DNA from: an uncultured Gemmatimonadales bacterium
Lineage (GTDB): Bacteria; Gemmatimonadota; Gemmatimonadetes; JACCXV01; JAHWKZ01
Direction of reading: 5' to 3'
NCBI GenBank assembly: GCA_947259315.1
Contig: CAMYLR010000004.1
Coordinates: 45,406 to 109,405, forward strand
Length of the DNA stretch: 64,000 bases
A program made the position numbers and the translations under genes. The notes below the pieces were generated by a model. The model saw only the letters and a list, made by a program, of their open reading frames with translations. It was not told where the DNA came from and ran no database searches. Below are positions 1-64,000 of the stretch, one piece after another; position 1 is the stretch's first letter, and every line of letters starts with the position of its first letter.

Positions 1-945
1 CACGCGTTCCACCTCGACACCGCGTGGCGGCTGGCCGTCGCCATCGAGTTCTGATAGGTGCAGCCCCGTCCAGGGACGCCGGATGGAGCCAAAGCTGACG
101 ATATCATCGAGCGCCCGCTGGGCACGGTTGATCGGAATCGCGAATCCGAGACCGATCGAGCCTCCGGTACCGCCCGAGAAGATGAACGCGTTGACGCCGA
201 TCACCTCACCCTGGGCGTTGACGAGCGGGCCGCCAGAGTTGCCCGGGTTTATGGCGGCGTCGGTCTGAATCATGTTCGACCAGATCTGCGGTTGGCGCCC
301 CGCGCCGCGAACCTCGGGTTGTACGTCGCGGCCAAGCGCCGAGATCACACCCACCGTGACGGACGGGTTGCGGTCAGCCAAGAGGTAGCCGTAGGGATTG
401 CCGATCGCGATCACCCACTCACCGATCAACACGTCGTCGGAGTCGCCCAGCGTGGCTACCGGCAGATCTTCGCCTTCAACCCGGAGGAAAGCGAGATCGG
501 TCGCCTCGTCTGCGGCGACCAACTCGCCATCCAGTTGGCGGCCGTCCATCAACGTGACCACGATGTCAGTCGCGCCACTCACGACGTGCTGGTTGGTAAT
601 CACGTAACCATCCTCGGAGACGATGAAACCGGAGCCCAAGTTCTGAACCTGCCGCAACCGTTCTCGCGGTGGGAAGAAACCGCGAAAGAAAGGATCATCG
701 AATGGACTCCGCTCACGGACGACCTGGGTGGAGACCACGTTGACCGAAACGACCGCTGGCCCCACGCTTTCGGCAGCCACGACGATCGCCGTGCGGCGTG
801 ACTCGGCGATTTGATTCGCGGACTGCGCCCGAGCGCTAGCCAGCGATCGCTCGTTGCCCGACATCGAGTTCTCCGAACGCCACCACGACACCCCAACCAA
901 AAGGGCCAATAGCAGTAGGCCAGCGGTCAGCCGGTCAGCGCGCAT
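1..945 (-). CDS. HtrA/DegP-family trypsin-like serine protease (partial, C-terminus outside window)
   Basis: Periplasmic quality-control protease, read from the reverse complement; the frame is open to the window edge, so 315 residues are visible. An N-terminal membrane anchor or uncleaved signal lies at about residues 7-22. The chymotrypsin-like triad is visible: His120 (TNQHVV), Asp150 (ATDLAF) and Ser237 (NPGNSGGP). The C-terminal PDZ domain or domains expected in this family lie beyond the window. The ATG start at 945 overlaps the truA stop by 11 bases, so the two genes are probably co-transcribed. The family degrades misfolded envelope proteins. The protease-domain assignment is firm; the subtype (DegP/DegQ/DegS) is not. 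Confidence 0.93.
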   Translation of the reverse strand, partial: MRADRLTAGLLLLALLVGVSWWRSENSMSGNERSLASARAQSANQIAESRRTAIVVAAESVGPAVVSVNVVSTQVVRERSPFDDPFFRGFFPPRERLRQVQNLGSGFIVSEDGYVITNQHVVSGATDIVVTLMDGRQLDGELVAADEATDLAFLRVEGEDLPVATLGDSDDVLIGEWVIAIGNPYGYLLADRNPSVTVGVISALGRDVQPEVRGAGRQPQIWSNMIQTDAAINPGNSGGPLVNAQGEVIGVNAFIFSGGTGGSIGLGFAIPINRAQRALDDIVSFGSIRRPWTGLHLSELDGDGQPPRGVEVERV

Positions 946-1672
946 ACTTGACCTTCCAGAGGAAGAGGCCTTGGGGCGGTGCGTGAGCTGCTGCGACGGG
1001 CTCGCCGTGGGGCTCGAGCGCTCGAGACAGCGAGGAGGGTGGCACCTGTCCGCGGCCTACCGAGACCAGCGCCCCCACGAGCGCGCGCACCATGTGACGA
1101 AGGAAACGATTGGCGGTGATCTCCAAGGCGTGTCCGTTCCGGGTGCGATGCCAGTCGGCCGAATACACCGAGCACTGGCCCTCCGAGACGCCCTTGGCAA
1201 AGTGCCGAAAGTCGTGTGCTCCAACGATCGGTGGCGTTGCCTCGCTGATCGCGTCCCAATCGGGTCGCCGATCGAGGGCCCACGTATAGCGACACACAAA
1301 CGGTGAACGCGCGAGACGTCCATCAGCGATAAAGTACCGGTATGTGCGCGTCACCGCGTCGTGCCGAGCATGGAAGTCTGCTGAGGCGGTCGTCAAACGC
1401 TCGACCCATACGTCGTTGGGTAGCTGTGCGTTCCAGGCGCGCTTCAGCTCGGGATTCCCGATCGTCGTTTCGTGTTCGAAGTGAACCACTTGGCCACGGG
1501 CGTGAACGCCGGTGTCGGTACGGCCCGAAGCGACCACCGATACGTGTTCTTCGAAGATCTTTTCGAGCGCGCGCTCGCAAACCTCCTGCACCGTGAGCGC
1601 GTCGGCTTGCCTCTGCCATCCGCGGTAATCGGTGCCATCGTACTGGAGCACACCTTTGAGGCGCTTCGACAT
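935..1672 (-). CDS. truA: tRNA pseudouridine(38-40) synthase TruA
   Basis: Converts uridines 38-40 of the tRNA anticodon arm to pseudouridine. The 245-residue product has the family length, starting at MSKRLKG. The catalytic aspartate lies in the GRTDTGVHARGQ motif about 50 residues in, and NRFLRHMVRALVG toward the C-terminus is typical of TruA. The reading frame stays open far upstream, but the extra N-terminal residues resemble no TruA, so the ATG at 1672 is preferred. Its 3' end overlaps the start of the HtrA gene. The start region faces a symporter gene on the opposite strand. Confidence 0.93.
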   Translation of the reverse strand: MSKRLKGVLQYDGTDYRGWQRQADALTVQEVCERALEKIFEEHVSVVASGRTDTGVHARGQVVHFEHETTIGNPELKRAWNAQLPNDVWVERLTTASADFHARHDAVTRTYRYFIADGRLARSPFVCRYTWALDRRPDWDAISEATPPIVGAHDFRHFAKGVSEGQCSVYSADWHRTRNGHALEITANRFLRHMVRALVGALVSVGRGQVPPSSLSRALEPHGEPVAAAHAPPQGLFLWKVKYAR

Positions 1673-1775
1673 GCCTTCGTCCAGGTAAAGCAGGAAAATA
1701 TCGGCGCCGTTGTTGAGAAGCAATTTCCGTAGTGTGTTTGACACGTCGAGCGACGGGTCACTACGTTCGGCTGCC

Positions 1776-3065
1776 GTGCGGTTGAAACTCCACACCCAGA
1801 TTCTCCTCGGCCTCGTCCTCGGCGCGGTCGCCGGGGTCCTAATCGGTCCCCCCATTGCGGTCATCAAGCCGATCGGTGACGCGTTCATCAAGCTCATCAC
1901 GATGATCGTGGTGCCACTCGTTTTTGCGTCGATCCTGCTCGGCGTGGCCAGCCTCGGTGACCTGGCGAAACTCGGGCGAATCGGGATCAAGACGATCGGC
2001 TACTACTTGGCCACAACCTCCATCGCGATCACGATTGGGTTGGTATTGGCGAACATCGTCAAGCCGGGCTCGCGCCTCGACCCGACGATCAAGGATCGGT
2101 TGTTGACCGATTTTTCGGGTGCTGCCGAGGTCAACATCGAACGGCTGGGTGACAAGCCAGGCGTGATAGACACGCTGCTCGACATTATCCCCACGAACCC
2201 GGTCGAGTCGTTGGCCCAAGCCAACATGCTGCAGGTCATTTTCTTCGCTTTGATTTTGGGCGTCGTCTTGACCCAGCTCGATAAGAAGCACGTCACACCG
2301 ATCGTCGCTCTCGCCGAAGGCATCAACGAGGCGATGATCAAGCTGGTGCACCTGGTCATGAAGATCGCGCCCTACGGTGTGTTCGCCCTGATCGCCGCCA
2401 TCGTCGGACAGTACGGCATCGGTATTCTCCAAACTTTGTTTGTCTACTCGGCCGTGGTGGTCGTCGGCCTGATCATCCATGGCGGTGTTATCTACCCAAC
2501 CGCCGTCCGGTTCCTGGGGGGGATGAACCCGATCCACTTCTTCAAGGGAATCGCGCCCGCTCAACTGGTTGCGTTCAGTACGTCGTCGTCAAACGTCACT
2601 CTGCCGGTGACGATGGAGTGCGCCGAGGAGAACCTGGGCGTTGGGGATGAGGTTTCGGCGTTCGTGCTCCCGCTTGGCGCGACGATCAATATGGATGGCA
2701 CCGCCCTCTATCAGGGAGCGGCTACGATCTTCATCGGGCAGGTGTATGGGCTCGAGTTGTCGATCACGCAACAGCTGCTCGTCGTGCTGACCGCCACGTT
2801 GGCTTCGATCGGCGCGGCTGGAGTTCCGGGCGTGGGAATGATCACGTTGGCGTTGGTGCTTCGTACCGTAGGGATCCCGCTCGAAGGAATCGCGCTGATC
2901 CTCGGCGTCGATCGGATTCTCGACATGTGCCGGACCGCGGTCAATGTGACCGGTGATTCATCGTGCGCCGTGGTCGTGGCGGCCTCGGAAGGCGACCTGG
3001 CAACGATCCCGCCCGTCGCGCCAGGTGGTGAAGAGCCAGTTTGGACCTCAGAAACCAAGGTCTGA
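1776..3065 (+). CDS. Dicarboxylate/amino acid:cation symporter (DAACS, GltP/DctA type)
   Basis: Inner-membrane secondary transporter for glutamate, aspartate or C4-dicarboxylates driven by Na+ or H+. The 429-residue product has the fold signatures: the serine-rich re-entrant loop STSSSN, the NMDGT cation-binding motif, and MCRTAVNVTGD near the C-terminus, which normally carries substrate-contacting Asp, Arg, Thr and Asn. I chose GTG 1776, whose protein begins directly with the first hydrophobic helix; in-frame codons back to 1710 would add about 22 unusual residues. A TTGACA hexamer at 1738-1743 with a weak -10 near 1762 would give a nearly leaderless transcript. Substrate and cation cannot be told from sequence alone. 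It is convergent with lexA, 4 bases apart. Confidence 0.9.
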   Translation: MRLKLHTQILLGLVLGAVAGVLIGPPIAVIKPIGDAFIKLITMIVVPLVFASILLGVASLGDLAKLGRIGIKTIGYYLATTSIAITIGLVLANIVKPGSRLDPTIKDRLLTDFSGAAEVNIERLGDKPGVIDTLLDIIPTNPVESLAQANMLQVIFFALILGVVLTQLDKKHVTPIVALAEGINEAMIKLVHLVMKIAPYGVFALIAAIVGQYGIGILQTLFVYSAVVVVGLIIHGGVIYPTAVRFLGGMNPIHFFKGIAPAQLVAFSTSSSNVTLPVTMECAEENLGVGDEVSAFVLPLGATINMDGTALYQGAATIFIGQVYGLELSITQQLLVVLTATLASIGAAGVPGVGMITLALVLRTVGIPLEGIALILGVDRILDMCRTAVNVTGDSSCAVVVAASEGDLATIPPVAPGGEEPVWTSETKV

Positions 3066-3069
3066 TCGG

Positions 3070-3672
3070 CTAGTACTTCCTCAGAATCCCGATCGCCACG
3101 CCTTGGATCTCGACTCTTTCGGAATCCAGCCGCAGCGGCTCTAGCTGCTCGTTGGCGGGCTGCAATACGATCGTGCGATCCGGGCCGCGATAGAAGGTCT
3201 TGAACGTCGCGCTCTCGCCATCGATGAGCGCCACCACGCGTTCCCCGTCGCGAGCCGTCTGGCGCCGCTCGACGATCAAGTAGTCACCGTCCTGAACCTG
3301 CTCGTCAATCATCGAGTCACCGCGGACACGGAGCACGAAAGTCTCGCCGCGCCCCAACAGGTGCTCGGGAATCGCGATCGTGTCCTCGGTCTGTATCGCC
3401 TCGAGCGGCTCACCGGCGGCGACTTGACCCAGCAGCGGCAACTCGATCGCCGCTGCTGATCCCGGAGGCGTTAGCTCCAGCGCGCGACTCCGGTGGGCGT
3501 CACGCTTGAGGATCCCTTTGGCCTCCAAGTTGCGAATGTGCTCGTGAACGGTGGCCACTGAGGAGAGACCGAACTCGGACGCGATCTCTTCGAGGCTCGG
3601 AGCGTACCCATGCTGCTCCAGAAATGACTGGATGTAGTCATATATTTCACGTTGGCGCTTGGTTAGGTTCAT
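3070..3672 (-). CDS. lexA: LexA repressor
   Basis: SOS-response repressor of 200 residues. The N-terminal winged helix (LTKRQREIYDYIQ, about residues 2-65) is followed by the S24 autoprotease domain. The self-cleavage bond lies in VAAGEP, the nucleophile Ser in RGDSM, and the general-base Lys in ATFKTF. Translation starts at ATG 3672 (MNLTKRQ); a longer open frame upstream lacks LexA similarity and would run through the promoter. The promoter at 3710-3737 contains a direct repeat that could be its own operator. RecA-stimulated self-cleavage is established for the family. Confidence 0.95.
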   Translation of the reverse strand: MNLTKRQREIYDYIQSFLEQHGYAPSLEEIASEFGLSSVATVHEHIRNLEAKGILKRDAHRSRALELTPPGSAAAIELPLLGQVAAGEPLEAIQTEDTIAIPEHLLGRGETFVLRVRGDSMIDEQVQDGDYLIVERRQTARDGERVVALIDGESATFKTFYRGPDRTIVLQPANEQLEPLRLDSERVEIQGVAIGILRKY

Positions 3673-3709
3673 GCGTTGACCTCGCGGCTGGTGGTAAATG
3701 CCGATAGCA

Positions 3710-3737
3710 AGTTTACCGAATAAATCCCGAAAGTCAA
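3710..3737 (-). promoter_or_regulatory. lexA promoter with an internal direct repeat
   Basis: On the minus strand a -35 TTGACT (3732-3737) and a -10 TAAACT (3710-3715) are separated by 16 bases, about 35 bases upstream of the lexA ATG. The spacer is bounded by a perfect direct repeat, TTCGG-N6-TTCGG. A direct-repeat LexA operator is established in alphaproteobacteria (GTTC-N7-GTTC); treating this repeat as an operator is inference. Confidence 0.6.
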
Positions 3738-3741
3738 GCTC

Positions 3742-5430
3742 GTGAGCAGCGAGTCGCTCGCTGCCGGGATCACCTCTCCCCATGCGCAAGCCGCGGCCGA
3801 GCTCATGAATGAGCTCGTGCGCGTCTTCAAGGTGCGACGGCTTTACGATCCCGGACATCCGCAACGGCTCGAGACCGAATCCGCTGCCACCGCGAGAATC
3901 GACGAGCTCCTCAACACCTTCGGCCCGCTCGAGCTAGAGATAAGGGAAGACACCTTCCAATGGCTCGACGAGATCGTCTATCAGCGCCCGACGGGCACCG
4001 ATTCGCTCGCCTTCTTGATGTACCGCGAGGGACTGCGAAAACTCGCCTTTTATCCCGGACTTGTGGAGGACGAGTTGGCGATCTTCCTTGACAACGTTGC
4101 CGCCTCCGCCACAGCTGGCTTTGAGTCCGAGCTGATCGCGCGGCTCTGGGAAGAGCGGCTGCTGCACATCCGGTATTCGTACGTCGAGCGGCTCGCCGAC
4201 CGCGAGTGGGTGCCCGCCAAGCCCGACCTGGTCCCGGACGTGGGATCGGATGAGGACGTGCCAACACTCGAGCTCGACGACGACGATCGAATCGACGTCA
4301 CTCGGCTTCCGTTGATTCACGAGAGTGAGCCAAACTTGTACCGGCTCGACGACAAAGACATGGCGTACCTCGAGCAGCAGCTGCATCGCGAGCAAGAGCG
4401 AGGGGCTCTGACCCAGGTGTTGAGTTGTATGCGCGAACTGGTGCTCAATCCACCGCACGAAGACCCGACCCCGATCCTCGAAGCCCTCAACGAGATCCAA
4501 CACGGGTTGCTCGAGCGCAACGAATTCGAGGCCGTACAAGAGATGCACGAACTCTTCCAACCCTGCGTCGATGAGGGCCAGGCCGATCCACGTGCCAAGG
4601 AAACCTTTGGCCAGATGCGCGCCGCGTCGCTTGGAACGAGGGTCTTGGAACAGCTGAGCGTGCGACTCGAAGCGGGTCAGAGCACCGAGGTTGATGTAGC
4701 TGCCTACTATCGGATCTTTGGCAACCGGAACGTGTCCGCCCTGTTGGCAGGGTTGCCCGACTTCAAGCGCCTCTGTCAGCGTCCGATCCTGGCCGAAACA
4801 TTCGTGGAGCTTGCCGAATCCGATCCCGAAGCGTTGGTGGCTTCTATGGAGGGTACCGATCACAGCGCGGCGAAGTCAGCCGCGTATCTCGCCGGGTTGA
4901 TGTCCGATTCGCGCCTGATCGAGCCGCTGGGGAAGATGCTCACGAGGCCTGAATCAAGGCTGAGACGCGAGGCCCTGCTGGCACTCAAGGTCTTCGACCA
5001 CCCACGCGCACTCGAGTTGATCGCCGATCGAATCGACGACAGTGATCCGGCTATTCGCCTCTACGCCCTGCGACATGTGATCGGTCACGGGTACACGCTC
5101 GCTCTCAAGCGTGTTGCCTCAGTGATCAGCTCACGCGAGTTGTCGGATCGGTCATCGGCCGAGCGGCGACTCCTCTTCGAGGCCTACGGTAAGCTCGGCG
5201 GTTCAACGGTCGTCGACTCGTTGTCGAGACGCCTGAGACGGCGCGGCGGCTTTTTCCGCCGCGTAGACCCAGAGGGGGCGTTCAATGCCGCCGTCGGGCT
5301 GCTCGCCACCCAGACAGTCACCGGCCGTGAAATCCTCGAACAGGCCAGCGAATCCGGTAGTCCGCATGTCCGACAGGCCGCCAGAAGGGCACTGGACGGC
5401 GACCTGGAAAAGGTAGGTCAGCGACCGTGA
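3742..5430 (+). CDS. HEAT-repeat-containing protein of unknown function
   Basis: A 562-residue, probably cytoplasmic protein with no signal peptide. The N-terminal part (about 1-170) resembles the N-terminal module of the HD-GYP protein encoded next, as both open with a helical segment containing VRRLYDPGHP- or FRSAQLYEPTN-like sequence. The middle is acidic (VPTLELDDDDR). The C-terminal half (about 380-560) holds HEAT/PBS-lyase-like repeats such as RREALLALKVFDHPRALELIA. GTG start at 3742. Its TGA overlaps the GTG of the HD-GYP gene, so the two are translationally coupled and probably functional partners. The promoter is likely shared, divergently, with the lexA upstream region. Function unknown. 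Confidence 0.8.
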   Translation: MSSESLAAGITSPHAQAAAELMNELVRVFKVRRLYDPGHPQRLETESAATARIDELLNTFGPLELEIREDTFQWLDEIVYQRPTGTDSLAFLMYREGLRKLAFYPGLVEDELAIFLDNVAASATAGFESELIARLWEERLLHIRYSYVERLADREWVPAKPDLVPDVGSDEDVPTLELDDDDRIDVTRLPLIHESEPNLYRLDDKDMAYLEQQLHREQERGALTQVLSCMRELVLNPPHEDPTPILEALNEIQHGLLERNEFEAVQEMHELFQPCVDEGQADPRAKETFGQMRAASLGTRVLEQLSVRLEAGQSTEVDVAAYYRIFGNRNVSALLAGLPDFKRLCQRPILAETFVELAESDPEALVASMEGTDHSAAKSAAYLAGLMSDSRLIEPLGKMLTRPESRLRREALLALKVFDHPRALELIADRIDDSDPAIRLYALRHVIGHGYTLALKRVASVISSRELSDRSSAERRLLFEAYGKLGGSTVVDSLSRRLRRRGGFFRRVDPEGAFNAAVGLLATQTVTGREILEQASESGSPHVRQAARRALDGDLEKVGQRP

Positions 5431-6869
5431 GCGTGAGCCCGATCATCCACGCCCGGCACGGGCTCGGCACCGAACTGGTCCAGGACCTCTGGGTCGCGTT
5501 CCGCTCGGCACAGCTGTATGAGCCCACCAACGAGACGCTCAAATCGGCGGGGCAGAAACTGGCGGCCTGCATCCGCTCGCTGCACGAACTCGACCAGGCG
5601 GCAAAGCTCGAGGTCGGCGACGACATCATCGAGGTCAACGGGGTCCGCGTGCGGATGGAACTGCACACCTACGAGCTGTACTCGAAGCTGCGGACATTCG
5701 TGAACGAGCTCGGGGTCGGTGGATTCGAGTGGACGGCGCTAATCGACGCCGACGAAGCCGCGGACTTCGCAGCCGTCGTCGGTCGTTACACGACCAACGG
5801 AGGCCGCGAACACGTAACGCTCGGCGCACGCCTGACCGAGGCCGGGATCCAGAACGTGAAGGTGCTGACCCGGGGTGGTGAGATCGTGCACGATCCGTTC
5901 GCCGAAGCCGACTCCCTCACCAAGGAACGCGTCGGCGTGACGTATCGGATGGGCGTCGCGGTCGTTCGCGACTTGCTAGAGAGCCAACGCGAAGGTCGCT
6001 TACCGCCGCGTTACCGAATCCGGCGCGCCGTTCAATCGATTGTCGACGAGGTCCTGACCGAGCAAATGTTGATCTTGGGGATGACCTGCCTTCGAGACTA
6101 CGACGAGCCCACGTTCACGCACTCCGTAAACGTGTGCATCCTATCCGTGTCACTCGGCCACAAAATCGGATTGACTCGGCTCGAGCTCTACAAGCTCGGC
6201 TTGGCGGCGTTGCTGCACGATATCGGAAAAGTCGACGTCCCCAAGGAAGTGCTGAACAAGGCCGGCAGCCTGACCGACCATGAATGGAGCGTCATGCAGC
6301 GCCACACGACGTATGGGGCGTGGCGGTTGGTCTCAGAACGCACCCCGGGTACGATGCCGGCCCACGAAATGTTGGTCGCCTTCGAGCACCATCTCAACGT
6401 CGATCTGTCCGGCTACCCGAAGCTCTACACCCCCCGCGAGCTCTCGTTTTACTCGAAGATCGTCGGGATCGCCGACGCCTTTGACGCTGGCACGACCCCG
6501 CGCGTTTACAAAACCGATCCGATCACCCCAGCGCGTATGGTCGAGATTCTTGAGGAGCAAAGTGGAACTCGTTTCGACCCCGTCCTGGTCAAGGCTTTCA
6601 TCAGCGTGCTGGGTATCGTTCCCGTTGGGTCGATGTGCCTGCTCGACACGGGTGAGGTCGCAATCGTGATGACCCCGGATCCGAGCGCGAAGAACCTCCG
6701 TCGGCCCCGAGTCAGACTGATCGCGGCAGCAGACGGGGTCCGAATCGATGGGCCGGAGCTGAGCTTGACGGAGCAGGATGATGCCGGACGGTATTCCAGG
6801 TCGATCGTCAAGGTGCTCGACCCAGACAAGTACGGAATAGACATCCCGAGCCACTTCGCCGAGGCGTGA
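5427..6869 (+). CDS. HD-GYP domain protein (c-di-GMP phosphodiesterase family, divergent motif)
   Basis: A 480-residue protein. The C-terminal half carries an HD-GYP domain: HDIGK at about residues 264-268, PKEVLNKAGSLTDHEW after it, and GYP at about 329-331. The canonical HHExxDGxGYP element reads HHLNVDLSGYP, so the conserved Glu is Leu and the Gly after Asp is changed; metal binding or activity may be altered. The N-terminal about 200 residues are of unknown fold and show similarity to the start of the upstream HEAT protein. GTG start overlaps that gene's stop codon. HD-GYP proteins hydrolyse c-di-GMP in characterised members; activity here is uncertain. Confidence 0.88.
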   Translation: MSVSPIIHARHGLGTELVQDLWVAFRSAQLYEPTNETLKSAGQKLAACIRSLHELDQAAKLEVGDDIIEVNGVRVRMELHTYELYSKLRTFVNELGVGGFEWTALIDADEAADFAAVVGRYTTNGGREHVTLGARLTEAGIQNVKVLTRGGEIVHDPFAEADSLTKERVGVTYRMGVAVVRDLLESQREGRLPPRYRIRRAVQSIVDEVLTEQMLILGMTCLRDYDEPTFTHSVNVCILSVSLGHKIGLTRLELYKLGLAALLHDIGKVDVPKEVLNKAGSLTDHEWSVMQRHTTYGAWRLVSERTPGTMPAHEMLVAFEHHLNVDLSGYPKLYTPRELSFYSKIVGIADAFDAGTTPRVYKTDPITPARMVEILEEQSGTRFDPVLVKAFISVLGIVPVGSMCLLDTGEVAIVMTPDPSAKNLRRPRVRLIAAADGVRIDGPELSLTEQDDAGRYSRSIVKVLDPDKYGIDIPSHFAEA

Positions 6870-6945
6870 TGCATGGGCGCCAGCCGGCGCTAGTCAAACG
6901 ATAGATTAGGAATCTGCTGGACGAGGGCCAAAAGGGACCGGTAGA

Positions 6946-7755
6946 TTGGCGTCCTTCATGGCACAGCGGTTCGCGCTCAGCACCTCCTTCTCCGACGTCA
7001 GTCGTCAGCTCGATCGACTGGCGGAACGGGATTTGGGCGTCGAAATCACGCTCTACGACACCGAGTGGTTGCTCAATCTGGATAAGACCACCGGGGTCAG
7101 AAAACTCGGCGACGAGCTAGCCCAGCGCGGGGTTGAGGTCTCGGTACACGCTCCGATCTTCGACCTCAACCCGGGCAGCTTGGACCCCGTCATCCGCAAA
7201 CACACGCGACTCTGCTGGGAGCGCGCGATCAACGTCGCCGGGGCATTAGGAGCTCGACACGCCAACTTCCATACTGGGTACTTGCCCCTGCTGCCGGAGT
7301 CGACGCTTCCAGGGTGGATGGCGCTCAGCCTCGCGGTCTGGGAGCGGCTCGTCGGTCTCGCAGCTGATGCCGGCATTATGTTATTGTTTGAAAATATGTT
7401 CGAGCCGACACCTCGTGTATTACTTGATATTCGAGATCAACTAGACGCGCGCCATGTTGGCTTCACCCTGGACGTCGCCCACGTGCACATCTTCGGCACC
7501 GCCTCGCTGGATACGTGGTGGCAGGAGCTGGGGACCGATATCCGCGAAGTCCATCTACATGACACCGACACGTTCTCAGACGATCATCTACTGCTCGGTG
7601 ATGGAGCGATCGACTGGAAGAGCGTGTTCGAAAACCTGTTCCGCTACGCGCCCGACGCGATGAAAGTGATCGAGATGCCGATCGAGGCCGGGCTGCAGAG
7701 CCTGGCTCGGATACGCGCCGGCGGATACAGCGACATTCAACTGGAGCTGCTGTGA
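6946..7755 (+). CDS. Sugar phosphate isomerase/epimerase-like TIM-barrel protein
   Basis: A 269-residue xylose-isomerase-like (AP endonuclease 2 superfamily) barrel. Visible metal-site type motifs are SVHAPIF, HANFHTGY, LLFENMFE, FTLDVAHVH and REVHLHDTD, which supply the His, Glu and Asp ligands of this superfamily. The TTG start at 6946 is preferred because AAGGGA lies about 9 bases upstream; the ATG four codons later has poorer spacing. Its stop overlaps the start of the secreted protease gene. The substrate cannot be predicted; members range from inosose and sugar epimerases to endonuclease IV. Confidence 0.85.
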   Translation: MASFMAQRFALSTSFSDVSRQLDRLAERDLGVEITLYDTEWLLNLDKTTGVRKLGDELAQRGVEVSVHAPIFDLNPGSLDPVIRKHTRLCWERAINVAGALGARHANFHTGYLPLLPESTLPGWMALSLAVWERLVGLAADAGIMLLFENMFEPTPRVLLDIRDQLDARHVGFTLDVAHVHIFGTASLDTWWQELGTDIREVHLHDTDTFSDDHLLLGDGAIDWKSVFENLFRYAPDAMKVIEMPIEAGLQSLARIRAGGYSDIQLELL

Positions 7756-8519
7756 ACTCAAAGCAAGCCCGGTGGTGGGTGGTTCTGGGGATCGCCAGCG
7801 CGATCGGTCTGGCTGCCAGTCCGGCACCCGATAGTGCGCGCGAACGAGTCATCATCCGGCTTGCAGACCCGGCCGGAGCGCGGGTCAGCCTGCTGGCGGA
7901 CGTTCGAAGAAGCGGTGTAACGCTCGACGTCCGCCATCAGCGAGCGATCGTTGGGCTCAAGGCGATTCACGCTCGCTCGGCCACCGCTGCCCGGCAACCG
8001 CTCGAGGAAGCGACACGCGCCGGTGCGTTGGTCGAGATCGATCGACTATGGATCATCAACGGTGTCGTCGCTGAAATAGACCCCGAATGGAGAGCGCGGC
8101 TCGAGGCCCACCCGACAATAGCCCAGGTCGTTCCCGATCGACGCCTGACCTTGGGTGGGGATTTCCGTTCCACACCAGTCGAAGCGGATCAGCTGTCCGT
8201 ACCGGAAGAGCAGCTCGAGCAGCTCAACGTACCTCAGGTTTGGGCTCAGGGAGTGACGGGCCGGGGTGCGATCGTGGCCAATGTCGATTCCGGGGTCAAC
8301 GGGGATGACGACACCTTTGGCGATCGTTGGCGTGGCCGCTTCGCCGGAAGCGATGCGGGCTGGCTCGCGCCGGTATCGCTTACCGTGTTCCCAGAGGACG
8401 ACTTCTCGATTGGGGCTGGCCACGGGACCTCGACGATGGGTCTGATAACCGGCGGCAACCAGACGTATGGGGTCGCGTTTGACGCCACGTGGATCGCCGG
8501 CGACGCCTTTCCAACGTGA
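7752..8519 (+). CDS. Secreted subtilisin-like (S8) protease, N-terminal part of a frameshifted gene
   Basis: Encodes a Sec signal peptide (about residues 1-28), an inhibitor-like propeptide (about 30-135) and the first half of the peptidase domain. Asp179 (VANVDSGVN) and His224 (GAGHGTS) of the catalytic triad are present. The frame ends prematurely at 8519 after GDAFPT, while the continuation NVIKIFEW sits in the -1 frame. One missing base near 8510-8516 explains the break: restoring it gives DAF-x-NVIKIFEW. The ATG start overlaps the stop of the previous gene. Together with 8489-10765 this is one gene of about 1,000 codons. Confidence 0.85.
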   Translation: MNSKQARWWVVLGIASAIGLAASPAPDSARERVIIRLADPAGARVSLLADVRRSGVTLDVRHQRAIVGLKAIHARSATAARQPLEEATRAGALVEIDRLWIINGVVAEIDPEWRARLEAHPTIAQVVPDRRLTLGGDFRSTPVEADQLSVPEEQLEQLNVPQVWAQGVTGRGAIVANVDSGVNGDDDTFGDRWRGRFAGSDAGWLAPVSLTVFPEDDFSIGAGHGTSTMGLITGGNQTYGVAFDATWIAGDAFPT

Positions 8520-10765
8520 TCAAGATCTTCGAGTGGTTGAGCGACCCTGACGGTGACCCGGCGACGCGAGGCGACGTGCCGGACGTCGTGAGCAACTCGT
8601 ACGGTTTGACGAACACGGACGATGCGGGGCAGCTGATCTGCGACACGATCTTCGACGACGCGCTCGACGCGCTCGAAGCGGCCGGGCCGATCGTCGTTTG
8701 GTCAGCCGGGAACCAGGGCCTGCAAGGGGTGACCTCGCCGGCGAGCCGAGCCGATTCGCGAGTCAACGCCTTCGCCGTGGGCTCCGTCGACGGCAACAAC
8801 GTCGTTGCGCAATCGTCCGGTCGGGGCCCGTCCTCGTGCGGTGGTTCGAATGCCACCAAGCCAGAAGTGGTGGCGCGAGGAGAGAGCGTCATAAGTCGCG
8901 GACTATTCAACGATTTTCGGACCGTCAGTGGAACATCGTTTTCAACCCCGATGGTTGCGGGCGTGCTGGCGTTAATGCGTTCGAAGGACCCCACCATCAC
9001 ACCCGAAGAAGCGAAGGGAATCCTGCTCGACACGGCGGTCGATCTTGGAGTTCCAGGCGACGACAACGACACCGGAGAGGGGCTCGTCGACGCACAAGCC
9101 GCGCTGGAAAGGGTCGAACGCCCGAATCAGCAACTCGTGCGCCTTGTCGGGTTCTCCGAGGCTACGAGCGGTGCCAAGCTCGGTCTGTCCGGGATCGAGG
9201 ATGCGCTCGTCCTCAACCCCGGCATGAGCGTGAGTCTGAACCCGGTTCTCACGAATCATGGCCTTTCCGTGCCGGCTACGACCGCAGTGCTCTCGAGCCC
9301 GACACCGGGGATCACGATCACTCGATCTTCGATCCCATTGACCCCGGCCGGCCCGGGTGGCGTGATCGAGCCGGCCGACAACTCGACGTTCGGGATCGAC
9401 GTGGGAACCGCGGTCGACCCGGGTTCGGACATCGTCCTGGACGTTGCGATCCAAGGGGCGCAGGTGGGCCCATTCCGGACGATCCTCAAGGCCGGAGATC
9501 CGGTGGAGGGGACGTTCGCGACGCACGATCGAGGTCAGGTTCGGTTGACGGTTACGAATTTCGGCGGGTTCGGCTTTTACACCGGAATTCACCAGGGTGG
9601 CTTCCTGCTGCGTGGTAATGGGTTCCGGTTCCCAGCAACAAGCGAGAATTGGCTCTTTCATGCCGGCCTAATGGTCGGTGTCGGTCCGAACCAGCTATCC
9701 GACGACGTCCCCTACGGCGAAGACACGCAAAACGCGACCGATTGGTTCCCGCTGGCTGGCTCACCGATGGTCGTCGATGAGGCCGCCGGAGGTCAACGCA
9801 TTACCGCGCGTTATGACGATCGGCACGCGTTGGCGCCTCTCGGTATCGACGTGCGTCAGGAGAGCTTTGCGTTCGCCGAGCAGGGCGAGGACACCTTTGT
9901 GTTGCTCCAGTTCGTCCTGACGAACACGTCATCACAGACGATAGGCGGTCTACGTGCCGGGCTCTTCGTCGACTGGGACCTGCCTGACGGGTTAGGTGGT
10001 GTCGCCGAAACGGTCGATTGGGACCCCTCGCGTCGGTTGGGTCTCGCCGCAGGGACGCAGGTCGGTCAGCCGGCGCTGGGCGTGGTCTGGCTCGACGATG
10101 CACCGCTAGCGCAACTCTCTTTTTCGGCGCTTACGCGCGCCGAGATCGTCAGCAGTACGGTCGGCAATCCGGGTACGGCGCTCGTACCAGCCGAGGCGCC
10201 GGATCTATTCAGTGGAGAGTTTTCGGACCAAGAAAAGTGGAATGCGCTTACGAGCGGACAAACCCAAACCAGCGTGACACAACCCCAGGACGCTTTTCAG
10301 ATCATCGGCCGCGGTCCGTTGACGCTGGGCGTGAGCGCTTCAGACACTGTAGCTGTGGCGCTGGTCGCCGGGGCCGATCGTCCGGCCCTTCAGGCCGCTG
10401 CGGAGGCTGCCCGTGAGGCGTACTTCAACCGCGTACTCGGCGTTCCACCACCGCCACCACCGCCACCACCTAGCGCGGTGGCGCTCGATCAGAACTTCCC
10501 GAACCCGTTCAGAATCGGCCAACAGACCACCATACCGTTTACCGTACCGGGGAATGGTAACGGCGCCCGGGTAGAGTTGATTGTCTACGATTTGTTGGGT
10601 CAGCGCGTGCGGACGCTCGTCGACGGCGACATTATCGCCGGGGAGCAAGCTGTTGCCTGGGACGGTCAGGCCGATTCGGGCGTATTCGTACCGGCCGGTG
10701 TTTACGTGGTGCGATTGGTTACTGGTGGCGCCGAGCGGACCATCCGCGTGCTCGTGGCTCGCTAG
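8489..10765 (+). CDS. Secreted subtilisin-like (S8) protease, C-terminal part with T9SS/FlgD-like sorting domain
   Basis: Continuation of the gene at 7752; genuine coding starts near 8510, so the nominal start at 8489 is artificial. The catalytic serine lies in SGTSFSTPMVAG and the oxyanion Asn in WSAGNQG, completing the triad. Beta-sandwich-like regions follow (about 230-640), then a PPPPPPPPP linker, then a C-terminal domain beginning LDQNFPNPF with VYDLLGQRVRTL and GVYVVRL. This is the FlgD-like/Por-secretion tail found on exported proteins of FCB-group bacteria. The protein is probably secreted or surface-attached. It is active only if the frameshift is an artefact or is bypassed. Confidence 0.88.
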   Translation: MDRRRRLSNVIKIFEWLSDPDGDPATRGDVPDVVSNSYGLTNTDDAGQLICDTIFDDALDALEAAGPIVVWSAGNQGLQGVTSPASRADSRVNAFAVGSVDGNNVVAQSSGRGPSSCGGSNATKPEVVARGESVISRGLFNDFRTVSGTSFSTPMVAGVLALMRSKDPTITPEEAKGILLDTAVDLGVPGDDNDTGEGLVDAQAALERVERPNQQLVRLVGFSEATSGAKLGLSGIEDALVLNPGMSVSLNPVLTNHGLSVPATTAVLSSPTPGITITRSSIPLTPAGPGGVIEPADNSTFGIDVGTAVDPGSDIVLDVAIQGAQVGPFRTILKAGDPVEGTFATHDRGQVRLTVTNFGGFGFYTGIHQGGFLLRGNGFRFPATSENWLFHAGLMVGVGPNQLSDDVPYGEDTQNATDWFPLAGSPMVVDEAAGGQRITARYDDRHALAPLGIDVRQESFAFAEQGEDTFVLLQFVLTNTSSQTIGGLRAGLFVDWDLPDGLGGVAETVDWDPSRRLGLAAGTQVGQPALGVVWLDDAPLAQLSFSALTRAEIVSSTVGNPGTALVPAEAPDLFSGEFSDQEKWNALTSGQTQTSVTQPQDAFQIIGRGPLTLGVSASDTVAVALVAGADRPALQAAAEAAREAYFNRVLGVPPPPPPPPPSAVALDQNFPNPFRIGQQTTIPFTVPGNGNGARVELIVYDLLGQRVRTLVDGDIIAGEQAVAWDGQADSGVFVPAGVYVVRLVTGGAERTIRVLVAR

Positions 10766-10769
10766 ATAG

Positions 10770-11132
10770 ATGGATTCGATTCGGCTCCTCGGGATCCGGT
10801 TCCACGCCATGGTCGGGGATCTGCCTCACGAACGCGAGATGCTCCAGCCAATCGAGGTCGACGTGGAGGTGATGGCCGATCTCGACGAATCAGCCGATAC
10901 CGATTCACTGACCGTGGGCATCGACTATCGGCAGGTATACCAAGCGGTTCGCGATACGATCAGCGACGATCCGGAGCACGCGCCGCGCCTACTGGAGGCG
11001 CTCTGCGCACGAATCGCGGATCGAATCATCGCTTTGGAAAGGGTCGAGAAAGTCCGAATCTGCTGCCGCAAGCCATGGGCTGCTTTGCCCGGTCCCGTGG
11101 ATCGGGTGGAAGTCGAGGTTTGCCGGCCATGA
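10770..11132 (+). CDS. folB: Dihydroneopterin aldolase FolB
   Basis: Folate biosynthesis: cleaves dihydroneopterin to 6-hydroxymethyl-dihydropterin and glycolaldehyde. The 120-residue product has the family length and the pattern GIRFHAMVGDLPHERE, VGIDYRQVYQAV, LLEALCARIAD and VRICCRKPWA. Its conserved Tyr and Glu near YRQVY and LLEALC match known members, while the typical catalytic Lys appears within CRKPWA. It begins 4 bases after the protease gene and overlaps folK by four bases, opening a run of overlapping vitamin and cofactor genes. Confidence 0.9.
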   Translation: MDSIRLLGIRFHAMVGDLPHEREMLQPIEVDVEVMADLDESADTDSLTVGIDYRQVYQAVRDTISDDPEHAPRLLEALCARIADRIIALERVEKVRICCRKPWAALPGPVDRVEVEVCRP

Positions 11133-11611
11133 CGCAGATGCATCGTGTGAGAGCCTACCTGAGTCTGGGCGCCAACCTCGGCGACCGGGCGCAGAACCTC
11201 GGCGTGGCGAGGGCGTCGTTGCTGGCCGTCGACGGTGTGCGCATGGTTTCGTGTTCGGCAGTCGTCGAAACCACCCCGGTTGACTATCTCGAGCAACCAG
11301 ATTTTCTGAATCAGGTGATCGGGCTGGACACCGCACTGAAACCGCGCCAGTTGCTCGAAACGTGCCTGAAGATCGAGCAACAGATGGGACGCGACCGAGA
11401 ATCTGTTCCACGTGGGGGGCCACGAACGATCGATATCGACATTCTCGTGTACGGTGATACCGAAATCGATGAACCCGGATTGACGATTCCTCACGCGAGG
11501 CTCGCCGAGCGCGCCTTTCTGATCGAGCTGTGCCGTCAGGTTGGTGTACCAGCATCTCAATTGCCGGAGTTCCCGCGTTCCCACGTCGAGACGGAACGAC
11601 AATGGGTGTGA
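11129..11611 (+). CDS. folK: 2-amino-4-hydroxy-6-hydroxymethyldihydropteridine diphosphokinase FolK
   Basis: Transfers pyrophosphate from ATP to 6-hydroxymethyl-dihydropterin, the step after FolB. The 160-residue product starts at the ATG overlapping the folB stop. Signatures: YLSLGANLGDR at the N-terminus, ETTPVDYLEQPDFLNQV, and GPRTIDIDIL, whose aspartates bind magnesium. It ends inside the start of panB (overlap of 10 bases), so expression is coupled. Confidence 0.93.
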   Translation: MTQMHRVRAYLSLGANLGDRAQNLGVARASLLAVDGVRMVSCSAVVETTPVDYLEQPDFLNQVIGLDTALKPRQLLETCLKIEQQMGRDRESVPRGGPRTIDIDILVYGDTEIDEPGLTIPHARLAERAFLIELCRQVGVPASQLPEFPRSHVETERQWV

Positions 11612-12399
11612 ACGTAAACACGTTCAGCCGCATGAAGGCCGAAGGCGAGAAGGTTGTATTCCTCACCGCCTACGATTGGATGCTGGCTCGCTATGTGGCT
11701 GAGGCCAAGGTCGACGGGATTCTGGTTGGAGACAGCGTGGCCCAAGTGTTTGGTGGGCATGACTCGACGCTGCCAGCGACTCTTGACGAGATGATCTATC
11801 ACGCTCGGGCTGCCCGACGCGGCGCTCCGGATGTTTTTCTGATTGTCGACATGCCATTTCTCTCGTTTCAGATCTCGCCGGAGGATACGCTCCGCAACGC
11901 GGGCCGAGTGATGAAAGAGACCGGCGCCCAAGGGGTCAAGCTCGAAGGCGGGGCCCGATTGGCCGAAACGATCCGCCGCCTGACGGACATCGGCATTCCC
12001 GTTATGGGCCACCTCGGTCTTACGCCGCAATCGATTCATGCGTTTGGCGGCTACGGCTTGCGGGCCGCCGATGAGGCATCGGGCGACGAGCTGGTGGCCG
12101 ACGCGACAGCACTTTCCGAAGCCGGTTGCTTTGCCATCGTGCTGGAGAAGATCCCGCGCGATCTGGGTGCGCGAGTGACCGCCGAAATCCCGGCGATCAC
12201 GCTCGGCATAGGGGCGGGTCCTGAAACCGACGGCCAGATCTTAGTCACCCACGACGTTCTGGGAATGACACCCGATTTCGAACCGAAATTCGTCCGCCGT
12301 TATGCCGACTTGGACCAAGTTGTTGCAGGCGCTCTCGAGAATTTCGTGACCGATGTCCGAGCTGGACGATTTCCGGGAGAAGCAGAATCGTTCGAGTGA
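11602..12399 (+). CDS. panB: 3-methyl-2-oxobutanoate hydroxymethyltransferase PanB
   Basis: First committed step of pantothenate synthesis: adds a hydroxymethyl group from methylene-THF to ketoisovalerate to give ketopantoate. The 265-residue protein from ATG 11602 has the conserved LTAYDWMLAR, DGILVGDSVA, VDMPFLSFQ, GVKLEGG and PVMGHLGLTPQS motifs; Asp residues in GDS and VDM bind magnesium. Overlaps folK upstream and panC downstream (GTGA), which performs the later condensation. PanE or an equivalent reductase is not in the window. Confidence 0.95.
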   Translation: MGVNVNTFSRMKAEGEKVVFLTAYDWMLARYVAEAKVDGILVGDSVAQVFGGHDSTLPATLDEMIYHARAARRGAPDVFLIVDMPFLSFQISPEDTLRNAGRVMKETGAQGVKLEGGARLAETIRRLTDIGIPVMGHLGLTPQSIHAFGGYGLRAADEASGDELVADATALSEAGCFAIVLEKIPRDLGARVTAEIPAITLGIGAGPETDGQILVTHDVLGMTPDFEPKFVRRYADLDQVVAGALENFVTDVRAGRFPGEAESFE

Positions 12400-13256
12400 C
12401 TTCGTCGCGTGTCAATTCGATCTCGGAGTGTCGTGGCGCTCTTGAATCGGAGCGCGCGGCCGGGAAGCAGATCGGGTTTGTCCCCACCATGGGGCACCTC
12501 CACCGTGGACACTTATCGCTTATCGACCGCGCGCGCGCGTCGTCCGACTGCATCGTCGTGTCGGTGTTTGTCAACCCATTGCAATTTGGCCCGGCTGACG
12601 ATTTCGAAACCTATCCGAGGGACCTTGATCGCGATCTCGAATTGTGCACCGATCACGGAGTAGACCTCGTGTTCGCGCCCGAGGAGGCCGAGATGTACGC
12701 ACAGGCTCCCGTTACCCGCGTTACGATGCGTGGTGTGACTGACGGCCTCGAAGGCGCCGCTCGTCCAGGCCATTTCGACGGTGTCCTGACCGTGGTGATG
12801 AAACTGTTCCAGATCGTTCAGCCAGATGTCGCAGTGTTCGGCCAAAAGGATGCGCAACAAGCCGCGGCAATCCGTCGAATGGTGTCGGATTTAGCGGTCC
12901 CGGTAGAAATCGTGATTGCGCCCACCGTCAGAGAGGAGGATGGCCTGGCGTGCTCGAGCCGGAATGTCTTTCTTAGCCCACCGGAACGTAAGTCCGCGAC
13001 TCGATTGTATGCTGCGCTCAACCGCGCCCGAGAGTTGGTCGCAAGGGGTGAGCGAGGCGTGGTGCGGCTGGAGGCCGCGATGCACAACGTGCTCTCGTCT
13101 GACGAACGAATACGGGTCGAGTACGCGTCAGTGGTGGACGGTCGCACATTTCAATCGTTGGAGTCCGTTATGCCTGGGGCGCTCGCCGCCGTTGCCGCCA
13201 GGATCGGCTCGACCCGCTTGATCGACAACGCCTGGCTGGTGCCCGATGTTGAGTGA
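12396..13256 (+). CDS. panC: Pantoate--beta-alanine ligase PanC
   Basis: ATP-dependent condensation of pantoate and beta-alanine to pantothenate. The 286-residue product contains PTMGHLHRGH (the HxGH nucleotide-binding motif), VSVFVNPLQFGP, GLEGAARPGHFDGVLTVV, FGQKDAQQ and SSRNVFLSP, all diagnostic. GTG start overlaps the panB stop. Its end overlaps the glmU-like gene by 11 bases. Confidence 0.95.
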   Translation: MTSSRVNSISECRGALESERAAGKQIGFVPTMGHLHRGHLSLIDRARASSDCIVVSVFVNPLQFGPADDFETYPRDLDRDLELCTDHGVDLVFAPEEAEMYAQAPVTRVTMRGVTDGLEGAARPGHFDGVLTVVMKLFQIVQPDVAVFGQKDAQQAAAIRRMVSDLAVPVEIVIAPTVREEDGLACSSRNVFLSPPERKSATRLYAALNRARELVARGERGVVRLEAAMHNVLSSDERIRVEYASVVDGRTFQSLESVMPGALAAVAARIGSTRLIDNAWLVPDVE

Positions 13257-14271
13257 CGGGTCACTAGCGGCGGTCATCCTGGCAGCAGGCAGAGGGACCA
13301 GGATGAAGTCGGAACTCGTCAAGGTCCTGCATCCGTTGGCGGGGCGCCCGATGATCGTGCATATCGTCGACGCCGTGGAGCGAGCAGGCGCCACGAAAAC
13401 GGTCTGCGTGGTTGGCTATCAGAGCGATCGGGTCCGCCAAGTCTTGGCCGATCGTGAAAACGTCGAGTTGGCAATTCAGGAGGAGCCACTGGGAACCGGG
13501 CATGCACTCGAATGCGCAGGCCCAAGCCTCGTCGGCTTTGACGGCGACGTGCTGGTTTGTTGCGGGGACACTCCGCTATTGACCGGGGAGTTGCTGCAGG
13601 CGCTAGTCGATGACCATCGCCGCACGAATGCTCCGGCCACGATGCTCGGGGCGACACTCGAAAACGTGAGTGGTTATGGTCGCGTGGTGACCGACGGCGA
13701 TCAAGGCGTCGTCGCGATCGTCGAAGAGGTCGATGCCGATGCTGAGACACTGGGGATCCGTCAGATCAACGCCGGCGTGTACTGTTTTCATTGGCCCACC
13801 GTGCAGCCTCTGCTTGCGCGGCTGGGAACTACCAACACCCAAGGCGAACAGTACCTGACCGATATCATGGAGCTGTTGTCCGCCGCCGGTACCCCGGGAC
13901 GCCTGTATGAAGCTCAGGACGGGCAGGAGATACAGGGTATCAACGATCGAGTGCAGTTAGCGATAGCGGATGGGGTGCTGCGCGACCGGGTCCGTCAACG
14001 ACTCATGCGTTCTGGGGTCACTCTTCTCGCTCCAGAGACCTCACTCATTGATGCTGACGCGCGCATCGGGCACGATACAGTCATCCACGCCGGTGTCATC
14101 ATCGAGGGGCAATCCGTTATCGGGTCCAAGTCAGTTGTTGGGCCATTCTCGCACCTGGTCGATGCCATCATTGGGGACGGCGTCGAGCTCGGGGGATGGA
14201 ACTATATCGTCCGCACGAACATCCCAGATGAATCGGTCATCGGTCCGTATGTCCAGCAGGGCACAGAGTAA
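13246..14271 (+). CDS. Short GlmU: UDP-GlcNAc pyrophosphorylase domain without the acetyltransferase end
   Basis: Nucleotidyltransferase that makes UDP-GlcNAc for peptidoglycan and LPS. The N-terminal Rossmann domain (about 1-230) has AAGRGTRMKS, KVLHPLAGRPM, EEPLGTGHAL, GDTPLL and GVYCF. A left-handed beta-helix follows (about 250-335) but the protein stops at 341 residues, where bifunctional GlmU runs to about 450; the acetyl-CoA-binding coils and catalytic His of the acetyltransferase are absent. A separate glucosamine-1-phosphate acetyltransferase would be needed. The next gene starts in another frame 23 bases before its end, so a recent truncation cannot be excluded. Confidence 0.85.
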   Translation: MLSDGSLAAVILAAGRGTRMKSELVKVLHPLAGRPMIVHIVDAVERAGATKTVCVVGYQSDRVRQVLADRENVELAIQEEPLGTGHALECAGPSLVGFDGDVLVCCGDTPLLTGELLQALVDDHRRTNAPATMLGATLENVSGYGRVVTDGDQGVVAIVEEVDADAETLGIRQINAGVYCFHWPTVQPLLARLGTTNTQGEQYLTDIMELLSAAGTPGRLYEAQDGQEIQGINDRVQLAIADGVLRDRVRQRLMRSGVTLLAPETSLIDADARIGHDTVIHAGVIIEGQSVIGSKSVVGPFSHLVDAIIGDGVELGGWNYIVRTNIPDESVIGPYVQQGTE

Positions 14272-14872
14272 CCCGCACGCCTCACTCCCGGAGGCCGTTG
14301 CTGCCCGGCTGGCCGACCGTGGCGCTACCGATCGTTGGCAGCATGTGCGCTCGGTAGCGGATACGGTGGAAGAAATCGGCACCCGGGGCGACTGGCCGAA
14401 AACCGTAGTCGAAGCGACGGTCCGTGCGGCTTGGTACCACGACGCGCTAAAGGCCGACTCGGTGGACGATTGGTTGCGCTGGATCGCCGCAGTCGATCAA
14501 GAACCGGATAGTTGGGCCGCGACCGAGGCGCCCAAACTGTTGCACGCGCACGCAGCGGCGGCGTGGGCGGTTATAGAGTGGTCCGAACGGGACGAGGAAG
14601 TTCTGACCGCCGTACAACACCACCCGACCAGCCATCCAGACTGGGGAACCGTTGGCTGGCTGCTCTACGTGGCAGATTTCTGCGAACCACTGCGCGACCA
14701 CTCGGAGAAGATCGATACCGCTTCTCTGATCGTTCTCGCGGGACAGGGCCCAGCGGGGCTCGAACGCGCGGCGGCTCGAGTGCTCAACCATCGAGTGCAG
14801 TGGATGGTCCAGAGAGGCCGGGCGGTTCACCCGTTGAGTTTGGCTGCGCTCGCCGCTCGCTCCGAGGCCTGA
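14249..14872 (+). CDS. HD-domain hydrolase, YqeK-like
   Basis: A 207-residue metal-dependent HD phosphohydrolase. Motifs: RWQHVRSVAD, AAWYHDALKAD (the HD pair), LLHAHAAAAWAV, VQHHPTS and LLYVADFCEP, the pattern of YqeK, a diadenosine tetraphosphate hydrolase in characterised members. The start at ATG 14249 lies within the 3' end of the glmU-like gene; an open frame continues further upstream but without HD similarity. The following LytR_C gene matches the common yqeK-lytR arrangement next to ribosome-silencing genes, though rsfS is not seen here. Confidence 0.8.
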   Translation: MSSRAQSNPHASLPEAVAARLADRGATDRWQHVRSVADTVEEIGTRGDWPKTVVEATVRAAWYHDALKADSVDDWLRWIAAVDQEPDSWAATEAPKLLHAHAAAAWAVIEWSERDEEVLTAVQHHPTSHPDWGTVGWLLYVADFCEPLRDHSEKIDTASLIVLAGQGPAGLERAAARVLNHRVQWMVQRGRAVHPLSLAALAARSEA

Positions 14873-14875
14873 GCA

Positions 14876-15400
14876 GTGTTGAGGATAATTCGACGAGGGA
14901 TTCTCGAGGTCGGCGCAATCGCGCTCTTTGCGGCCCTGGTGGGCACGTTTCTGATGTCCACGATCGCCCGACACACAGGGTCCGGCCCACAGAGGGGCCC
15001 AGGGCTTGACCAAAACAGCAGTGAGTCGGTACCAGCGATGGATCGGTCTCGAATCCGCGTGGAAGTGCGCAACGGCTCGGGGGCATCGGGTGCGGCTGGA
15101 AAAGTGACGACCTTCTTGCGCGACGAAGGGTTCGATGTGGTCGATTACGGCAACGCCGACAGATTCGACTATGAGCGCACCCACATCATCGATCGTGTTG
15201 GCTCTTCGGCCGCGGCGCGGGAAGTAGCCACATTGCTTCCCGGCGTACCGATTGAATCAGGTCCTGATCCGACTCTCTTCCTCGATGTGACGATCGTGAT
15301 CGGCCACGATCTCGAATCAGTACTGGTACGCTCGAGAAACGAGGCCTCACGCCGAGGATCACGCTGGCGCGGATGGTTGGACCGATTAACCGGCGGATAG
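14876..15400 (+). CDS. LytR C-terminal-domain (LytR_C) membrane protein
   Basis: A 174-residue protein with one N-terminal transmembrane helix (about residues 9-30) and an extracytoplasmic LytR_C domain (about 57-145: VEVRNGSGASGAAGKV, LRDEGFDVVDYGN, GVPIES). It lacks the LytR-CpsA-Psr catalytic domain found in full-length cell-wall ligases, which is common for this stand-alone architecture. GTG start 4 bases after the HD hydrolase stop. Role unknown; the domain is associated with envelope assembly. The tail is basic (RSRNEASRRGSRWRG). Confidence 0.78.
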   Translation: MLRIIRRGILEVGAIALFAALVGTFLMSTIARHTGSGPQRGPGLDQNSSESVPAMDRSRIRVEVRNGSGASGAAGKVTTFLRDEGFDVVDYGNADRFDYERTHIIDRVGSSAAAREVATLLPGVPIESGPDPTLFLDVTIVIGHDLESVLVRSRNEASRRGSRWRGWLDRLTGG

Positions 15401-15414
15401 AACATCGACCTTTG

Positions 15415-15443
15415 TTGCCGAGGCCTTTGGCCGCAACTACACT
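15415..15443 (+). promoter_or_regulatory. Promoter of the DksA-like/histone-tail gene
   Basis: TTGCCG (15415-15420) and TACACT (15438-15443) are separated by 17 bases. The expected transcript start near 15450 leaves about a 30-base leader with GGGGAA (15472-15477) 4 bases before the ATG at 15482. Confidence 0.6.
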
Positions 15444-15481
15444 ACGCGGCCGTCTAGAGCCATCGATAAACGGGGAAGTGA

Positions 15482-16204
15482 ATGCCTGCTAAGAAGAAAA
15501 CGAGACGTAAGACAGCGGGGAAGAAGAAGGCCGCTCGCAAGAAAAAGGCGACCAAGAAGAAGAAGGCCGCTCGCAAGAAAAAGGCGACCAAGAAGAAGAA
15601 GGCCGCTCGCAAGAAAAAAGCGACCAAGAAGAAGAAGGCCACTCGCAAGAAAAAGGCGGCCAAGAAGAAGAAGGCCACTCGCAAGAAAAAGGCGACCAAG
15701 AAGAAGAAGGCCACTCGCAAGAAAAAGGCGGCCAAGAAGAAGAAGGCCGCCCGCAAGAAAAAGGCGACCAAGAAGAAGGCCACTCGCAAGAAAAAGGCGA
15801 CCAAGAAGAAGAAGGCCACTCGCAAGAAGAAAGCGACCAAAAAGAAGGCCAAGAAAAGCGGGGCCCGAGCGTACCGAAGCCAAGCGTTCTTCGATCACTT
15901 TCGAGAGAAACTGCTCGAGAAGCGGGGCCGAATCGAGCGCCGTCTGCACGATTTCCGCGACCAGCTACGGGGCATTCAGGAGCGACCGCGGGAACTGGAG
16001 GAGTGGGCGCAGGAGGAGAAGGACCGCGATATCTTGATTCGGCTGGAACAGCGCGAGCAGGAGGAGTTGCGCCGGATCCAGACCGCTCTGATGCTCGTTA
16101 ACTCGCGACAGTATGGAAAGTGTCAGGTGTGCGGGCGACCGATTCTCCGCGCCCGTCTCGAAGAGATCCCCACCGCCTTTCGTTGCATAAGGCATTCCGG
16201 CTAA
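15482..16204 (+). CDS. DksA/TraR-type zinc-finger protein with a histone-H1-like Lys/Ala-rich N-terminal tail
   Basis: A 240-residue protein in two parts. Residues 1-125 are almost only Lys, Ala, Arg and Thr, built from hexapeptides such as ATKKKK and AARKKK encoded by 36-bp tandem repeats, like bacterial histone-H1/HC1 tails that bind DNA. Residues 130-240 form a coiled-coil and zinc-finger module: CQVC, 17 residues, then CIRH (C-x2-C-x17-C-x2-H), the DksA/TraR spacing with His replacing the last Cys. DksA proteins bind the RNA polymerase secondary channel; the tail may tether this one to DNA or polyphosphate (inference). It has its own promoter and a good ribosome-binding site. Confidence 0.85.
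   Translation: MPAKKKTRRKTAGKKKAARKKKATKKKKAARKKKATKKKKAARKKKATKKKKATRKKKAAKKKKATRKKKATKKKKATRKKKAAKKKKAARKKKATKKKATRKKKATKKKKATRKKKATKKKAKKSGARAYRSQAFFDHFREKLLEKRGRIERRLHDFRDQLRGIQERPRELEEWAQEEKDRDILIRLEQREQEELRRIQTALMLVNSRQYGKCQVCGRPILRARLEEIPTAFRCIRHSG
15530..15850 (+). repeat. 36-bp coding tandem repeats of the Lys/Ala tail
   Basis: About nine near-identical 36-bp units of the pattern gcc-gct-cgc-aag-aaa-aag-gcg-acc followed by aag codons, with Ala/Thr swaps (gct to act, acc to gcc) and two units shortened by one codon. Unit starts at 15530 and 15566 confirm the period. The array stays in frame throughout and is prone to expansion or contraction. Confidence 0.9.
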
Positions 16205-16225
16205 CCCCCGGGGCTTGGCAAGCGT

Positions 16226-16924
16226 TTGAAAGCACCGATCATCGCTATTGACGGGCCGGCGGGTACGGGAAAGTCCTCGACCGCCCAGGGTGTTGCCTCC
16301 GCGCTGCAGTGGTCATACGTGGATAGCGGTGCCTTCTACCGCGCAGCGGCGTTGTTGGCCCTTCGCCACCAGGTCGATCTCGAACAGACGACCGGGCGCG
16401 TGGAACTGCGCGAGCGCCTGGAAAATGCGTGCATCGACCAACGTATGGTGGGGGGAAAGCTTCAAACCTGGTTGGACGACACAGACGTAACCGGTGCGAT
16501 TCGATCTGAGGCGGTTACGCGGGCCGTCTCCCGAGTGGCCGAGGACCCCTCGGTGCGATCGATCGTGAATCAGGATCTCCGGCGGCGGGTTGGCGAGGAG
16601 CCGGCAGTTGTTGATGGGCGCGACATAGGGACGGTTGTCTTCCCTGAGGCATTTCTGAAGATCTACCTGGTCGCCTCGCTCGAGGAACGAGCCCGCCGGC
16701 GGGCTCGCGAGGCCGAGCCTGGGGGGCGAGAGCTGGACGGTGCGCTGCTGGCTAGCTACGAGCAGGGGCTGGCTGAGCGGGATCGGCGTGATCGAGAGCG
16801 GGCCGAGGCACCGCTGGTCGCGGCACCGGATGCGGTCCACTTGGACACGACCAACCTGGACCTGGAGACCCAGATCGCGCGGGTGGTTCGGATGGCCCGG
16901 GATCGGATGAATCAGGCATCTTAG
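16226..16924 (+). CDS. cmk: Cytidylate kinase
   Basis: Phosphorylates CMP and dCMP using ATP. The 232-residue product has the P-loop IDGPAGTGKSSTA, VDSGAFYRAAA, VDGRDIGTVVFPEA and the lid RRARRRAREAE. TTG start at 16226, 21 bases after the DksA-like gene. The order cmk-rpsA is conserved in many bacteria and is kept here, although rpsA has its own promoter. Confidence 0.93.
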   Translation: MKAPIIAIDGPAGTGKSSTAQGVASALQWSYVDSGAFYRAAALLALRHQVDLEQTTGRVELRERLENACIDQRMVGGKLQTWLDDTDVTGAIRSEAVTRAVSRVAEDPSVRSIVNQDLRRRVGEEPAVVDGRDIGTVVFPEAFLKIYLVASLEERARRRAREAEPGGRELDGALLASYEQGLAERDRRDRERAEAPLVAAPDAVHLDTTNLDLETQIARVVRMARDRMNQAS

Positions 16925-16935
16925 ACCGGAATCGC

Positions 16936-16965
16936 TTGACAGAGGGTAAAAAGGGCCGGTATCTT
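16936..16965 (+). promoter_or_regulatory. rpsA promoter
   Basis: A consensus -35 TTGACA (16936-16941) and -10 TATCTT (16960-16965) are spaced 18 bases apart in the cmk-rpsA gap. The predicted start near 16972 gives a leader of about 60 bases. This is one of the strongest promoter matches in the window, as expected for a ribosomal protein gene. Confidence 0.7.
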
Positions 16966-17033
16966 TATATCTTTCCCCGAGTTGCGGGTACAAACGCACA
17001 CTTTGAAACCAGGCCCTGGACGTCTTTTTGTCT

Positions 17034-19007
17034 ATGAGTGACCCGAACGAAACCACCCCAGTCGGTGGTCCCGAGTTTAGCGGCGTTGCCGTGGATCCTC
17101 GCGAGCCGGGCGACATCGACTCGCGCGCCGCGGGCGAGGTGCCCGCGCGAGTCTCTGCCGGCAACTCGGTTCCCGTGGACCCCGATGCTCCCGCCGAGCA
17201 CCTAAACATCCGCCCCGATCTCTTTGACGAAGACGAGTACTCCCTCGATGAGTACCAGGAGCTTCTTGGTCTCTACGAGGAGTCGATCCAGGACATCAAG
17301 GAAGGCCAGATCGTTACCGGGCACATTCTACGGGTGGATGAAAATGTGGTTGTTCTCGACGTCGGCTTCAAGAGCGAGGGTGCGGTTTCGCTCGATGAGT
17401 TCAAGGAGACGGATTCGCTCGACGTTGGTGCCGAGGTGGACGTTTTCCTCGAGAACCTGGAGGACAAAGAAGGCCGCGTTGTCTTGTCGAAGAAGAAGGC
17501 GGACTTCTTCAAGGTTTGGGACAAGATCCGGTTGGCCTACGACGACGGCACGATCGTTCAGGGCACGCTGGCGAGGAAGATCAAGGGCGGAGTGATTGTG
17601 GATCTATTCGGCGTCGACGCCTTCCTGCCGGGATCGCAGATCGCCCTCCGCCGCGTCCCCGACATCGACGCCCTCATTGGCCAGACAATGGAGTTCAAGA
17701 TCATCAAGCTCAACAAGCGGCGGCGGAATATCGTCGTCAGCCGGCGAACGATCCTCGAACAGATCAGGGAGCAGAAGCGCGGCCGGCTCCTTACTGAGAT
17801 CGCCGTCGAACAGGTACGGACGGGCGTTGTCAAGAACATCACAGATTTCGGCGCGTTTATCGATCTCGGTGGCGCTGATGGACTATTGCATATCACCGAT
17901 ATGTCCTGGGGCCGGGTGGGTCATCCATCCGAGCTCGTGTCGATCGGCGATGAGCTCGAGGTCAAGATTCTGGATCTCGATCTCGAGAACAACCGTATCT
18001 CTCTGGGCCTCAAACAGCTTCAGCCCTATCCGTGGAAGGACGTGGCCGAGAAGTTCCCGGTAGGCTCGCGCATCGAGGGCAAGGTGGTCTCGATCACCAA
18101 CTACGGGGCTTTTGTCGAGCTCGAGAAGGGCGTTGAAGGGTTGGTCCACATATCGGAGATGTCGTGGACCCGTCACATAAAGCACCCCTCGAAAGTCGTC
18201 TCGATCGGCGACGTCATTGAAGCCGTCGTACTGAATGTGAATCAAGAAGAAGAGAAGATCTCGCTAGGGATGAAACAGATCGAGGAAGACCCCTGGACCG
18301 GTTTGGCCGAAAAATACCCCGAGGGGACGATCTTGAACGGGACGGTTCGGAACCTCACCACGTTCGGTGCATTCGTCGAGATCGAAGAGGGGATCGACGG
18401 GTTGGTCCACATTAGCGATATGTCCTGGACGCGTCGGATCCACCACCCGAGCGAGGTCGTTCGCAAGGGCGAGACCGTGAGGGTGCAGGTTCTCAACATC
18501 GATACGGAGAACAAGCGTATTTCCTTGAGCATAAAGGACCTCGAGGAGAACCCATGGCCAGCGCTCGGTGAGAAGTACTCGGTGGGTATCGAAACCGAAG
18601 CCAAGCTGCTGCGACTGCTCGACAAAGGGGTCGTCGTCGATCTCGACGGTGAGGTTGAGGGCTTCGTTCCCATATCGCAGCTCGGTTACCGCAACCTCGA
18701 GAACCCGTCCGATAAGTTCCGCGAAGGCGATCTCATGGTTCTCAAAGTCATCGAGTCGGATCCGGATAACCGCCGAATCGTTCTGTCGGTGATCGACATA
18801 CCGAGTCACCGCGATCGACCGGACATCGACGATTCGGAGGCCGAGGAGCCGAGCGAAGCCGTTGAGGCCACGGAAACCGACGAGGCCGCGCCGGAAGAAG
18901 AGTCGTCTGACGAGAAGAAGCCACCTACCGAAACGGCGGACGCGCTCGCTGAAGCCGGCCCCGACACAGCCGGGGAGGACGTGGCCGGGGACGGGGCCGA
19001 AGCCTAG
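17034..19007 (+). CDS. rpsA: 30S ribosomal protein S1
   Basis: RNA-binding ribosomal protein that unfolds mRNA and places it on the 30S subunit. The 657-residue product has six S1 (OB-fold) domains between about residues 85 and 595; domains 3-5 are the most canonical (NITDFGAFIDLGG, SITNYGAFVELEKG, NLTTFGAFVEIEEG, each followed by HIS- or HIT-x-MSW). The first two are degenerate, as in known S1 proteins that dock on S2. An acidic low-complexity tail (about 600-657) ends the protein. ATG 17034 is used; a TTG two codons earlier is possible. Confidence 0.95.
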   Translation: MSDPNETTPVGGPEFSGVAVDPREPGDIDSRAAGEVPARVSAGNSVPVDPDAPAEHLNIRPDLFDEDEYSLDEYQELLGLYEESIQDIKEGQIVTGHILRVDENVVVLDVGFKSEGAVSLDEFKETDSLDVGAEVDVFLENLEDKEGRVVLSKKKADFFKVWDKIRLAYDDGTIVQGTLARKIKGGVIVDLFGVDAFLPGSQIALRRVPDIDALIGQTMEFKIIKLNKRRRNIVVSRRTILEQIREQKRGRLLTEIAVEQVRTGVVKNITDFGAFIDLGGADGLLHITDMSWGRVGHPSELVSIGDELEVKILDLDLENNRISLGLKQLQPYPWKDVAEKFPVGSRIEGKVVSITNYGAFVELEKGVEGLVHISEMSWTRHIKHPSKVVSIGDVIEAVVLNVNQEEEKISLGMKQIEEDPWTGLAEKYPEGTILNGTVRNLTTFGAFVEIEEGIDGLVHISDMSWTRRIHHPSEVVRKGETVRVQVLNIDTENKRISLSIKDLEENPWPALGEKYSVGIETEAKLLRLLDKGVVVDLDGEVEGFVPISQLGYRNLENPSDKFREGDLMVLKVIESDPDNRRIVLSVIDIPSHRDRPDIDDSEAEEPSEAVEATETDEAAPEEESSDEKKPPTETADALAEAGPDTAGEDVAGDGAEA

Positions 19008-19032
19008 CTCTCCTCGGGCTGGCGTTCGGCGC

Positions 19033-20775
19033 ATGATACCGATCTCTACCCCCAACTCTCTCCTAGACCGTCTTAGACCCTGGGCCATCTTAGGGGTCGG
19101 CATTGCTGCTGCTTGTGCTTCCCCTCATCGCATACCGACGCTGAGTGATCGCCCGCTCACGCGGGCCGAGGCACGAGCCGCCGAGGAAGCCTACCAAAGC
19201 GGCCTCAGCCTGATCGAGGCCGGGAGCTATCAAGCCGCGCTGGAGGAGTTCACCCGCGTTGTCGAGGAGTACCCGTCCAGCGAAAACGCCGCGCTCGCGT
19301 TGTACTGGCAAGGTCGGTCCCACTATCAGCTAGGGGACGATCAGGGTGCTACCATGGCGCTCGCCAGATACCTGGGGTTGTCACCAACCGTTCCCCGCCG
19401 AGAGCACGCGACGCTTTTGTTAGCCAACAGCTATTACGGCCAAGGCGAATTCGAGAACTCGCTCGCGACCGCGTTAGGGATCGAAAAAGCCTCGCGTGAG
19501 CGGCTGAGCGCATACTTGGATCTGTCGTTTGACCTTTTGGAACGCCTCCCACGACAAGTCATCGAAGACACCTCGCAGTTCGAATCTCGTCGCAACTGGC
19601 TCGCGCCGTTCTACCTGCAAGCGGCCCGGTGGGCCTACACGGCCGGGGACTCGAGACGCGCTCGCTCGCTGGCGAGGCAGGTCGAAGACGTTGTTGGCTT
19701 GCCCGACGCCATGCGTGCCGAGGCTGCGGCGCTGGCGGCGGGCGCGGTCACAACTGCGCCTCCAAAGCTCGGCTTGATCGCTCCCATCGAGGGACGGTTC
19801 GCCAGCGTCAAAGAGGAGATCCAGAGAGGCGTTCAACTCGCCTTGGACGAGGTCAATCGGGGCAGGACGCCACCTTACGAGCTGGTGGCTCGTTCGACGG
19901 CGAGTGACCCGGACTCGACAATCGGGGTGATCCGCTCGCTCGCTCGTGGGGATCGCGTCCAAGCGGTTCTGGGACCGTTGACCAGCGAGTTCGCACTCCC
20001 CGCAGGTCGCGTGGCCCAAGAGGAGGGCATCGCGTTGGTAAGCCCGACGGCCACCGACGCCCGCTTGTTGGAGATCGGGCCGCAGGTGTTTACCGTGAAC
20101 GCGCTCGACGGAGCGATTGGTCACACCATAGGCCTCTACGCAGCGCAAAATCTGGATCGCAGCCGGTTTGCGATACTGGCACCGGAAAACGCCTACGGCC
20201 GCATCCAAACCGATGCCTTTGTGACCGCGGTTGAATCGGTCGGTGCGCGAGTCGTTTACCGTGGCACGTATCCACCGGGATCGACCGCGTTTACGGATCG
20301 GCTCGGTGAGATCGTGAGGGCCGGAGCGGATGCCGTCTTTCTGGCGACAAACCGATCCAATGAGGCTCTGAGGATGCTCAATCAGATGGCGTTCTTCGAG
20401 CTTCGCGACCTACTGCCACTCGGTACCGACGCCTGGAATGACGAGGCGTTCGCCGTTCAGGGGCGGCGCTTCGCCCGCGGTTATTTCACCGACACATTTA
20501 GCCGTGATCCAGCGATCACAGACTGGCGATCCTTTGCCAACCGTTATGAAGCTCGGTACGGCGAACCTGCCGATAATCGGATTGCTGCGTGGGGTTATGA
20601 CGCTACCCGCTTGGCGATCGAGCACTTCGTCGTCGCCGGGAGGCCGGCCACGCCCGCGGTGCGGAGCGAGTACCGGGGTGCTTCGGGCCTCTTCCGCTTC
20701 ACCGACGCCGGTCCCCGGCGCGCTGTGATCGTTCACCGAATCGAACGCGGCCAAGCGACGGCCGTCGATTGGTAG
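19033..20775 (+). CDS. LpoA-like lipoprotein: TPR plus periplasmic-binding-protein fold
   Basis: A 580-residue probable outer-membrane lipoprotein with lipobox GIAAAC (Cys28). Tetratricopeptide-like repeats occupy about residues 45-240 ([22 protein letters not shown]). A type-1 periplasmic-binding domain follows (about 245-580: [39 protein letters not shown]). This order matches LpoA, the activator of penicillin-binding protein 1A, and related amino-acid-binding lipoproteins. ATG 19033 fits the signal peptide; the longer open frame runs back into rpsA. Its role in peptidoglycan synthesis is inferred from architecture. Confidence 0.82.
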
Positions 20776-20782
20776 GCACACC

Positions 20783-22327
20783 GTGAGCGACCGACTCAAA
20801 GATCTGCGTGTCCGCGAGCAGGAAGCGATGCTCGGCGGCGGTCCAGACCGCCTGGAGGCCCAGCATGCCAAGGGAAAGCTGTCGGCCCGCGAGCGGCTCG
20901 ACGTCCTACTCGACGAAGGCTCGTTTTTCGAGCTCGACATGCTCGTCACTCATCGCACTGAAGAGTTCGGACTCGAGTCCCAGAAGATCCCCGGCGACGG
21001 CGTCGTGACCGGCCACGGCACGATCAATGGTCGAACGGTCTACGTATTCAGCCAGGACTTCACCGTATTCGGCGGTTCGCTGTCGGAGGCTCACGCCGAG
21101 AAGATCTGCAAGGTGATGGATCTGGCGCTAAAGGTGGGAGCTCCGATCATCGGACTCAACGATTCGGGAGGAGCCAGGATCCAAGAGGGCGTGGCATCCC
21201 TCGGTGGGTACGCCGAGATTTTTCTGCGCAACACTTTGGCCAGCGGGGTCGTGCCACAGATCAGCGCCATTCTCGGTCCTTGTGCGGGCGGTGCTGTGTA
21301 CTCGCCGGCCATCACGGATTTCGTGTGCATGGTCGAGGGCGTTTCCTACATGTTCGTGACCGGTCCGAACGTGGTCAAGACAGTCACGCACGAGGAAGTG
21401 TCGTTTGACGAGCTCGGTGGGGCCGCGGTACACGCAGCAAAGAGCGGGGTGAGCCACTTCACTTTTGGCGACGAGGTCGCTTGCCTTCGAGGCATCCGTG
21501 ACCTGGTCGGGTATTTGCCGGCCAACAATCAGGAGGACCCCCCGACAGTCGATTCCGGCGACGATTGGTACCGGCTTGTGCCGGAGCTCGCTGACGCCGT
21601 TCCCGACAACCCAAACAAACCGTACGATGTCCACGGGATCATTCAGAAGATCGTCGATGAAGGCTCGTTTCTCGAAGTCCAGGCTGGCTACGGGCTGAAC
21701 CTGGTCGTCGGTTTTGCCCGCCTTGCAGGGCGCTCGGTCGGGATCGTCGCCAATCAGCCGGCTGTGCTCGCTGGGGTGCTCGATATCGACGCGAGCCTCA
21801 AAGGAGCGCGGTTTGTCCGGTTCTGTGACGCCTTCAACATCCCGTTGGTGACGCTCGTCGATGTGCCCGGGTTCTTGCCTGGTACCGGCCAGGAGTGGGG
21901 CGGCATCATAAAGCACGGCGCCAAGCTCCTGTACGCCTATTGCGAAGCGACCGTACCAAAGCTGACCGTGATCTTGAGAAAAGCGTACGGTGGTGCCTAC
22001 GACGTCATGTCATCGAAGCATATCCGTGGGGACTTGAATCTGGCGTGGCCGACGGCTGAAATCGCCGTCATGGGACCCAAGGGTGCAGCCGAGATCCTGT
22101 GGAAGAGAGAGATCCAAACCGCGGATGACCCCGACGCCGTGATCGAGCGTCGCACCGAGGAGTTCCGGGAGCGATTTGCCAATCCATATATCGCCGCCGA
22201 ACGAGGCTACGTGGATGCCATCATCGATCCGGTCGAGACACGCTCGAGGCTCGTCAGCGGCCTCATCGCGGTGGCCAACAAGAGGGACGCCAACCCGACT
22301 AGAAAGCACGGCAACCTCCCCCTGTAA
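20783..22327 (+). CDS. pccB: Propionyl-CoA/acyl-CoA carboxylase carboxyltransferase (beta) subunit
   Basis: Transfers carboxyl from carboxybiotin to propionyl-CoA, making methylmalonyl-CoA. The 514-residue protein has the crotonase-fold halves: [28 protein letters not shown] and [12 protein letters not shown] (N-half), and [22 protein letters not shown] and [10 protein letters not shown] (C-half), which supply both oxyanion pockets. GTG start 7 bases after the previous stop. The downstream biotin carboxylase, biotin carrier and methylmalonyl-CoA mutase make propionyl-CoA the most likely substrate; acetyl-CoA use cannot be excluded. Confidence 0.93.
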
Positions 22328-22333
22328 GTCTCG

Positions 22334-22362
22334 TTGCAGCAATCACTAAGGCTTGCTATATC
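22334..22362 (+). promoter_or_regulatory. Promoter upstream of the biotin carboxylase gene
   Basis: TTGCAG (22334-22339) and TATATC (22357-22362) are spaced 17 bases apart. The predicted start near 22369 almost coincides with the ATG at 22372, so the transcript would be leaderless or nearly so; no ribosome-binding site is visible. Confidence 0.55.
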
Positions 22363-22371
22363 AAGTGTGGT

Positions 22372-23910
22372 ATGAGATCTAGATCGAGAACCAAGACTTT
22401 GCGCCGAGTGTTGATCGCCAACCGCGGCGAGATAGCCGTGCGCGTCATCCGGGCGTGCCATGCGGCCGGGCTCGAGGCGGTAGCGGTGTTCTCGGAGGCC
22501 GATCACCGTTCGCCCCACGTATGGTTGGCGGACCGAGCGATCGAGATCGGACCCGCGGTTGCCGCCGATTCCTACCTGTCGCCGCAGCGGATTCTGGACG
22601 CTGCCGATCGAAGCGCGGCCGACGCGGTGCACCCTGGCTACGGCTTCTTGGCCGAGAACGCGGCCTTCGCGGAGGCGGTCGAGGCAGCCGGCTTGACGTG
22701 GGTTGGCCCACCACCGAAAAGCATCCGCATCATGGGGGAGAAGACCTCCGCGAGACGACTGATGACGGCGGCAGAAGTGCCAGTGATACCCGGCACGCTG
22801 GAACCGGTCGACGACTTGTCTGCGGCCAGCGCGGAGGCAAAGCGCATCGGCTACCCCGTGTTGCTCAAGGCGGCCGCCGGTGGCGGTGGAAAAGGGATGC
22901 GGGTGGTGGACCGAGAAGCTGATCTCGATGGTGCCTTGGCGGCCGCCTCGCGCGAGGCCGCAAGCGCTTTCGGCGATGCCCACGTCTACATGGAGAAATA
23001 TCTACCCGAGGCTCGGCACATCGAGATTCAAGTGCTGGCAGACGTGACCGGACACACGATTCATCTCGGCGAGCGGGAGTGCTCGTTGCAGCGCCGGCAT
23101 CAAAAAGTGCTCGAGGAGGCGCCGGCGCCCGGACTGTCCGAAGAGCAGCGCGAACAGATAGGACGTGTCGCCGTCGCGGCCGCCCAAGCGGTTGACTACG
23201 TCGGTGCAGGCACGGTGGAGTTCCTCATGGCACCGACCGGTGAGTTCTACTTCCTCGAGATGAACACCCGAATCCAGGTCGAACACCCGGTAACCGAGAT
23301 GGTCACCGGCGTAGATCTGGTGGGCCTTCAACTCGAGATCGCGGCTGGAGGCGAGCTGCCGCTGAATCAAGCCGAGGTCGAATTGCGGGGTCACGCCATC
23401 GAGTGCCGAATCGCGGCCGAGGACGCGATGGGAGGTTTTCTTCCCGCTACCGGAACGGTTACGTCGTACCGCGAACCCGGTGGACCAGGCGTTCGGTTCG
23501 ACAGCGGCATAGAAACGGGCGTCGAGATCACCCCGCATTATGACCCATTACTCGCCAAGTGCGTCGGTTGGGGACGAACCCGAGCTGAAGCTCTGAACCG
23601 AGTCGATCGAGCGCTCGCCGCGACGGCGATTGGGGGGGTCACTACCAACCTTGGGTTCCTGCGCGCGTTGCTGGCCGAGCCGATGGTCATCGAAGGGCAG
23701 GTCACAACGCGGACCCTGGAGACACGCGCACAGGCGATCGTCGCGCGAATGACCGACGCGGCGAAGTTGGAGGAGCCGCTCGCTGCGGCGCTTGCGGCAT
23801 GGCATCAGGATGCACTGACGACGGTGCCTACGACGGGCCCCGCCAGCACCGCCGCCTCCGATGGTCGAGCGAGGTGGAGAGCGGGCCGCTCCTGGGTGTG
23901 GTACCGGTGA
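22372..23910 (+). CDS. Biotin carboxylase subunit of acyl-CoA carboxylase
   Basis: ATP-dependent carboxylation of the biotin carrier. The 512-residue protein begins RRVLIANRGEIAVRVIRAC, then VHPGYGFLAEN, the ATP-grasp GGGGKGMRVV, the ERECSLQRRHQKV segment, and EMNTRIQVEHPVTE with the catalytic Glu and Arg residues. The C-terminal about 60 residues are extra and low-complexity. A promoter lies just upstream, possibly giving a leaderless mRNA. Its TGA overlaps the GTG of an RNA methyltransferase gene placed between it and the biotin carrier gene. Confidence 0.93.
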   Translation: MRSRSRTKTLRRVLIANRGEIAVRVIRACHAAGLEAVAVFSEADHRSPHVWLADRAIEIGPAVAADSYLSPQRILDAADRSAADAVHPGYGFLAENAAFAEAVEAAGLTWVGPPPKSIRIMGEKTSARRLMTAAEVPVIPGTLEPVDDLSAASAEAKRIGYPVLLKAAAGGGGKGMRVVDREADLDGALAAASREAASAFGDAHVYMEKYLPEARHIEIQVLADVTGHTIHLGERECSLQRRHQKVLEEAPAPGLSEEQREQIGRVAVAAAQAVDYVGAGTVEFLMAPTGEFYFLEMNTRIQVEHPVTEMVTGVDLVGLQLEIAAGGELPLNQAEVELRGHAIECRIAAEDAMGGFLPATGTVTSYREPGGPGVRFDSGIETGVEITPHYDPLLAKCVGWGRTRAEALNRVDRALAATAIGGVTTNLGFLRALLAEPMVIEGQVTTRTLETRAQAIVARMTDAAKLEEPLAAALAAWHQDALTTVPTTGPASTAASDGRARWRAGRSWVWYR

Positions 23911-25241
23911 TCGCGCAAGCGGCCCTCGAAACGACCATCGAGGCGCCCATCCAACGACTCGCCTACGGTGGTGAGGGCGTGACACATGTCGACGGGCTGG
24001 TGGTCTTCGTGCCTTGGACCGCGCCCGGAGAAAAGGTGCGAGCGACCGTTGTCGAGCGGCACCCGCGCTACGCGAGGGCCAGACTCGACGCTGTGCTCGA
24101 ACCCTCCGCCGCTCGGGTCGAGCCGCGCTGCCCGGTGTTTGGGCGCTGTGGGGGATGTCAGCTTCAACACCTGACCGCGGTGGCCCAACGCGAAGCGAAG
24201 ACTCAGGCGGTGATCGATGCTATGGAGCGGATTGGTGGTCAGCCCGCGCTTGGCCGCTTGGCGTGTGAGCCGGCTTCCAGCGACTGGCAGTATCGCGAGC
24301 GCGCGGTCGTTTCTTGGTGCTGGGCAGACGACGAGCTCGAGCTCGGATATCACCATACCGACGAGCCCGATCGGATCGTGTCGATCGATCGATGCCCGAT
24401 CGTAGACGATCGCATGGACTCCCAACTACCGACCTTGCGAATCGCGCTCGAGGGGGCGCTTCGCGATGCGCCAGCCACGTTCGAGCTCGGAGCCACCGAG
24501 GGTCGACTGGCACTCCGCCGACTGCCCCCGGGTTCGACCCAGGCGGCGCTGTTTGCTGATCCCGTCGATCTCGCACGCTACCTGGCTTGCGAGGTCCAAG
24601 AAAAGACGGATATCGAGACCACCTGGGGAGGGTGGTCTGCCGAATCGAGGCTTGCCCTTGCGCGCGATGCTCCACGACTGACGAGCCGTTTCCGGCACCG
24701 CGGATTCGACCTCAGGTGCGGCTTCGACAGCTTTGTCCAGGCCAACCTGAGTGGTGCCGACAGATTGTACGACGCGGTGATTGAAGCCGCACAACCGAGG
24801 CCCGACGCGCGCATCATCGACGCTTACGCCGGGATCGGAGTGATCACATGCGAGTTCGCGGCGGCGGGAGCGCTCGTCACTGCGATCGAGGCCAATCCGG
24901 GGACCGCCTCCGACTTACGGGCCAATGCGCACGCGAACGTCACCACCGGATCAGTTCACGTCTTGGAGCTGCCCGCCGATCGCGTCGAGTGGGCTCGACC
25001 TCGGCCGGAGATCGTTGTCCTAAACCCGCCCCGAGGCGGTTGTCCAAAACGGGTTCTTGCGGGAATCTCGGCGTCGTCGGCCAAGCGGCTCGTTTACGTG
25101 GCATGCGATCCAACGACACTCGCGCGCGACGTGCGCAGGCTGGGGACGGGTTGGACACTCGAATCCCTGCGCGCGTTCGATCTGTTTCCCCAAACGGCAC
25201 ACGTCGAAACCGTAGCCGTGCTCTCGCGGCCGCAGCGATGA
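23907..25241 (+). CDS. TrmA/RlmD-family RNA (uracil-5)-methyltransferase
   Basis: A 444-residue SAM-dependent methyltransferase acting on 23S rRNA or tRNA. An N-terminal TRAM-like domain (about 5-65: IQRLAYGGEGV, VFVPWTAPGE) precedes the iron-sulfur cysteines (CPVFGRCGGC, plus a Cys in DRCPIV). The Rossmann domain has DAYAGIGVITCEFA, VLNPPRGGC, and the catalytic-Cys motif VACDPTTLARD, with a terminal Glu in HVETVA. GTG start overlaps the biotin carboxylase stop. Its stop overlaps the ATG of the biotin carrier gene, so it is an insertion into a carboxylase operon with no obvious metabolic link. Confidence 0.88.
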   Translation: MIAQAALETTIEAPIQRLAYGGEGVTHVDGLVVFVPWTAPGEKVRATVVERHPRYARARLDAVLEPSAARVEPRCPVFGRCGGCQLQHLTAVAQREAKTQAVIDAMERIGGQPALGRLACEPASSDWQYRERAVVSWCWADDELELGYHHTDEPDRIVSIDRCPIVDDRMDSQLPTLRIALEGALRDAPATFELGATEGRLALRRLPPGSTQAALFADPVDLARYLACEVQEKTDIETTWGGWSAESRLALARDAPRLTSRFRHRGFDLRCGFDSFVQANLSGADRLYDAVIEAAQPRPDARIIDAYAGIGVITCEFAAAGALVTAIEANPGTASDLRANAHANVTTGSVHVLELPADRVEWARPRPEIVVLNPPRGGCPKRVLAGISASSAKRLVYVACDPTTLARDVRRLGTGWTLESLRAFDLFPQTAHVETVAVLSRPQR

Positions 25242-25777
25242 CCGCGCAGAAGCACTATATCGTAGCGCGCGATGGCGCTGAGACGTCGTATCGGGTCACC
25301 CTGCTGGACACCGACGATGGTTGTGAGATCCGAGTCGAACACGGTGATGAGTCGTGGACTTTCAGCGTTGCAGCCGGAGCGAGCGATACTCAGGCGTGGG
25401 TCGAAGGCCGACCTCGGCGGGTGGAATGGCGACCGAGCGACGGGGACGCGGGTGCCCTGGTCTTGGATGGAGCACCCTATCGGTTCACGGTAGTCAGCGA
25501 GGCGCGCCACAGGCTCAGGTCGCTGGCGCCCCTGGTGGCTCACGCGACCCAGGAGATTCGTGCCCCCATGCCGGGTCTGGTACTCTTGGTCGAGGTTGAG
25601 GAGGGGCACAGCGTTCGTGCCGGTGAGGGTCTGGCCATTATCGAGGCGATGAAGATGGAAAACGAGATCACCGCACCAACCGACGGGATCGTCTGCGATC
25701 TGAGCGTACGAGCTGGACAGCCCATCGAGCAGGGATCCCTCATCTGTGTCATCGAACCGGCGGGTGAACCGGAATGA
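25238..25777 (+). CDS. Biotin carboxyl carrier protein of the acyl-CoA carboxylase
   Basis: A 179-residue protein whose C-terminal about 75 residues form a biotinyl domain with the attachment motif EAMKMEN; Lys139 is the biotinylation site. [18 protein letters not shown] precedes it and [13 protein letters not shown] follows. The N-terminal about 100 residues ([15 protein letters not shown]) form a small beta-rich linker region common in carrier subunits paired with propionyl-CoA carboxylases. ATG overlaps the methyltransferase stop, and its own stop overlaps the mutase start. Confidence 0.9.
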
Positions 25778-27444
25778 CGTCTCCGACAGGAAGCAGCGAC
25801 CACGACCAGTGGGAGAGGGGAACCTTGAAGCCCCACCTGGAAAAACATCCGGAACGCAAACCGGAGTTCCAAACGACTAGCGGGCATTCTATCGAACCCT
25901 GCTATGCGGCCGAGTCGGTTTCCGATGAGGATTCGGTCCTGGGCTACCCTGGCGAACCACCCTACACCCGGGGCATCTATCCCAACATGTACCGGGGTCG
26001 GTTGTGGACGATGCGCCAGTACGCCGGTTTCGGAACCGCATCCGAGACCAACGCGCGATTCAAGTTCTTGCTCGACCGCGGCCAGACGGGCCTCTCCACG
26101 GCGTTTGATCTCCCAACCCAGATGGGTATGGACTCCGATGATCCACGCGCTGCGGGTGAGGTCGGCCGCGTTGGCGTGGCGATCGATACGCTGGATGACA
26201 TGCGACGACTGCTGACCGGCATCCCACTGAGCGACGTATCGACCTCGATGACGATCAACGCCACGGCAAACACGCTCTTGGCGTTGTACACCCTCGTCGG
26301 TGAGGAACAGGGGGCCAAGCTAGGTGCGCTGCGGGGAACGATTCAAAACGACATTCTGAAGGAGTACATCGCCCGCGGAACGTATATCTATCCTCCAGAG
26401 TTTAGCCTGCGCTTGATCGTCGATTCCTTCGCCTGGTGCGCACAGGAAATGGGGCGGTGGAATCCCATCTCGATCTCGGGCTATCACATCCGTGAGGCTG
26501 GCGCCAATGCGGCTCAGGAGATCGCTTTTACGTTCGCCAACGCGATCTGCTACGTGGAGGCGGCCCGCCAGGCGGGGATAGACGTTGACACCTTCATAGG
26601 CCGGCTGTCGTTCTTTTTTGGCGTTCACAACAATCTTTTCGAGGAGGTCGCCAAGTTTCGAGCCGCGCGCCGGATCTGGGCCGACCTGGTAAGGAACCGC
26701 TTCGGTGCTACCGACCTTTCAGCCGCCAGACTCAGGTTTCACACCCAAACCGACGGTGCGACGCTGACCGCTCAGCAACCGCTAAACAACGTTGTCCGAG
26801 TCGCCTTGCAGGCGCTGGCCGCGGTGCTCGGCGGGACCCAGAGCCTCCACACGAACAGCTACGACGAAGCGTTGGCTCTGCCCTCGGAGCGATCGGCAGC
26901 GCTGGCGCTGAGGACACAGCAGATTCTGGCTCATGAGAGCGGTGTGGCCGATACAGCCGACCCGCTCGGCGGCTCGTTCTATGTCGAACGATTGACGGAC
27001 GACCTTGAAGAGCGAGCCCGCACATACCTGAATCAAATCGAGGACATCGGCGGCTCTGTCGCGGCGATCGAGACGGGGTTCTTTCACAGCGAGATAGAAC
27101 GCGAGGCATACCAATACCAACAGCGAGTCGAGATCGGTGAAGAAGTCGTGGTCGGCGTCAACCATTGGGCCGAGACGGATGAGGCGCCGTCGGATATCCG
27201 AACGGTTGATACCGAGGACCTCGCAAAGCGCCAGGCCCACCGACTTGGAGAGTGGCGGGCAAATCGGAATTCGACGCATGTGGAACATGCGCTAGATGCA
27301 TTGACGGTGATGGCAAACGGGGAAGAAAACGTGATGCCCGGGATTCGAGCCGCGTGCACCGCCGGCGCCACGGTCGGCGAAATCGCCGATGTGTTTCGCG
27401 ACATCGCGGGTACGTACAGAGACCCCGCCGCCGGTCGCCCCTGA
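25774..27444 (+). CDS. Methylmalonyl-CoA mutase, large (catalytic barrel) subunit
   Basis: Isomerises methylmalonyl-CoA to succinyl-CoA with adenosylcobalamin. The 556-residue protein is the TIM-barrel part only; the B12-binding domain (DxHxxG) is absent and must be a separate subunit outside the window. Tyr83 in WTMRQYAGF and Arg201 in ILKEYIAR correspond to Tyr89 and Arg207 of the Propionibacterium enzyme, which distinguish methylmalonyl-CoA mutase from isobutyryl-CoA mutase (Phe/Gln). [20 protein letters not shown] is typical. ATG overlaps the biotin carrier stop, completing a propionyl-CoA to succinyl-CoA operon. Confidence 0.92.
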
Positions 27445-27468
27445 GGGTCCAGATCACAAGGAGGAGTG

Positions 27469-27774
27469 TTGCCGACTTACGTGTACAAATGCGTTGAATG
27501 CGATCACACGTTTGAGATCTTCCAGAGGAAGGCGACTCGCGCCCGGGCGCGGCGCTGTCCGGAGTGTGAGGGGCGCGCCGAACGTCAGATCTCCGGCGGG
27601 GCGGGCCTCCTATTCAAGGGCTCGGGGTTCTACATCACGGACTACCGAAGTGACGAGTACCGGTCGAAAGCATCGGCAGAGAAAGGAACGGGTCCCGGCA
27701 AGGGCGACAAGAAGGGAAAACAAAAAAAGGCAAGAAAGAAATCGAATGGAAACAGTAAGAATACGTCCGCGTGA
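27469..27774 (+). CDS. FmdB-type small zinc-ribbon protein
   Basis: A 101-residue protein with an N-terminal FmdB/putative regulatory zinc ribbon: PTYVYKCVECDHTFE and RRCPECEG supply the two CxxC knuckles. A Lys-rich tail (KGDKKGKQKKARKKS) may bind nucleic acid. The TTG at 27469 is preferred over the GTG at 27466: the AGGAGG at 27459-27464 is too close to GTG, and MPTYVYKC matches the usual family N-terminus. It overlaps the argS start by 29 bases. Function unknown. Confidence 0.82.
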   Translation: MPTYVYKCVECDHTFEIFQRKATRARARRCPECEGRAERQISGGAGLLFKGSGFYITDYRSDEYRSKASAEKGTGPGKGDKKGKQKKARKKSNGNSKNTSA

Positions 27775-29413
27775 GGAGTTCCGGACCGCGATCAGGTCAC
27801 GACTCGCGGAATTGAGCTGGCCGAGCGAGGAGATCGTCGTTGAGCGTCCCGGTGACCCAGAGCACGGAGATTGGTCATCGCCGATAGCGCTCGCGCTGGC
27901 GCGACCGTTGAAGCGATCGCCGCGTGAGATCGCCGCCGAGCTCGTCGCGGATTTGGACCTTAATCCCGACAGCTTTGGAGAGGTCTCGGTTGCCGGCCCG
28001 GGCTTCATCAACGTCCGGCTGGCACCTCGCTATCTCCAGGAAGTGGTGCGGGACATCCTCACGCAGCACGAGTCGTACGGGCGGTCTGATCGTCTGAAAG
28101 ACCGAAAGATCAATGTCGAGTTCGTCTCCTCGAACCCGACTGGCCCGCTACATATCGGTCACGCCCGTAACGCTGCCCTGGGGGACGCTATCGCATCTCT
28201 GTTGGAGAGTCAGGGGGCGAGCGTAACCCGCGAGTACTACTTCAATGACGCGGGACGACAGATGGATATGCTGGGCGCCTCCGTCCACGCTCGTTATCAG
28301 CAGCTCTGGGACCCATCGTTTCCGTTTCCCGAGGGCGGCTACCAAGGCGAGTACATCCGTGATTTGGCGAAGGCGTTGCGTGATGAAGCCGGGGATCGCT
28401 GGCTGGAGACACCGATCGAAGAGTGTAGCACGGCGTTTCGCGAGTTCGCGGGCGAGCGTATGAACACAGCAATTCGAGCTGATCTGGACCGTTTCCGCGT
28501 CGCGTTCGAGGTCTGGTTCAACGAGTCGGCGCTCTACACCGACGACCGACTGAAGGCCACGATCGCCGATCTAAAAGACGCTGGTGCCGTGTACGAGGAC
28601 GACGATGCGATCTGGTTCCGGGCGTCAGAGTTCGGCGACGCCAAAGATCGCGTGCTCGTCAAGCGTACCGGCCAACCGACGTACCTACTACCAGACATCG
28701 CCTATCATCGGGACAAGCACGAACGCGGTTTCGACACGGCGATCGACATCTGGGGTGCAGATCATCACGACTACGCGATCAGAATGCGCGCCGCTCTTGG
28801 CGCTCTCGGGTACCCACCGGATTGGTTGCGCCCGGTGATCTACCAACAGATCAGTCTGCTAGAAGACGGCCAGGAGGTTCGACTATCGACTCGCAGCGAC
28901 CGCATGGTGCTGCTCCAAGACCTCATGGATGACATCGGCGTCGACGTGACCCGCTACTTTCTCGTCATGCGCAAGGGCGACACGCACATGGTTCTGGACC
29001 TCGATCTGGCGAGACGTCAAACGGAGGAGAACCCCGTCTACTATGTGCAGTACGCACACGCTCGAATCTCGAGCGTATTTGGACGTCTGGAGGAGCCTGC
29101 ATGGGACCCCGAAACAGCGGGTGTACCCGACAGTCTGGATCTTTTGACCGCGCAAACGGAGATCGATCTGCTGCGCATGCTCGATGACTATCCGGATGTA
29201 ATCGCCGACGCCGCCGATGCGCTCGAGCCACACCGAATCACGGATTACCTAGAGTCCTTGGCCCGCCGGTTTCATCTTTGGTACCACGGCGAGCACATCC
29301 TGGTCGAGGACGAGCCGCTGGCACGCGCTCGCCTCGCGCTCGCTCGCGCCACCCAGTACGTACTTCGAGCTGGATTGGGCCAACTCGGGGTCACCGCACC
29401 GGAGTCTATGTGA
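27746..29413 (+). CDS. argS: Arginyl-tRNA synthetase
   Basis: Class Ia synthetase charging tRNA-Arg. The 555-residue protein has the N-terminal Add1 domain, the HIGH motif as NPTGPLHIGHARNAALGDA, YYFNDAGRQMDMLG, and a KMSKS-equivalent loop VRLSTRSDRMV, which is divergent as usual for ArgRS. The anticodon-binding DALR domain is at the C-terminus (about 435-555: YVQYAHARISSVF, ARLALARATQYVLRAGL). ATG 27746 starts inside the fmdB-like gene. A tRNA-Arg(CCU) gene occurs later in the window. Confidence 0.95.
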   Translation: METVRIRPREEFRTAIRSRLAELSWPSEEIVVERPGDPEHGDWSSPIALALARPLKRSPREIAAELVADLDLNPDSFGEVSVAGPGFINVRLAPRYLQEVVRDILTQHESYGRSDRLKDRKINVEFVSSNPTGPLHIGHARNAALGDAIASLLESQGASVTREYYFNDAGRQMDMLGASVHARYQQLWDPSFPFPEGGYQGEYIRDLAKALRDEAGDRWLETPIEECSTAFREFAGERMNTAIRADLDRFRVAFEVWFNESALYTDDRLKATIADLKDAGAVYEDDDAIWFRASEFGDAKDRVLVKRTGQPTYLLPDIAYHRDKHERGFDTAIDIWGADHHDYAIRMRAALGALGYPPDWLRPVIYQQISLLEDGQEVRLSTRSDRMVLLQDLMDDIGVDVTRYFLVMRKGDTHMVLDLDLARRQTEENPVYYVQYAHARISSVFGRLEEPAWDPETAGVPDSLDLLTAQTEIDLLRMLDDYPDVIADAADALEPHRITDYLESLARRFHLWYHGEHILVEDEPLARARLALARATQYVLRAGLGQLGVTAPESM

Positions 29414-29453
29414 GCTACACCATAACCTTCTGCATAAGGAGCCGTAAACTTTA

Positions 29454-30380
29454 ATGTCGATTCTGGTGGTAGGGTCAGTCGCGCTTGACGACGTCGAGAC
29501 GCCCTTTGGGAAGCGGACCTCGGCTCTGGGCGGAGCCGCAGTATACTTCGGACTGGCGGCTTCATACTTCACTGACGTCCGGATCGTCGGTGTGGTTGGC
29601 ACCGATTTCCCTCAGCCGCATTTAGATCTGCTGGCCAATCGCGGGATCGATCTGAGGGGTCTCCAAGTGCGCGAAGGAGCGACGTTTCGATGGGGAGGTC
29701 GGTACGGCTACGATCTGAACGCCCGCGAGACGACGTTCACCGACCTCAATGTCTTTGCCGAGTTCAACCCCACCATACCCGAAGAGTATCGTGCTACCGA
29801 GAACGTCTTTCTCGCCAATATCGCGCCGTCACTTCAGTTGAACGTCCTCGATCAGATGACAGCGCCGCAATCGGCCGCGCTCGATACGATGGACTTCTGG
29901 ATCGAGGGCACACCCGACGAACTCCGTAGAGTGTTGGAACGCGTCGACATCGTGTTGATCAACGACTCCGAAACACGAGAGTTGGCGCAAGAGCCCAACA
30001 TCCGAACAGCCGCCAACTCGATCCTCGGTTGGGGACCGCAACTGCTCGTGGTCAAGAAGGGCGAACACGGCGCGATCGCATTCGCGAACGACTGGTTATT
30101 CGCCGTTCCGGGCCTACCGCTGGAGACGATCGTGGATCCAACCGGAGCTGGCGACTCTTTTGCCGGCGGCTTTCTTGGCTACCTCGCGGCAACAGGGGAG
30201 ATCACTCCCGAGGGGATAAGACGGGCGGCGATTTACGGTTCCGCGATGGGCTCGTTCTGCTGCGAGGCGTTTTCCGTCGACCGATTGGCTCATTTGGAGC
30301 CCGCTCAAATCGATACTCGCTTCCGCGAATTCGAGCATCTCACGCGATTTGACTATGAGCCGCTCCTCCAGGATGCCTGA
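29454..30380 (+). CDS. PfkB-family carbohydrate/nucleoside kinase
   Basis: A 308-residue ribokinase-like sugar kinase. The second PfkB signature DPTGAGDSFAGGFLGYLA holds the catalytic Asp; NDSETRELA and VVKKGEHGAI form the nucleotide site. The N-terminus MSILVVGSVALDDVETPFGKRTSALGG starts the fold but is atypical in substrate-lid residues, so the substrate is not predictable. AAGGAG lies about 10 bases before the ATG. It overlaps purM by eight bases. Confidence 0.88.
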   Translation: MSILVVGSVALDDVETPFGKRTSALGGAAVYFGLAASYFTDVRIVGVVGTDFPQPHLDLLANRGIDLRGLQVREGATFRWGGRYGYDLNARETTFTDLNVFAEFNPTIPEEYRATENVFLANIAPSLQLNVLDQMTAPQSAALDTMDFWIEGTPDELRRVLERVDIVLINDSETRELAQEPNIRTAANSILGWGPQLLVVKKGEHGAIAFANDWLFAVPGLPLETIVDPTGAGDSFAGGFLGYLAATGEITPEGIRRAAIYGSAMGSFCCEAFSVDRLAHLEPAQIDTRFREFEHLTRFDYEPLLQDA

Positions 30381-31419
30381 ATCTTCGATCAACTCGGCGC
30401 CCAGCTATCGAGAAGCGGGCGTTGACCTGGCCACCGCGGATCGGATCAAGCGACGTCTGAGGTCGATCGTCGAGCCGACCTTCAACGACGGGGTCGTAAC
30501 CGAGATCGGCGGGTTCGCCGGTGGCTACGACCTCTCTTCGAACCCCGACCTGGGCTCGATTCTGGTCGCCTCTGCCGATGGGGTGGGCACCAAGGTGCTG
30601 GTCGCGCAGCTCGCTGACCGACACGACACTGTCGGTGAGGACTTGGTGAACCACTGTGTCGACGATCTCTTGGCCGCGGGTGCGCGACCGCTTTTTTTCC
30701 TCGACTACATCGCCGCCGGGAGACTCAACTCCGAGATCGTCATATCGATCGTTAGCGGTTTTGCGCGTGGCTGTGCTTCCAATTCGATTCCGCTCCTCGG
30801 GGGCGAGACCGCTGAGATGCCCGATCTCTACCCAGCCGGAAAGTACGACCTCGCAGGCTTCGCCGTCGGTTCGATGGTCGCTCAATGGGAGACTTCCGAG
30901 AACCGAGTGCAGATCGGTGACGTGATTCTCGGGCTGGGCTCGACCGGTCTTCACACCAACGGGTACTCGTTGGCGCGGCAGATCGTTTTTGACACCGCTG
31001 GCCAACGACCAGACGATATCGTGCCGTGGGCAAAAACGAGCTGGGCCGATGAGCTATTGGCGGTTCATCGATCGTATCTGAAGTCGGTGGGACCGTTGTT
31101 GGGGAACAAGGCGTTGCACGCGGCAGCTCACATAACCGGTGGAGGCTTCGCGACCAATTTGCAGCGCGTGTTGCCGCCCGGATCAGCTGCAGCTATCGAT
31201 CGCTCAGCCTGGACACCGGGTTCGTTGTTCGACTACCTCGCAAACGCTGGCAACATCGATCGCGATGAGATGTACCGCGTGTTCAATATGGGGATCGGCT
31301 TTTGTTTGATCGTCTCCGCGGAACACGCAAGCGAGATCGCTGAGCGGTGTCGGGCATCCGATCAGCCTGCGCTCTTTATCGGCGAAGTCGTTGCCGGAGA
31401 AGGTCTGCAATGGGTCTGA
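30373..31419 (+). CDS. purM: Phosphoribosylformylglycinamidine cyclo-ligase (AIR synthetase) PurM
   Basis: Fifth step of purine synthesis, ring closure of FGAM to AIR with ATP. The 348-residue protein has SYREAGVDLATADRIK, SADGVGTKVLVA, DLVNHCVDDLLAAGARPLFF, GGETAEMPDLY, GSTGLHTNGYSLAR and HITGGGF. ATG 30373 overlaps the PfkB kinase stop; an ATG six codons upstream is an alternative. Its end overlaps the start of the outer-membrane protein gene by 10 bases. Confidence 0.94.
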   Translation: MPESSINSAPSYREAGVDLATADRIKRRLRSIVEPTFNDGVVTEIGGFAGGYDLSSNPDLGSILVASADGVGTKVLVAQLADRHDTVGEDLVNHCVDDLLAAGARPLFFLDYIAAGRLNSEIVISIVSGFARGCASNSIPLLGGETAEMPDLYPAGKYDLAGFAVGSMVAQWETSENRVQIGDVILGLGSTGLHTNGYSLARQIVFDTAGQRPDDIVPWAKTSWADELLAVHRSYLKSVGPLLGNKALHAAAHITGGGFATNLQRVLPPGSAAAIDRSAWTPGSLFDYLANAGNIDRDEMYRVFNMGIGFCLIVSAEHASEIAERCRASDQPALFIGEVVAGEGLQWV

Positions 31420-32237
31420 CGCGCCGACAGCGCGGTGTCATCGTTCTAGCGATTTGCGCTTCGGGTTTTGCTGCCCCGGTCTTCGGGCAAGCTGTTTCCG
31501 AGCTCCGAGTGCGGACCGCAATCGAAGACGCATCCCGCGGCCTGGGGCAGACTATCGCCGGTGGCAGTCCGCTCACCGGGCCGGCTCCGACGACTGGCGG
31601 GTTGGGGGGATTTCGCATCGGTGCGGCTTTGGGTGTGACCAATGTCGGCATACTGGATCCGCGACGACCTACCGGGGACGTCGACTTTCACGTTCCAATG
31701 GGGATGCTAAACGGTGCTGTTGGGCTGTGGGGCCCGGGTCTGGGGTCGGTCGACATCATGGGCCGTGCTGGCATCCTCACCGGAACCGGCGATCTCGAGG
31801 GCAGCGTTGGGCTGCTGGCGCTCGGCGGTCGCGTCGCCATCCTGGAAGAGTCGATCGTGATGCCGGCTCTGACCGCTTCGGTTTTTCGATCGTGGGTAAC
31901 CGGACTCGATTTCGAGGAATTCGATTCCGACGTCGTGTCATACGACGCCGACGTTAGCTCGTGGTCGTTTCGCCTGGACGTGTCAAAGGCGTTTGTAGTT
32001 CTGACACCGTACGCTGGCGTGGGTGTCGATCGAACCGACATCGACGCGGCGTATCGCATTCCGGCCGGCAGCTCGACTGGCGGTGTGGAAATCAACGGCG
32101 ACATAGAGACTTCCAGCACGCATGGGAAGGTGTATCTCGGGTTGGAGCTGGGCCTGGCACCACTCGGTCTCGCCATCGAAGGCGGTAGTTACGACGGGGG
32201 TTGGTTCGCCGCAGTCGGGACCCGAATCGGCACCTGA
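31410..32237 (+). CDS. Predicted outer-membrane beta-barrel-like protein of unknown function
   Basis: A 275-residue exported protein with a signal peptide (about 1-27, VIVLAICASGFAAPVFGQA, cleavage after FGQA). The mature part is Gly-rich with alternating hydrophobic strands and ends in aromatic, barrel-like segments (GKVYLGLELGLAPLGLAIEG, GWFAAVGTRIGT), consistent with a small outer-membrane barrel. I recognise no family. ATG 31410 lies inside the purM end, and ribD follows with no gap, so it is expressed with purM and the riboflavin genes. Confidence 0.7.
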   Translation: MGLTRRQRGVIVLAICASGFAAPVFGQAVSELRVRTAIEDASRGLGQTIAGGSPLTGPAPTTGGLGGFRIGAALGVTNVGILDPRRPTGDVDFHVPMGMLNGAVGLWGPGLGSVDIMGRAGILTGTGDLEGSVGLLALGGRVAILEESIVMPALTASVFRSWVTGLDFEEFDSDVVSYDADVSSWSFRLDVSKAFVVLTPYAGVGVDRTDIDAAYRIPAGSSTGGVEINGDIETSSTHGKVYLGLELGLAPLGLAIEGGSYDGGWFAAVGTRIGT

Positions 32238-33392
32238 ATGAGCGGCTTGGAGTCCAACCGTATCGAGGAGCTCATGCGCAGGGCGCTCGCCCTCGCCGAG
32301 CGTGGGGGCGGCAAGACGACACCCAACCCGATGGTCGGGTGTGTCCTGGCCGATCCGGAGGGTCTCATCCTCGGTGAAGGGTACCACGCCCAGGCTGGCG
32401 GCCCGCACGCCGAGATCGCGGCGCTGGAAGATGCGCGCGACGCCGCGCACGACGTTCGGGGAGCGATCGCCGTCGTCACACTCGAACCCTGCGCCGCGCA
32501 CGGGCGAACACCCGCATGCACCGACGCTCTCTCCAGCGCAGGCATCGGCAGCGTCTTCTATGGCGCCCGTGACCCAGCGGCGGGTGGGGGCGGGGAGCAG
32601 GTACTCGAAGCGGCGGGGATCTCCGTAACCGGGGGCACTCTAAGGGCCGAAGCCGAGCGGCTCAATGAGGGGTGGCTCCACTTTGTGCATACCGATCAAC
32701 CGTTCTTCCACATGAAAACCGCTCAAACACTCAATGGTCGCGTGACCTTGGGTCGCGAGGGCGATCGCTGGATCACCGGCAAGACGGCCCGAGCCGAGGT
32801 CCATCGATTGCGACGGCTCGCCCCAGCGGTGATGGTCGGTGTCGGCACAGTGCTATCCGACGACCCACTGCTCACGGTGCGTGAATGGCCACGCGCTGAC
32901 CATCCTGATCGCGAGGTCGCATGGCCCAACGTACAACCGATTCGAATCGTCCTCGATTCCGGACTACGAACTCCACGCGATTCGAGATTGGTGAAGTCGG
33001 CAGCTGAACAACCGGTATGGATCTTCTGCTCACAGTCGGCCGACGCGTCTCGGCGCGAAGCTCTAATGGCCAAAGGCGTGGACATCATTCCAATCGCAAC
33101 ATCTGATGAAGGGGTTGATCTCGAGGCCGTCGCCGGCACCCTGGCTGCGCGTCACGTGACGGGCGTTCTCGTCGAGCCCGGTCCGACCCTGGCAACGGCA
33201 TTGGTTTCAGCCGGTCTCGTGAATCGCTGGACGATGTTTCTCGCACCTGATTGGGTAGCCACGAAGGGGGCTCTTCCGCTGCTTTTGTCTGATGCTCCAC
33301 ACAACGGGTTCCGGCTCACACAAACGGAGTGGCAGTTGCACGATCGCGACGCCGCTGTGACCGGGCTCGTCGAGAGCGTTCCGGGCGTTTAG
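32238..33392 (+). CDS. ribD: Bifunctional riboflavin deaminase/reductase RibD
   Basis: Two sequential riboflavin steps: deamination of the pyrimidine precursor, then NADPH reduction of its ribose. The 384-residue protein has an N-terminal CDA-fold deaminase (about 1-150; zinc ligands HAE and PCAAHGRTPAC) and a DHFR-like reductase (about 160-384; KTAQTLNGRVTLGREGDRWITG, VGVGTVLSDDPLLTVR, RIVLDSGLRTP). ATG directly follows the outer-membrane protein stop. No FMN riboswitch is possible upstream because there is no intergenic space. Confidence 0.95.
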   Translation: MSGLESNRIEELMRRALALAERGGGKTTPNPMVGCVLADPEGLILGEGYHAQAGGPHAEIAALEDARDAAHDVRGAIAVVTLEPCAAHGRTPACTDALSSAGIGSVFYGARDPAAGGGGEQVLEAAGISVTGGTLRAEAERLNEGWLHFVHTDQPFFHMKTAQTLNGRVTLGREGDRWITGKTARAEVHRLRRLAPAVMVGVGTVLSDDPLLTVREWPRADHPDREVAWPNVQPIRIVLDSGLRTPRDSRLVKSAAEQPVWIFCSQSADASRREALMAKGVDIIPIATSDEGVDLEAVAGTLAARHVTGVLVEPGPTLATALVSAGLVNRWTMFLAPDWVATKGALPLLLSDAPHNGFRLTQTEWQLHDRDAAVTGLVESVPGV

Positions 33393-33403
33393 GGGGGGGG
33401 CAC

Positions 33404-33994
33404 GTGTTCACCGGCATCATCGAGACAATCGGGGTAGTAACCACCATCGAGCCGTTGGGTCAGGGCCGCACGCTCGAGATCTCTGCTGAGTGGTCCGCTG
33501 ACCTCGAGATCGGCGAATCGGTGGCTGTCGATGGCACATGCCTGACGGCGGTGGGTCACACAGACGACACGTTTCGTGTCGAGGCCGTTCGCGAGACACT
33601 CGCGCGAACGATCATCGGTCAGTATGAGCTGGGCAGTCGCGTCAACCTCGAGCGGTCGCTGGTGCTCGGTGACCGCCTCGACGGGCACCTCGTTCAGGGC
33701 CACGTCGATGATATCGGCACGGTCGACTCGATTGAACGGCGTGAGGAGAACCGGTACATTTCTGTTTCGTTGCCGGAACAAGGGCGAGCGTTGGTCGCAA
33801 ATCGCGGGTCGATCGCGATCAATGGAGTAAGCCTCACGGTCCTGTCGGCGACCGATACCGGTGCCCGAGTGTCGATTGTGCCGCACACCTGGGTGGCAAC
33901 GAACTTTTCGGACCTCGCCGTCGGCCATCCGGTCAATGTCGAGTACGATGTGGTCGCCCGTTACGTTCAGCGCCTCATGGAGGCCCGAGAATGA
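33404..33994 (+). CDS. ribE: Riboflavin synthase alpha subunit RibE
   Basis: Dismutates two 6,7-dimethyl-8-ribityllumazine molecules to riboflavin. The 196-residue product begins MFTGIIE from GTG 33404, the invariant start of the family, and contains two internally homologous lumazine-binding repeats ([12 protein letters not shown] and [12 protein letters not shown]). A run of guanines just upstream (33391-33400) serves as ribosome-binding site. It overlaps ribBA by four bases. Confidence 0.94.
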
Positions 33995-34308
33995 TCCAGC
34001 CAGCGACGTTTACCCCGATCGAGGAAGCGCTCGAGGCGATCCGCCGGGGCGAGATTCTGATCGTTGTCGACGATGAGGATCGCGAGAACGAAGGCGACTT
34101 CATCATGGCGGCTGAACGGGTGACGGCGGAGACGGTCAACTTCATGGCGTGCGAAGGTCGCGGACTCATCTGTGCGCCGATCGCGGTGAGCCGAGCCGAC
34201 GAGCTCGGACAACGATCCGTGCGCTGGTCGATCGAACGACCGAGCCGAGCGATCTCGCTAGACCCGGGCACGTTTTTCCATTGCGCTCCAAGAATGGAGG
34301 CGTGCTGA
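33991..34308 (+). pseudogene. ribBA: RibBA, N-terminal (DHBP synthase) part, disrupted by internal deletion and frameshift
   Basis: Encodes the first about 72 residues of 3,4-dihydroxy-2-butanone-4-phosphate synthase: [28 protein letters not shown] and [13 protein letters not shown]. After RADELG the frame turns to nonsense and stops at 34308. The next recognisable sequence, TTIRALVD, lies in the -1 frame immediately after. Comparison with known RibB shows about 36 residues missing, including the TAFTVSVDA and GVTTGISAADR segments of the active site, so 3n+1 bases (roughly 110) were lost near 34206-34212. As written it cannot make active DHBP synthase. Confidence 0.85.
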
Positions 34309-35093
34309 GGCGCGCGGGCCATACCGAGGCGGCGGTCGATCTAGCGCGATTGGCCGGCCTGAGTCCGGTCGCGGTGTTGTGCGAGGTGATCGACGACGAC
34401 GGGACGATGGCGCGGCTCCCGCGACTTCTCGAGATCGCGCGCCAGCACCATCTCGGCATCATAACCATCGAGGACCTCATCAAGTATCGCGGGATCAAGG
34501 AGAAGATGATCGTCCGTATGGCCGAGACGATGCTGCCCACCGAGTTCGGGGAATTCCGATTGATCCTGTATGGCACAACGATCAACGACGAGCATCACGT
34601 AGCATTGATCAAAGGCGATGTGAAAGGCAGGGAGAACGTCCTCACGCGCGTCCATTCGTCGTGCTTTACTGGCGACGTGTTGGGCAGCCTGCGGTGCGAT
34701 TGCGGTCCCCAGCTCAATCAGGCGTTATTCCAAGTCGAACAAGAGGGGAGCGGAGTGGTCCTGTACATGCACCAGGAGGGTCGCGGCATCGGGCTCGTCA
34801 ACAAGCTAAAGGCGTACATGCTCCAGGATAAGGGTTTTGACACTGTGGAGGCGAACGAACACCTTGGCTTCCGACCCGATCCGCGCGACTACGGTATCGG
34901 ATGCCAGATCTTGGTCGATCTCGGACTGACCACGTTGCGGTTGCTGACCAACAACCCGCGGAAGCGCGCCGCGATCGAGGGCTACGGGCTCAAGATCAGC
35001 GAGCACGTTCCGATCGAGATCGAGCCCACCGCCCACAATCGCCGCTATCTAGAGACCAAGCGCGACAAGCTTGGCCACCTCCTTCGACACTGA
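34149..35093 (+). CDS. ribBA: RibBA, remaining DHBP synthase end plus intact GTP cyclohydrolase II
   Basis: Continuation of the gene at 33991; meaningful coding starts near 34207, so the nominal start at 34149 is artificial. Residues 40-115 hold the end of the RibB domain ([26 protein letters not shown]). The GTP cyclohydrolase II domain (about 120-314) is complete: zinc cysteines in [37 protein letters not shown] and LLTNNPRK. It could be made alone if an internal start is used. ribH follows 12 bases later. Confidence 0.88.
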
Positions 35094-35105
35094 TCGGCTG
35101 ATTAC

Positions 35106-35618
35106 GTGGTAACCGGGGGCGCTCACGAGCGAGAGATCGACGCCACAGGGAAGCGCGTGGCGCTGGTGGTCTCGCAATTCAACGAGTCCATCACGAGTGA
35201 GCTTGCCGCTGGCGCGCGCGAAGCGCTGCTCGCGGCTGGCGTGATCGAATCCGATATCGAGGAGCACCAAGTGGCCGGGGCTTTCGAGCTGGCTCCGGCG
35301 TGCCGCCAGGTCGTTGGCTTGCGACCGGACGTTGACGCCATCGTCGCGCTCGGTGCGGTTATTCGTGGCGAAACCCCGCACTTTGACATCATAGCCGAGG
35401 CTGCTGCGCAAGGGCTACAACGTTTGGCGGTCGAATTGAATATCCCTCTAGGGTTCGGCGTGTTGACAACCGATACCCGGGAGCAAGCCGAGCAACGTGC
35501 GAGCCGGCATGGCGGCGACAAGGGCGGCGAGGCCGTTGGTGCCGTACTCGCTCAACTCGCGCTTTACAGTCGTTTGGCCGAGACTGAGCCCGCTGTGCGA
35601 GGTTTTCGGACTCCATGA
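35106..35618 (+). CDS. ribH: 6,7-dimethyl-8-ribityllumazine synthase RibH
   Basis: Condenses the RibD product with 3,4-dihydroxybutanone phosphate. The 170-residue protein shows VALVVSQFNESITSEL, VAGAFELAPACR, ALGAVIRGETPHFDII and PLGFGVLTTDT; the usual VPGxFEIP motif reads VAGAFELA. A somewhat long C-terminal tail (RLAETEPAVRGFRTP) is present. GTG start at 35106. Its stop overlaps the nusB ATG. Lumazine synthases form pentameric or capsid-like cages in other bacteria. Confidence 0.92.
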   Translation: MVTGGAHEREIDATGKRVALVVSQFNESITSELAAGAREALLAAGVIESDIEEHQVAGAFELAPACRQVVGLRPDVDAIVALGAVIRGETPHFDIIAEAAAQGLQRLAVELNIPLGFGVLTTDTREQAEQRASRHGGDKGGEAVGAVLAQLALYSRLAETEPAVRGFRTP

Positions 35619-36037
35619 AGCGTCGTCACAAGGCACGCCGATGGGTGCTTCAGATACTATACGCATGGGAGATACAGGACCGTCCACTCTCGCTTTCGGA
35701 CGAAGCGGAGCGGTTTTTCGCTCGACGGAAGATCGCTGCTGGTACGCGCGACTTCGCCGAGGAGATCCTCGCGGCACTCGAGAGCAACATGGACGAGATC
35801 GATCTGCTGGTGGATCAAGCCGCCGAGAACTGGGATCCCGCTCGGATGTCCGTCATCGATCGGTCCATCCTACGGCTCGCGCTGGTCGAGTTTTGCCACA
35901 TGAGCGACGTCCCAGCCAGGGTGACGATCGACGAGGCTGTGCAGTTGGCGAATCGTTACGGCGGAAAGGACTCCGCACGCTTCGTGAACGGAGTGCTCGA
36001 CGCGGCAGCGCGGCGGCTCGATCTCATTCCTTCCTGA
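35615..36037 (+). CDS. nusB: Transcription antitermination factor NusB
   Basis: Binds boxA RNA with S10 in rRNA antitermination. The 140-residue all-helical protein has RRHKARRWVLQILYAWEIQ at the N-terminus, DRSILRLALVEF, and RVTIDEAVQLANRYGGKDSARFVNGVLD at the C-terminus. ATG overlaps the ribH stop; the ribH-nusB pairing is widely conserved. Confidence 0.94.
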   Translation: MKRRHKARRWVLQILYAWEIQDRPLSLSDEAERFFARRKIAAGTRDFAEEILAALESNMDEIDLLVDQAAENWDPARMSVIDRSILRLALVEFCHMSDVPARVTIDEAVQLANRYGGKDSARFVNGVLDAAARRLDLIPS

Positions 36038-36070
36038 GTTGCCTCGCAACTCGGCTGACAACCTCTTGTC

Positions 36071-36850
36071 ATGACTGAGCGTATCCGGGGTCGCTACGGC
36101 GTCGTCGCCGACGTGCACGCCAATCTCCAAGCCCTAAACCGGGTCCTGGAGTATCTCGACGGCGCGAATGTAGACGCGATCTACTGTTTGGGAGATGTAG
36201 TCGGTTATGGTGGCGACCCCGAAGAATGCATTCGGATCGTACGCGACCGCTGCGCGGGCACGGTCAAGGGGAACCACGATCACGCGGTCGTCGATCCATC
36301 GCTCAGAGGATGGTTCAACGAGCACGCACGCCGCGCGGTCGAGCGGCAGGCCGAGCTACTCGGCCAGCGAGAGCTCGATTGGTTGGCAGGTTTGCCGCCG
36401 ACGATCGAGTTCGACGCAGTCACGTTGGGTCATAGCGGTTTCGCTGACCCCGCTCGTTACACGTACATCCGGGATGAGGCCGACGTCGCGCTCGAGTTCG
36501 AAGCGCTGACAACACGCTTCGGACTTATCGGACACACACACGTCCCGGCCGTGTTTGCCCAAGCCGCCGGCGGTGAAGTCCGCTGGATCGGCCTCGAGCG
36601 CCAAGAAGAGGCGGCCGAAATCGCCGAGATAGATCTCGTGTTCGGATCCTACATTCAGGCGATCATAAACCCGGGCGCTGTCGGTCAACCGCGGGACCGA
36701 GATCCTCGCGCTGCCTGTGCGGTGCTCGATCTTGGCTTGGATACCGTGCGCATGGTGCGACTCGAGTACGATATCGAGGCTGCACAGGACGCTATCGATC
36801 GGCGTGGACTCCCACGTTTCGAAGCCGCCAGATTGGCGATGGGTTTGTGA
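36071..36850 (+). CDS. Calcineurin-like metallophosphoesterase
   Basis: A 259-residue dinuclear-metal phosphoesterase of the YfcE/ApaH-like branch. The metal-binding set is complete: DVHANLQAL, GDVVGYGGDPEE, GNHDHA, LGHSGF and GHTHVP. The substrate is unknown; relatives act on cyclic nucleotides, phosphodiesters or phosphoproteins. It is translationally coupled to the methyltransferase that follows (GTGA). Confidence 0.88.
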   Translation: MTERIRGRYGVVADVHANLQALNRVLEYLDGANVDAIYCLGDVVGYGGDPEECIRIVRDRCAGTVKGNHDHAVVDPSLRGWFNEHARRAVERQAELLGQRELDWLAGLPPTIEFDAVTLGHSGFADPARYTYIRDEADVALEFEALTTRFGLIGHTHVPAVFAQAAGGEVRWIGLERQEEAAEIAEIDLVFGSYIQAIINPGAVGQPRDRDPRAACAVLDLGLDTVRMVRLEYDIEAAQDAIDRRGLPRFEAARLAMGL

Positions 36851-37617
36851 CCAAGAAACCCGATCCGAGCTGGGACCAGTACTGGTCGCAGAAGAAAGAA
36901 CTCGAGCGAGTCTACCGGTCGAGCCCGAGGGTGCTAGAGGCGGTCATGGGAGCGCTACCGCCGAAGGGTGAGCGGGTGTTGGAGGTGGGTTCAGGAACGG
37001 GGCGTGATACCGCGTGGCTGTCCGAGAGAGGGCTGCTCGCAATCGCGCTCGACAGCTCTCCGTCGGCGTGGTCGCTCATGGCGCAAACGGTGCCGAGCTT
37101 GGTCGGGCGGGGGATCGTCGGTGGTGACGCTCTACACCTCCCGTTTGCGGACGCGACTTTCGACCTCGTATTCCATCAAGGTGTGCTCGAACACTTCGGA
37201 AACCCGGCCGCGTTCCTACTAGAGAACCGCCGAGTTACCCGGCCGGGAGGTCTGCTGGTGGTTGACGTGCCGCAAACCTTTCATCCATGGACGGTCATCA
37301 AGCGAGTGTCACTGCGTTTCGACCGATGGTTTGCGGGATGGGAAACCGAGTACACGATCGGCCAGCTCGAACGGGTAGTGTCAGGTGCAGGTTACGAGGT
37401 GATCGAGACCTACGGTGACTGGATGGTGCCGAGCCTGGCCTATCGGCTGTTTCGTCACGTGGCCGAGCCGGTGACGTCGCTACCGCTGGAGCCCCGCGGG
37501 CCACAGGTGGTGCGACGTGCGAGACGCGGTATTCGAGATCGTTTGTTGACACCGCGTGTCGCCCGCTACACAGCACACACGATAGGAATCGTAGCCCGTA
37601 AGCCGAGCGATACCTGA
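36847..37617 (+). CDS. SAM-dependent methyltransferase (class I), surface-glycan cluster
   Basis: A 256-residue class I methyltransferase with motif I VLEVGSGTGRDTA, GGDALHLPFADATFDLVFHQGVLEH as motif II/post-I, and RPGGLLVVDVP. GTG start overlaps the phosphoesterase stop, and the stop is adjacent to a glycosyltransferase gene. Its target is probably a lipid-linked glycan or quinone-like lipid; context favours glycan modification, but the sequence does not identify it. Confidence 0.82.
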   Translation: MTKKPDPSWDQYWSQKKELERVYRSSPRVLEAVMGALPPKGERVLEVGSGTGRDTAWLSERGLLAIALDSSPSAWSLMAQTVPSLVGRGIVGGDALHLPFADATFDLVFHQGVLEHFGNPAAFLLENRRVTRPGGLLVVDVPQTFHPWTVIKRVSLRFDRWFAGWETEYTIGQLERVVSGAGYEVIETYGDWMVPSLAYRLFRHVAEPVTSLPLEPRGPQVVRRARRGIRDRLLTPRVARYTAHTIGIVARKPSDT

Positions 37618-38732
37618 TGCGCGTCCTCGTGATCAACTGGCAAGACTGGACACATCCCTTTGCCGGCGGGGCGGAGTTTCACCTGCGTGAGGTGTTCGGT
37701 CGAATCGCGCGGTTGGGTCACCGCGTGGATCTGTTGTGCACAGGGTATCCGGGGGCACCCAACGACGACCAGTTGGAGGGGATCAATATCCTCAGGCGCG
37801 GACAACGATACCGGCTCTTCAACTACCTCGTGCCAGGCCTCTACCGCCGGATTTTGCGCCACAACGACTACGATGTGATCGTCGATGATCTGAACAAGAT
37901 TCCGTTCTTGTCACCGCTTTTCGCTGATAAACCAGTGGTTGCGCTGGTGCATCATCTTCTCGGCCGAACCGCTTACCATGAGACGAACCCGGCCTTCGCG
38001 ACCTATGTCTGGCTCGGCGAACGGCCGATCTCGCGCGTCTATCGCCACGCGCCGTTTATCGCCGTCTCCAAGTCCACTGAAGACGAGTTGGTACGACGCG
38101 GCGTACGCCGGGAGCAGATCACGGTAGTCCCGAATGGCATCTCGGACGGACCTTTCGACGAGTTGATCACCAAGGAGAAGTCACCGACACCGTTGTTCGT
38201 GTACCTGGGCAGATTGAAGCGTTACAAGGCGATCGAGCTCATCCTGGAAGCGTTCGCGCTGCTGTCCGACGACTATCAGGACGCGAGACTGGTCATCGCC
38301 GGCGACGGCGATCACCGCTCGCAGCTCGAGCGGCGCGCAGCGGCGACCGGAGCGGGCCGGATCGAGTTTATTGGCTGGATCGGGGAAGAGCAGAAGTGGG
38401 AGCTGCTCAGATCCGCTTGGGCGCTGTGCTACACGAGCCCGAACGAAGGGTGGGGCATATCGAGCCTCGAGGCCCAACGCGTCGGCACGGTCGCCATCGT
38501 CAGCGACGCGCCGGGGTTGAGGGATACGATCGTGGCCGGTGAAACTGGGTGGGCGGTGCCCCACGGTGACGTGCAGAGCTTGGTCGCAACGATGAAACGC
38601 GCGATCTCAGAGCCACAGGAACGACATCGGCTAGAGCTGGCGGGTATCGAGCGGGCCAAGCGTTACACGTGGGACGCTGCGGCGGCCGAGACTTTGGCGG
38701 TGCTCGAGACGGCGAGCGGAAAGAGCGTATGA
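37617..38732 (+). CDS. GT4-family glycosyltransferase
   Basis: A 371-residue GT-B glycosyltransferase. The N-domain begins VLVINWQDWTHPFAGGAEFHLREVF; the C-domain has LFVYLGRLKRYKAIELILEAF, VIAGDGDHR, and the donor-binding EGWGISSLEAQRVGTVAIVSDAPGLRDTI. No signal peptide, so it works at the cytoplasmic membrane face. It sits between a methyltransferase and a GT2 enzyme with overlapping codons. Donor and acceptor are unknown. Confidence 0.87.
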   Translation: MRVLVINWQDWTHPFAGGAEFHLREVFGRIARLGHRVDLLCTGYPGAPNDDQLEGINILRRGQRYRLFNYLVPGLYRRILRHNDYDVIVDDLNKIPFLSPLFADKPVVALVHHLLGRTAYHETNPAFATYVWLGERPISRVYRHAPFIAVSKSTEDELVRRGVRREQITVVPNGISDGPFDELITKEKSPTPLFVYLGRLKRYKAIELILEAFALLSDDYQDARLVIAGDGDHRSQLERRAAATGAGRIEFIGWIGEEQKWELLRSAWALCYTSPNEGWGISSLEAQRVGTVAIVSDAPGLRDTIVAGETGWAVPHGDVQSLVATMKRAISEPQERHRLELAGIERAKRYTWDAAAAETLAVLETASGKSV

Positions 38733-39685
38733 CCAGCGGGTCTCGAGGCCGATTCGCGTTAGCGATCCCAGCGTTCAACGAGGTCGAGAACATGGTCCCA
38801 CTGTTCGATGCATTGCGTAAGACGTGGCGTGACCATGACCTGGGCGGAGAGGTCGTGCTCGTCGATGACGGTTCTACCGACGGCACGGCGTCAGCGGCGC
38901 AAGAAGCGGCGCGGGGTTTCCCAGTACGCGTGCGAGTCGAGCGCCATACTGAAAACCTCGGAAAAACGGAAGCCATGGTGACCGCCTCGGCCGCTACTCG
39001 GCAACCGCACATCGTCTTATTTGACGCCGATCTCCAGCACACCTCGGACGAGATTCCGCGCTTTCTCGACAAGCTCGATGAGGGATACGATGTGGTCACG
39101 GGGTGGAAACAAGGTGCGTACGAGAAACACTTCGTATCGGTCGTCTACAACTGGTTGTCGCAGAAGCTCTTCCGGGTTCCGGTTCACGACCTCAACTCGA
39201 TGAAAGCCTTTCGTCGCGACATCCTTGACGTCATCCCGCTGCGACACGACTGGCATCGTTTTTTCGTCGTTCTGGCGCATGACCGCGGCTACCGGTTGGC
39301 GGAGATACCAATTAGGCTGTATCCGAGGCAATTCGGAACTTCCAAGTACTCTGGGGCAGGACGCATACTCGCGGGTGTGCTCGACCTGTTATCGGTCAAG
39401 ATGCTGACTTCGATCCTTCGCCGACCGTTTGTGTTCTTTGGCACGCTCGGGAGTGTTCTCGGTGCCAGCGGGGTCGTGGTCGGAGCGGTGGCGCTCTATC
39501 TCCGGTTCGGGCTTGGCCAAGGGTATCGCCCGCTGCTCTACCTCGTCATCCTGTTAATCGTCCTGGGCGTGCTGTTTTTCTCGTTGGGGGTTCTGGCCGA
39601 GGGGATCGCCGGGGTACGGGATCGCGTCGAGCATCTCGAACGCCGACTGCTCGACGCGGACAAACCACCGGGAACGGAGGGGTGA
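38729..39685 (+). CDS. GT2-family polyprenyl-phosphate glycosyltransferase (DPM1/ArnC-like)
   Basis: A 318-residue protein. The GT-A domain (about 1-225) has AIPAFNEVENMVPLFDAL, VDDGSTDGTA, the DAD-equivalent LFDADLQHTSDEIP, and a Q/H-x-x-R-like TSKYSG region. Two C-terminal transmembrane helices (about 235-262 and 272-300) anchor it, as in enzymes that load undecaprenyl phosphate with a sugar. ATG 38729 overlaps the GT4 stop; an open frame upstream is not used. Confidence 0.88.
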   Translation: MTSGSRGRFALAIPAFNEVENMVPLFDALRKTWRDHDLGGEVVLVDDGSTDGTASAAQEAARGFPVRVRVERHTENLGKTEAMVTASAATRQPHIVLFDADLQHTSDEIPRFLDKLDEGYDVVTGWKQGAYEKHFVSVVYNWLSQKLFRVPVHDLNSMKAFRRDILDVIPLRHDWHRFFVVLAHDRGYRLAEIPIRLYPRQFGTSKYSGAGRILAGVLDLLSVKMLTSILRRPFVFFGTLGSVLGASGVVVGAVALYLRFGLGQGYRPLLYLVILLIVLGVLFFSLGVLAEGIAGVRDRVEHLERRLLDADKPPGTEG

Positions 39686-39713
39686 CCCACCCCGTACGTC
39701 AGGCGCCAGCAGG

Positions 39714-40913
39714 GTGACCCGCCTCCTCCACATCGCTACCGCCTGGCCCCGCTCGGCGGATGACGTGATCACGCCCTGGCTCGTGACCCTGTGTCGGAAA
39801 CAAGCTGCCGCCGGACATGATGTCCACGTGCTCGTCCCCGCCTATCGCGGGTCGAGTCAGCAGCGCTACGATACGATAACCATTCATCGCTTCCGCTACG
39901 CGCCATCCAAGTGGGAACGACTGACGCACGAGGAGGCGACTCCGGACCGGCTCCAACGACAACCGGCTTACGCGCTTCTGTTGCCCTCATACGCAGCCGC
40001 CGGAATGGCTGCCGGGTTTCGCCTGGGTCGGCGGGAACGATTCGACGTGGTGCATGTCCACTGGGCCGTGCCGCATGGCGTGATAGGCTGGACGGCTTCC
40101 CGAGCGGCTGGGGCCAAGCTGGTGACCACCTTCTACGGGGCCGAGATCCGCTGGGCGGAGAGCCGGTTCCCACCCGCCAAGCCATTCCTGCGGTGGTATT
40201 GCCAACGGTCGAGGCTGATCGCGATCTCAGCCAGCACCCGGGCCGCGCTCGCGCCTTACGCGCCGGATGAGATCGACATCATACCATTCGGCGTCCCACT
40301 GCCTGCGGATCGCCATGACCCCGGACCACAACCAACGACAGGTGACCCGGTCATCTTGTTTGTCGGTCGTCTCGTTGAGCGCAAAGGCGTTGACCGTCTG
40401 CTCGAGGCACTGGCGACGCAACGCGACCAGCGCTGGCGACTGCAAATCGTGGGGTTTGGGCCCGAGCGCGACCGCCTGGCCAAGCTGGCCGGAGATCTCG
40501 ATATCACCGGACGTGTCGAGTTTCTCGGTAAAGTCAGCCAAGAGGACCTCGTGGCCGCCTATCGCCGCGCTGCGTGCTTCGTCTTGCCGGCTACGCTCGA
40601 CGCACGTGCCGATACCGAAGGACTCGGTGTGGTGCTGCTCGAAGCGATGATGTACGGCACACCAGTCGTGGCGACGCGACGGGGTGGCATCACCGACATC
40701 GTCGAGGATGGTCGTACCGGCTTGTTGGTCGACGACACAGTGCCGGCGATCGCCGAAGGCATTCGACGCGTGCTGGCTGACCGCGGACTGGCTGATCGCA
40801 TCGGCTCGGCCGGCCGCCTCCACGTACGCACGGCATTTGGGTGGGAGACGATCTTGAGTCGTCTGGATCGAGTGTACGCGGGACACAGCGGAACGGTACC
40901 GATTCAAGATTGA
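39714..40913 (+). CDS. GT4-family glycosyltransferase
   Basis: A 399-residue GT-B enzyme: N-domain THIATAWP-type start with DVVHVHWAVPHGV and TTFYGAEIRW; C-domain ILFVGRLVERKGVDRLLEAL, VEFLGKVSQEDLVAAYRRA and the EGLGVVLLEAMMYGTPVVATRRGG nucleotide-sugar site. GTG start with AGGG immediately upstream. Its TGA overlaps the TTG start of the next methyltransferase gene. It probably extends the same surface glycan as its neighbours. Confidence 0.87.
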   Translation: MTRLLHIATAWPRSADDVITPWLVTLCRKQAAAGHDVHVLVPAYRGSSQQRYDTITIHRFRYAPSKWERLTHEEATPDRLQRQPAYALLLPSYAAAGMAAGFRLGRRERFDVVHVHWAVPHGVIGWTASRAAGAKLVTTFYGAEIRWAESRFPPAKPFLRWYCQRSRLIAISASTRAALAPYAPDEIDIIPFGVPLPADRHDPGPQPTTGDPVILFVGRLVERKGVDRLLEALATQRDQRWRLQIVGFGPERDRLAKLAGDLDITGRVEFLGKVSQEDLVAAYRRAACFVLPATLDARADTEGLGVVLLEAMMYGTPVVATRRGGITDIVEDGRTGLLVDDTVPAIAEGIRRVLADRGLADRIGSAGRLHVRTAFGWETILSRLDRVYAGHSGTVPIQD

Positions 40914-41644
40914 CAGCCGACTATTACACCCGGTGGCTGGCCGACCCCGAGTATCGAGCATCGCGTCGCCAAAAAGCAGATCTTATTTACGCCATCAGCG
41001 AACCGTGGCTCGGACCGGCACAGACGGTCGTCGATCTTGGCGCTGGCACCGGACTGATACGAAAGCGACTGGAGGAGCTGGCCGGGCGGCCGATTATTGG
41101 ATTCGAGATCGATCTCGCGTTCGTCGAAGACCCGGAACGGATGGCAATCGCTGATCTGGAGCGATTACCGCTACGCGGTCAAAGCGTAGCGTTCGGGATC
41201 GCAAACCACGTCTACGAGCACGTCCGCGACTTGGACGCGCTCTTTGCTGAGCTTGCTCGGGTACTGACCCAAAATGGGCGCGCATACATGACAGCCGGCA
41301 ATCGATACGCCATTATGGAGCCCCATTACCGCGTCCCCACGTTGGCGTGGTGGCCCGAGTCAGTGGCGACGCGGATTCTGCGGTGGACTGGACGCGGAGA
41401 GCGTTACGCCGGTATCAACTTCACCACCCATCGTAGGCTCGTGGCTGCGGCCAATCGTCACGGCCTCGTACTCGACGATCTGACGGATCGAGTGCTCATG
41501 ACAGAGATCGATCGCTACATCAGTCGCACCGGCCGGCTGGTCGGGCGGTTGGCTCGTTCGTTCCCAACCGCACCGCGCCGGCGGGCACTCCAGCTGCTGT
41601 CGCCGCAATGGTTTTTCCTCATACGCCACGGAAACGTTTCATGA
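40910..41644 (+). CDS. SAM-dependent methyltransferase (class I), second in the glycan cluster
   Basis: A 244-residue methyltransferase with VVDLGAGTGLIRKRLEEL as motif I, MAIADLERLPLRGQSVAFGIANHVYEHV, and ALFAELARVLTQNGRAYMT. TTG 40910 is chosen because it overlaps the glycosyltransferase stop and begins TADYYTRWL, normal for the family. It overlaps the next gene's ATG. Substrate unknown. Confidence 0.8.
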   Translation: MTADYYTRWLADPEYRASRRQKADLIYAISEPWLGPAQTVVDLGAGTGLIRKRLEELAGRPIIGFEIDLAFVEDPERMAIADLERLPLRGQSVAFGIANHVYEHVRDLDALFAELARVLTQNGRAYMTAGNRYAIMEPHYRVPTLAWWPESVATRILRWTGRGERYAGINFTTHRRLVAAANRHGLVLDDLTDRVLMTEIDRYISRTGRLVGRLARSFPTAPRRRALQLLSPQWFFLIRHGNVS

Positions 41645-44600
41645 CAGCAGCCAAGAAGGGGAAGAAAAAGCAGCGCAACCGGCGCAGAAAAACTCAACCT
41701 CCTCCACCACCCCCTCGGACCATGCCATCGCGGCGCGTTTGGTGGCTCTTCTTGATCGGTCTGACGATCGCCGTGCTTATGTTCTTCGGGTCGTTTATCT
41801 CAGACCGAAACTCCGTCATGTTCGGCACGGATATGTTGTCTCAAGCGTATCAGAGCCGATCCTTTGCCGTTGAGCAGGTTCGGTCTGGTGACGGTTTGCC
41901 ACAGTGGAACCCGTTCGTATTCGGTGGATTGCCTTACCTGTCGACCCTGCCTTATCCGGTCTACTATCCGACGTCGCTCCTCTATTTTGCGATGCCGCTT
42001 CACCGCGCGATCGGTTGGGGGTTTGTCTTCCACGTGATCCTCGCCGGCGCGCTCATGTACGGGTTGGCTCGCGAGCTCAAGCTCGCGCCAGGGGCCGCGC
42101 TCGTCGCCGGCGTCGCGTATGGCTTCACCGGCTATCTCATGAGCCATCTATACGCCGGCCAGGACGGGCGGATGTTCGCCATGAGCTGGACCCCAGCACT
42201 GTTCCTGCTCGCCGAGCGCGCGATCGAACGGTGTCGCCCACACTGGTTTCTGTGGCTGGCCGCGGTCGTCGCACTGCAAGCGTTTACGCCACACGTCCAG
42301 ATGATGTACTTCGCAGCTATGGGTGTGACGGCGTACGTCGCGTTTCGGTTGGCTCAGCTCTATCGGGAAACGCGAGCCACGCGAACCGTAGCGCTTCTCG
42401 GCGCATCGTTCGCTGGCGCCTATGCGCTGGCCGGTTTGTTGGCGCTGGTCGAGATATGGCCGACCGCCAACATGCTGCAATTCTCGCATCGCGTTGACCG
42501 CGGCTACGAATACGCATCCTCGTGGTCGATGCCGGTGCAAGAGACGCTGGCCACGATTTGGCCCGCGTTCCAGGGGTATCTGCGCTCCTACTGGGGAACC
42601 AATCCGTTCAAGCTCCACACCGAGTACCTGGGTGCCGTCCCCGTACTACTGGCGCTGATTGCGCTGATCGGCCGGCGATCGGCTCGGGTATGGTTTTTCG
42701 CTGCGCTCGCTCTCGGGGGCCTTCTTTTTGCTTGGGGTGCGGCAACACCTGTCCACCGGGTCTTTTACTGGACGCTGCCGATCATGAAGTCGTTTCGCGC
42801 GCCGGCGATGATGTTTTCGGTTGTCGCGTTGTCGACTTGCGTTTTGGCTGGGTTTGGTGCGCAATGTCTTTACGATCGGCGAGACGAACTGGCCGATCCT
42901 CACCATACCGGGTGGAAGATCGTTGGCGGCCTGGGTCTCCTTTGGCTCGCCCTTTGGGCTTGGGCGGCCGCTGCACCCGATGGCTTCGCAAACCTGTGGA
43001 CGAGCCTTCTGTACGGCACGCGGTTCGACGCCCAGCGTACCCCTGAGGTCATGGAGGCGATGGGAGCGTTTGTCACCGGACTGGGTCTGTTCGCGGTGTT
43101 CTGGGCTGCCAGCGCAGCGATCTTTTGGCTGGCTGTCCGGCGGAAAATCGGGCCACTGATGGCGTGCGCGATCTTGGCCATGATCGCTCTGGCCGATCTG
43201 TGGCGCGTCGACCAGGACTTCTACGACACGTTGCCGATCGACCGTGTCACCAGTGCTGACCCGGCCGTCAATTACCTGCGGCAACAGCCCGAGCCGTTCC
43301 GGGTCTGGCCGTTACCGAACGCGTATGGCCCAAACGACCTCATGTTGTTCGAAGTCGAATCGGTCACCGGCTCACAGAACTTCCGGTTGTCCTGGTGGGA
43401 CGATCTGGTGGGCGAAGACCAATCAGGCCTAGCTGAGCCCGCGATCTGGTCATTGCTGAACATCCGGTACGTGATTTCAGGACCCGCTGTGCAGGCGGCT
43501 GGCTTCGACCTCGTTCATCAGGACGAGGGCCGCCATGTCTACGCCAGGCAAGCGGCGTCGCCACGTGCCTGGGTGGTTCACGACGTGGAGTCGGTCAGTG
43601 CCGCATCTGATGCACGGGCGAGGTTGCTTGACCCCAGCTTTGACCCACTACGGACGGCGATCGTAATGAACGACGTGAACCTTCCCGCGTTGGGTCCAGC
43701 CGAACCCGGATCGGGTTCGGTCGATTGGGTCACACGTGACACCGATCAGCTGATCCTCGACGCGGAGATGGGGGCCGATGGCTTGCTCGTCATGAGCGAG
43801 ATCTATCACCCGTACTGGCGAGCCACGATCGACGGCGAGCCGACAGCGGTGCTTCAAGTCGACATCGCGCTACGAGCTGTCGCCGTTCCGGCCGGCTCCC
43901 ACCGGATCGAGATGCAGTTCGACGATCCAGTCGGCCCACTGAGGCCCGCAGACGGCCCAGCGAGCGATCACCGACGGCTGGCCTGGGCCGAGCGGGTCGG
44001 GGCGGCAGCCGTACTCGTCGCTTTGGCCTGGTACGTCGCTCGCCACTGGAACCAGGTCGAGGCGTACGCATGGTCTTTTCGTTGGCCCCGATTGTTGTTG
44101 GGCTCCCTTTGCGTCGTCATCTCCTACAGTCTGTTCGTGGTATTGTGGCGCCAGCTCTTGCACGCGCTCGGCGGTCGCTTGGCGTTCGTCGATGCTCACC
44201 GGATCTGGTACTTCGGCAATCTCGCCCGGTACATACCCGGTAAGGTGTTTCAGCTCGCTGGGACGGCGTATCTCGCGCGCGCTAAGGGTGTTCCTGGATC
44301 GACCACAGTCGCAGCCAGCGTGCTGGCGCAAGCGTTCGTTGTCGGCAGTGCAGTGATCGTGGCCGTCGCGACGCTGGGTGGCGGCTCGCTACCCGGGCCG
44401 GCGTGGCTGCCATTGGTTGTCCTGGTCGGCCTGGCGGCCCTCGTCTTCACGCCGCTATTCGAGACTTTCCAAGCCACCCTGATGCGTTGGCGGCCCGACA
44501 CGTTCTCTGGGGTCGATTCGATCGGGATGCGCCAACGCGGGTTGCTTGCCGCCAGCTACATCATCGCCTGGGTCTCCTTTGGCACCGGATTCTACCTCTT

Positions 44601-44898
44601 TCTATCGGGTCTCACAGCGGTAGCAGTTGAGGATTTTTGGCCACTCGTGGGCGTCAGCGCAGCTGGCTACGCGGCCGGGTGGCTGGCGGTCTTCGCACCG
44701 GGTGGCATCGGTGTGCGCGAAGGCGTATACGCGCTTCTCTTGGCCCGGTTTCTACCACCGTCAGCGGCGGCTGCAGCCGCGATCCTGTCGCGCTTGTGGT
44801 TGACCGCGGTCGAAGTCGCCGTCGCGGCCGTGCTGGCCACCGCTTTCGGGTACCGAGACCTCTCCTCGGCCACCACCAACAGCGATCCCAAGAAGTGA
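41641..44898 (+). CDS. Giant membrane protein: YfhO-like region fused to a UPF0104/LPG-synthase-TM region
   Basis: 1,085 residues. After a Lys-rich and Pro-rich cytoplasmic start (KKGKKKQRNRRRK, PPPPPP), residues about 30-770 resemble YfhO-type multi-helix membrane proteins of the GT-C kind, with the loop FGTDMLSQAYQSRSF and the extracytoplasmic YHPYWRATIDGE domain. From about 790 to 1080 the sequence is that of UPF0104/AglD-like flippase-related proteins (GNLARYIPGKVFQLAG, FAPGGIGVREGVYA). These are usually separate proteins. The YfhO part lacks its final helix before the junction near residue 770, so this is either a true fusion or an in-frame loss between two adjacent genes. Confidence 0.8.
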   Translation: MTAAKKGKKKQRNRRRKTQPPPPPPRTMPSRRVWWLFLIGLTIAVLMFFGSFISDRNSVMFGTDMLSQAYQSRSFAVEQVRSGDGLPQWNPFVFGGLPYLSTLPYPVYYPTSLLYFAMPLHRAIGWGFVFHVILAGALMYGLARELKLAPGAALVAGVAYGFTGYLMSHLYAGQDGRMFAMSWTPALFLLAERAIERCRPHWFLWLAAVVALQAFTPHVQMMYFAAMGVTAYVAFRLAQLYRETRATRTVALLGASFAGAYALAGLLALVEIWPTANMLQFSHRVDRGYEYASSWSMPVQETLATIWPAFQGYLRSYWGTNPFKLHTEYLGAVPVLLALIALIGRRSARVWFFAALALGGLLFAWGAATPVHRVFYWTLPIMKSFRAPAMMFSVVALSTCVLAGFGAQCLYDRRDELADPHHTGWKIVGGLGLLWLALWAWAAAAPDGFANLWTSLLYGTRFDAQRTPEVMEAMGAFVTGLGLFAVFWAASAAIFWLAVRRKIGPLMACAILAMIALADLWRVDQDFYDTLPIDRVTSADPAVNYLRQQPEPFRVWPLPNAYGPNDLMLFEVESVTGSQNFRLSWWDDLVGEDQSGLAEPAIWSLLNIRYVISGPAVQAAGFDLVHQDEGRHVYARQAASPRAWVVHDVESVSAASDARARLLDPSFDPLRTAIVMNDVNLPALGPAEPGSGSVDWVTRDTDQLILDAEMGADGLLVMSEIYHPYWRATIDGEPTAVLQVDIALRAVAVPAGSHRIEMQFDDPVGPLRPADGPASDHRRLAWAERVGAAAVLVALAWYVARHWNQVEAYAWSFRWPRLLLGSLCVVISYSLFVVLWRQLLHALGGRLAFVDAHRIWYFGNLARYIPGKVFQLAGTAYLARAKGVPGSTTVAASVLAQAFVVGSAVIVAVATLGGGSLPGPAWLPLVVLVGLAALVFTPLFETFQATLMRWRPDTFSGVDSIGMRQRGLLAASYIIAWVSFGTGFYLFLSGLTAVAVEDFWPLVGVSAAGYAAGWLAVFAPGGIGVREGVYALLLARFLPPSAAAAAAILSRLWLTAVEVAVAAVLATAFGYRDLSSATTNSDPKK

Positions 44899-46184
44899 GC
44901 GGGGCACTCGCCCTCATCGTGATCGGGACCTGCATAGTGGGCTACGGCCTGGTGTCAAACCGGATCGAGCGCACCGCCATCACCCCTCCGATGATTTTTA
45001 CGCTCGCCGGGCTGGTGATCGGTCCACTCGGTTTCGCTCTAGCCACGCCGGAGATCGGGCACGCCGCGATCCACACGCTGGCCGAGGTGACCTTGATGCT
45101 GGTCCTCTTCACCGATGCCGCCAGAATCGACGTTCGAACCTTGATCCGCGATCACGACATGCCGGTCCGCCTGCTGGGCATTGGGTTGCCTCTGACGATC
45201 GTCCTGGGGGCGTTCGTGGCAGCCGTTCTTTTCCCCTCGTTCTCTATTTGGGAGGCCGCGGTGTTGAGCGTGATGCTGGCCCCCACCGACGCGGCGCTGG
45301 GCCATGCGGTCGTGTCGAACCCTCGAGTGCCGGTACGAGTTCGCCAAGCACTGAACGTCGAGAGCGGGCTCAACGACGGGCTCGTGCTTCCCGTGTTGCT
45401 GATCTGTCTGGCTCTGGCCGGTGCCTCTGAAACGGCGGACGGAGCTGTGAGCTGGGTTCGGTTTGTGGCGCTCCAGCTCACCGTCGGCCCGGCAGTCGGA
45501 GTGATCGTCGGTCTGGCCGGCGGATGGCTCGTCGACCGGGCCGTCTCGACAGGCTGGATGAACGACGTGTTCCGCGACCTATCGCTGGTTGGGCTCGCCC
45601 TGTTGGCGTTTGGCGTCTCGTTGTCGCTGGGAGGCAATGGGTTCATCGCCGCCTTCGCTGCCGGTCTCGCATTGGGCGCAGCGGTGCGCGATCATTGCCA
45701 GGGGTTGTACGAGTTCGCCGAAGCAGAGGGCCAACTGCTCACGTTGCTCGTCTTTCTCGTGTTCGGAGCTGTCCTGGTGCCGGAGATGTCTACGTTGTTT
45801 GACATCCGCGTGGTGCTCTACGGCCTGCTGAGCTTGGGTGTCGTCCGCATCGTCCCGGTCTGGTTGAGTCTGCTGGGACTCAACCTCAGCTGGCACACGA
45901 TCGCGTTTGTTGGCTGGTTCGGCCCACGTGGCTTGGCGTCGATCCTCTTTGGCCTGTTGATCGTCGAACGCTCAGCTATACTGTCAACGGATCTCATTTT
46001 TGGTGTCGTCGTGTTCACGGTACTGGTGAGCATCGTGGCGCACGGACTCACGGCGACCCCGGGAGCCGCTTGGTATGCTCGACACGCTGACACGATGCGC
46101 GATCAACCCGATACCCCTGAACTACAACCGACGAGTGAGATGCCGCTGAGGTTTGGATCTATCAGCTCTGATCACGATGCGTGA
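44895..46184 (+). CDS. CPA1-type sodium/proton antiporter
   Basis: A 429-residue polytopic inner-membrane protein with about 12 helices. Features include GLVIGPLGFA, TLMLVLFTDAARIDV, SVMLAPTDAALGHAVVSN, ESGLNDGLVLPVLL (the conserved Asn-Asp transport motif), and WFGPRGLASILFGLL. GTG 44895 overlaps the stop of the giant membrane protein gene. The hydrophilic tail is short. Probably exchanges Na+ or K+ for protons; the cation is unproven. Confidence 0.88.
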   Translation: MSGALALIVIGTCIVGYGLVSNRIERTAITPPMIFTLAGLVIGPLGFALATPEIGHAAIHTLAEVTLMLVLFTDAARIDVRTLIRDHDMPVRLLGIGLPLTIVLGAFVAAVLFPSFSIWEAAVLSVMLAPTDAALGHAVVSNPRVPVRVRQALNVESGLNDGLVLPVLLICLALAGASETADGAVSWVRFVALQLTVGPAVGVIVGLAGGWLVDRAVSTGWMNDVFRDLSLVGLALLAFGVSLSLGGNGFIAAFAAGLALGAAVRDHCQGLYEFAEAEGQLLTLLVFLVFGAVLVPEMSTLFDIRVVLYGLLSLGVVRIVPVWLSLLGLNLSWHTIAFVGWFGPRGLASILFGLLIVERSAILSTDLIFGVVVFTVLVSIVAHGLTATPGAAWYARHADTMRDQPDTPELQPTSEMPLRFGSISSDHDA

Positions 46185-46902
46185 CGCCCTCGTCATCGTC
46201 CCCACCTACGACGAGCGGAAGAACCTGCAACCGCTAGTACAAGAAATCCTAACCCAGAGTGAGCGCTTGGAAGTTCTCGTCATCGACGACGCTTCTCCCG
46301 ATGGTACCGGAGAGATCGCCGAGGCGCTGGCGAACGACGACGAACGGGTCCACGTCATCCACCGGCCGGGCAAGCTCGGTCTAGGAACGGCTTACATCGA
46401 CGGTTTTCGCTTCGCGCTCGAGCACAACTACCAGCTGGTGTTCGAGATGGACGCCGATTTCTCACATGATCCGCGCCATCTGCCGGAGTTTCTGGAGTTA
46501 GCCGACGACTTCGATGTGGTGATCGGCTCGCGCTATACTCGCGGCGTGACCGTGGTCAACTGGCCGATGGGGCGGCTGTTGTTGTCGTGGCTGGCCAATG
46601 CTTACGCCCGAACGGTGACCGGGTTGCCGCTCAACGATCTGACCAGCGGGTTCAAGTGTTATCGGCGCAAGGTTCTCGAAACGATCGACCTCGACCGTAT
46701 CCACTCCACCGGCTATGCGTTCCAAATCGAAACCGTGTTCCGCGCGGATCGGGCGGGCTTTCGGCTGGTAGAGATCCCGATCGTGTTTGTCGATCGTAAC
46801 GTCGGCAGCAGCAAGATGAACCGGTCGATCGTCTGGGAAGCGATTTGGATGGTATGGCGGATGCGTTTGTGGCGTATCAAACATTCGCTTGATCGGTCGT
46901 GA
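46177..46902 (+). CDS. Polyprenol-monophosphomannose synthase-like GT2 (DPM1 family)
   Basis: A 241-residue cytoplasmic-face enzyme that transfers a hexose to a polyprenyl phosphate. Motifs: VIVPTYDERKNLQPLV, VIDDASPDGTGEIAE, MDADFSHDPRHLPEF (the DxD metal site), GSRYTRG, and EIPIVFVDRNVGSSKMNRSIV. No C-terminal membrane helices, as in the soluble bacterial and archaeal form. ATG 46177 is favoured over 46153 because MRDALVIVPTYDE is the normal start. It overlaps the antiporter end and the dapF start. Confidence 0.9.
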   Translation: MRDALVIVPTYDERKNLQPLVQEILTQSERLEVLVIDDASPDGTGEIAEALANDDERVHVIHRPGKLGLGTAYIDGFRFALEHNYQLVFEMDADFSHDPRHLPEFLELADDFDVVIGSRYTRGVTVVNWPMGRLLLSWLANAYARTVTGLPLNDLTSGFKCYRRKVLETIDLDRIHSTGYAFQIETVFRADRAGFRLVEIPIVFVDRNVGSSKMNRSIVWEAIWMVWRMRLWRIKHSLDRS

Positions 46903-47732
46903 AGTCACGCTCGTTCCTGAAGATGTCGGGCGGCGGGAACGATTTCGTCGTGTTCGACAACCGTTCGGCGTGGTTTCCGGGTGGCGGCGAGCCGGTTGTC
47001 CGCCTATGTCGACGGGGATTGGGGGTCGGCGCAGACGCGGTGCTGTTGCTGGAAGCGGATCCCGAGGCCGACCTGAGGATGGTGTACTACAACGCCGACG
47101 GCAGCGAGGCCCCAATGTGCGGAAACGGGGTGATGTGTGTCGCCCGTTACGCGCGGATGATCGGTTTCGCGAGCCAACCATTGATCCACGTAGCGACCGG
47201 AAGCGGAATCCTCGAGGCCCGTGTGGACGACCCCGCCAAACCGACCGTGCGATTACGGCTTCCCGAGCCGACCGGCCTCGTTACGAGCTACCCGGACCTG
47301 GAGAGCTCCACCTACGCACACGTCGGCTTTGTCGACACGTCGACCCCGCACGTCGTGGCCACGGTTGAGAACGTCGCCAGCCACGATATTCGCGGGGAAG
47401 GGAAGCGTCTGAGGCTGGACCCGCGATGGCAGCCCGCCGGCACAAACGTCGATTTCGTGACGATCGTCGATCGCCACCACATCCGCATGCGGACTTTCGA
47501 GCGTGGAGTCGAAGCGGAAACCCTATCGTGTGGAACCGGCGCCGTGGCGGCGGCGATACTGGGATCCCTCTGGGGGTCCGCAGAACCCCCGATCCGAGTC
47601 GAAACCAGCGGTGGGTACCCGCTCGAGGTCGATTTCAACGCGACTGGTGGAGAGGACGGCGCAGCTCCGTTCGCTCCACATCTCACCGGTCACGCGCGCA
47701 TCGTGTACTCCGGCGTCCTGGACGAGATCTAA
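46899..47732 (+). CDS. dapF: Diaminopimelate epimerase
   Basis: Interconverts LL- and meso-diaminopimelate for lysine and peptidoglycan. The 277-residue protein has KMSGGGNDFVVFDNR and both catalytic cysteines, in MCGNGVMC and in SCGTGAVA. The RTFERGVEAETLSCGTG stretch is diagnostic. GTG start overlaps the preceding glycosyltransferase stop. It is the last gene of the long plus-strand envelope cluster. Confidence 0.94.
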   Translation: MKSRSFLKMSGGGNDFVVFDNRSAWFPGGGEPVVRLCRRGLGVGADAVLLLEADPEADLRMVYYNADGSEAPMCGNGVMCVARYARMIGFASQPLIHVATGSGILEARVDDPAKPTVRLRLPEPTGLVTSYPDLESSTYAHVGFVDTSTPHVVATVENVASHDIRGEGKRLRLDPRWQPAGTNVDFVTIVDRHHIRMRTFERGVEAETLSCGTGAVAAAILGSLWGSAEPPIRVETSGGYPLEVDFNATGGEDGAAPFAPHLTGHARIVYSGVLDEI

Positions 47733-47765
47733 GACGCCACAACGCGCAAAACGCCGGTCCGTCGG

Positions 47766-47794
47766 TTGATCGAGCACGATGGCGACAGTACTTT
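47766..47794 (+). promoter_or_regulatory. Candidate leuS promoter
   Basis: TTGATC (47766-47771) and TACTTT (47789-47794) are spaced 17 bases apart between dapF and leuS. The predicted start near 47801 places the hairpin at 47821-47855 inside the leuS leader. Both hexamers are imperfect. Confidence 0.4.
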
Positions 47795-47820
47795 GACACC
47801 CGTCTGATGCGTGATCACTG

Positions 47821-47855
47821 GCGGCGGGAGCAGGTTCCCGCCGCTCTCCGTTTTT
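47821..47855 (+). terminator. Intrinsic terminator/attenuator hairpin in the leuS leader
   Basis: A perfect 9-bp stem, GCGGCGGGA (47821-47829) with TCCCGCCGC (47836-47844), closes a 6-base loop and is followed by TTTTT (47851-47855). It ends 19 bases before the leuS ATG, leaving no room for a promoter after it. It may end dapF transcription, but any leuS mRNA must read through it, which implies conditional termination. A 23-codon open frame (47807-47878, MRDHWRREQVPAAL onwards) runs across the hairpin and overlaps the leuS ATG. Confidence 0.7.
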
Positions 47856-47874
47856 ACCCCCACAAAAGCGAAAC

Positions 47875-50355
47875 ATGACCGAGCATCGTTATGACCCCCA
47901 CGCCATCGAGCCCAAGTGGCGTGCCGAGTGGGAAGCGAAAGATCTGTTCCGGGCCGACCTCGAGGCCGCCACGGACCCTTGCTACGCGCTGGTCATGTTC
48001 GCCTACCCGTCCGGCGATCGACTCCACGTCGGCCACTGGTACCACTACGGGCCAGCCGACACGTGGGCCCGGTTTCAGCGCATGCGTGGGCGATCGGTCT
48101 TCGAGCCCTTTGGGTTCGATGCATTCGGTCTACCAGCCGAGAACTATGCCGTGCGGACCGGAATCCACCCCAAAGACTCGACCGATCGCAACGTCGCCAC
48201 GATGATCGAGCAGCTCAAGACGATGGGCGCAATGTGGGACTGGGAACGCACGCTAAACACCAGCGAGCCGGCGTACTACAAGTGGACCCAGTGGCTTTTT
48301 CTCGAGCTCTATCGGACCGGGCTGGCGTACCGGCAAGCCGCGCCCGTTTGGTGGTGCCCGACCGACCAAACCGTGCTTGCAAACGAGCAAGTCGTCGAAG
48401 GCAACGTCTGCGAACGTTGTGGCTCTGACGTCGAGAAGCGGGATCTCACCCAATGGTTCTTCAAGATCACGGACTACGCCGACGAGTTGCTGGACGGACT
48501 CGACGAGGTCGACTGGCCGGAGAGAACAAAGACGCTTCAACGCAACTGGATCGGGCGGTCGACTGGGGTCGAGATCGATTGGCAAGTGACTGACCGAGAG
48601 GCGACGATCAAGACGTTTACTACGCGGCCGGACACGCTCTATGGCGTCACGTTCCTCGCATTGGCACCGGAGCACGATGCGTTGGACGACATCATGAGCG
48701 ATGCGCATCGAGCCAAAGTCGACGCTTACCGCGAGCGGGCCCGGCGACTCTCGGAGATCGAGCGTACATCAACCGAGGCCGAAAAAACGGGCGAGTTCAC
48801 CGGCGCCTACGCTATCCACCCCTTGACGGGGAAACAGGTGCCGATTTGGGTTGCGGACTTTGTGCTCGCTGGGTACGGAACCGGAGCGATTCAGGGTGTC
48901 CCCGCACACGACGAGCGCGACTTCGATTTCGTCCGGGCGATGGATCTGCCGGTCGTCTGGGTGATCGAACCCGAGTCCACCGATCACGGACGCGACCAAG
49001 CCTATACCGGCCACGGTCGGGTGATCGCATCGGGTCCTTACAGCGGCATGCGATCAGAGGAGATGCTCGAACAGGTCACGGCGGATCTGGTCGCCAAAGG
49101 AGACGCGAAAGCGACCGTCCACTACCGCATTCGCGATTGGCTCATATCGAGGCAACGCTATTGGGGAGCGCCGATCCCGATCGTCCACTGCTCAGCCTGT
49201 GGGGAGGTTCCGGTGGGGGTCGAAGACCTGCCGGTAGAGCTACCGTACGATGTCGATTTCTCGTTGGGCGCCGGTAAGAGCCCGCTCGAGCGTTCGGAGT
49301 CGTTCATGAACGTGGCCTGCCCCAGCTGCGGCGCTGAGGCGCACCGCGACCCCGACACGATGGACACATTCGTCGACTCAGCATGGTATTTCCTGCGGTA
49401 TTTGTCACCTGACGACGACGAGCGGCCATGGAATCGAGAGCTGGTCGATCGGTGGTGCCCGATCTACCAGTACTCAGGCGGGATCGAGCACGCGGTCCTG
49501 CACCTGTTGTACGCTCGATTCATGGTCAAGGCGATGCGGGACCTGGGACACCTCGGGATAAGCGAGCCTTTTCAACGGCTCGTTCATCAAGGCACGATCA
49601 CCAACCGCGGGACGAAAATGTCCAAGTCCCGCGACAACGTGATCAGCCCCGACGACTACATCGATGAGTACGGCGCCGACGCTTTCCGTACCTACCTGAT
49701 GTTCGGTTTCGCGTTCACCGAGGGTGGCGACTGGAAAGACGAGGGGATCAAGGCTGTCGCCGCTTGGCTGCAGCGGGTGTGGCGACTGGTCGACCGGCAT
49801 CGGGACCTGTGGGGTAAAGACGCTGGCGGCGACCACGAACCCACAGACTCGGACGCAGCACGAGCGCTGCGCCTCGTTCTGCACCGATCGGTGAAGGGAG
49901 CGACCGAGGATCTCGCCAGCTGGCAGTTCAACACCGCCATCGCACGGATCATGGAGCTCGTCAACGAGTGTTACCAATACGCACCGGTCGAAGAAACAGG
50001 TGAACCTGAGGATCCGTCGCTCATGCGCACGGCGATCGAAACGGTGATCCGACTCCTCGCACCCATCGCGCCCCACCTCAGCGAAGAGCTGTGGGTCATG
50101 ACCGGTCAGCAGCCACCGCTGATCGACGCTGGATGGCCCGACTACGATCCCGAGATCCTGCGCACCGACGAGGTGACGATCGTGATTCAGGTCAATGGGA
50201 AGGTGCGCGACGAGATGCGTGTCCCACGCGACTTGCCGGATCAAGAGGTCGAGGCCCGAGCCCTGGCCCATGGTCGGATCCCGGAGCTCCTCGACGGTCA
50301 ACAGGTTCGGAAGGTGATCGTCGTTCCGAACAAACTGGTGAGCTTGGTCGTCTAA
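47875..50355 (+). CDS. leuS: Leucyl-tRNA synthetase
   Basis: Class Ia synthetase charging tRNA-Leu. The 826-residue protein contains YPSGDRLHVGHWYHY (HIGH motif), FEPFGFDAFGLPAENYA, the editing domain (TTRPDTLYGVTFLALAPEH, GTGAIQGVPAHDERDF), TMDTFVDSAWYFLRYLSP, and the KMSKS loop NRGTKMSKSRDNVISPDDYI. The anticodon-binding and C-terminal domains (VIQVNGKVRDEMRVP) are present. An attenuator-like hairpin lies just upstream. Confidence 0.96.
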   Translation: MTEHRYDPHAIEPKWRAEWEAKDLFRADLEAATDPCYALVMFAYPSGDRLHVGHWYHYGPADTWARFQRMRGRSVFEPFGFDAFGLPAENYAVRTGIHPKDSTDRNVATMIEQLKTMGAMWDWERTLNTSEPAYYKWTQWLFLELYRTGLAYRQAAPVWWCPTDQTVLANEQVVEGNVCERCGSDVEKRDLTQWFFKITDYADELLDGLDEVDWPERTKTLQRNWIGRSTGVEIDWQVTDREATIKTFTTRPDTLYGVTFLALAPEHDALDDIMSDAHRAKVDAYRERARRLSEIERTSTEAEKTGEFTGAYAIHPLTGKQVPIWVADFVLAGYGTGAIQGVPAHDERDFDFVRAMDLPVVWVIEPESTDHGRDQAYTGHGRVIASGPYSGMRSEEMLEQVTADLVAKGDAKATVHYRIRDWLISRQRYWGAPIPIVHCSACGEVPVGVEDLPVELPYDVDFSLGAGKSPLERSESFMNVACPSCGAEAHRDPDTMDTFVDSAWYFLRYLSPDDDERPWNRELVDRWCPIYQYSGGIEHAVLHLLYARFMVKAMRDLGHLGISEPFQRLVHQGTITNRGTKMSKSRDNVISPDDYIDEYGADAFRTYLMFGFAFTEGGDWKDEGIKAVAAWLQRVWRLVDRHRDLWGKDAGGDHEPTDSDAARALRLVLHRSVKGATEDLASWQFNTAIARIMELVNECYQYAPVEETGEPEDPSLMRTAIETVIRLLAPIAPHLSEELWVMTGQQPPLIDAGWPDYDPEILRTDEVTIVIQVNGKVRDEMRVPRDLPDQEVEARALAHGRIPELLDGQQVRKVIVVPNKLVSLVV

Positions 50356-50385
50356 CCCGGCGCACCCGCCAGGAGTTTTCTCATA

Positions 50386-51066
50386 ATGCGAGTCCTCTCG
50401 ACCAAGAACACGGCGTGGCGCGATTCGTATGACCGCATTCGGCGCTGGAGCTTGCTGGTCGCTATCGGATTGCACGCGATAATCCTGCTGGCCCTGCCGC
50501 GGGTGATCGCCGATCGAATCCACGAGTCACTGATCCCGTCACCAAACGTGTTCATTATCCCGGGTGGGCCCGGCAGCGAGATGGAGGTGGTAGCGCTCCA
50601 ACCGCCATCCGAGGAAGTCGCCGAGACGCAGCCCGAGCCCGAACCGGTCGAAGAGGTCGTCGAGGTGGAGATCGCCGAGGTTCCGATCGAGGAAACGGTG
50701 GCCGAGGTCGAGGCCGCTCCCAGCGAAGGCGAGGGTCGCGATGACGGCGAGCCGGAAGGGGAGGGTACGACCGAACCGGCTGCTGGCAGAGGGGGCGGGA
50801 TCGTCAGCTCGCCACGGCCGCTGCATCTGGTCGTTCCGCGTATCCCGGACGGCCTCGACAAGAAGCGGGTCCGCGGCTCGACGGTCCACCTGTTGGTCGA
50901 GGTGCTCGCCGACGGTTCAGTAGGCGAAGTCAGGATCGAGAAGGGGAGTCGCTTCGCGGTGCTCGACACGGCCGCGCTGACAGCCGCCAAGCAGATGCTG
51001 TACATGCCCGCCCAACGCGGCGGAAGCGGGGTCGTTCAATGGACCCGCGCGGAAATGCGCTTCTAG
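50386..51066 (+). CDS. TonB-family energy-transducing protein
   Basis: A 226-residue protein: one transmembrane helix (about 22-45, SLLVAIGLHAIILLALP), a periplasmic Glu/Pro-rich spacer (about 65-135, PEPEPVEEVVEVEIAE), and a C-terminal TonB-like domain (about 150-226, VHLLVEVLADGSVGEVRIEKGS, AKQMLYMPAQRGG). TonB couples ExbBD proton flow to outer-membrane receptors, one of which begins at 63405. ExbB and ExbD are not in the window. The gene lies between leuS and the microcompartment operon, which has its own promoter. Confidence 0.82.
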   Translation: MRVLSTKNTAWRDSYDRIRRWSLLVAIGLHAIILLALPRVIADRIHESLIPSPNVFIIPGGPGSEMEVVALQPPSEEVAETQPEPEPVEEVVEVEIAEVPIEETVAEVEAAPSEGEGRDDGEPEGEGTTEPAAGRGGGIVSSPRPLHLVVPRIPDGLDKKRVRGSTVHLLVEVLADGSVGEVRIEKGSRFAVLDTAALTAAKQMLYMPAQRGGSGVVQWTRAEMRF

Positions 51067-51080
51067 GACCGCCTCACCGC

Positions 51081-51109
51081 TTGACCCGCCTAGACCGCGC
51101 TCCTAGACT
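51081..51109 (+). promoter_or_regulatory. Promoter of the microcompartment operon
   Basis: TTGACC (51081-51086) and TAGACT (51104-51109) are spaced 17 bases apart in the 87-base gap before the EutL-like gene. The expected start near 51116 gives a leader of about 38 bases. A short inverted repeat (CTCC-TC-GGAG) sits at the start point. Confidence 0.6.
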
Positions 51110-51153
51110 CCTCGGAGCTTGACCGAGCAACCCCCAAACCCGGATCCGACTGC

Positions 51154-51810
51154 ATGGTGACCACTACACTCGCGCCGCGTGTTCTCGCGGTCCGGAAAAT
51201 CCCGAACATCGCGCCGTCGCTGGTCGATGCGCTGGGGTTGCGGCCCTCACACGCCGCGATCGGGTTCCTCACCGTAGATCAGGACGATCCCACATATGTG
51301 GCGGTCGACGACGCGACCAAGAAGGCCGAAGTCGACGTCGTCTTCACGCGCACCTTCTACCGCGATTCAGCGCGCTCGATCTTGGGGTCACCCGCCGCCG
51401 AGACCTTGGTAATAATCGCTGGAGATCGCCTCGGGGAAGTCGAAGCCGGAATGGATGCTACGCTGACTTACCTCGAGTCGCGTATCAGCTATCGTTCGGC
51501 TGACGACGAAGGGCGTTCTCCATACCTGGCGCACCTCGTCGCTCAGACCGGCAGTTATCTGTCGGAGCGAGCCGGAATCGAACGCGGCCAGGCGCTGGGG
51601 TACCTAAAGGCGACGCCGCTTGAGGCGGTCTTCGGGCTTGACCAGGCGCTCAAAGCCGCCGACGTACAGGTGGGGGAGTGGATCGAGCCGCCGACACCGA
51701 CCAACATGGGCGGTGCCCTGGTGACCGGCACCGAGGCCGACTGCCGCGCAGCGTGCGAGGCCTTTGAAGCCGCCGTCAAGTCCGTCTGCGCCGACCCGGT
51801 ACGGTACTGA
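51154..51810 (+). CDS. BMC-T shell protein, EutL-like
   Basis: A 218-residue tandem-BMC shell protein forming pseudohexameric trimers. It matches EutL along its length: RVLAVRKIPNIAPSLVDALGL, GFLTVDQDDPTYVAVDDATKKA, FTRTFYRDSARS, LVAQTGSYLSERAGI, PLEAVFGLDQALKAADV and PPTPTNMGGALVTG. EutL pores are gated in crystal structures and are thought to pass larger cofactors. First gene of the operon; the BMC-H gene starts 2 bases after its stop. Only EutL-type trimers are seen here; no PduB- or CcmO-like protein is present. Confidence 0.92.
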   Translation: MVTTTLAPRVLAVRKIPNIAPSLVDALGLRPSHAAIGFLTVDQDDPTYVAVDDATKKAEVDVVFTRTFYRDSARSILGSPAAETLVIIAGDRLGEVEAGMDATLTYLESRISYRSADDEGRSPYLAHLVAQTGSYLSERAGIERGQALGYLKATPLEAVFGLDQALKAADVQVGEWIEPPTPTNMGGALVTGTEADCRAACEAFEAAVKSVCADPVRY

Positions 51811-51812
51811 AG

Positions 51813-52409
51813 ATGGCTGGAAACGCCCTCGGCCTGATCGAGACCCTCGGTTTTGTGGGCGCCACCGAGGCCACCGATGCGATGGCGAAGGCCGCCCCGG
51901 TCGAGTTTCTGAAGCGTGAGTATGCAAACGGTGGCCTGGTCACGATCCTCGTGCGTGGCGACGTGGCCGCGGTCAAGGCCGCGACCGATGCCGGTGCGGT
52001 GGCCGCCGCAAAGGTCGGTGAGCTCGTCGCCGTCCACGTCATACCGCGACCGCATCAAGGAACCGACCAACTGATCGACGTCCTGCCAGAGAACTACTCC
52101 TTATCGCCGTCCTATCCGATCGGGCAACGGTCCAAACCGAGTGCGGAACCGCCAACGCCTCCCAAACCGACTGTCGCTCCGACAACCGAAGTCACGACGA
52201 AGCCCGCCGCCCAACCGGTATCGGTTACCGACCTCCAAGCGCGATGCCTGACGGCGATACGGCGTGCTGGGGAGCAGGGCATATCGCTGCCTGAGCTCGG
52301 GACAGCGCTCGGGACGGAGTGGCGCAGACTGATCGGCCCAGTCAAGCAGCTGCTCGATCGTGGCACCATCGAAAAGGTCGAGAGCCGCTACTACCCGGCT
52401 AACGAGTGA
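51813..52409 (+). CDS. BMC-H shell protein with C-terminal winged-helix extension (EutK-like)
   Basis: A 198-residue protein in three parts. Residues 1-90 are a Pfam00936 BMC domain ([45 protein letters not shown]). A Pro/Thr-rich linker spans about 105-137. Residues 138-198 look like a winged helix-turn-helix (LTAIRRAGEQGISLPELGTAL, then IGPVKQLLDRGTIEKVESRYY). The domain order is that of E. coli EutK, whose C-terminal domain has a nucleic-acid-binding fold. It may display the extension inside the shell. The following ParA gene overlaps its stop. Confidence 0.88.
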   Translation: MAGNALGLIETLGFVGATEATDAMAKAAPVEFLKREYANGGLVTILVRGDVAAVKAATDAGAVAAAKVGELVAVHVIPRPHQGTDQLIDVLPENYSLSPSYPIGQRSKPSAEPPTPPKPTVAPTTEVTTKPAAQPVSVTDLQARCLTAIRRAGEQGISLPELGTALGTEWRRLIGPVKQLLDRGTIEKVESRYYPANE

Positions 52410-53221
52410 TGCGGCAACCGTACGCGCTCGTGTTTGCCAACGCGAAGGGCGGGGTAGGGAAGACCACGTCGGCGGTCCACGTCGCCGGCGCGTTCGCCGA
52501 AACCGGCATCGAGACGGTGCTCATTGACCTTGATCCTCAAGCTTCGGCAACCCGTCACCTAGGGGTCGATCCCGACGACCTGGAAGTCACCGTCACCGAT
52601 GTATTGATCGATCCGGCCGGAGGACTCGCGCGCGCAACGGTGCCGACGCGCTACGAGCGGCTGTTCTGCGTTCCGGCCCACGAGAGCCTGGGCCAGATGG
52701 AATCCGAGCTGGCCAACGTCCCGGGCCGCGAGGAGCTCCTGTCGGACGCCTGGGACGCCGGGCCGGAGCTACCGTACCGCATGGCGATCATCGATGTCCC
52801 GCCGGCGCTGTCGCTCTACACCGTGAACGCGTTGCGGCTGGCCGACACGGTCCTGATTCCGGTCCAGACGCACCCGTTCGCGCTCAATGCAGTACCCCGC
52901 ACCCTCGACCTCATCGACAAGGTTCGACGGCGACTCAACCCGCGGCTGGATCTCTTGGGTTACTTGGCCACGCTTTACGATCGCCGCACGCGCGTCGGTC
53001 GCGAATGCCTGGCGACGATGGAAGACACGTGGGGAGAGCTCCTGTTCCGAGAACCGATTCCGATCAACATCGCGCTCGCCGAAGCGGCCCGCGAAGGAAG
53101 GTTGCTGTTCGAGGTCGACGCCAACTCCACCGGTGCGGCCGCTTATTACAGTGTGGCCGCCGAGATCGCTGAACGATTGGCCGCCCGGCGTGATGAGGCG
53201 GTCGTGAAACAGGCGTCGTGA
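52406..53221 (+). CDS. ParA/MinD-family ATPase encoded within the microcompartment operon (McdA-like candidate)
   Basis: A 271-residue deviant Walker-A ATPase: FANAKGGVGKTTSAVH (signature Lys present), Walker A-prime DLDPQASATRHLG, and Walker B MAIIDVPPALS. No N-terminal helix-turn-helix, so it is of the short, cargo-positioning ParA/Soj type. GTG 52406 (or ATG 52409) overlaps the BMC-H stop and the next gene overlaps its end, so it is an integral operon member. By analogy with McdA, which spaces carboxysomes over the nucleoid, it may distribute this compartment; that role is inferred. Confidence 0.88.
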   Translation: MMRQPYALVFANAKGGVGKTTSAVHVAGAFAETGIETVLIDLDPQASATRHLGVDPDDLEVTVTDVLIDPAGGLARATVPTRYERLFCVPAHESLGQMESELANVPGREELLSDAWDAGPELPYRMAIIDVPPALSLYTVNALRLADTVLIPVQTHPFALNAVPRTLDLIDKVRRRLNPRLDLLGYLATLYDRRTRVGRECLATMEDTWGELLFREPIPINIALAEAAREGRLLFEVDANSTGAAAYYSVAAEIAERLAARRDEAVVKQAS

Positions 53222-53541
53222 CTGTGCGCGGACGCGGCAACCGGCCCATCGTCTCCGCCGATGACGTGCGCGCGGTGCACCGCGACGGGAGCTTTCAACT
53301 GCTCGTCCCCGAGCATGCGATCATCACACCGCTGGCCAGGGAAGAGGCTGACCGCTACGGAATCGAGCTCGTCAAGAGGGGCGACACCCCAAACCCGCCG
53401 GCCACTGATCGTCACATCCCAACCTGCGACCCGAGCGATGTGGAGCGGGTCGTCGAACGAGTCCGTGGTCTAGTGCCGGAAGCGGATGCGACGCAAGTAC
53501 GTCAGATCGTGGAGCGCGTCCTAACACGTTGGGGTCGGTGA
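53218..53541 (+). CDS. Small BMC-operon protein with EutQ-like N-terminus; possible ParA partner
   Basis: A 107-residue protein I cannot assign firmly. Residues about 8-50 ([32 protein letters not shown]) resemble the short N-terminal segment found in EutQ and some BMC-associated cobalamin enzymes. After a Pro-rich hinge, two amphipathic helices end the protein ([25 protein letters not shown]), resembling encapsulation peptides. A tryptophan lies three residues from the end; a near-C-terminal Trp is a reported hallmark of McdB, the partner of McdA. GTG overlaps the ParA stop; pta overlaps its end. Confidence 0.75.
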
Positions 53542-54551
53542 ACCCTTCACAACTGATCGCCGATTTGAGAAGCCGAGCGGCGGCCGAGAAACATCGTGTC
53601 GTGCTCGCCGATGGTGCGGACCCGCGGGCGGTGCAAGCTGCCCAGGTGATTCGCGAGCTTAACATCGCCGACGTCACACTGCTGGGTGGCGGTTACGCCA
53701 TCCGCGAGGCCGCTGAGAAGGCCGGCGTTGGCCTCGAGGGCGTCGAAGTCATCGCGCCGGCGCAATCGCCACGGCTCGATACCTATGCCGAAGGGTTTCG
53801 CGCCCTACAAGCGAGCCGCGACCGCGAGCTGAGCGTGGATGAAGCGCGGACGGCGCTCGAGGATCCGCTGGTGTTTGGCGCTTATCTCGTTCAGCGCGGT
53901 GAGGCCGATGGTTGCGTGGCGGGCAACCTGTCAACGACCGCCGAAACGGTTCGGGCCGCGATCCGCGTTATCGGGCCCGCGAGTGGGATCCGCACGGTCT
54001 CGTCGGTCTTCCTCCTTATCGGCGATCAGGGCGCGTTCACCTTTGGTGACTGCGGTGTCGTTCCTGAACCAACATCCAACCAGTTAGCCGACATCGCGAT
54101 CGCGTCGGCGGCAACCCACCGAGCCCTGGTCCGAGAGGAGCCCAAGGTCGCGCTGCTGTCGTTCTCAACCAAGGGGAGCGCCTCTCATCCCAAGGTCGAT
54201 CTGGTGGTTGAGGCGGTCGGAATCGCGCGTTCTCGCCGACCGGGACTCATCGTGGATGGGGAGCTGCAGGTCGATGCGGCCATCGTTTCTGAGGTGGCTC
54301 GCTCGAAGGCGCCCGACAGCCCCGTGGAGGGACGCGCCAACGTCCTCGTCTTTCCCGACTTGAATAGCGGCAACATCGGTTATAAACTGGCACAGCGATT
54401 GGCGGGCATGATTGCGCTCGGACCGTTGCTCCAAGGACTGGCGGCTCCGATGCACGATCTCTCACGAGGCGCTTCGGTCGACGATATCGTCAACGTCACC
54501 GCGATCGCCTGCCTGCAAGCGATTGAACGCGAGCCGTCCGGCCGTCGCTGA
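53538..54551 (+). CDS. Phosphate acyltransferase (phosphotransacetylase, EutD/Pta type)
   Basis: A 337-residue PTA_PTB-family enzyme interconverting acyl-CoA and acyl phosphate. Motifs: [79 protein letters not shown] and [18 protein letters not shown]. In metabolosomes this step recycles CoA from the aldehyde dehydrogenase product. It is the Pta/EutD fold rather than PduL. GTG 53538 overlaps the upstream stop; no N-terminal encapsulation helix is evident, as the conserved fold begins at once. Confidence 0.92.
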
Positions 54552-54630
54552 CAGACGACCGTTCAGGCGCGCCGCGCGCCGGCGCATCACGGGCTCACCC
54601 GAACGACTCCGTATTTGGAGGAGGAGCTGA

Positions 54631-54909
54631 ATGGTGGAAGCACTGGGGATGATCGAGACGCGCGGCTTGGTCGCTCTTATCGAGGCGTCGGATGCCATGG
54701 TCAAAGCGGCGCGTGTCAAACTCGTCGGCTACGAGAAGATCGGTGCCGGCTACGTGACCGCTTTGGTGCGTGGGGACGTGGCCGCTTGCCAGGCCGCTGT
54801 CGATGCCGGCGCGGCCGCCGCCAAGAAGGTCGGCGAGGTCGTCTCGGTACACGTCATCCCGCGGCCGCACTCGGACTTGGACGCGCATTTCCCAATTACG
54901 ACCAGCTAG
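54631..54909 (+). CDS. Canonical BMC-H hexamer shell protein
   Basis: A 92-residue single BMC domain of PduA/EutM type: [48 protein letters not shown] and [10 protein letters not shown]. Probably the main facet protein. An extended GGAGGAGG (from 54617) precedes the ATG, one of the strongest ribosome-binding sites in the window, consistent with high expression. The 79-base gap upstream contains a GC-rich inverted repeat (GGCGCGC/GCGCGCC near 54565-54582) that could act as a processing or attenuation hairpin and so set stoichiometry. Confidence 0.94.
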
Positions 54910-54953
54910 CAAAACAGCGGTCGTTAACAACTCCGATTTCTTAGGCGAGCATA

Positions 54954-56210
54954 GTGCCGCTCACCGAGAGCGAAATCCGTGCTATCGTAGATCGGATCAC
55001 CGGCGAGCTTGGAAGCGGCTCGACCCCGGCGGTCGAGGTCGCCGAACGCCAACCGGCGCCTTCAACGTTACCCAGCCCAACACCCACCAGTTCGTTGGGC
55101 ATCTTCGCTACCGTAGATGAAGCTGTCGAAGCGGCGCATCGCGCACAGGCCGAGATCCGCACGCTCGAGCTGCGTGACAAGATCATCGCCAACCAACGCC
55201 GCCGGCTGACCGAGCAGGCCCGATCGCTAGCCGAGCAAGCGGTCACCGAGACCGGGCTCGGAAACGTCGAGAGCAAGGTCCTCAAGAACCAGCTTGTGAT
55301 CGATCGCACCCCGGGCACCGAGGACCTGTCACCCGAGATACTGTCAGGTGACCACGGTCTGACGCTGACCGAGCTGGCGCCATGGGGCGTCATCGGCGCG
55401 GTCACGCCGTCGACCAATCCGGCGGCCACGATCATCAACAACGGGATCTCGATGATCGCCGCCGGAAACGGTGTCGTGTTTGGTGCCCACCCCCAAGCCA
55501 AAGGCGTCACCAACCGGACGATCCACCTGATGAACGCAGCGGCAGTCGAGGTGGGGGGGCCAAAGACCCTCCTCACAGCGGTCGCCGAGCCGTCGATCGA
55601 AGCCGCACAAAAACTCTTTCACCACCGTGGGATCGACCTGCTGGTCGTCACCGGCGGGGGAGCCGTCGTTCGGGCGGCCCAGAAGTCGACCAAGCGAGTC
55701 ATTGCGGCCGGGCCCGGCAATCCACCGGTGGTCGTCGACGCGAGCGCCGATCTTGCTCGCGCCGCAGCCGACATCGTGGCCGGCGCATCGTTCGACAACA
55801 ACGTCGTCTGCACGTGTGAAAAGGAGATTCTGGCCGAGGCGCCGATCGCCGACGAGCTACTCGAGGAGCTACAACAGAACGAAGCTGTGCTGCTGACACC
55901 GGACGAAGCCGAAGCTCTGGCGCGAGCGATGTTAAACGATTACCCCGGCCCCGAGCCGCGGATGAACAAGGAGTACGTCGGCAAGGACCCCGCGGTCTTG
56001 GCGGAGTTGATCGACAAGCGGGTCCCAGCAGGGACCAAGCTGCTGTTAGCCGAGACCGATCGTCATCACCCGTTCGCCGTGCTGGAGCTGCTGACCCCTG
56101 TTTTGCCGCTCATCCGCTGTCCCGACGTCGATACGGCTATCGACTGGGCGGTCGAGCTCGAGCACGGTTCAAGGTGCTCGATCACCTGCATCGCATGGCG
56201 GTCGAGATGA
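54954..56210 (+). CDS. CoA-acylating aldehyde dehydrogenase (PduP/EutE type), main part, truncated by deletion/frameshift
   Basis: Oxidises an aldehyde to acyl-CoA with NAD+ inside the compartment. Residues 1-20 (PLTESEIRAIVDRITGEL) form an amphipathic encapsulation-type helix, followed by a Pro-rich linker. Catalytic Cys286 lies in FDNNVVCTCEKE; WGVIGAVTPSTNPAATIINNGISMIAAGN is diagnostic. After AVELEHG the frame is lost and ends at 56210. Compared with PduP/EutE about 8 residues (the RHTA-x-MH segment) plus the frame are missing, a loss of about 25 bases near 56167. The remaining C-terminus is at 56174-56380. GTG start at 54954. Confidence 0.88.
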   Translation: MPLTESEIRAIVDRITGELGSGSTPAVEVAERQPAPSTLPSPTPTSSLGIFATVDEAVEAAHRAQAEIRTLELRDKIIANQRRRLTEQARSLAEQAVTETGLGNVESKVLKNQLVIDRTPGTEDLSPEILSGDHGLTLTELAPWGVIGAVTPSTNPAATIINNGISMIAAGNGVVFGAHPQAKGVTNRTIHLMNAAAVEVGGPKTLLTAVAEPSIEAAQKLFHHRGIDLLVVTGGGAVVRAAQKSTKRVIAAGPGNPPVVVDASADLARAAADIVAGASFDNNVVCTCEKEILAEAPIADELLEELQQNEAVLLTPDEAEALARAMLNDYPGPEPRMNKEYVGKDPAVLAELIDKRVPAGTKLLLAETDRHHPFAVLELLTPVLPLIRCPDVDTAIDWAVELEHGSRCSITCIAWRSR

Positions 56211-56380
56211 ACTGCTCGATCTTCGTCAAAAACGGACCCAACCTGGCGGGATTGGGCTTTGGCGGTGAGGGGCCGACCGCGATGACGATCTCGACACCGA
56301 CCGGTGAAGGACCAACGTCGGCTCGGACATTCGTCCGCCGTCGGCGTTGTACGCTCGTCGACTACTTCCGGATCGTCTGA
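56174..56380 (+). pseudogene. C-terminal remainder of the acylating aldehyde dehydrogenase
   Basis: Continuation of the preceding gene in the -1 frame: LDHLHRMAVEMNCSIFVKNGPNLAGLGFGGEG, then TPTGEGPTSARTF and RRRRCTLVDYFRIV, the normal end of PduP/EutE proteins. It is not an independent gene; the GTG at 56174 is artificial and no ribosome-binding site is seen. It stops 12 bases from the convergent moeB-type gene. Confidence 0.85.
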
Positions 56381-56392
56381 CGACTCAAGACC

Positions 56393-57832
56393 CTAGTAGG
56401 TCGGCATCGTCGGATCGATCTGCTCCGCCCACGCCGAGATACCGCCGGTCACGTTTCTTAGACGGGTAAAACCCGCCTTTTGAAGCCGCTCGATCGCCTC
56501 TGCGCTCCGCACACCCGACTTACAGTGTATGTAGTAGGTCCGGCTCGTATCGAGCTCGTGCATTCGCGCATCCAGCTCCGACAACGGTAGCAGCCTTCCT
56601 CCGTCGATGTGGCAGATTTGCCATTCGTGTGGTTCGCGCACGTCGAGTAGGGTCACGTCGTCACCGCGACTCAGGGCGGCGCTCAGCTCCCGGACGGTGA
56701 TTTCCTCAATGTTCGCACTAATGGGTCCAGCGTCCGTCCCGATCCCGCAGAACTCCTCGTAGTCGATCAGCTCTCGTACCGTCGCGTTCTCCCCGCAGAC
56801 TGGACACTCTGGATCCTTTTCGAGCCGCAGCGTCCGCATCGACATGTTGAGCGCATCGATCAGCAGCAGCCGACCCACGAGCGGTTCACCGATTCCGAGA
56901 ACGAGCTTGATCGTCTCGGTCGCCTGAATTGTGCCCAAGAGCCCCGGCAACACGCCGAGTACACCGCCCTCGGCGCACGACGGAACGAGGCCTGGCGGTG
57001 GCGGCTCCGGATACAGGCAGCGGTAGCACGGGCCACCGGGTGCGCCGAAGACCGATGCCTGACCGTCGAACCGAAAGATCGACGCATAGACGTTGGGCTT
57101 GCCCAACAAGACACACGCGTCATTAACGAGATACCGAGTGGGGAAGTTGTCCGTACCGTCCGCTACGATGTCGTAGTCCAACAGCAGCTCCAGAGCATTG
57201 ACGCTCATCAGCCGCGTCTCATGTGTCTCGATGACGATATGCGGATTGACGTCGCGTAATCGATCACGGGCCGATTCAAGCTTCGGACGGCCGACGTCGC
57301 GCGTGCCATGAAGGACCTGTCGCTGCAAGTTCGATTCGTCGACGACGTCAAAGTCGACGATCCCCAGACGACCGACACCCGCCGCTGCTAGATAGAGCGC
57401 CAGCGGCGATCCGAGCCCACCCGCACCCACCATCAAGACGCTCGCCGCCTTCAGCCTGCGTTGACCATCGAGCGTCACCTCGGGCATGATGAGGTGCCGA
57501 CTGTAGCGCCGGATCTCCTGGTTTGAGAACTGAATCGGCGGCGCTTCGACGAGACCGTCGATGCCACCGGCAACCGAGGGCACGATTGAAATCTCTTCAT
57601 CCGGACCGACGGCGGTATCCTCGTGCTCGCGGTAACGGATATCCTCCTCGCCCACGTAAACGTTGACGAAGTTGCGTAGCGCTCCGTCTTCACCGTACAA
57701 GTGCAATCGAAGGTCGGGATGTCTTCTGACCAGCGCGTCCAGCGCTTGGCCAACGGTTTCTCCCTCGACACGCAACCGGGCTTGATTGCCGGTGTAGGGT
57801 CGAAGCGGGGTGGGGACTAGCACCTCAGGCAT
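56393..57832 (-). CDS. Fused ubiquitin-like sulfur carrier / E1-like adenylyltransferase / rhodanese (CysO-MoeB type)
   Basis: 479 residues in three domains. Residues 1-90 are a MoaD/ThiS/CysO beta-grasp fold ending in Gly89-Gly90, followed directly by more protein. Residues about 103-345 are a MoeB/ThiF E1 domain: GAGGLGSPLALYLA, DFDVVDESNLQRQ, DGTDNFPTRYLVND, and zinc cysteines 269, 272, 343 and 346. Residues about 375-479 are a rhodanese with active-site Cys437 (HCKSGVRS). It should activate and thiolate a sulfur carrier. With the JAMM protease and CysM genes next to it, it fits the mycobacterial CysO route to cysteine. The Gly-Gly is internal, which is odd. Confidence 0.9.
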   Translation of the reverse strand: MPEVLVPTPLRPYTGNQARLRVEGETVGQALDALVRRHPDLRLHLYGEDGALRNFVNVYVGEEDIRYREHEDTAVGPDEEISIVPSVAGGIDGLVEAPPIQFSNQEIRRYSRHLIMPEVTLDGQRRLKAASVLMVGAGGLGSPLALYLAAAGVGRLGIVDFDVVDESNLQRQVLHGTRDVGRPKLESARDRLRDVNPHIVIETHETRLMSVNALELLLDYDIVADGTDNFPTRYLVNDACVLLGKPNVYASIFRFDGQASVFGAPGGPCYRCLYPEPPPPGLVPSCAEGGVLGVLPGLLGTIQATETIKLVLGIGEPLVGRLLLIDALNMSMRTLRLEKDPECPVCGENATVRELIDYEEFCGIGTDAGPISANIEEITVRELSAALSRGDDVTLLDVREPHEWQICHIDGGRLLPLSELDARMHELDTSRTYYIHCKSGVRSAEAIERLQKAGFTRLRNVTGGISAWAEQIDPTMPTY

Positions 57833-58296
57833 GTCGCTCCTTCCACGCGAGCCGGTGATCGTTTCGCGTTATGGTCCGAGATTTCTAGCTGGTTGAATGA
57901 CTGTCGATCGTGGGCCAAGACCCAGCCCTTCAAGTCACTGGCCGCACCATGATTCACCGAGACGATGATGTAAATCTGATTGGGCCAGGCGTGGTTCAGG
58001 TCGAACGTCGACGGTTGCGCTGAAACGTCTGGGTGCGAGTGGTATACGCCGACGATCTGCCCGCCCGCGTTGGCCGCCTCCCGCTCCGCCACCCGGTATT
58101 CCGCAGGATCGATCAGGTATCGACGATGGGCAGCGTCGGCCCGTTCGTTCGCCGCCGGGCGTCTTCTTTCTACGCAGGCTTTGTGTCTCTCGGAATCGAG
58201 CGTGCCCAGCAGAAACCCGCAAACCTCCATCGGGTAACCCGATTCCGCATGAGCCCTGATCTGTTGCAAAAGGTCGCTCTCGATTTGTACCTTCAT
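57817..58296 (-). CDS. JAMM/MPN+ metalloprotease, Mec-like
   Basis: A 159-residue zinc isopeptidase-fold protein with the complete JAMM motif: Glu24 (MEVCGFLLG), His86 and His88 in YHSHPD, then Ser96 and Asp99. In mycobacteria Mec+ cleaves the CysO-cysteine adduct to release cysteine. Here it overlaps the gene for the CysO-like fusion by 16 bases and follows cysM closely, so the same role is likely. It might also process the internal Gly-Gly of the fusion (inference). The C-terminus is short and basic. Confidence 0.9.
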   Translation of the reverse strand: MKVQIESDLLQQIRAHAESGYPMEVCGFLLGTLDSERHKACVERRRPAANERADAAHRRYLIDPAEYRVAEREAANAGGQIVGVYHSHPDVSAQPSTFDLNHAWPNQIYIIVSVNHGAASDLKGWVLAHDRQSFNQLEISDHNAKRSPARVEGATCLRC

Positions 58297-58302
58297 GACG
58301 CC

Positions 58303-59229
58303 TTACACCTCCCAAAACGGTGCGTTTGCATAGTTGCTGCCGTGATCGCACAGAACCGTCACAACGACCCCGTTTTGGAGGCTTTGGGCGAGCTCGAGCG
58401 CCGCATAGACATTGGCACCAGCAGAGCTCCCGACCAGCAGCCCCTCGGTGCGAGCCAGCCGACGCACCATAGCCTGCGCGTCTTCGGTCCGGACCGTTAG
58501 CACTTCGTCCGGCAACGTGGAGTCGTATATCCCTGGTTGAAACGCGGTCGCGAGGTGTTTCAGCCCCTCCAGCCCATGTAACGGGGAGTCAGGTTGGACC
58601 CCGAGGAGCTTCACATCGGGCCGTTGTTGACGAAGAAATCGACCAACCCCCATCAGTGTCCCGCTGGTCCCGATACCGGCCACAAAGTGCGTCACTCGTC
58701 CCTCGGATTGGCGCCAGATCTCAGGCCCCGTCGTCGCGTAATGAGCGCGCCAGTTTTCGGGGTTGTCATATTGGTTTGCGTACCAGTACCGGCGCGGGAA
58801 GGCAGCCGCCAGTCGCTGCGCCTCTCGGTACGCCCCGTCGTGGGATTCCTGCGGGTCGGTGAGGAACAACTCGGCTCCCAGCGCGCGGAGTGTCCTAAGT
58901 CGTTCGGCATTGGCATTGGCCGGCAGACAGAGCGCAACCTGATACCCGCGCCCAGCGCCGATCCACGCCAGGGCGATCCCGGTGTTTCCGCTCGTCGCGT
59001 CGAGAATCGATTTGTCGGGGGAGAGGGCGCCCTCTCGCTCCGCCTCAACGATCATGCGCAGCGCTGCGCGATCCTTGACCGAATGACCTGGATTCAGATG
59101 CTCGGCCTTGGCGTAGATTCGAGCCGGAGCGACCTCCGCCTCGAGCGATCGAAGACGCAGCAGCGGCGTGTTTCCCACGCAAGCGAGTTGGTCCACCGCC
59201 CGCGGGGGGTTCAGGGTCACGGTATTCAT
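58303..59229 (-). CDS. cysM: CysM-type cysteine synthase (PLP-dependent)
   Basis: A 308-residue fold-type II PLP enzyme. The Schiff-base Lys is in NPGHSVKDRAAL, the substrate loop is TSGNTGIALAW, and the phosphate-binding loop GIGTSGTLMGVGRFL. CysM paired with a CysO carrier uses O-phosphoserine and protein thiocarboxylate; context favours that over free sulfide. ATG 59229 (MNTVTLNPP) is chosen because the longer open frame runs through the promoter. First gene of the minus-strand cysM-mec-cysO/moeB operon. Confidence 0.92.
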   Translation of the reverse strand: MNTVTLNPPRAVDQLACVGNTPLLRLRSLEAEVAPARIYAKAEHLNPGHSVKDRAALRMIVEAEREGALSPDKSILDATSGNTGIALAWIGAGRGYQVALCLPANANAERLRTLRALGAELFLTDPQESHDGAYREAQRLAAAFPRRYWYANQYDNPENWRAHYATTGPEIWRQSEGRVTHFVAGIGTSGTLMGVGRFLRQQRPDVKLLGVQPDSPLHGLEGLKHLATAFQPGIYDSTLPDEVLTVRTEDAQAMVRRLARTEGLLVGSSAGANVYAALELAQSLQNGVVVTVLCDHGSNYANAPFWEV

Positions 59230-59266
59230 AGCTTCAGATCCCGCTCTCACGGGGCTCAAGGCGAAG

Positions 59267-59301
59267 AACATAGCTAAACCGGATAAAGTTTGTCCAGTAT
59301 T
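59267..59301 (-). promoter_or_regulatory. cysM operon promoter overlapped by an imperfect inverted repeat
   Basis: On the minus strand TGGACA (59291-59296) and TATGTT (59267-59272) are 18 bases apart, about 30 bases before the cysM ATG. The spacer region is an imperfect palindrome (59276-59300, half-sites TTTATCCGGTTTA and GTTTGTCCAGTAT), the sort of site bound by Rrf2-family regulators of cysteine or iron-sulfur metabolism. Regulator identity is inference. Confidence 0.55.
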
Positions 59302-59527
59302 CCTGTCAGATTGTGGGAGAACCCCCACTGGAGGGCTGCTACGCAAGCACGGGGCTGACTATTCCCCCGCGACTGGGAGGGGTGTCATGTTCACCCAGGC
59401 GGCGGAAACTCACCCGCCGGTACACACAGACCGAGTGTCGATCCCGACATGGACCGGCCGATTGTGGAGCGAAATCTGTGGAAACGGTCTAGAGGGGAGT
59501 GGACCGGGTGAGGCCTCTCGAAACGTG

Positions 59528-59555
59528 AGTTTACATAAGATACGTTATGCGCCAT
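59528..59555 (-). other. dif: Chromosome dimer resolution site dif (XerC/XerD recombination site)
   Basis: A 28-bp site read on the minus strand: XerC arm ATGGCGCATAA (59545-59555), central CGTATC (59539-59544) and XerD arm TTATGTAAACT (59528-59538). The XerD arm is identical to that of Bacillus subtilis dif, and GCGCATAA matches the E. coli XerC arm. The arms give the dyad CATAA-N6-TTATG. It is intergenic and lies where coding strand switches from plus to minus, as expected at the terminus. Confidence 0.88.
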
Positions 59556-59591
59556 ACAGCTCTCAGCGCCCATCTCGACCCAGCAGGCCCC

Positions 59592-60296
59592 CTAGGAGCC
59601 GCCGGCCCCGTTGCCCCCGACCGCGAGCGGCTCTACGGACAGCTCAGCCGCCCGGCGCAGCGCACGGGCTGCGGTTTCGGTCCCAGGGACCAACTCCGCT
59701 ACGCGGCGGTACTCCTCGGCAGCAGACGCGTTGTCGCCCTGACTCTCATGCAAACGCGCCAGTTCCTCGCGCACACGGGCCCGTTCGCCATCAAAACCGG
59801 CGGTCTCGACCGCGCGCTCGTACGCCGCCTGGGCGTCACCGTAGCGGTTCAGTCGCGTGTAAGCCGCGGCGCTCAGAAGCCGCGCTGTCTGGGCAAAAGG
59901 CGAATCCTCGTGGCGGCTCAAAAACTCCTCGAACGCCTCCGCAGCGGCCTCGTTGTTCCCAGCCTGATAGAGCGCGTCGGCCCTGAAGAACCGGGCATCG
60001 TCACCAAACGATGTGTCGCCGTGTCGGCGCGCGAAATCTTCCAAATCGGCCGCCGCCAGCGGGAAGTTCCCGGCAAAGTACGCCTGCCGGGCCTCCAGGT
60101 AGGCGCCTGAAGCGTCCTCCTCGGCGCTTCGCGACATCGTCCGCAACACGAAAAAGGCCGCCAAAGCCAGCGCGAGCACCGCTGCCCCGGCCATAAACTG
60201 GCGCCTGTGGGTTTCTGCCCAGTGCGCCCAGTCGAACGTTTGTTCGACAAACCGATCTCGCTTTAACTCATGTTTTGCTAACCGTTTACGGCTCAT
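59592..60296 (-). CDS. Membrane-anchored tetratricopeptide-repeat protein (YfgM-like)
   Basis: A 234-residue protein: basic cytoplasmic N-terminus (MSRKRLAKHELKRDRFVE), one transmembrane helix (about 35-53, AGAAVLALALAAFFVL), then an extracytoplasmic TPR region (about 60-220; EARQAYFAGNFPLAAADLEDFARRH, ADALYQAGNNEAAAEAFEEF, AYTRLNRYGDAQAAYERA). The layout is that of YfgM-type periplasmic chaperone scaffolds. The start ATG is 35 bases downstream of the tRNA gene. Confidence 0.82.
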   Translation of the reverse strand: MSRKRLAKHELKRDRFVEQTFDWAHWAETHRRQFMAGAAVLALALAAFFVLRTMSRSAEEDASGAYLEARQAYFAGNFPLAAADLEDFARRHGDTSFGDDARFFRADALYQAGNNEAAAEAFEEFLSRHEDSPFAQTARLLSAAAYTRLNRYGDAQAAYERAVETAGFDGERARVREELARLHESQGDNASAAEEYRRVAELVPGTETAARALRRAAELSVEPLAVGGNGAGGS

Positions 60297-60330
60297 CGTC
60301 TCGAAATCACTTTAAATGTTATGAAGTTCC

Positions 60331-60407
60331 TGGAGCCCCCGGCGCGATTCGAACGCACGACCTGCGGTTTAGGAAACCGCTGCTCTATCCACCTGAGCTA
60401 CGGGGGC
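60331..60407 (-). tRNA. tRNA-Arg (anticodon CCU), CCA encoded
   Basis: Cloverleaf on the minus strand: acceptor GCCCCCG pairs with CGGGGGC, D-arm GCTC-AGGTGGATA-GAGC, anticodon stem GCGGT/ACCGC around loop TTCCTAA (anticodon CCT, reading AGG), and T-arm GTGCG-TTCGAAT-CGCGC region. The 3' CCA is genomically encoded (60331-60333). The discriminator base is U73, unusual because tRNA-Arg normally has A or G. Confidence 0.95.
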
Positions 60408-60423
60408 GTAAACGAGAAATAGC

Positions 60424-60453
60424 AATCTAATCGTCCGGCGTGCTGCCGGTAAA
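60424..60453 (-). promoter_or_regulatory. tRNA-Arg promoter
   Basis: On the minus strand TTTACC (60448-60453) and TAGATT (60424-60429) are 18 bases apart, placing the start near 60417, about 10 bases before the mature tRNA 5' end. It lies within the mobA upstream region. Confidence 0.5.
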
Positions 60454-60481
60454 GTCGCGACGCGAAGGATACCTTGCGTTG

Positions 60482-61078
60482 ATGATCGATGGACTGCTGG
60501 TACTCGCCGGTGGGCGCGGCCACCGGCTTGGCATGCCCAAAGCGTGGCTCGAATGGAACGGTCAACCGCTGCTGCTGCGGATCCTCGACCGATTGGCGTC
60601 GCTAGCTCCCGAGCCAACGATCGTCGTCGCTCAACCGGGGCAAGAACTTCCGAACGGCAAGTACCGGCGGGTGGACGATCTGATCGCCGATTCCGGCCCG
60701 CTAGCCGGCCTGGCGGCCGGTCTGGCCAAACACGCCAAAAACAAAACGGACGCCCACATAGCGGTCGTCGGCTGCGATTACCCCTTCGCTCACCCCAAAG
60801 TGTTCGAAGCTCTGGTCGAACTCGCTCCCGACGCCGCCGTGGTACTTCCCCGCTGGGGCGGTAGAACGCATCCATTGCACGCGGTCTGGAGCGCCGACTT
60901 GTGGGTCGAATGCGATCGGGCGGTCGCGGCCGGCAAGCTGGCCGTCCACACGTTGCTGAAATGCGTCCCTCACCGCGTCATCGACGCGGCCGAGATCGAT
61001 GCGCTAACCGATCCCGAACGAGTGCTCTTGAACCTCAATGATCGGGATGACTTGAAGCGGGCTCGGGCTTTGTCATAA
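60482..61078 (+). CDS. mobA: Molybdenum cofactor guanylyltransferase, MobA-like
   Basis: A 198-residue MobA-like NTP transferase that attaches GMP to molybdopterin. The N-terminal VLAGGRGHRLGMPKAWLEWNGQPLL is the nucleotide-binding signature; DSGPLAGLAAGLA and VVGCDYPFAHPKVFEAL carry the metal-binding Asp. ATG 60482 is preferred to a GTG 14 codons upstream, which would overlap the tRNA promoter region. Its 3' end overlaps the convergent unknown gene by 44 bases. The E1-like protein at 56393 is MoeB-like, but no other molybdopterin genes are present. Confidence 0.87.
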   Translation: MIDGLLVLAGGRGHRLGMPKAWLEWNGQPLLLRILDRLASLAPEPTIVVAQPGQELPNGKYRRVDDLIADSGPLAGLAAGLAKHAKNKTDAHIAVVGCDYPFAHPKVFEALVELAPDAAVVLPRWGGRTHPLHAVWSADLWVECDRAVAAGKLAVHTLLKCVPHRVIDAAEIDALTDPERVLLNLNDRDDLKRARALS

Positions 61079-62147
61079 AGCGATCGAGATCGAGCGGCGG
61101 CTCGGGTGGAGCCTCGGGTTCATCCGGTGGGCCCTCCCCCAACCACGCGCCGAGCAACAGGTGGATGCTAGGGCTCAGATCGCTCGCCGACGCCAACCTG
61201 AAGTGAACCTCGGGCGGAGCGTCCTCGCCTGGCGTCAGGCTCTCCGAAACGCCGTATCGATAGCTCAGCCCTTTGAGTGTTCCTTCGTCGGCCCCCACGA
61301 GTTGCAGGTCGACCCATGCCGCTCCCGGAAAAACCCGCAGCGAGTGCTCTTGCCCATCGAAACGAACCCAATCTTCCCCGCTCCACGCGACCCGGGTCTC
61401 GAGCTCGCGACAACGCAACTCGACCGCCGACAGCAATCCAGCCGTCACTCCCCCGGTATGGTGTACGTACGTCTCGCGGCGCTGACTCGCTTCCTCGGGC
61501 ACGGCGACCACCTCCGCAGCAGCGTGCGGCCATGCGCCCGCCACCGGGGTGGTCCAGTACGTAATCGCCTCGCCGGATTGCATGCGACGCACTTCGTAAC
61601 CGGCGATCTCGCGGCCCTCGGCCGCCAGCCAATCGATCGTCCTGCGCACACGTGATGGAACGCTTCCCGCGATTACGCCCACCGTAGCGCGCCCCTTTGT
61701 TGGCGATGCACCCCAGGCGGCCCGTGTCCAGTCCTCGAGTCGCCAGGGCTCCGACGACAGCTGCCAGCACCGAGCGACGCGCTGTTTCAGCTCCTCATCG
61801 GCGCCCGACCAAAAAGCCGCCAGCGCCTCGTCCCAGCGCTCGGGTTGCCACTCAGCGCTCGTCTCGGCCAACTGAATCGTCTCGACCAACAACGTCGGAT
61901 CGGCGACACCGGTCGTCGCTCCCACCAAGACCGGTCCGCCGTAGCGATGCCAGCCGATCACGGAGCGCTTGGCTGGATCGCTTTCCAACAGCACGCGACC
62001 GTCGGCGACGAATACGACATCCGGTGAGAGCCAGTCTGGATGTTGCAATAACAGCGCAAACAACGACGCATCGTCTGACAGCGCCAGCGGTCCGATCGCC
62101 GCGCTCTCGAACCGGCCGTTGAGGACTCGGTAGGGGCGTCCGGTCAT
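61035..62147 (-). CDS. Uncharacterised 370-residue protein
   Basis: I do not recognise a family. The protein lacks signal peptide and membrane helices and is acidic, with many Trp residues. The N-terminal half reads like an alpha/beta domain (FVADGRVLLESDPAKRSVIGWHRYGGPVLVGAT), the centre has a helix-turn-helix-like stretch (VPSRVRRTIDWLAAEGREIAGYEV), and the C-terminal part is beta-rich, with a Pro/Glu-rich tail. The central segment hints at DNA or RNA handling, but this is weak. It is followed in the other orientation by mobA and preceded 31 bases away by apt, with which it may be co-transcribed. Confidence 0.72.
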   Translation of the reverse strand: MTGRPYRVLNGRFESAAIGPLALSDDASLFALLLQHPDWLSPDVVFVADGRVLLESDPAKRSVIGWHRYGGPVLVGATTGVADPTLLVETIQLAETSAEWQPERWDEALAAFWSGADEELKQRVARCWQLSSEPWRLEDWTRAAWGASPTKGRATVGVIAGSVPSRVRRTIDWLAAEGREIAGYEVRRMQSGEAITYWTTPVAGAWPHAAAEVVAVPEEASQRRETYVHHTGGVTAGLLSAVELRCRELETRVAWSGEDWVRFDGQEHSLRVFPGAAWVDLQLVGADEGTLKGLSYRYGVSESLTPGEDAPPEVHFRLASASDLSPSIHLLLGAWLGEGPPDEPEAPPEPPLDLDRFMTKPEPASSHPDH

Positions 62148-62178
62148 CGGTGCTCTCGATCGTCGGCGCGATTCAGGC

Positions 62179-62715
62179 TCATTCGTAGGCCACCAGACTT
62201 AGATAGTCGCAACCATCGAGCTTATCGCGACCCTGGAGAAACTCCAACTCGATCACAAAGCCCAGGCCACAGATGTTGCCCCCCGCCGCTCTAACGAGAC
62301 TAATCGCCGCCTCGGTCGTTCCACCCGTCGCCAGTAGATCATCGATCACCACGACGTTCTCGCCCTCAGCGATCGCGTCGGTGTGGAGCTCGAGCGTGCT
62401 GGTTCCGTACTCGAGGGCGTACGACTCGCGGTGAGTGTCATACGGGAGCTTGCCTTCTTTGCGAACGACCACGAGCCCGACCCCGAGTCGATTCGCCACC
62501 GGCGCTGCAAACAGAAACCCGCGCGCATCGACGCCGATGATCTTATGCGCGTCTCGGGCTTTGGCGAACCGAGTGAACGCTTCGATCGATTCCTCGAACA
62601 GCGCCGGATCGAGCAAAATCGGCGTAATGTCCTTGAACTGAATGCCCGTTTGTGGAAAATCGGGGATGTTCCGAATCGCGCTCTTTAGCCGCTTCTCCAG
62701 ACTCTCGTCTCGCAC
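62179..62715 (-). CDS. apt: Adenine phosphoribosyltransferase
   Basis: Purine salvage: adenine plus PRPP to AMP. The 178-residue protein contains IRNIPDFPQTGIQFKDITPIL, GVDARGFLFAAPVA, VVVRKEGKLPYDT and the PRPP loop VVVIDDLLATGGTTEAA. Length and motifs are standard. It is 18 bases downstream of the M23 peptidase gene on the same strand. Confidence 0.95.
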   Translation of the reverse strand: MRDESLEKRLKSAIRNIPDFPQTGIQFKDITPILLDPALFEESIEAFTRFAKARDAHKIIGVDARGFLFAAPVANRLGVGLVVVRKEGKLPYDTHRESYALEYGTSTLELHTDAIAEGENVVVIDDLLATGGTTEAAISLVRAAGGNICGLGFVIELEFLQGRDKLDGCDYLSLVAYE

Positions 62716-62733
62716 ATCTCCTCCGTTAGATCA

Positions 62734-63243
62734 CTACCGGTTCGAATGTCCGAGCGGTGGCAACACGGTTAGGGGATCGACCGTTCCGCCCCGCCAACGC
62801 AACTCGAAGTGTAAGTGATCACCGGTCGCATTTCCTGTGTGCCCCACTCGCGCGATGACCTGGCCGCGTCGCACCCTATCGCCTTCCCGTACCAGGTTCC
62901 GAACGTGGTGGGCGTAAAGTGAGTGAAGATCGGCCCCGTGATCTATGATGACCAGGTTCCCGTAAGAGCCTGATCGGCCGCTCGTCAACACTCGACCGCT
63001 GGCAACTGCGTGCACGGGCGTTCCCTGATCGGCGCGCAAGTCGAGTCCGGCATGAAACCGCCTCCCGTTTCCGTTTGGGTTGCGTCGAACACCGTATCTG
63101 GAGCTCAGCATCGCAAGCTGGTCCGATGCCAGTGGCCAAACTAGCGAACCCAGGATCCCGCTCAGCGAACCGACCGCAACCGGCGGACGAGCCCCTTCCC
63201 CGACCGGCGCACGCGTGTACACCGTCGAGCACCCGATCAGCAA
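62734..63243 (-). CDS. M23-family peptidase, probable lipoprotein (LytM/NlpD-like)
   Basis: Peptidoglycan hydrolase or amidase activator. The LytM domain (about 45-165) has the zinc ligands: RFHAGLDLRADQGTPVHA (His, Asp) and GHTGNATGDHLHFELR (HLH), with SLYAHH between. The listed TTG start gives MLIGC, too short for a lipoprotein signal. The frame is open back to a TAA just before 63285, adding LTIFGIIRLLPALIL ahead of LIGC, a proper lipobox signal; no ATG, GTG or TTG exists there, so a CTG at 63285 (with GAGGTG about 8 bases upstream) or an ATT may be the real start. Confidence 0.88.
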   Translation of the reverse strand: MLIGCSTVYTRAPVGEGARPPVAVGSLSGILGSLVWPLASDQLAMLSSRYGVRRNPNGNGRRFHAGLDLRADQGTPVHAVASGRVLTSGRSGSYGNLVIIDHGADLHSLYAHHVRNLVREGDRVRRGQVIARVGHTGNATGDHLHFELRWRGGTVDPLTVLPPLGHSNR

Positions 63244-63322
63244 GATCAGGGCCGGTAGCAGTCTAATAATGCCAAAAATGGTCAGTTCTTACCCACCTCG
63301 ATAGGTTCTGGCCGTTGAGTTT

Positions 63323-63352
63323 TTGCACTTTCGTCTTTAACCTCCCTATATA
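63323..63352 (+). promoter_or_regulatory. Promoter of the TonB-dependent receptor gene
   Basis: TTGCAC (63323-63328) and TATATA (63347-63352) are spaced 18 bases apart. Predicted start near 63360, leader about 45 bases, with GGGAG (63395-63399) before the ATG at 63405. I see no clear operator. Confidence 0.65.
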
Positions 63353-63404
63353 CACACTAGTTCAAGCCGAGATTTCAAATGGCTCAACTCTACCGGGAGC
63401 CGCT

Positions 63405-64000
63405 ATGAGACACCTTGGTTGGAGCACCTCGATCCTTGCCGCACTTGCGATCTTCGTCGGCACGGCAGACTTGGCCCAGGGTCAGGGCACCGGTCGCATC
63501 ACCGGCGTGGTAACCGAAGCCGCGTCGGGTGAGGGCGTCGGAAACGTCCAGATCGCCGTTGAAGGAACCGGGCTCGGGACCGTGAGCGGTCAACGCGGCA
63601 CGTTCTCGATCGCCAACGTCCCCGCCGGCGAACAGACCCTCGTTTTCAACATCCTCGGCTACGAAACCCAGCGCGAGTCGGTTACCGTCGAAGCCGACGG
63701 CGTGGCGAATGCTGATGTAGCCCTCGCCAAGGGATATCTCGAAATGGGGACGATCACGGTCGTTGGCGCTTCACGTCGACCGACACGAATCGTCGAGGCA
63801 CCGGCCGCGGTGAGCGTCGTCTCGGGTGAAGAGCTCCAGCGGGAAGCGTCGCACGGTCAGCTCCCCAAGCTGTTCCAGAGTAAGCCCGGGATCGATGTCG
63901 TTCAGAGCGGCGTGCAAGACTTCAACATCAACGCGCGGGGCTACAACTCGTCGCTCAATCGCCGGGTACTCGTCCTGCAAGACGGCATCGACCGATCGCT
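63405..64000 (+). CDS. TonB-dependent outer-membrane receptor (partial, continues beyond window)
   Basis: The first 198 residues are visible. A signal peptide (about 1-25, ILAALAIFVGTADLAQG) is followed by a carboxypeptidase-D regulatory-like domain (about 28-110: GRITGVVTEAASGEGVGNVQIAVEG) and the start of the plug domain (VVSGEELQREAS, LPKLFQSKPGIDVVQSG, NINARGYNS, VLVLQDGIDRS). This CarboxypepD_reg-like plus plug order is common in Gemmatimonadota and Bacteroidota receptors. Substrate unknown; the plug fits vitamin, siderophore or glycan receptors. Its energy is probably supplied by a TonB such as the one at 50386. Confidence 0.92.
   Translation, partial: MRHLGWSTSILAALAIFVGTADLAQGQGTGRITGVVTEAASGEGVGNVQIAVEGTGLGTVSGQRGTFSIANVPAGEQTLVFNILGYETQRESVTVEADGVANADVALAKGYLEMGTITVVGASRRPTRIVEAPAAVSVVSGEELQREASHGQLPKLFQSKPGIDVVQSGVQDFNINARGYNSSLNRRVLVLQDGIDRS

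Follow-up and report, generated by a model that had tools for sequence, protein, structure and literature searches.

The aldehyde dehydrogenase gene of the window, i.e., the whole 64,000-nucleotide stretch of DNA that was analyzed here, lacks 25 bases and is broken across two reading frames. The sequence analyzed does contain this gap; with respect to the organism it is probably an artefact, and a real, recent deletion constitutes the main rival explanation, although an unlikely one. Breaks of this sort are not confined to the compartment genes: private, clean losses that change the frame also affect a subtilase gene, ribBA and a joined gene pair elsewhere in the window. An error of assembly or consensus fits better than gene decay, since five recent losses are seen without decay, one of them in a core vitamin gene. 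Based on these sequence comparisons, the 25-base gap is likely to be an error of the draft, arising where the assembly or consensus of contig C4 is locally at fault. The dehydrogenase is probably whole in the cell, and we infer that the reads would contain the missing bases.

The break in the aldehyde dehydrogenase gene

The gene encodes a BMC-type acylating aldehyde dehydrogenase and is the last of the operon features listed in Table 1. The frame that starts at 54954 ends its proper reading at AVELEHG (GGT, 56166–56168) and runs on into a foreign tail that is closed by a stop codon at 56208–56210, while the continuation, KVLDHLHRMAVEMNCSIFVKNG...VDYFRIV, is open in the -1 frame at 56171–56380. 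The gene was compared codon by codon with L005 and L006, two family-level relatives from Gemmatimonadetes drafts. Instead of the 27 bases expected to separate the G codon from the K/R codon, the window has 2, which corresponds to a loss of 25 bases; the residues lost from the dehydrogenase read FKHTACMHS in the relatives. The NF011927 model (465 positions) matches in two pieces, the first covering positions 4–390 (485.4 bits, which alone clears the curated cut-off of 403 bits) and the second positions 399–465 (100.4 bits). Positions 391–398 are unmatched and positions 399–465 are found in the other frame, thus the C-terminal part of the catalytic domain is not complete in one frame, and the two matches confine the gap to the break. 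The join is clean, and the bases on either side of it can be read without ambiguity. The sequence-only reading had described a frame running to AVELEHG, with its continuation in the -1 frame, and a deletion of about 25 bases; the translation together with the two NF011927 pieces bears out the former, and the comparison with L005 and L006 agrees with the latter.

Apart from the gap, the gene has the features of its family. The sequence NNVVCTCEKE aligns with the Cys-bearing NN..C..EKE region of solved relatives (NNLPCIAEKE in 4c3s; the 5dbv entry has A at the Cys place), and we take the Cys of this region to be catalytic. The enzyme domain is preceded by an N-terminal stretch that, judged by eye, looks helical and resembles an encapsulation peptide. 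The gene product resembles EutE/PduP-type dehydrogenases (NF011927; 4c3s, 5dbv, 5jfl) in that it matches the model save for the gap, keeps NN..C..EKE and has an N-terminal extension, and it differs from them, as read, in the absence of 25 bases and in the shift of its final 69 residues to another frame.

Table 1. Features of the compartment operon and of the gap sites, with positions in the window
Feature	Position	Strand	Basis or remark
53 bases absent between two divergent genes	3738..3741	.	gene calls overlap here
Subtilase-family gene, 22 bases absent at ~8510, frame change, split into two frames	7779..10762	+	
ribBA, sole copy in genome, 109 bases absent at ~34207-34209 (RibB domain core), frame change	33991..35090	+	
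YfhO-like gene joined in frame to LPG-synthase-like gene by 83-base loss at ~43929	41608..44898	+	
EutL-type trimeric shell protein, two BMC domains	51154..51810	+	NF011934 242 bits, cut-off 198; PF00936, two stretches
BMC-H shell protein with C-terminal extension	51813..52409	+	PF00936; EutM/EutK-type matches below cut-off
ParA-family ATPase	52406..53221	+	PF13614; 71% identical in G004
Small protein with weak similarity to the EutQ N-terminal part	53218..53541	+	PRK15457 5e-9, below cut-off
Pta-type phosphate acetyltransferase	53529..54551	+	PF01515; TIGR00651 over cut-off
EutM-type BMC-H shell protein	54631..54909	+	NF012018 154.6 bits, cut-off 133; 95% identical to G004
BMC-type acylating aldehyde dehydrogenase, whole extent	54954-56380	+	
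Dehydrogenase, N-terminal part, original frame	54954..56168	+	NF011927 positions 4-390, 485.4 bits; translation; L006 alignment with PDB 4c3s/5dbv
Dehydrogenase, junction, 25 bases absent relative to relatives	56168..56171	+	codon comparison with L005, L006; 41/41 spanning loci
Dehydrogenase, out-of-frame tail past break: 13 foreign residues, then TGA	56169..56210	+	
Dehydrogenase, C-terminal part, -1 frame, 69 residues + stop	56171..56380	+	NF011927 399-465; 64/69 residues identical to L005 and to L006

The dehydrogenase in relatives

The site of the break was examined in 49 loci (L005–L053), seven of which (L047–L053) belong to other aldehyde dehydrogenase families and were excluded. Among the 42 BMC-type loci (L005–L046), the FKHTACMHS segment is kept in all 41 that span the site, with L040 left uncounted since its contig ends before the site, and with L033, one of the counted loci, containing a stop within its aligned stretch. 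A check against relatives had been proposed from the sequence alone, along with the observation that about 8 conserved residues are absent; every spanning locus retains the segment, and it is the FKHTACMHS region that is gone from the window. A programmed frameshift or other recoding at the join could be considered, as both frames are conserved and directly adjacent. Recoding would restore the frame but not the ~8 conserved residues that the 41 spanning relatives keep, and the relatives do without it, which makes this explanation exceedingly improbable.

Before the break, the dehydrogenase is 79–81% identical to L006 and L005, and past the break 64 of its 69 residues match L005, and likewise L006. 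With L007 as the outgroup, lineage-specific changes in the window and in L006 number 18 vs 17 before the break and 2 vs 2 after it. Neither second damage nor relaxed constraint was found in the dehydrogenase in the comparison with L005, L006, and the outgroup L007. Intact copies of the gene are present in relatives.

The broken gene could also be a dispensable leftover if an intact second copy existed elsewhere, and the genome does contain three other aldehyde dehydrogenase genes. These are just 28–30% identical to the broken one, however, and no second copy was detected in the genome by a DNA search with the C-terminal part, which matches only this locus. As the genome of the window is 95.8% complete, a missed copy is possible but unlikely, and we regard the explanation by a second copy as very improbable.

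The dehydrogenase and BMC-H were not found in two further drafts, namely G001, a same-genus draft about 80% identical to the genome of the window, and G002, which is 55% complete. The contigs of G001 stop at window position 49082 and resume at 62618, and the operon falls in between; the dehydrogenase is therefore not comparable with G001. Loss of the operon in the genus was considered and rejected for G001, whose contig ends flank the operon, so that the absence there is uninformative.

Other gaps in the window

Taken alone, the dehydrogenase fits both of the causes that the sequence-only reading had offered, i.e., recent decay and assembly error, and it is the other gaps in the window that tip the balance toward assembly error. 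They also alter the scope of that reading, since the 25-base gap itself stands, but not as an isolated event: the window has several gaps of this sort.

In total, 37.4 kb of the window could be aligned with G001, and this alignment contains 34 indels. Four of them are large gaps, and in each it is the window that lacks the bases, namely 53 at 3738, 22 at 8510, 109 at 34209 and 83 at 43929. Apart from the large gaps, the coding indels comprise 8 bases or fewer, and these smaller indels are multiples of three or belong to two close frame-restoring pairs, with the exception of a single base beside the 53-base gap. The 53-base gap was not counted as coding, given that the gene calls overlap there, though the indel listing marks it as coding. 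The flanks of the large gaps match G001 well, and their joins share 0–1 bases when inspected by eye. No secondary damage was seen at these four gaps. In G001, the 53-base stretch that is missing at ~3738 has promoter-like sequence, as judged by eye. A difference of the opposite direction was observed in the intergenic region at ~1726–1760, where the window has 28 bases (16 + 12, in two pieces) that G001 lacks.

The telling case is ribBA, where the RibB domain has lost 37 or nearly 37 codons of its core. In the broken gene the two ends of the Pfam DHBP_synthase model are matched as separate pieces, and the half for GTP cyclohydrolase II is intact. The gene is intact at the gap site in G001 and in the family-level relative G004, and the orthologues neighboring ribBA are whole. 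As the genome has no other ribBA, the RibB half of an early step in vitamin B2 synthesis would go while the neighboring genes are whole; if RibB were truly lost, the cell would need riboflavin from outside, which is possible. A fault of the draft is the simpler explanation for a single window with five private losses and no decay. As for the fusion near 43929, the 83 missing bases hold, in G001, the end and the stop of the YfhO-like gene, and the YfhO-like and LPG-synthase-like genes are separate in G004.

A real and very recent deletion, through which the strain or the majority allele has lost the dehydrogenase, is a rather unlikely explanation. Such a deletion would leave an N-terminal product without the last part of the catalytic domain, which would be inactive, and acetaldehyde would not be passed on by the compartment. 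The clean, unambiguous join is consistent with a deletion of this kind, and so is an imperfect TTCAAG/TCCAAG repeat, 24 bases apart, which is found in close relatives and could favor slippage near this size. Four more gaps of like kind elsewhere in the window, including that in the only ribBA and none with secondary damage that we could see, argue against it, as independent losses would differ in age and some should show decay. Slippage, moreover, leaves the set unexplained, with the other joins sharing 0–1 bases (by eye).

Two candidates for a common cause of the gaps were rejected. Short direct-repeat slippage was dismissed on the grounds that, next to the TTCAAG/TCCAAG pair of the relatives at the dehydrogenase site, the other four joins share 0–1 bases by eye. 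An inverted repeat with arms of 8 bases encloses the dehydrogenase join in its loop, and arms at least this long occur at 2.9% of 3000 random positions; the arms at the ribBA and subtilase joins measure 6 and 5 bases, and 29% of random positions reach 6. A hairpin as the common cause was rejected on the short arms at the latter two joins, three joins having been compared.

If the losses were nevertheless real, at least five blunt deletions of 22–109 bases would have arisen in quick succession within ~53 kb, which would amount to a localized deletion-mutagenesis process. We consider such a process quite improbable, and to our knowledge no counterpart of this kind has been described. It would have knocked out the dehydrogenase, the RibB half and the subtilase, and fused two membrane-protein genes, with none of this in the sampled rest of the genome.

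Surveys of orthologues beyond the window

Orthologues were surveyed over the sampled parts of two genomes, 974 kb of G000, the genome of the window, and 956 kb of G004. The gene calls for the surveys came from a codon-usage script and not from a standard gene finder, and top matches below 45% identity (below 50% in one survey) were left out. When G004 genes were compared with G000, 3 of 272 comparisons were split with a frame change, and these were the dehydrogenase, ribBA, and the subtilase-family gene, all in the window. Split orthologues thus account for 3 of 51 in the window vs 0 of 221 elsewhere. The reverse survey yielded a single split among 262 comparisons, which is the window's own fusion of the YfhO-like and LPG-synthase-like genes. 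The crowding statistic for 3/51 vs 0/221 is ~0.006, a value calculated by hand, after the fact, and including the dehydrogenase site that was given beforehand; without the dehydrogenase site it is ~0.03, again after the fact.

On contig C4 elsewhere, 0 splits were detected in 39 orthologues, which is a thin sample. In-frame gaps of at least 4 residues in conserved surroundings were also recorded, and the forward survey counted 3 as missing in C4 and 1 as extra, a result that the reverse survey mirrored; in-frame losses elsewhere were rejected as a signal, their counts being ordinary. For contig C6, 16.8 kb compared with G001 gave net differences of 0, +3, and -6 bases. The fault seems to be local to the stretch or the contig. 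What speaks against a draft error is that a general error rate does not explain the crowding in one window, and a local cause would be needed. Among viral contigs, there were 19 pattern matches and 0 relatives. Outside the window, a 13-kb region of contig C4 (124623–137589) shows a net difference of -40 bases vs G001, a figure that is not split into single indels.

In uncurated metagenome drafts, local assembly errors are described as giving rise to incorrect genes (PMC7111523). The window is similar to the cases outlined in that source in that individual sites of a draft genome carry faulty gene sequences, and differs from them in that the errors there were identified by reads and here are proposed from sequence comparison; the relevant passages of that source do not describe a pattern of clustered gaps. 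The present case guards against concluding from one draft genome that a metabolic capacity, be it the compartment or vitamin B2 synthesis, has been lost. A simple check, before a function is declared lost, is to weigh a private gap in one gene against others in its neighborhood.

The operon and its satellite loci

The dehydrogenase follows genes for shell proteins, a ParA-family ATPase and a Pta-type phosphate acetyltransferase (Table 1). Three PF00936 shell genes are present in the window, and the four PF00936 matches in the genome all fall within these three. No redox enzyme other than the dehydrogenase was found among the operon genes, in keeping with the earlier description of the dehydrogenase as the only visible redox enzyme of the compartment. 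The remainder of the operon had been described as intact and conserved, and it is indeed whole otherwise and kept in a relative, G004, with an extra peptidase-like gene inside. McdA-like proteins have a role in compartment positioning, and the ParA-family ATPase at 52406–53221 may possibly position compartments here.

Vertex protein genes are located outside the operon, with three PF03319 matches on contigs C6 (one) and C19 (two) and none in the operon itself. On C19 (L077, 8739–10260), a deoxyribose-phosphate aldolase with an N-terminal extension, assigned to its family by matches to TIGR00126 and PF01791, adjoins two BMC-P genes. The same arrangement of aldolase and BMC-P genes exists in G001 (L078) and, with more BMC-P matches, in G002 (L079). 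A third BMC-P gene, on C6 (L076, 9608–10290), lies beside an open frame with cytidine-deaminase-like motifs, which from these motifs we take to be a cytidine deaminase; the same pair is found in G004 (L094). The main operon and the BMC-P genes at two places make up three separate loci, and the operon probably belongs to a fragmented metabolosome. The C19 aldolase is the probable source of the aldehyde. It would release acetaldehyde from deoxyribose 5-phosphate, the dehydrogenase, inside the shell, would convert acetaldehyde to acetyl-CoA, and the operon's phosphate acetyltransferase would then form acetyl phosphate and free CoA.

Three published systems are counterparts of these loci. FRAG metabolosomes are reported from Gemmatimonadetes among others (PMC8217296), and the loci described here resemble them in the scattered shell genes, the three BMC-P genes and a dehydrogenase near shell genes. 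The HO type I satellite locus is outlined in the same source as two BMC-P genes with an aldolase (PMC8217296). It is similar to the C19 locus, where two BMC-P genes adjoin a DeoC-family aldolase with an N-terminal extension, and unlike it in that no BMC-T-dp was identified here and the main operon has a EutL-type trimer. The SPU (sugar phosphate utilization) metabolosome is likewise reported from Gemmatimonadetes (PMC4207490; PMC8217296). It has in common with the present loci a DeoC-family aldolase together with an acylating aldehyde dehydrogenase, whereas the aldolase here lies on another contig and the acyltransferase is of the Pta type, not PduL (PMC4207490). The loci are candidates for the SPU, HO type I satellite or FRAG type. 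The operon together with the probable aldolase on the other contig provides a useful example of what is probably a fragmented metabolosome. As a minor observation on gene order, a prolyl-oligopeptidase-like gene, recognized by eye, separates the phosphate acetyltransferase gene from the BMC-H gene in the operon of L006 (3913–5508).

Follow-up and report, generated by a model that had tools for sequence, protein, structure and literature searches.

A 28-bp sequence in the analysed stretch of DNA (64,000 nucleotides; hereafter the window) is almost certainly the chromosomal dif site of the Gemmatimonadota bacterium from which the DNA derives. The 28-mer that a preliminary description had claimed is present at the positions listed in Table 1 (minus strand: ATGGCGCATAACGTATCTTATGTAAACT) and exhibits the dif architecture of two conserved 11-bp arms flanking a 6-bp spacer (11-6-11). 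The XerC/XerD core was matched once within the window, compared with 0.01 matches expected by chance, and, with up to 3 mismatches allowed, also once across the assembly (2,400,729 bases; 95.8% complete, ~4% possibly missing); the reversed-pattern control revealed no match across the assembly. On a weight matrix trained on 28 dif sites from relatives in the class, the site reached 32.2 bits, the runner-up position on the 210 kb contig -9.2 bits.

Table 1. Coordinates of dif and of the adjoining features in the window.
Feature	Position	Strand	Basis
dif site, 28 bp (ATGGCGCATAA CGTATC TTATGTAAACT)	59528..59555	-	read directly; unique; weight-matrix score; conserved arms
Predicted XerC-binding arm (ATGGCGCATAA)	59545..59555	-	alignment with known dif sites
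Central region, 6 bp, strand-exchange spacer (CGTATC)	59539..59544	-	differs among relatives
Predicted XerD-binding arm (TTATGTAAACT)	59528..59538	-	read directly; sites of relatives
TPR protein gene, N-terminal hydrophobic segment (TPR_16, TPR_21)	59592..60296	-	Pfam; linkage
tRNA-Arg (CCT), upstream of the TPR gene	60331..60407	-	

The single occurrence in the assembly is accompanied by conservation throughout the class, both of which the preliminary description had proposed to check: a dif match with no more than 2 mismatches was present in 204 of 217 genomes. Among the relatives the arms are constant and the spacer is variable; the flanking DNA aligns poorly even inside the family. In a set of 61 genomes, the real pattern matched in 51 and the reversed control in one. 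The reading of the 28-mer as an AT-rich inverted-repeat-like sequence (an operator or a terminator) that resembles dif by chance finds some support in the palindrome-like TTACATNATGTAA sites, partial matches to the pattern, which some relatives carry elsewhere; it is nevertheless scarcely credible in view of the expectation of 0.01 matches per window, the 41-bit gap to the runner-up site on the contig, the rarity of the reversed pattern (1/61 versus 51/61 genomes) and the concentration of conservation in both arms. Second dif-like copies in two relatives (G042 and G086) turned out to be contig-end overlaps or variants around a single dif, and most other additional dif-like matches among the relatives were weak pattern matches. 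A further genome (G056) contained a second dif-like site, TGGGCATAAGTTCTATTATGTAGAAC (C13:649186; L068), at a distance of 124 kb from its true dif, which could be the site of a Xer-exploiting element or a chance match.

The site resembles the dif-XerCD-FtsK system of E. coli and the Proteobacteria in its 11-6-11 arrangement, in the presence of GCGCATAA within the XerC arm (the E. coli-type XerC core) and of TTATGT within the XerD arm; the likeness extends to the two recombinases, the FtsK gamma domain, the KOPS-like polar octamers and the location at the terminus. It deviates from E. coli dif (spacer TGTATA, XerD-arm end TTAAAT) in its spacer CGTATC and its XerD-arm end TAAACT. The XerD arm is identical to that of B. 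subtilis dif (CodV/RipX), from which the site differs in having a Proteobacteria-type XerC arm. As a further similarity to B. subtilis, in which codV adjoins clpQ, xerC is located here next to an hslV-like gene.

The site is an ordinary example of a well-known element, and the element itself is not new, since dif had already been predicted in the phylum in 2011: Kono et al. (2011) surveyed 16 phyla and predicted dif in 641 organisms, among them the sole Gemmatimonadetes genome then available (1/1; PMC3025954). The site described there is of the same kind; the present analysis extends to 217 genomes of the class and establishes, in addition, the linkage to a TPR gene (see below), so that a large set of dif sites now exists for a phylum from which the earlier survey had a single genome.

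The genome encodes the expected partners: two tyrosine recombinases (PF00589) were detected, XerC and XerD, whose best models (TIGR02224 and TIGR02225, respectively) scored slightly below the NCBI equivalog cut-offs and which are both related to the solved structure of E. coli XerD (1a0p); the FtsK gamma domain (PF09397) was matched once (E = 3.8e-27). For binding, catalysis and translocation at dif we infer the following course by analogy with the established XerCD-dif-FtsK pathway of E. coli and B. subtilis: XerC would bind ATGGCGCATAA and XerD TTATGTAAACT; whenever crossovers, odd in number, had left the sister chromosomes fused as a dimer, FtsK, the translocase of the septum, would travel on polar G-rich octamers toward dif, its gamma domain would activate XerD, and XerD, followed by XerC, would exchange the strands over the CGTATC spacer and thereby release two monomers. 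By visual inspection, an apparent extra stretch, RRRVRHHDTSVGVEV, was seen in XerD (L012, 1453-2499, minus strand) in the hairpin preceding the catalytic lysine. Separately, chain 14 of PDB entry 9i5v (401 residues), labelled RaiA, matched XerC/XerD over ~290 residues; a fusion or a labelling question may lie behind this.

The set of recombinases also bears on a rival reading, in which an integrative element making use of XerCD (phage, IMEX or pdif module) left the 28-mer as its attachment site or as a relic. Xer-exploiting elements are generally known to possess dif-like sites, and such modules are reported from Acinetobacter (PMC12907356). Such an origin is very improbable here, because the genome contains one copy and no paired sites, XerC and XerD are the sole tyrosine recombinases found, the neighbouring genes have housekeeping character (ThiF/ThiS/rhodanese, JAB, PALP, TPR, MobA-like, phosphoribosyltransferase, M23) and most relatives keep dif at the same locus. 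Multiple copies associated with mobile elements, which the preliminary description had named as evidence against its own reading, did not appear (there was neither a second copy nor a mobile-element context), and no similar DNA was found among 50,697 phage and 72,556 plasmid records.

The position of dif relative to the replication terminus was assessed by GC skew (contig C4, which carries the window; the region around dnaA; samples of relatives), gene strands and polar octamers. The cumulative GC skew of contig C4 reached its maximum at 100,242, with dif at 104,946 (~4.5 kb apart), and the suggested peak near dif was thus found within ~5 kb of it. A single change-point fit placed the skew switch at 100.5 kb of the contig (99.5-102.0; approximately 55.1 kb of the window), i.e. 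3-5 kb from dif (104.9 kb), which is excluded by the interval; the switch matches that of the gene strands (~55-56 kb of the window), not dif. The genes are located mostly on the plus strand up to 56.2 kb and mostly on the minus strand from 56.4 to 63.2 kb; the preliminary description was therefore right in its outline of the coding strand, although a MobA-like gene on the plus strand (60440-61078) interrupts the minus stretch near dif. Its placing of the site in the only long intergenic region is less certain, as a crude ORF call yielded several gaps of comparable or larger size, some of which represent missed genes.

The octamer GGGNAGGG (E. coli KOPS) converges on dif from both sides, as had been anticipated: on the same contig, 9 plus- and 2 minus-strand copies occur to the left and 1 and 10, respectively, to the right (Fisher p = 0.002), and the polarity changes somewhere from 97.9 to 106.5 kb, a stretch within which dif lies. 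Over 34 oriented loci of the class (up to 20 kb each), the counts amounted to 88 plus and 14 minus before dif versus 10 plus and 95 minus after it (p = 2e-31), and the GC skew was higher before than after dif in 29 of these 34 neighbourhoods. Since GGGNGGGG is about as polar as GGGNAGGG around dif, the exact FtsK signal is not pinned to the latter and may be broader. On contig C9 (57-137 kb measured), the cumulative skew had its minimum at 97,869 inside the contig's own dnaA (97,309-98,649); with a skew maximum near dif and a minimum within dnaA, the genome thus holds both terminus and origin signatures. The source genome is a MAG of 33 contigs, and the opposition of origin and dif was measured in relatives only: in 12 single-contig relatives (3 of the 12 chromosome lengths being rounded values), dif and dnaA were separated by 0.42-0.50 of the chromosome in 9 (p = 6e-5) and by just 0.15-0.23 in the remaining 3.

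These data place dif in the terminus region, as had been claimed, and the site fixes the terminus in the source MAG; the accompanying statement that the forks meet here is only approximate, since the skew switches together with the gene strands rather than at dif. A refinement that is compatible with the identification of dif, and to which we assign an even chance, is that the forks on average meet at the skew and strand switch (55-56 kb of the window) and dif serves segregation only. It agrees with the change-point interval (99.5-102.0 kb), which leaves dif outside, and with the survey of Kono et al. (PMC3025954), in which dif correlated with the shift in GC skew but did not coincide with it exactly; the offset of 3-5 kb is well inside the range given there (0-1.39% of the genome, one sigma). 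The title of a further study, "Segregation but Not Replication of the Pseudomonas aeruginosa Chromosome Terminates at Dif" (PMC6199493), points in the same direction. On the other hand, the strand composition of genes is able to move an apparent skew change-point by kilobases, and the switch of the KOPS-like octamers (97.9-106.5 kb) spans dif. In sum, the evidence supports dif as the dimer-resolution point within the terminus region and not as a proven meeting point of the forks.

On its XerC-arm side, dif is located 36 bp from the end of the TPR gene, and this arrangement recurs almost throughout the class. Of 150 genomes of the phylum, 147 contained the ortholog of the TPR protein, each as a single match. 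In a comparison of 118 genomes of the class, the TPR gene and dif shared a contig in 114, in all cases on the same strand (114/114), with dif downstream of the gene across the class at a median distance of 131 bp (up to 700 bp in 102/114 and up to 3.1 kb in 112/114); owing to the shared ancestry of the genomes, these 114 linkages are not independent. On the XerD-arm side, what directly adjoins dif varies by family, and the order tRNA-Arg(CCT)-TPR-dif is repeated in three families (f1, f5 and f7). Four genomes from another class of the phylum contained the TPR gene with no recognisable dif alongside. The linkage also offers a practical route to divergent dif sites: a search downstream of the TPR gene yielded three of them in genomes that lacked a pattern match (G187, ACAGATAATATGTATTATGTAACGC; G191, ACTTATAATATGTATTATGTATTGT; G011, ACCTATAATAAGTATTATGTATTGT).

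The linkage of TPR gene and dif is a new observation; a literature search confined to open-licence papers returned nothing relevant on TPR genes beside dif. Its simplest reading is that gene order has been kept where the two replichores join. That it reflects a class-wide locus (TPR gene, dif and, in part, tRNA-Arg(CCT)) whose TPR protein may act together with dif at the septum is an unlikely proposition; if true, dimer resolution would gain a new accessory component, e.g. a factor that anchors the terminus or associates with Xer or FtsK. The linkage raises the question of whether a membrane protein linked to dif class-wide has a part in chromosome segregation.

Several deviating loci and neighbouring genes may be mentioned. 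In two genomes, the TPR gene and dif were on the same strand but widely separated (G158, C38: 69 kb; G052, C1: 10 kb), possibly as a result of insertions or rearrangements at the terminus. One single-contig relative (G039; 4.09 Mb) carried two TPR-dif-hldE copies on opposite strands (777 kb and 3732 kb) with ~75% identity in DNA (L064 around 9995, L065 around 9998); the local GC skew was terminus-like at one copy and reversed at the other, the FtsK count was 1, and the arrangement may reflect either a duplication of dif or a chimera in the assembly. Beside dif in the window, positions 56393-59235 encode a fused ThiS-ThiF-rhodanese protein, a JAB protease and a PALP (cysteine synthase-like) enzyme, a cluster resembling the CysO/Mec/CysM sulfur-carrier pathway of cysteine formation, except that carrier and activating enzyme are joined in a single protein. 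Genes for phosphate acetyltransferase and aldehyde dehydrogenase are located beside those for putative bacterial microcompartment shell proteins at 51154-56210, and the product of 15482-16204 combines, as judged by eye, a lysine-rich repeat (histone H1-like KKATRKKK units) with a DksA/TraR-like zinc-finger end.
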